Part shown: piece after piece, positions 1 to 11,459 of the stretch
Layout: each line of letters opens with the position of its first letter
How positions within the stretch are numbered: the first letter of the stretch is position 1
Origin: Desulfobacteraceae bacterium
GTDB taxonomy: Bacteria; Desulfobacterota; Desulfobacteria; Desulfobacterales; UBA11574
Direction of reading: 5' to 3'
NCBI GenBank assembly: GCA_030671225.1
Contig: DAOVAE010000013.1
Coordinates: forward strand, 1 to 11,459
Length of the DNA stretch: 11,459 nucleotides
The notes under the pieces: generated by a model
Databases searched by the model: none
Seen by the model: only the letters and a program-made list of their open reading frames with translations
What the model was told of the DNA's origin: nothing
Position numbers and translations under genes: made by a program

Positions 1-380
1 AAACGAATGGGTGTCGTCAAATTGTGAAAGAAATTTTTGACACCGATTCGAACCGGCTCAGGTGCCACCACCTTGTACCCTTGGGCTACCGGTTTCAAGA
101 CCCAAAAGTACATTTTGTCGTTAAAATGAAACCAAATCTTATTCCAATGATAAAGCGGATCCGCCACTTCGACCACCTCAAATTCATCGTCTTCCAGATA
201 ATCCTCATCCTCGTCTTTCGCTTGATCGGAAGCCGTGTCGGATTGATAGAGAGCGGGGCTCTTTTGGGCATAGGTTGGCTCAAGATCAGCCGCCGGTGCA
301 TCAGAAGACAATGACGGGTTGTGCGCACATCCAACCATAAACAGTGTAGCCATCCCAAAAATGAGCAATGCGTTTCTCAT
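1..380 (-). CDS. mlaA: MlaA (VacJ) family outer-membrane lipoprotein, C-terminus cut off by window edge
   Basis: The ATG is at 380-378, preceded on the minus strand by AAGGA with suitable spacing; 126 codons are visible before the gene leaves the window. Residues 1-18 are a lipoprotein signal ending in a lipobox-like M-V-G-C (Cys18), followed by Ala, which fits outer-membrane sorting. Residues 20-72 are a low-complexity acidic linker (runs of D and E). From residue 74 the family core begins: DPLYHWN, FNDKMY, VLKPVAQGY and PEPVRIGVKNFF, all typical MlaA signatures. In the known Mla system MlaA sits in the inner leaflet of the outer membrane and passes misplaced phospholipids to periplasmic MlaC for return to the inner membrane. 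The acidic linker before the core is longer than in E. coli MlaA. Family members are usually about 220-280 aa, so roughly half is missing here. Which mla genes follow cannot be seen. Confidence 0.88.
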   Translation of the reverse strand, partial: MRNALLIFGMATLFMVGCAHNPSLSSDAPAADLEPTYAQKSPALYQSDTASDQAKDEDEDYLEDDEFEVVEVADPLYHWNKIWFHFNDKMYFWVLKPVAQGYKVVAPEPVRIGVKNFFHNLTTPIR

Positions 381-481
381 GGGAAGTATCCTTTCTTGGT
401 TTGGTTCCATTTTTAACTTCATTCAGTATAGAAAACTTGGCGCTCCAGACCAGATCAGAACTCTCCGGCGAAAGAGTTTGA

Positions 482-590
482 AGTGAACTAAAGTTTAAAG
501 TGAGCTAAAGTTAAGGAATTCTGTCAATTATATAAAATCAGCGGAGCGAAGCGACACCATAACTTTAGGCACTTTAGATCACTTTAGACA
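482..590. repeat. Palindromic intergenic element with CTAAAG/CTTTAG repeats
   Basis: The left arm carries CTAAAG at 488-493, TTTAAAG at 494-500 and CTAAAGTTAAGG at 505-516. The right arm carries the complement three times: CCATAACTTTAG at 557-568, CACTTTAG at 570-577 and CACTTTAG at 580-587. The inner 12-mers match 11 of 12 when one is reverse-complemented. The roughly 40-base centre (517-556) is AT-rich and then contains GCGGAGCGAAGCGAC. There is no ORF inside. This looks like a non-autonomous dispersed palindromic repeat (REP/MITE-like) rather than a promoter. Copy number elsewhere in the genome cannot be seen. Confidence 0.5.
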
Positions 591-644
591 TTTTTAACTT
601 GTACGGCTTTAAGTAAAACAGCCTATTTAAGGGGCAAACCAAAG

Positions 645-663
645 CCTGACCCTTTGGGCCAGG
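645..663 (-). terminator. Hairpin terminator candidate for djlA
   Basis: On the minus strand the sequence reads CCTGGCCC-AAA-GGGTCAGG: an 8-bp stem with one G-U pair and a 3-nt loop, 26 bases past the djlA stop. The following tract (CTTTGGTTTG) is only moderately T-rich, so termination strength is uncertain. Confidence 0.45.
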
Positions 664-689
664 ATTCTGTACTTGTATATGTATGCAAA

Positions 690-1445
690 CTACCTGATGC
701 TCCTTTCTCTTTTTACCACTTCATAGGCTTCCCGGATTTCCCTGAATTTGTTATTGGCAAATTTTGTGAACTCCTCGGGCAACCCCTTTGATGCGATCTT
801 ATCGGGGTGATAATCCGATACGAGCTTTCTGTATTGTTTCTTTATATGCTCATTTGAATCGTTACTGTTACATCCAAGGATAGAATAATATTTCTCAAAA
901 TCTTGAATATATTTCGACTTTAGTTTCATGTATTTTTCATCATTGAAGTTGAATATCCTTACAGCGGAAAGTATAAGCTTCTCTTCGCTTGGGCTTAGCT
1001 TGCCGTCAGCCACTGATACTCTGAGCAATATATCTATCATAAGGTCAAGCATCTGGTACTGGGATCGAAACTGGCTGTAAAACTGGACAGCAAAATCATT
1101 AAAATGTTCCTGAGATTCAATGGCGGCATGAAAGATGTTTGTGGCAAGTCTTTTGCTTTCAGGGTTAAGGTTCAAGTCGTATAGCATAAAATTTTCCACG
1201 GCATCCATTTCTTCCTTTGATACTCGGCCGTCTGTCTTGGCGAGCTTTGCAAGCATGGAAAATGCTGCAACGAAAAAGGTGAACTGGGCCTCTTCACCAT
1301 GTGAAAGACGGGCCCGTTCAGCAGTGTAGTAGGTTTGATTGCCTGTATCAAATGCGTGACCGAGCGCTGCACCAGCAATTGCGCCTAAGGGACCGGCCAT
1401 TGCAAATCCTATTGTTCCTCCGATTATTTTTCCAAGCAAACTCAT
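690..1445 (-). CDS. djlA: DjlA-type co-chaperone (Gly-rich N-terminus, TerB-like domain, J domain)
   Basis: This 251-aa protein matches DjlA in layout and length (E. coli DjlA is about 270 aa). Residues 1-33 are a Gly/Ala-rich hydrophobic segment ending in GHAFD, the membrane-anchor and glycine-zipper part of DjlA. Residues about 55-175 look like a TerB-like helical domain with paired acidic turns (T-D-G at 71-73, A-D-G at 146-148). Residues about 186-247 are the J domain, with the essential HPD at 213-215 inside YHPDK. J domains stimulate the ATPase of DnaK (Hsp70), and DjlA does this at the cytoplasmic membrane. The start is supported by AAGGAG 7 nt upstream of the ATG on the minus strand. 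It appears monocistronic: 221 bp separate it from the upstream WbqC-like gene and a hairpin follows its stop. The fold and HPD are secure; the exact DjlA orthology is inferred from domain order. Confidence 0.85.
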   Translation of the reverse strand: MSLLGKIIGGTIGFAMAGPLGAIAGAALGHAFDTGNQTYYTAERARLSHGEEAQFTFFVAAFSMLAKLAKTDGRVSKEEMDAVENFMLYDLNLNPESKRLATNIFHAAIESQEHFNDFAVQFYSQFRSQYQMLDLMIDILLRVSVADGKLSPSEEKLILSAVRIFNFNDEKYMKLKSKYIQDFEKYYSILGCNSNDSNEHIKKQYRKLVSDYHPDKIASKGLPEEFTKFANNKFREIREAYEVVKRERSIR

Positions 1446-1666
1446 AAACTTCTCCTTTACTTGCTTTTGTTTTAAATTCCTTTAGGCAGTGAAATACCAT
1501 ATTTTGATGCCGTTTCCAAACCAGAAATTTATAAATTTTTAGTAAATGTTAATGGGGTGTATAGAGCCGGCAATGCAGTTGCAGGCAATATGTCCATCAA
1601 ATCTTATTTTGTGTAATCCTCTGAATAAATACAATTTTTCATGGTACTGTTCACGAAAAAGACGAG

Positions 1667-2353
1667 TTATCCGGCGATAAAGATATCGTGTGCTTTTGGC
1701 CCGCAATTGAAAACAAGGTCAAGTGCGGATAGGTTAGGGATGAAACTCGCCCAGAGTTGAGGATATACCGGTGATGGTGGTTTAAAGTCCATCAGACGGA
1801 TCCCTGACGCACCGAGTCGATCCTCATCAAGATATTTTCTGGCAGCGCTCTGTGCCAAAAACCGCGATGCTCCCATCTTCTTGCAGATCTCTATGAGGAG
1901 TTTGTCTCCTTTTGTCTTAATTCCCAGATCGGACAATAACGTGACCTTTGTGTTGACACGAAGATGTCTCATCAAATATTGAATAATCTCCAGGTTCAAA
2001 TCGATGAGTTTTTCAAATCTTGCTGAAAACAGCTTTACTACAAAGTTCATATGATCCTTAAAGTATGGGGCTCTGGCATATGCGCTATTTAAGCTTTCCA
2101 AATGTTTTTTTGCCCAGCGGCCTTCATGGCATATCCTGACAGTGTTGATATTTTGCAGCCCCAAACCTTTCTTTTTTACCGGCACGGTCATCCACAGGCT
2201 CCCCTGATTGTTTTTAAATCTGTTTCTAGTTATCCAGGTGGTACCTCTGGGGAACTGAACGTTATCCAAAATTACAAAAATATCTGAAAGATATGCCTTA
2301 TAGAAAAAACCAGGGAAGGGGAAAAAATATGGCTGATTGGCGGATATTATCAT
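1667..2353 (-). CDS. WbqC-like family protein
   Basis: This 228-aa protein starts I-I-S-A-N-Q-P-Y-F-F-P and continues with F-Y-K-A-Y-L-S-D-I-F-V and L-D-N-V-Q-F-P-R-G, the N-terminal hallmark of the WbqC-like family. Length is as usual for the family (about 220-240 aa). Family members often sit in O-antigen or other polysaccharide gene clusters, but their reaction is not firmly established, and there are no other glycan genes around it here. The ATG at 2353 places the conserved ANQP motif at residues 5-8, so the start is credible although the upstream Shine-Dalgarno is weak (GGGAAAAG about 10 nt away). The gene is divergent from the YkgJ-like gene and the two 5' ends crowd each other. No terminator is evident after its stop. 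Confidence 0.8.
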   Translation of the reverse strand: MIISANQPYFFPFPGFFYKAYLSDIFVILDNVQFPRGTTWITRNRFKNNQGSLWMTVPVKKKGLGLQNINTVRICHEGRWAKKHLESLNSAYARAPYFKDHMNFVVKLFSARFEKLIDLNLEIIQYLMRHLRVNTKVTLLSDLGIKTKGDKLLIEICKKMGASRFLAQSAARKYLDEDRLGASGIRLMDFKPPSPVYPQLWASFIPNLSALDLVFNCGPKAHDIFIAG

Positions 2354-2429
2354 TTTTTCAATTGACTTTTCCCAATATTCGGCTTCATATAATCAACAAA
2401 TTACACATCTTTCAAGTACGAGGCCACAT

Positions 2430-2777
2430 GTGATTGACATTGAGGATATTCACAAGCTGATTCAGGAATTCCTCTGTACTCCGGGATGCCATGAGTGCTG
2501 CCAAAACTTTGGAGTGCCTTCAAGAACCCGGGTGGAGGATGAACGTATCAAAACGTTTCTCCGGAGCAACTCTATGCAGCCCGGTGTGGCTCAAGGTAAC
2601 AGCTGCCCATATTTAAATGAAACGGGTTGTTCCATCTATCCGGTCAGACCGTTGATCTGTCGTCCGTACGGCACATCTCCCAACTACCTCTGTAAAATGG
2701 GTGTTATGCCATTGAGGCTTTTGCATGAAGATGAAGAATCGGAAATTTTCCAATTATATCAGACACATTTTTTCTAA
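2430..2777 (+). CDS. YkgJ-type Cys-cluster protein (putative zinc/iron-chelating)
   Basis: The protein carries the YkgJ-family signature: a cluster C-x3-C-x2-C-C in L-C-T-P-G-C-H-E-C-C, then C-P-Y-L-N-E-T-G-C-S-I-Y-P-V-R-P-L-I-C-R-P-Y-G, typical of the putative metal-chelating CxxCxxCC family. The conserved cysteines suggest a bound metal (zinc or an iron-sulfur centre), but no reaction is established. I chose the GTG at 2430 (115 aa) because GAGG lies 6 nt upstream and it leaves a 76-bp gap to the divergent WbqC-like start. The open frame extends further, to a TTG at 2337 (146 aa), which would overlap the 5' end of the opposite gene and has no well-placed Shine-Dalgarno. The stop lies 15 bp from the convergent two-CxxC gene. 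Confidence 0.75.
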   Translation: MIDIEDIHKLIQEFLCTPGCHECCQNFGVPSRTRVEDERIKTFLRSNSMQPGVAQGNSCPYLNETGCSIYPVRPLICRPYGTSPNYLCKMGVMPLRLLHEDEESEIFQLYQTHFF

Positions 2778-2792
2778 CCAGGATCATCTCTA

Positions 2793-2987
2793 TTATTTTA
2801 GCCTGTAGCGGGGTTCGTCTCCGGCCTTACCAACTAGGCTTAGGTGGCCGCCACAAATTTGACAGACCAGAAGGCTGTCCAACAGCTTCGATTCGTTGTT
2901 GGCAGGATCATCCATAGAAATATCATTTTTAGGCAGATAACCGGATGCGCCGCATTCTAGGCACATGCATTCCATTTCTTCGCTCAT
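2793..2987 (-). CDS. Small two-CxxC zinc-ribbon-like protein
   Basis: A 64-aa protein with CLEC at residues 9-12 and CQIC at 42-45, the four-cysteine arrangement of a small zinc ribbon. The 29-residue spacer between the knuckles is acidic and polar. The ATG at 2987 has AAGGTG 5 nt upstream on the minus strand. I do not recognise a named family. It could be a stand-alone metal-binding or regulatory protein. It is convergent with the YkgJ-like gene and divergent from the 104-aa gene, so it is probably transcribed alone from the 2988-3099 spacer. Confidence 0.65.
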   Translation of the reverse strand: MSEEMECMCLECGASGYLPKNDISMDDPANNESKLLDSLLVCQICGGHLSLVGKAGDEPRYRLK

Positions 2988-3099
2988 GTAACACCTTTTT
3001 TCTAAAAAGTTAAAAACTTTATAGACGTTATGCGTTTTAAAGTGTAGAAAACTATATATAACAGATTTGTCCGATTAATTCTACTGAAAGGAGTTTGTC

Positions 3100-3414
3100 A
3101 TGTTCGAAATAATTGCAAATCCTGATGATTACAAAATTGGGGCTTTAAGAGAAGGGCTTGGATACAGGCAGATTGCCTTCCCCGATGATGAACGCAAAAA
3201 ATGGGGGAAAGAAATCGGAACCTTTGCTGTAAAGTTAGACGGGTTGTCTGAAAAAGCCAAACATCTTCAGAATCTTTTCAATAGTGAAGAAGCTATAATG
3301 GCAACACCTGCTTCTCTCAAGACATTCAAAGTGCAATTATTTAAAATAAACCATGCTCTAAATACGGCGCTTGATATTGCTAAAAAACTTGAAGCCGATA
3401 TTGTAAAGAAATAA
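3100..3414 (+). CDS. Hypothetical 104-aa protein, predicted helical
   Basis: Function not recognised. The start is well supported by AAGGAG 7 nt before the ATG. The protein is soluble-looking, charged, without Cys, signal peptide or membrane segment. Residues about 45-104 have a heptad-like spacing of Leu/Ile/Ala with Lys/Glu and end in K-K-L-E-A-D-I-V-K-K, which suggests a helical hairpin or coiled coil. The N-terminal part (residues 1-30) contains G-L-G-Y-R-Q-I-A-F-P. It is transcribed away from the two-CxxC gene and stands alone: 214 bp including a palindromic element separate it from gltX. Confidence 0.6.
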   Translation: MFEIIANPDDYKIGALREGLGYRQIAFPDDERKKWGKEIGTFAVKLDGLSEKAKHLQNLFNSEEAIMATPASLKTFKVQLFKINHALNTALDIAKKLEADIVKK

Positions 3415-3443
3415 TATTATAGAGTGACATGTGTAGCAAACTA

Positions 3444-3584
3444 GTGCCTGAACGAAAACTGTCTTTTTTGCCAATATCGGCGTCAGACTCAAATTTTAAT
3501 CCTCGAAATACTGCCAGTATTACTGTGGTTAAAATTTTCGTCTTTCTTGATCTTAACAAAAAATCCTAGTTTTCGTTCGGGCAC
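3444..3584. repeat. 141-bp symmetric palindromic (MITE-like) element upstream of gltX
   Basis: The termini are 17-bp inverted repeats: GTGCCTGAACGAAAACT at 3444-3460 and its complement at 3568-3584, 16 of 17 matching. Inside, AAATTTTAA at 3491-3499 pairs perfectly with TTAAAATTT at 3529-3537. The centre is AATACTG-C-CAGTATT at 3507-3521. All three arm pairs share the same symmetry axis at base 3514, so the whole element can fold into one long interrupted hairpin or cruciform. A T6 run (3464-3469) and an A6 run (3558-3563) face each other with a one-base offset. No ORF is contained. The likely interpretation is a non-autonomous mobile or REP-like repeat; it may also end transcription from the 104-aa gene. 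Confidence 0.75.
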
Positions 3585-3628
3585 AAGCTACATGGTATTC
3601 TGGCGAAGGCGAATAAAGGTAGGTCTAT

Positions 3629-5116
3629 ATGCAACGGGAAGTAATCGTACGCTTTGCCCCGAGTCCGACCGGATATCTTCATATTGGTGGTGCCAGAACT
3701 GCCATTTTTAACTGGCTTTTTGCTCAAAAGACCTGCGGGAAAATGATCCTTAGAATCGAGGATACGGATGCGGAAAGGTCTACCCAAGAATCTATACAAG
3801 GGATTATTGACAGTTTGAAATGGCTGGGGATAACCTGGGATGAGGACCCATATTTCCAGTCGCAGTTTATTAACGAACATCTGGCTGCGGCCCGTAAATT
3901 ACTGGAATCAGGGAATGCTTATAAGTGTTTTTGCACTAAAGATGAACTCGACCGTAAACGGCAGGCGGCATTGAAGCGGAAAAGTGATTTAAGGTATGAT
4001 GGCACTTGCCGCAATTTAACGTTAGAGGCGGTGGCCGAAAAAGAAGAGGCCGGGATTCCTTACACAATTCGGATGAAAGTGCCGCGTGGTGAGGGCTCTG
4101 TTCGTTTTGAAGATATCGTTTATAAAACGATTGAATATAAATACGAGGACATTGAGGATTTTGTGATTGTCCGTTCTAACGGCCAACCTCTGTATCTCCT
4201 TTCTAATGCGGTCGACGACATTCGTGACCGGATTACCCACGTTATTCGCGGACAGGATGGTTTGTCAAATGCACACAGGCAGATTTTAATATACCGGGCT
4301 CTGGGAGCGCCGGTACCACAATTCGCGCACATGTCTCTTACGCTTGATCCGCAAAAGGCAAAGATCTCAAAACGTAAGCACGGCGAACTGGTTGCGGTCC
4401 ACTTTTACAGGGAACATGGATTTTTACCGTGGGCATTTGTAAATTTTTTGGTCCTTCTGGGATGGGCAACGCCCGAATCGAGAGAAATCTTTTCAAGAGA
4501 AGAACTGATCGAAGCATTTTCTCTGCAGGGAATCAATCGCGCTAATTCCATCTTCGATGTAAGAAAGGATGATCCAAAATATTTTACCGATCCCAAGGCG
4601 ATAAGTATCAACGCCCATTACCTGAGGACTCTACCGATTGAAGAGATCGAGCCTTATGTTCGGGTTGAGATGGAAAAAGCGGGGATCTGGGATCCGGAGT
4701 ATGAAAACACAAAACACAGCTGGTTTCTGGATACAATTGAGCTTATTCGCGGCCGTTTTCATGTTACAACCGATTTTGGTTCCCGTGGTCGGGCCTACTT
4801 TTCGGATGATTTTCCCATCGAACCAAGGGCCTTGAAAAAGAATATCCTCAAGCATCCGGAACTCAAAAAATGGCTTCCCATGCTTGCGGATCGGCTGCAG
4901 GCTTTAGAATCCTTTTCGGTCACTGAGACCGAAAACGTGATTCGTGAAATGGCGGCAGAGTTCGGAGTCAAACCAGGAGTGTTGATCAACGGGATTCGAA
5001 CTCTGGTTACCGGTCAGCTGGCCGGACCAGGGATGTTTGACGTTTTGATTGCCATAGGACAGCATCGTGTGGTTAAACGCCTGCGCAGGGCTCCGGCACT
5101 TTTTGACAAACTATAA
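3629..5116 (+). CDS. gltX: Glutamate--tRNA ligase (GluRS)
   Basis: Class I synthetase that attaches glutamate to tRNA(Glu) in the cytoplasm. Length 495 aa is normal. The HIGH-type motif is P-S-P-T-G-Y-L-H-I-G-G at residues 11-21, and the KMSKS-type loop is K-I-S-K-R at 245-249; both bind ATP. Cys100, Cys102 and Cys127 occupy the positions of the zinc ligands of the E. coli-type enzyme, but the fourth position (His in E. coli) is Asn129, so the zinc site may be incomplete. The C-terminal half (from about 330) is the helical anticodon-binding part. The ATG at 3629 has AAAGGTAGG about 6 nt upstream. It opens a plus-strand operon with glnS 26 bp behind. With a separate GlnRS encoded next door it is expected to be a discriminating GluRS, which is inference. 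Confidence 0.97.
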   Translation: MQREVIVRFAPSPTGYLHIGGARTAIFNWLFAQKTCGKMILRIEDTDAERSTQESIQGIIDSLKWLGITWDEDPYFQSQFINEHLAAARKLLESGNAYKCFCTKDELDRKRQAALKRKSDLRYDGTCRNLTLEAVAEKEEAGIPYTIRMKVPRGEGSVRFEDIVYKTIEYKYEDIEDFVIVRSNGQPLYLLSNAVDDIRDRITHVIRGQDGLSNAHRQILIYRALGAPVPQFAHMSLTLDPQKAKISKRKHGELVAVHFYREHGFLPWAFVNFLVLLGWATPESREIFSREELIEAFSLQGINRANSIFDVRKDDPKYFTDPKAISINAHYLRTLPIEEIEPYVRVEMEKAGIWDPEYENTKHSWFLDTIELIRGRFHVTTDFGSRGRAYFSDDFPIEPRALKKNILKHPELKKWLPMLADRLQALESFSVTETENVIREMAAEFGVKPGVLINGIRTLVTGQLAGPGMFDVLIAIGQHRVVKRLRRAPALFDKL

Positions 5117-5142
5117 AAAAGCGAAAGAATTGAGCTTTAAAT

Positions 5143-6855
5143 ATGACAAAAACCGAATCCACTCCTGCTTTGAATTTTATTCGGAATATCGTTGCCCGGG
5201 ATGTAAAAGCCAACAAAAACAACGGTCTGGTGGCGACCCGCTTTCCGCCGGAGCCTAACGGCTACCTGCACATCGGACACGCCAAGTCCATCTGCCTTAA
5301 CTTTGGTATTGCCGCAGAAAATAAGGGCGGTAATTGCAATTTGCGATTCGATGATACCAACCCCAGTAAAGAGGATGTTGAATATGTAGAATCGATAAAA
5401 GAAGACGTCCGATGGCTTGGATTCGACTGGGATGATCGGCTCTTCTATGCATCTGACTACTTTGAACAACTGTATCAGTATGCCGTCCAGTTGATCAAAG
5501 CCGGTAAGGCTTATGTTTGCAGCTTGAGCGCTGATGAGATCAGAGAGAACCGCGGCACCCTGACAAAGCCGGGGAAGAACAGTCCCTATCGTACGCGATC
5601 AATAGAAGAAAATCTGGCTCTGTTAGAGCGCATGCGGGCAGGAGAATTCGAGGACGGTTCCCACGTACTTCGAGCAAAAATTGATATGGCATCACCAAAT
5701 GTGCTTATGCGTGATCCGACTCTTTATCGCATTCGGCGGGTTCCACATCACAGAACGGGCGACAAGTGGTGCATTTATCCGATGTATGACTTTGCCCACT
5801 GTCTTTCGGATTCCATCGAAGGGATTACCCATTCTCTTTGTACTTTAGAATTTGAAATTAATCGCCAATTGTACGACTGGATACTGTACGAATTGAGCGT
5901 CGATTGCCATCCCCAGCAGATCGAATTTGCGCGCCTTAATCTCAGTTATACAGTATTGAGCAAGCGTAAGCTTGTGGAACTGGTAGAAGGGGGGTATATC
6001 TCAGGATGGGACGATCCTCGAATGCCGACCATAAGCGGCCTGCGGAGACGCGGGTATACACCGGAATCGATCCGTAATTTTTGTGAACGTATCGGAGTGG
6101 CCAGACGAGACAGTATCGTTGATGTAGCACTACTAGAATATAGTATCAGGGAAGATTTGAATAAATGGGCGCCGCGTGTAATGGGAGTGTTACGTCCGTT
6201 GAGGGTAGTCATAGATAACTATCCTGAAGATAAGGTGGAAGAATTAGACGCCTTGAACAATCCAGAGGATCCGGCTATGGACACACGGAAGGTCCCTTTT
6301 TCACGTATAATTTACATTGAACAGGACGACTTTCAGGAGGACCCGCCGAAAAAGTTCTTCCGTTTGGCTCCCGGGCGAGAAGTAAGGTTGCGATATGCGT
6401 ATTTTATTAAATGTATGGAAGTCGTTAAGGATGAGAAGACCGACAAGGTGGTCGAACTGCACTGCACCTATGATCCGGATACACGCGGTGGATCATCCCC
6501 GGATGGACGTAAGGTCAAAGCTACTTTGCACTGGGTTTCGGAGGCCCATGCAATCAAAGCTGAAGCACGTCTGTATGATCATCTCTTTTTATTAGAAAAT
6601 CCGAGCGAAGAAAAGGATGTTGACTTCAAAAAATCTTTTAATCCTAATTCTTTGAAGGTCCTGTCTTTCCTTGTGGAACCGAGTCTGGAAGGTGCTGCAC
6701 CGGGTAACATATACCAGTTCGAGAGGCTCGGTTATTTCTGCGTCGATTCCGTAGATTCTACCGACAAATCCCTTGTGTTCAATCGAACGGTAACCTTGCG
6801 CGATACATGGGCCAGGTTACAGAAATCACGGAAAAATGAACAAAAGAAGAGGTAA
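5143..6855 (+). CDS. glnS: Glutamine--tRNA ligase (GlnRS)
   Basis: Class I synthetase that attaches glutamine to tRNA(Gln). At 570 aa it is close to E. coli GlnRS (about 555 aa). The ATP-binding HIGH motif lies in [13 protein letters not shown] at residues 35-47, and the KMSKS-type loop is V-L-S-K-R at 271-275. Residues 63-72 ([10 protein letters not shown]) and [13 protein letters not shown] at 207-219 are typical GlnRS blocks. The C-terminal beta-barrel anticodon-binding domains run from about 340 on. No extra C-terminal domain is seen beyond a short basic tail. It is cotranscribed with gltX (26-bp gap) and the FmdB-like gene (4-bp gap). Having GlnRS means direct charging of tRNA(Gln) is possible; whether the GatCAB amidotransferase route also exists is not visible here. 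Confidence 0.97.
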
Positions 6856-6859
6856 AGCC

Positions 6860-7354
6860 ATGCCGATATATGAATTTTATTGCAAAGAATGCAATACTAT
6901 TTTTAATTTTTTTTCCAAGATCGTTAACACCGCTAAAAAACCGATGTGCCCAAAATGTAAAACCAATAGACTAACAAAACAGATCTCTTTGTTCGCATTT
7001 ACAGGAAAAGCAAAGGAAGATGGTGATATCGATGATCTCCCATTTGATGAGAGTAAAATGGAACAGGCCATGCATATGCTGGCCAGTGAGGCTGATAAAA
7101 TGAATGAAGATGATCCGAAGCAGGCTGCCAATCTTATGCGCAAGCTTTCTGATATGACCGGCCTTGAACTGGGTGAAGGCATGGATGAGGCATTGAGACG
7201 GATGGAAAAAGGTGAGGATCCTGAACAGATAGAGGCTGAACTGGGCGATATTCTGGAAGAGGAAGACCCATTTTCTCTGTTGGCGAAAAAGGCAAAGAGC
7301 ATCAAAACAAAACACAAGGAGCCGCTAAGGGATGAAACACTTTACGACCTATGA
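6860..7354 (+). CDS. FmdB family zinc-ribbon protein with acidic helical C-terminus
   Basis: The 164-aa protein begins M-P-I-Y-E-F-Y-C-K-E-C, the standard opening of the FmdB zinc-ribbon family, with Cys8, Cys11, Cys30 and Cys33 forming two CxxC knuckles. Beyond residue 45 it has a long acidic, methionine-rich helical extension (E-Q-A-M-H-M, L-M-R-K-L-S-D-M and similar) that many FmdB proteins lack or have shorter. The family was named from a putative regulator beside formylmethanofuran/formamidase genes; the biochemical role is unclear. I chose the ATG at 6860 because it gives the conserved N-terminus and has AGAGG upstream. An in-frame ATG at 6836 would overlap the end of glnS and add eight non-conserved residues. 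It is the third gene of the gltX-glnS operon, suggesting co-expression with translation genes. Confidence 0.85.
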   Translation: MPIYEFYCKECNTIFNFFSKIVNTAKKPMCPKCKTNRLTKQISLFAFTGKAKEDGDIDDLPFDESKMEQAMHMLASEADKMNEDDPKQAANLMRKLSDMTGLELGEGMDEALRRMEKGEDPEQIEAELGDILEEEDPFSLLAKKAKSIKTKHKEPLRDETLYDL

Positions 7355-7372
7355 TTTTTTTAGCGTCCCACA

Positions 7373-7401
7373 TTGACAAATCCATATGCCGGGACTATGT
7401 T
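7373..7401 (+). promoter_or_regulatory. sigma70-type promoter of the HesB-like selenoprotein gene
   Basis: A consensus -35 box TTGACA (7373-7378), a 17-bp spacer and a -10 box TATGTT (7396-7401) are seen. Transcription would start near 7408, giving a leader of about 55 nt before the ATG at 7462. Confidence 0.65.
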
Positions 7402-7415
7402 ACTGTGAGTTTTAA

Positions 7416-7445
7416 GCCCATTTAATCAGGTGGGCATATTTTTTC
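7416..7445 (+). terminator. Intrinsic terminator-like hairpin in the leader of the HesB-like gene
   Basis: The stem GCCCATTT/AGGTGGGC (7416-7423 and 7428-7435, 8 bp with two G-U pairs) has a 4-nt loop and is followed by ATATTTTTTC. It is well placed to end the gltX-glnS-fmdB-like operon. It also lies downstream of the TTGACA/TATGTT promoter and only 16 nt before the next start codon, so it is part of that gene's leader as well. Confidence 0.65.
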
Positions 7446-7461
7446 AAAAAAGGAGAATATT

Positions 7462-7785
7462 ATGGTTGAAGTTACCAAATCAGCTACGGAACAGATTGCT
7501 GAGTATTTTAAAGACAAAGAGACCACACCGATACGGATCTTTTTAAACGCGGGAGGATGAGGCGGCCCATCACTCGGAATGGCTCTGGATGAGCCGAAAG
7601 ATACTGATCATGTTTTTGACATTGACGGTTTTAAATATATTGTTGATAAAGAGTTCATGGAAAAAATAAAACCGATTAAGATAGATTTTTCAGTAATGGG
7701 TTTTAAACTCGACAGCGGCATAGATTTCGGATCAGCCGGGTCAGAATGTTCAAGCTGTGGAACAAAAACAAGTTCCTGTTGTTAA
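7462..7785 (+). CDS. IscA/HesB-like selenoprotein (TGA at 7558-7560 read as selenocysteine)
   Basis: One continuous frame of 107 codons runs from ATG 7462 (AAAAGGAG about 8 nt upstream) to TAA 7785, interrupted only by TGA at codon 33. Around it the protein reads L-N-A-G-G-U-G-G-P-S-L-G-M-A-L-D-E-P, and IscA/HesB-family proteins of Desulfobacterota-type bacteria have Cys at this spot. A-type proteins such as IscA carry or deliver Fe-S clusters with three Cys ligands: one in this position and two near the C-terminus. Here the tail has C96-S-S-C99-G and ends C106-C107. HesB-like selenoproteins are an established bacterial selenoprotein group. Coding quality and family similarity continue on both sides of the TGA, which argues against a decayed gene. 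A SECIS-like hairpin follows at 7581-7595. Translation of the downstream part alone from ATG 7579 would lose the first cluster ligand. A role as an A-type carrier or redox protein is inference. Confidence 0.88.
7581..7595 (+). promoter_or_regulatory. Candidate bacterial SECIS hairpin within the HesB-like gene
   Basis: The stem GGCTC/GAGCC (7581-7585 and 7591-7595) is perfect and GC-rich, with a 5-nt loop TGGAT carrying a G at its second position. The stem base is 20 nt after the TGA. Known bacterial SECIS elements are short stem-loops just 3' of the UGA with a G early in the apical loop, recognised by SelB. A U-G pair (7580/7596) can add one more base pair. A competing pairing (TCGG 7574-7577 with CCGA 7594-7597) exists. 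Confidence 0.55.
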
Positions 7786-7808
7786 TTATACAGAGTCTGT
7801 TTTAAACT

Positions 7809-7841
7809 AAGGGTGACACATATGAGGTGTTGCCCTTTTTT
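7809..7841 (+). terminator. Strong intrinsic terminator after the HesB-like selenoprotein gene
   Basis: The stem AAGGGTGACAC (7809-7819) pairs along all 11 positions with GTGTTGCCCTT (7827-7837), two of them G-U, around a 7-nt loop, and runs into a T tract (7836-7841). It lies 24 bp past the stop codon at 7785. Confidence 0.85.
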
Positions 7842-8054
7842 CATGAGCATTTTCAGGCAAGGTGTCCGGAATGTAATGTTATGCCGGGTGGATTCCATCA
7901 TATAGGATGCGACCTGGAAATATGCCCCAAGTGCAGCAATAGGTGGATTTATTGCCGGTGTGCCGGTATAAAGACCAAAATCGATAAACATTCAAAGAGT
8001 GAGTGTAAAATAATTTCGTTTACCGGCACAAGAAAAAGCAAGTTAAAGAAATAG
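7827..8054 (+). CDS. Small zinc-ribbon protein (C-x2-C ... HH-x2-CD ... CPxC type), start uncertain
   Basis: The frame encodes a Cys/His-rich domain: C-P-E-C, then G-G-F-H-H-I-G-C-D-L-E-I-C-P-K-C and W-I-Y-C-R-C. This H-x2-G-C-D-x-E-x-C-P-x-C arrangement is shared by many small uncharacterised bacterial proteins with a zinc-binding look. The basic, Lys-rich tail (from about residue 48) is not recognised. The 5' end is problematic: the earliest usable start is GTG 7827 (75 aa), which lies in the 3' arm of the terminator of the previous gene and has no properly spaced Shine-Dalgarno. The next ATG (7881) would remove the first CxxC. It may therefore be expressed by read-through, be poorly expressed, or be the remnant of a longer gene. 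The domain itself is convincing. Confidence 0.55.
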   Translation: MLPFFHEHFQARCPECNVMPGGFHHIGCDLEICPKCSNRWIYCRCAGIKTKIDKHSKSECKIISFTGTRKSKLKK

Positions 8055-8117
8055 CACAGAATACGGCCCGTGAGAAATCAGGGTTAGAGCCAAAACATTC
8101 AATTGTTAATGCTGGTT

Positions 8118-8732
8118 TTAGGTTGAGCATGGAATACAGATGCGTTTGCCGTTTTCTGCGTAAGCCATCTTTGTTGACATGGTCATTTCACCGCATTTTG
8201 CGCATGCTTCTGAGCGTGCCAGGGGCGCATAAGGCGGCATAACAATATCTATTTCTTTTGTGGAGAAGATATCATTAAAAGGTCTTGAAAGAAGATCTTT
8301 TGCTTTGAGCAGCTTGTGTCGCCATTTCTCTTTTTCGCTTGCAGCACCTGAAGAAATGGCTGCATCTAGCCGATCGAACTCTTCTCTTGATTTACCGCTA
8401 TATCGATAATATCTATTGCGGGAAAACCGATAGGCCCTTTTGCTTGAGCGGTTAAGGATCGTATATGCATTTTTCCCGTAATCTTTTAAAATAAGGTTAC
8501 CTTTACCGATTGAGGTGCCCAGCAGTACTTGCAAGGCATCAACTGCACATGAATCGTTTTCACTAATGGCGACTACCTCTTCGTCCCTTGACCGCTTGAG
8601 TTCAAGAAGGTTTATAGCATTTTTTGCGACCAGGTAACCATAAACAAGGCCCGGGCAAAGATGACCATGAAATTCGATACATTGTTTAAGATCTTCCGTC
8701 AGATCGAATTTTGTACTTCCTGCATTTTTCAT
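8118..8732 (-). CDS. FmdE family protein with C-terminal zinc finger
   Basis: This 204-aa protein has the FmdE-family metal motif F-H-G-H-L-C-P-G at residues 21-28 (His22, His24, Cys26) and the second block S-E-N-D-S-C-A-V-D-A-L-Q with Cys62. The C-terminus carries a zinc-finger-like pair, C177-A-K-C180 and C199-I-P-C202. FmdE was first described with tungsten/molybdenum formylmethanofuran dehydrogenase, but many homologs, including this one, occur where no such enzyme is encoded nearby; their role is not settled. The ATG at 8732 is preceded by AAAGGAG on the minus strand. The protein is cytoplasmic, with no signal peptide. It is divergent from the LysE-type exporter across a 201-bp spacer, and no clear terminator is seen behind it. 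Confidence 0.85.
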   Translation of the reverse strand: MKNAGSTKFDLTEDLKQCIEFHGHLCPGLVYGYLVAKNAINLLELKRSRDEEVVAISENDSCAVDALQVLLGTSIGKGNLILKDYGKNAYTILNRSSKRAYRFSRNRYYRYSGKSREEFDRLDAAISSGAASEKEKWRHKLLKAKDLLSRPFNDIFSTKEIDIVMPPYAPLARSEACAKCGEMTMSTKMAYAENGKRICIPCST

Positions 8733-8816
8733 TGGTAAACTCCTTTAGGCACTTAGTTGTAAATTTTGTGCTTTTTATGGAAAAAATCTAAACAGCATAA
8801 TTTCTTTATCGCGAGT

Positions 8817-8840
8817 CATTGAATATTTTCAATGCTTTTT
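8817..8840. other. AT-rich hairpin followed by T tract in the fmdE/lysE spacer
   Basis: CATTGAA (8817-8823) pairs perfectly with TTCAATG (8828-8834) around TATT, and is followed by C and T5. It resembles a weak intrinsic terminator on the plus strand, but no plus-strand gene ends upstream of it. It may instead be part of the leader of the exporter gene or an operator. Confidence 0.3.
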
Positions 8841-8846
8841 GGTTCT

Positions 8847-8925
8847 CTCCGAGCCGTAGGCTTTACCCTCCGGTCTGTAAACCCTACGGGCTGGAAGCGG
8901 AGCAGGAGGCCGGTTTCTCCGGAGG
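8847..8925 (+). promoter_or_regulatory. GC-rich structured leader able to sequester the Shine-Dalgarno of the LysE-type gene
   Basis: A long hairpin is formed by CTCCG (8847-8851)/CGGAG (8898-8902), AGCC/GGCT (8852-8855/8889-8892), GTAGG/CCTAC (8856-8860/8883-8887) and TTTAC/GTAAA (8862-8866/8877-8881). Its loop contains CCTCCGG (8867-8873), the exact complement of CCGGAGG (8919-8925), which includes the ribosome binding site for the TTG start at 8934. A competing hairpin within 8904-8920 (GGAG/CTCC) also exists. The block is far more GC-rich than its surroundings. It could be a riboswitch-like translational switch or a dispersed repeat; I recognise no known riboswitch class. Confidence 0.45.
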
Positions 8926-8933
8926 TTTGACTG

Positions 8934-9647
8934 TTGAATGAATTAGTAAATTTTTTCTCTACGTTCTGGGTAATTTTTTCTTTTTCCTTTCTGGTGGCTC
9001 TGACCGGTGCCATGTCTCCCGGTCCTTTATTGACCTATACTATTATCAAATCCGTTCAAACAAGTAAACACGGCTATTTAATGGGTCTTTGGATTATAAT
9101 CGGTCATGCAATACTTGAATTAGGGATTATCATTCTGTTGCTTCTGGGTTTTTCTTTTATTCTGAAAAATATCATTGTTATTCGTATTATCGGGATTGTT
9201 GGGGGACTGATACTTGTTTTTTTCGGGCTATCCATTGTCCGTGACGTGTACTTTGGAAATATACCTGCCGACTTCTTGAATTCTCCTGACATGCAAAATC
9301 ATGAGGCTGCTTCATCGATTAGTAGAGGCCTGGAAAACCCGGTTATCGGAGGAATTATGGTTTCCATGTCCAATCCCTACTGGTGGGTCTGGTGGGCCAC
9401 AATAGGTCTTGCCTTTATGATCCAGTTTGACATATCTTTCATGCAATGGCCGAAGCTTGTAGCCTTTTATCTGGGGCATGAAGCCGGTGATCTGATCTGG
9501 TACTTGATTGTTTCAACCCTTTCATTTTTTGGCCTCAGGCATTTGAACAAAAAAGCTTATTATGGAATTCTTGTATTTTGCGCCATATTTATGATTATTT
9601 TTGGTATATACCTGGGCATTTCTCCATTTTTTCACGATGGCATGTAA
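8934..9647 (+). CDS. LysE/RhtB-family inner-membrane exporter
   Basis: The 237-aa protein is strongly hydrophobic, with about six predicted membrane segments. The first, residues about 11-32, ends in the family signature G-A-M-S-P-G-P (25-31). Others lie near 47-71, 82-102, 137-165, 174-199 and 208-230. The Trp-rich S-N-P-Y-W-W-V-W-W at 146-154 is typical of the N-P-x-x-x-x-W region of the LysE superfamily. Such proteins export amino acids or related metabolites; the substrate here cannot be told. Translation starts at TTG 8934: GGAGG (8921-8925) is 8 nt upstream, and the ATG four bases later is followed at once by TAG-TAA in its own frame. The start codon is thus weak, and the structured leader above may limit it further. 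The loop at 103-136 is longer than usual. It converges on the 99-aa gene 45 bp away. Confidence 0.85.
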   Translation: MNELVNFFSTFWVIFSFSFLVALTGAMSPGPLLTYTIIKSVQTSKHGYLMGLWIIIGHAILELGIIILLLLGFSFILKNIIVIRIIGIVGGLILVFFGLSIVRDVYFGNIPADFLNSPDMQNHEAASSISRGLENPVIGGIMVSMSNPYWWVWWATIGLAFMIQFDISFMQWPKLVAFYLGHEAGDLIWYLIVSTLSFFGLRHLNKKAYYGILVFCAIFMIIFGIYLGISPFFHDGM

Positions 9648-9692
9648 CTCATTTGTTTTTTTAATGTTTGTACATGGGATTGATCGATTGAG

Positions 9693-9992
9693 CTATTCAG
9701 TTAGTAACTCTAAGCTGTCACTTTCAAGAGAATCGGGTTCGGAGATATGAATCTCTTCCGCTTGATGTGCTGAGGAAGTCTGGGTTTCGGAGGTATCTTT
9801 AATGGCTTTTTCACGAAAATGCATTTTAGTGGTTTCAATATATTGTCGAGCAAATTTTTCACCCCCAAATTTTAGGAAAACCAAAATGTTTTTTTGTATG
9901 TGGCTATTATCTTGAAGTTTATCAGGAAGTAGATTCGTGCATCGCTGAAAAGCCATTCCCAGATCGTCCAGGGTATTCAATTTATTAGTCAT
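9693..9992 (-). CDS. Hypothetical 99-aa protein
   Basis: Function not recognised. The frame is open further upstream to 10160, but the ATG at 9992 has AGGAG 6 nt upstream on the minus strand, and the extra residues look non-coding. Residues 1-66 are mixed and probably helical (L-D-D-L-G-M-A-F-Q-R-C-T-N, then K-N-I-L-V-F-L-K-F-G-G-E-K-F-A-R-Q-Y-I-E). The last third (67-99) is a disordered acidic and Ser/Thr-rich tail containing the near-duplicated D-S-L-E-S-D-S-L-E-L. No signal peptide, membrane segment or cysteine pair is present. It is transcribed alone, probably from the promoter at 10063-10091, and converges on the exporter gene. It could be a lineage-specific protein. Confidence 0.55.
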   Translation of the reverse strand: MTNKLNTLDDLGMAFQRCTNLLPDKLQDNSHIQKNILVFLKFGGEKFARQYIETTKMHFREKAIKDTSETQTSSAHQAEEIHISEPDSLESDSLELLTE

Positions 9993-10307
9993 GATATCTC
10001 CTGAATTTGGTTTTATTTGTGATTCTTTTTGATAATAATTCATGACCGCAAAATGCAAAGTGTTTATACCCAGAATTTTTAAAAATTGCAAAATTGATAT
10101 AACGTTGATAGGATTAACTATGATCATACCTCCAAAGAGAGACCTTTGGAAAATGTTCATTTTTGTTCAAGTTCAAGGAAGGGGAAAATTTTAACCACAG
10201 GAATACATTTAGTATTTCGAGGATTAAAATTTGAGCCTGACGTAGAAATTGGGCAAAAAGGAGTGTTTTGCAAAGGTCTCAAAGATCACAGAAAAGGGAG
10301 GAACGTC
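9993..10307. other. 315-bp divergent spacer between the 99-aa gene and the methyltransferase
   Basis: The open frames that cross this region have no supporting start signal, so I treat it as non-coding. It contains a good minus-strand promoter (10063-10091), possible plus-strand promoter boxes sharing the same TTGCAA (TAGGAT at 10109-10114 after 17 bp, or TATGAT at 10119-10124), and a small hairpin CCAAAG/CTTTGG (10132-10137/10144-10149). The Shine-Dalgarno GGGAGG of the methyltransferase is at 10296-10301. The methyltransferase leader would be about 180 nt; apart from the small hairpin I see no clear structure in it. Confidence 0.5.
10063..10091 (-). promoter_or_regulatory. sigma70-like promoter for the 99-aa gene
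   Basis: On the minus strand: -35 box TTGCAA (10091-10086), a 17-bp spacer and -10 box TATAAA (10068-10063). The start of transcription would be near 10056, about 64 nt before the ATG. The TTGCAA box is its own complement, so it could also serve a plus-strand promoter. Confidence 0.5.
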
Positions 10308-11303
10308 ATGACCTCAGAAGAATTGAATCCGGGGGAAATACTCAAATTATCAGGAGGTTATTGGGAAACCTGCACTCTTCATGCCGGAGTTAAGCTCGAA
10401 ATTTTTACGATCATCGGTAACGACCATTTAAGGAGCAAAGAGGTTGCTGAAAAACTTAACGGCGATAAAAGGGGCGTTGAAATGCTTCTCAACGCCCTTT
10501 CCGCCATGGATTTTCTGAAAAAAAAAGATGATATCTATTCCAACACCCCGTTGAGTTCAGCTTTTCTTTCCAAGGACTCTTCCCGATATATCGGGCACAT
10601 AGTCATGCACCATCACAATCTGATAGATTCCTGGAGCCGGCTTGATGTGGCGGTTCAATCCGGCCGTTCGGTCAGACATAGTGCATCTCACTCGGATGGA
10701 GAACAACGCGAAAATTTTCTCATGGGCATGTTAAATCTGGCCATGAATTTAGCCCCGGTATTGGTGCCGAAAGTAGATCTTTCCGGTCGGCGGCATCTAT
10801 TAGATTTAGGTGGTGGCCCCGGAACCTATGCAATCCATTTTTGTATGCACAATCCCCGGCTAAAGGCGACTGTTTATGATCTGCCCACCACCCGACCCTT
10901 TGCTGAAAAGACCATTTCTAAATTTGATTTGCAAGACAGAGTCGATTTTAAGAATGTGAATTATCTCGAAGAAAAGATTGAAGGAATCTATGATGTGGCA
11001 TGGCTGTCCCATATTCTCCATGGTGAAGGGCCAGAGGACTGCCGTAAAATTATCGGCAAGGCTGTTTCTGCTATGGAGCCTGGAGGAATGATTTTGATTC
11101 ACGACTTTATTCTAAACAACAACATGGACGGACCTCTTTTCCCGGCCCTGTTTTCTCTGAACATGCTTTTGGGAACGCAGGTAGGACAATCCTATTCTGA
11201 AAAACAGATCAGGGGCATGCTCTCTGATGCCGGAGTCAGTGAAATCCGACGCATTTTTTTCGAGTCACCCAATGATTCAGGAATAATAACCGGTATTGTT
11301 TGA
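10308..11303 (+). CDS. SAM-dependent O-methyltransferase (family 2, COMT/hydroxyneurosporene type)
   Basis: The 331-aa protein has the two-part build of class 2 small-molecule O-methyltransferases. An N-terminal winged-helix dimerisation domain (residues about 18-80, with L-H-A-G-V-K-L-E-I-F and V-A-E-K-L) precedes a Rossmann methyltransferase domain. SAM motif I is L-D-L-G-G-G-P-G-T-Y-A at 165-175. V-Y-D-L-P at 189-193 matches motif II. S-H-I-L-H-G-E at 234-240 holds the His in the position of the catalytic base of this family (H-x2-H). E-P-G-G-M-I-L-I-H-D at 257-266 is the post-motif. The methyl acceptor is unknown; relatives act on phenols, hydroxy-carotenoids and other small molecules. 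I chose ATG 10308 because GGGAGG lies 6 nt upstream; the frame continues upstream to 10146 without a plausible ribosome site. The Tat-exported protein gene follows 41 bp behind and may be cotranscribed. Confidence 0.85.
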   Translation: MTSEELNPGEILKLSGGYWETCTLHAGVKLEIFTIIGNDHLRSKEVAEKLNGDKRGVEMLLNALSAMDFLKKKDDIYSNTPLSSAFLSKDSSRYIGHIVMHHHNLIDSWSRLDVAVQSGRSVRHSASHSDGEQRENFLMGMLNLAMNLAPVLVPKVDLSGRRHLLDLGGGPGTYAIHFCMHNPRLKATVYDLPTTRPFAEKTISKFDLQDRVDFKNVNYLEEKIEGIYDVAWLSHILHGEGPEDCRKIIGKAVSAMEPGGMILIHDFILNNNMDGPLFPALFSLNMLLGTQVGQSYSEKQIRGMLSDAGVSEIRRIFFESPNDSGIITGIV

Positions 11304-11344
11304 TAAGATGTTGTGTAACTTTTCAAAGGTCTCAGGAGTAGATT

Positions 11345-11459
11345 ATGAATTGTCATCCCATTACCCGCAGAGAATCGATAAAAAAGTTGCTTAAGATATC
11401 CGGGGGATTTGCGCTGACCGGAGTAATGACATGGCCCTTTCAAAAGCCGCTTTCAGCCC
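11345..11459 (+). CDS. N-terminus of a probable Tat-exported protein, cut by window edge
   Basis: Only 38 codons are visible. The ATG at 11345 has AGGAG 6 nt upstream. The protein begins M-N-C-H-P-I-T-R-R-E-S-I-K-K, a twin-arginine motif (Arg8-Arg9) in a basic n-region, followed by a moderately hydrophobic stretch (G-G-F-A-L-T-G-V-M) and a region resembling a signal-peptide end (P-L-S-A). Tat substrates are exported folded, often with a redox cofactor. What the mature protein is cannot be told. It lies 41 bp behind the methyltransferase on the same strand, so the two may share a transcript. Confidence 0.65.
   Translation, partial: MNCHPITRRESIKKLLKISGGFALTGVMTWPFQKPLSA

Follow-up and report, generated by a model that had tools for sequence, protein, structure and literature searches.

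The window, i.e. the whole 11,459-nucleotide stretch of Desulfobacteraceae DNA that was analysed, carries a reading frame at 7462-7785 of 107 codons plus TAA that is interrupted only by the TGA at 7558-7560. The earlier note had read this frame as continuous across the TGA, and reading 7462-7785 up to its TAA confirmed this. A likely ribosome-binding site, AAGGAG at 7450-7455, is separated by six bases from the ATG at 7462, and no site of the AAGGAG type was seen upstream of the ATG at 7579. The ordinary ORF listing returned only the 68-aa piece 7579-7785, as the note had expected of standard gene calling; P0086 and P0091 in the database are 68-aa downstream pieces of the same kind. The cysteines at residues 96, 99, 106 and 107 also lie where the note had placed them. 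The features of the locus are as follows.

7450..7455, plus strand: AAGGAG, putative ribosome-binding site (from reading the sequence)
7462..7785, plus strand: candidate HesB-like selenoprotein gene, 107 residues with the TGA taken as selenocysteine (Sec), TAA stop (NF038090 and PF01521)
7558..7560, plus strand: in-frame TGA, proposed selenocysteine codon 33, opening the motif U-G-G-P (TGA/Cys column in relatives)
7581..7595, plus strand: SECIS-like hairpin, stem GGCUC/GAGCC, loop UGGAU at 7586-7590 (synonymous conservation and pairing counts)
7747..7758, plus strand: tail C-x-x-C (Cys96, Cys99), candidate partners of Sec33 (both unchanged in all 35 proteins aligned)
7777..7782, plus strand: terminal pair Cys106-Cys107 (conserved in some relatives but not in others)
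7827-8054: small Cys-rich ORF just downstream, 75 aa, GTG start
8118-8732, minus strand: FmdE-family protein (PF02663) whose C-terminal end resembles a zinc ribbon

Scanning named genomes yielded 46 loci under titles such as Desulfobacterales, Desulfobacteraceae, Desulfobacula and Desulfosarcina, some no more specific than Deltaproteobacteria or Proteobacteria, with one named strain among them, Desulfospira joergensenii DSM 10085. Gene order around the window was kept in the nearest of these loci, which makes Desulfobacterales the probable source; a relative of the zinc-ribbon gene just upstream was found nearby in 17 of the 46, FmdE near the gene in 8, and the other neighbours in 7 or fewer. 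The Cys-rich ORF had neither a Pfam match at E<=0.001 nor an NCBIfam match over cut-off, and its relative appeared in a single named locus (L088, 57%).

Family models and known HesB-like selenoproteins

Read through the TGA, the protein scored 120.4 bits against NCBIfam NF038090 "IscA_HesB_Se" (cut-off 85), with residues 1-98 aligned to model positions 1-101, and gave one match to Pfam PF01521 over residues 2-86 (31.5 bits, cut-off 26.3). Since the parts on either side of the TGA, searched separately, had no Pfam match at E<=0.001, this single match argues that the continuity of the frame is more than chance. Of seven loci chosen for a dS/dN comparison, L025 and L077 were covered, the others having been removed as duplicates or not matched by name; with L025, which is closest to the gene in the relatives' tree, dS/dN was 0.42/0.056 upstream of the TGA and 0.62/0.067 downstream. 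TIGR01911 HesB_rel_seleno, the model cited in reviews, gave 36.5 bits, below its cut-off of 66.35, so that NCBI's models would place the protein in a sister subfamily; by model score the gene is therefore filed under NF038090 and not under TIGR01911, and no difference from NF038090 was found, TGA or Cys relatives being held in common. The protein also fell below the cut-off of TIGR00049 and missed the equivalog models of the A-type carriers, namely IscA (35.9 bits against a cut-off of 150.6), SufA (35.8 against 136.2) and ErpA (27.1 against 117). It resembles these carriers in its predicted IscA fold but differs in having Sec for Cys and a C-x-x-C tail, as well as in scoring under their cut-offs. 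The tail of IscA is C-x-C.

With the HesB-like selenoproteins of the literature the protein shares the IscA/HesB domain, Sec at the conserved Cys and the U-x-G-P motif. The Methanococcus maripaludis member, likened here by description, is likewise a HesB-like selenoprotein but an archaeal one, and as such belongs with archaeal Sec decoding. According to PMC11097638 (2024), mutagenesis together with 75Se labelling led to its identification; the paper also reports as an unpublished observation that the disruption mutant still fixes nitrogen, and calls the function unclear. Similarly, PMC2933860 lists the function of HesB-like proteins as unknown, with iron-sulfur cluster assembly queried. A table of 2006 gives 11 HesB-like selenoproteins, including Syntrophobacter, Desulfovibrio and Geobacter members (PMC1794560), and the motif of the family is given as UxGP (PMC13188914, 2026), with which U33-G-G-P, lying within the PF01521 domain, agrees. 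The earlier note had remarked that HesB-like selenoproteins are a known group; their description goes back some twenty years, and the present gene adds one more copy.

Codon 33 and the downstream hairpin in relatives

Within the taxonomic family the gene was found in 20 of 24 genomes, and 24 of the 26 copies over the NF038090 cut-off had one internal TGA while two were without. Of the order's 242 genomes, a match at E<=0.001 occurred in 212 and one over the cut-off in 206; among the best 150 matches, 136 carried one TGA and 14 none, as counted by eye. Codon 33 itself, read in the family and named loci, was TGA in 71 and TGT in 3 of 74 hits (64 distinct proteins), a count that holds the window's gene twice (as L012 and as the window), includes some genomes in both sets, and was made before the truncated copy L037 was excluded. 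All 16 stop-free full-length copies fetched had Cys at this codon, among them four that were aligned by hand (L129, L148, L155 and L156). The expectation that relatives would have Cys here thus held for the stop-free copies, whereas the majority of close relatives share the TGA. Because TGA stands in most relatives of the family and order, Sec, as read from these codons, is the common state among close relatives and Cys the minority. At least five changes between the TGA and Cys states were counted on a tree of 101 rows, in which the Cys rows were hand-picked and many forks are weak.

Both kinds of copy can occur in one genome, either apart (e.g. G007 and G019) or, in two genomes of the order, in tandem:

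L126, G245:C403, 1323-1616 and 1781-2071: tandem Cys and TGA copies
L147, G182:C16, 55359-55652 and 55873-56163: tandem Cys and TGA copies

Four related copies (L078, L086, L087 and L115) end in ...C-C-S, followed by a TGA and then immediately by another stop; this terminal TGA is probably part of a tandem stop, or alternatively it may be a second Sec.

The hairpin lies 21-35 bases past the TGA. With its loop UGGAU, five stem pairs and 25 bases from TGA to loop, it is within the published bacterial SECIS limits, i.e. 4-16 stem pairs, a loop of 3-9 with G at the first or second place, and a distance of 16-37 bases from the UGA (PMC13188914). In 61 distinct TGA copies its codons hardly varied, Ala being GCT in 59/60, Leu CTG in 61/61 and Glu GAG in 61/61; the 45 other codons had a mean normalised synonymous entropy of 0.77, with some low as well (Lys +13, 0.23; Glu +34, 0.27). 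The Asp codon, whose third base falls in the loop, varied among the 61 copies. Among 59 distinct rows, each of the five stem pairs was formed in 58 or 59. Another set of copies from the order had the complete five-pair stem in 24 of 28 TGA copies versus none of 12 Cys copies, the latter excluding the four hand-aligned ones, of which L148 keeps four of the five pairs by eye.

Other measures gave no such signal. Changes in the stem pairs were no greater than in shuffles (140 of 500 as high), and the SECIS case is consequently based on synonymous conservation together with loss in the Cys copies. Folded on their own, the 60 bases of the window around the TGA had ordinary stability (z 0.24), the best structure of the same bases was not the hairpin, which was present in the centroid, and an Rfam search over 7400-7900 at E<=5 returned no SECIS family. 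We nevertheless regard the synonymous freeze and the loss in Cys copies as strong evidence that an RNA signal accompanies the TGA.

Decoding of the TGA

The window's bin comprises 1,060,151 bases in 153 contigs and is 68.7% complete. Compared with the 1.9 to 5.3 Mb of the other 23 family genomes, it is probably missing much of the genome. Looking for the sel genes in the same genome, a check that the earlier note had proposed, found no match to selA, no selB match over cut-off, no tRNA-Sec and no selD in this 68.7% complete bin. Several candidates were rejected: one sub-cut-off SelB match proved on reading to be the start of EF-Tu at a contig end, and the SelD match, named by eye, is a ThiL-like protein adjoining ThiE; the tRNA-Sec matches were two tRNA-Ser, a tRNA-Leu and a tRNA-Met. 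The remaining sub-cut-off SelB matches are, judging by frame length, probably IF2- and EF-G-like. No second convincing selenoprotein turned up in the bin either: FlpD had no match, and the HdrA copies there had no internal stop, apart from one additional 67-residue fragment with a TGA (30 bits). Among the 20 family genomes with the gene, selB over cut-off was detected in 13, tRNA-Sec in 11 (about 75 bits, also called tRNA-SeC by ARAGORN) and one or the other in 16, leaving four with neither, the window's bin included. Under the earlier note's own refuting condition, absence of selB/selC, the result for the bin speaks against the Sec reading; given the incomplete bin and these 16 of 20, the absence is read as a gap.

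Three other accounts of the TGA were weighed against its reading as Sec. A pseudogene truly terminated by the TGA, or a sequencing error at a TGC or TGT, would fit the fact that ordinary gene callers end at the TGA; the chance of either is negligible, as the same TGA recurs in independent assemblies, in 24 of the 26 copies of the family and in 136 of the 150 copies listed for the order, and dN is well below dS on both sides of it. Equally remote is a source organism that reads TGA as Trp. It would explain why 70 of 120 listed database relatives, plus P0046 by eye, have Trp at the Sec position (121 proteins were taken including the window's own, and the motif left six unread that were viewed separately, P0086 among them). 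However, TGA serves as the stop codon of two genes next to this one (7354 and 11303), contradicting this account; no DNA copy that was read has TGG at codon 33 (71 TGA, 3 TGT, and Cys codons otherwise); and two of the 70 Trp proteins share an identical 50-residue core with a fetched TGA locus. From these two proteins the Trp was taken as a gene-calling artefact, and beyond them, by extension from their sequences, Trp at the Sec position is probably a TGA misread by gene callers. P0003 was rejected as a further protein identical to a TGA locus (78/80 residues). Another listed protein, P0002, has Leu at the position.

The third account, by which a selC*-type tRNA-Cys that has a UCA anticodon and its own SelB inserts cysteine at UGA 33, is very unlikely, although it has a precedent in Desulfobacterales, where the selC* tRNA-Cys is described with the UCA anticodon, A1:U72, a second SelB and a CysRS (PMC7609411). 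A second kind of UCA tRNA, resembling this selC* form, was present in three of the 24 family genomes (G011, G013 and G018), with A1 opposite U72 by eye in those of G013 and G018:

L050, 1501-1591: second-kind UCA tRNA, G018
L061, 81-171: second-kind UCA tRNA, G013
L062, 1439-1525: second-kind UCA tRNA, G011

Yet three genomes with this tRNA stand against 20 of 24 with the TGA gene, and G018 lacks the gene altogether. Moreover, G011 and G013 had no second SelB match over cut-off, and no SelB- or CysRS-like ORF was seen by eye in the short stretches beside the three tRNAs. The window's 68.7% complete bin had no selC*-type UCA tRNA. By eye, the L062 tRNA lies near a SirA/TusA-like ORF.

Predicted fold, cysteine tail and possible function

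We thus favour the reading of the gene as a HesB-like selenoprotein of NF038090 with a predicted IscA-type fold, which we hold to be highly probable. SelB and Sec-tRNA would decode UGA 33 as selenocysteine, with the hairpin just downstream as the guide that its conservation suggests. The earlier note's proposal of an IscA/HesB-like selenoprotein in which Sec replaces the conserved Cys is supported along several lines, namely the family models, the TGA/Cys column, the SECIS-like hairpin and the predicted fold. Structure prediction gives the product an IscA-type iron-sulfur carrier fold and a flexible tail (pLDDT below 50). The C-x-x-C spacing of this tail, as opposed to the C-x-C of IscA, counts against the IscA-like reading. 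Sec33 would lie in the loop that holds the first cluster cysteine in IscA, and Cys96 and Cys99 in the flexible tail would be able to reach it. Cys96-x-x-Cys99 was invariant in 35/35 aligned proteins; several locus proteins in this alignment stop at their matched coordinates and so miss their last residues, and full tails were read separately. The suggestion that the tail cysteines serve as Se-S partners is in keeping with the invariance of Cys96 and Cys99 in the 35 proteins, but does not extend to Cys106 and Cys107, which vary.

Two functions can be considered for such a product. The more likely one, at about even odds, is that iron or an Fe-S cluster is bound much as in IscA, by Sec33 together with Cys96 and Cys99. 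Alternatively, the product may be a redox protein and not a metal carrier, with Sec33 as the attacking selenolate that forms an Se-S bond with a tail cysteine; we regard this as the main alternative, somewhat less likely. The invariant Cys96-x-x-Cys99 in a tail predicted to be flexible would suit it, and uncharacterised selenoproteins are described as mostly likely redox proteins (PMC13188914). The predicted fold, on the other hand, favours metal or cluster binding, as does the placement of Sec33 where IscA has a cluster cysteine, and the retention of Cys where Sec was lost in family members is compatible with both functions.

More speculatively, and in our view rather doubtfully, iron or Fe-S binding by Sec33 and the tail could extend to a wider scheme, in which members of the family are iron or Fe-S carriers with a selenolate ligand, Sec33, and a C-x-x-C tail, and the tandem Sec and Cys copies are partners or selenium-dependent substitutes. 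If true, the cargo would be held through a selenolate and its binding completed by the C-x-x-C tail.

For the annotation of such genes, the correction yields 107 residues where ordinary calling yields 68, and databases misread genes of this kind. Across the order, with the family in 206 of the 242 genomes searched, the Sec position and its RNA signal are maintained by strong selection.
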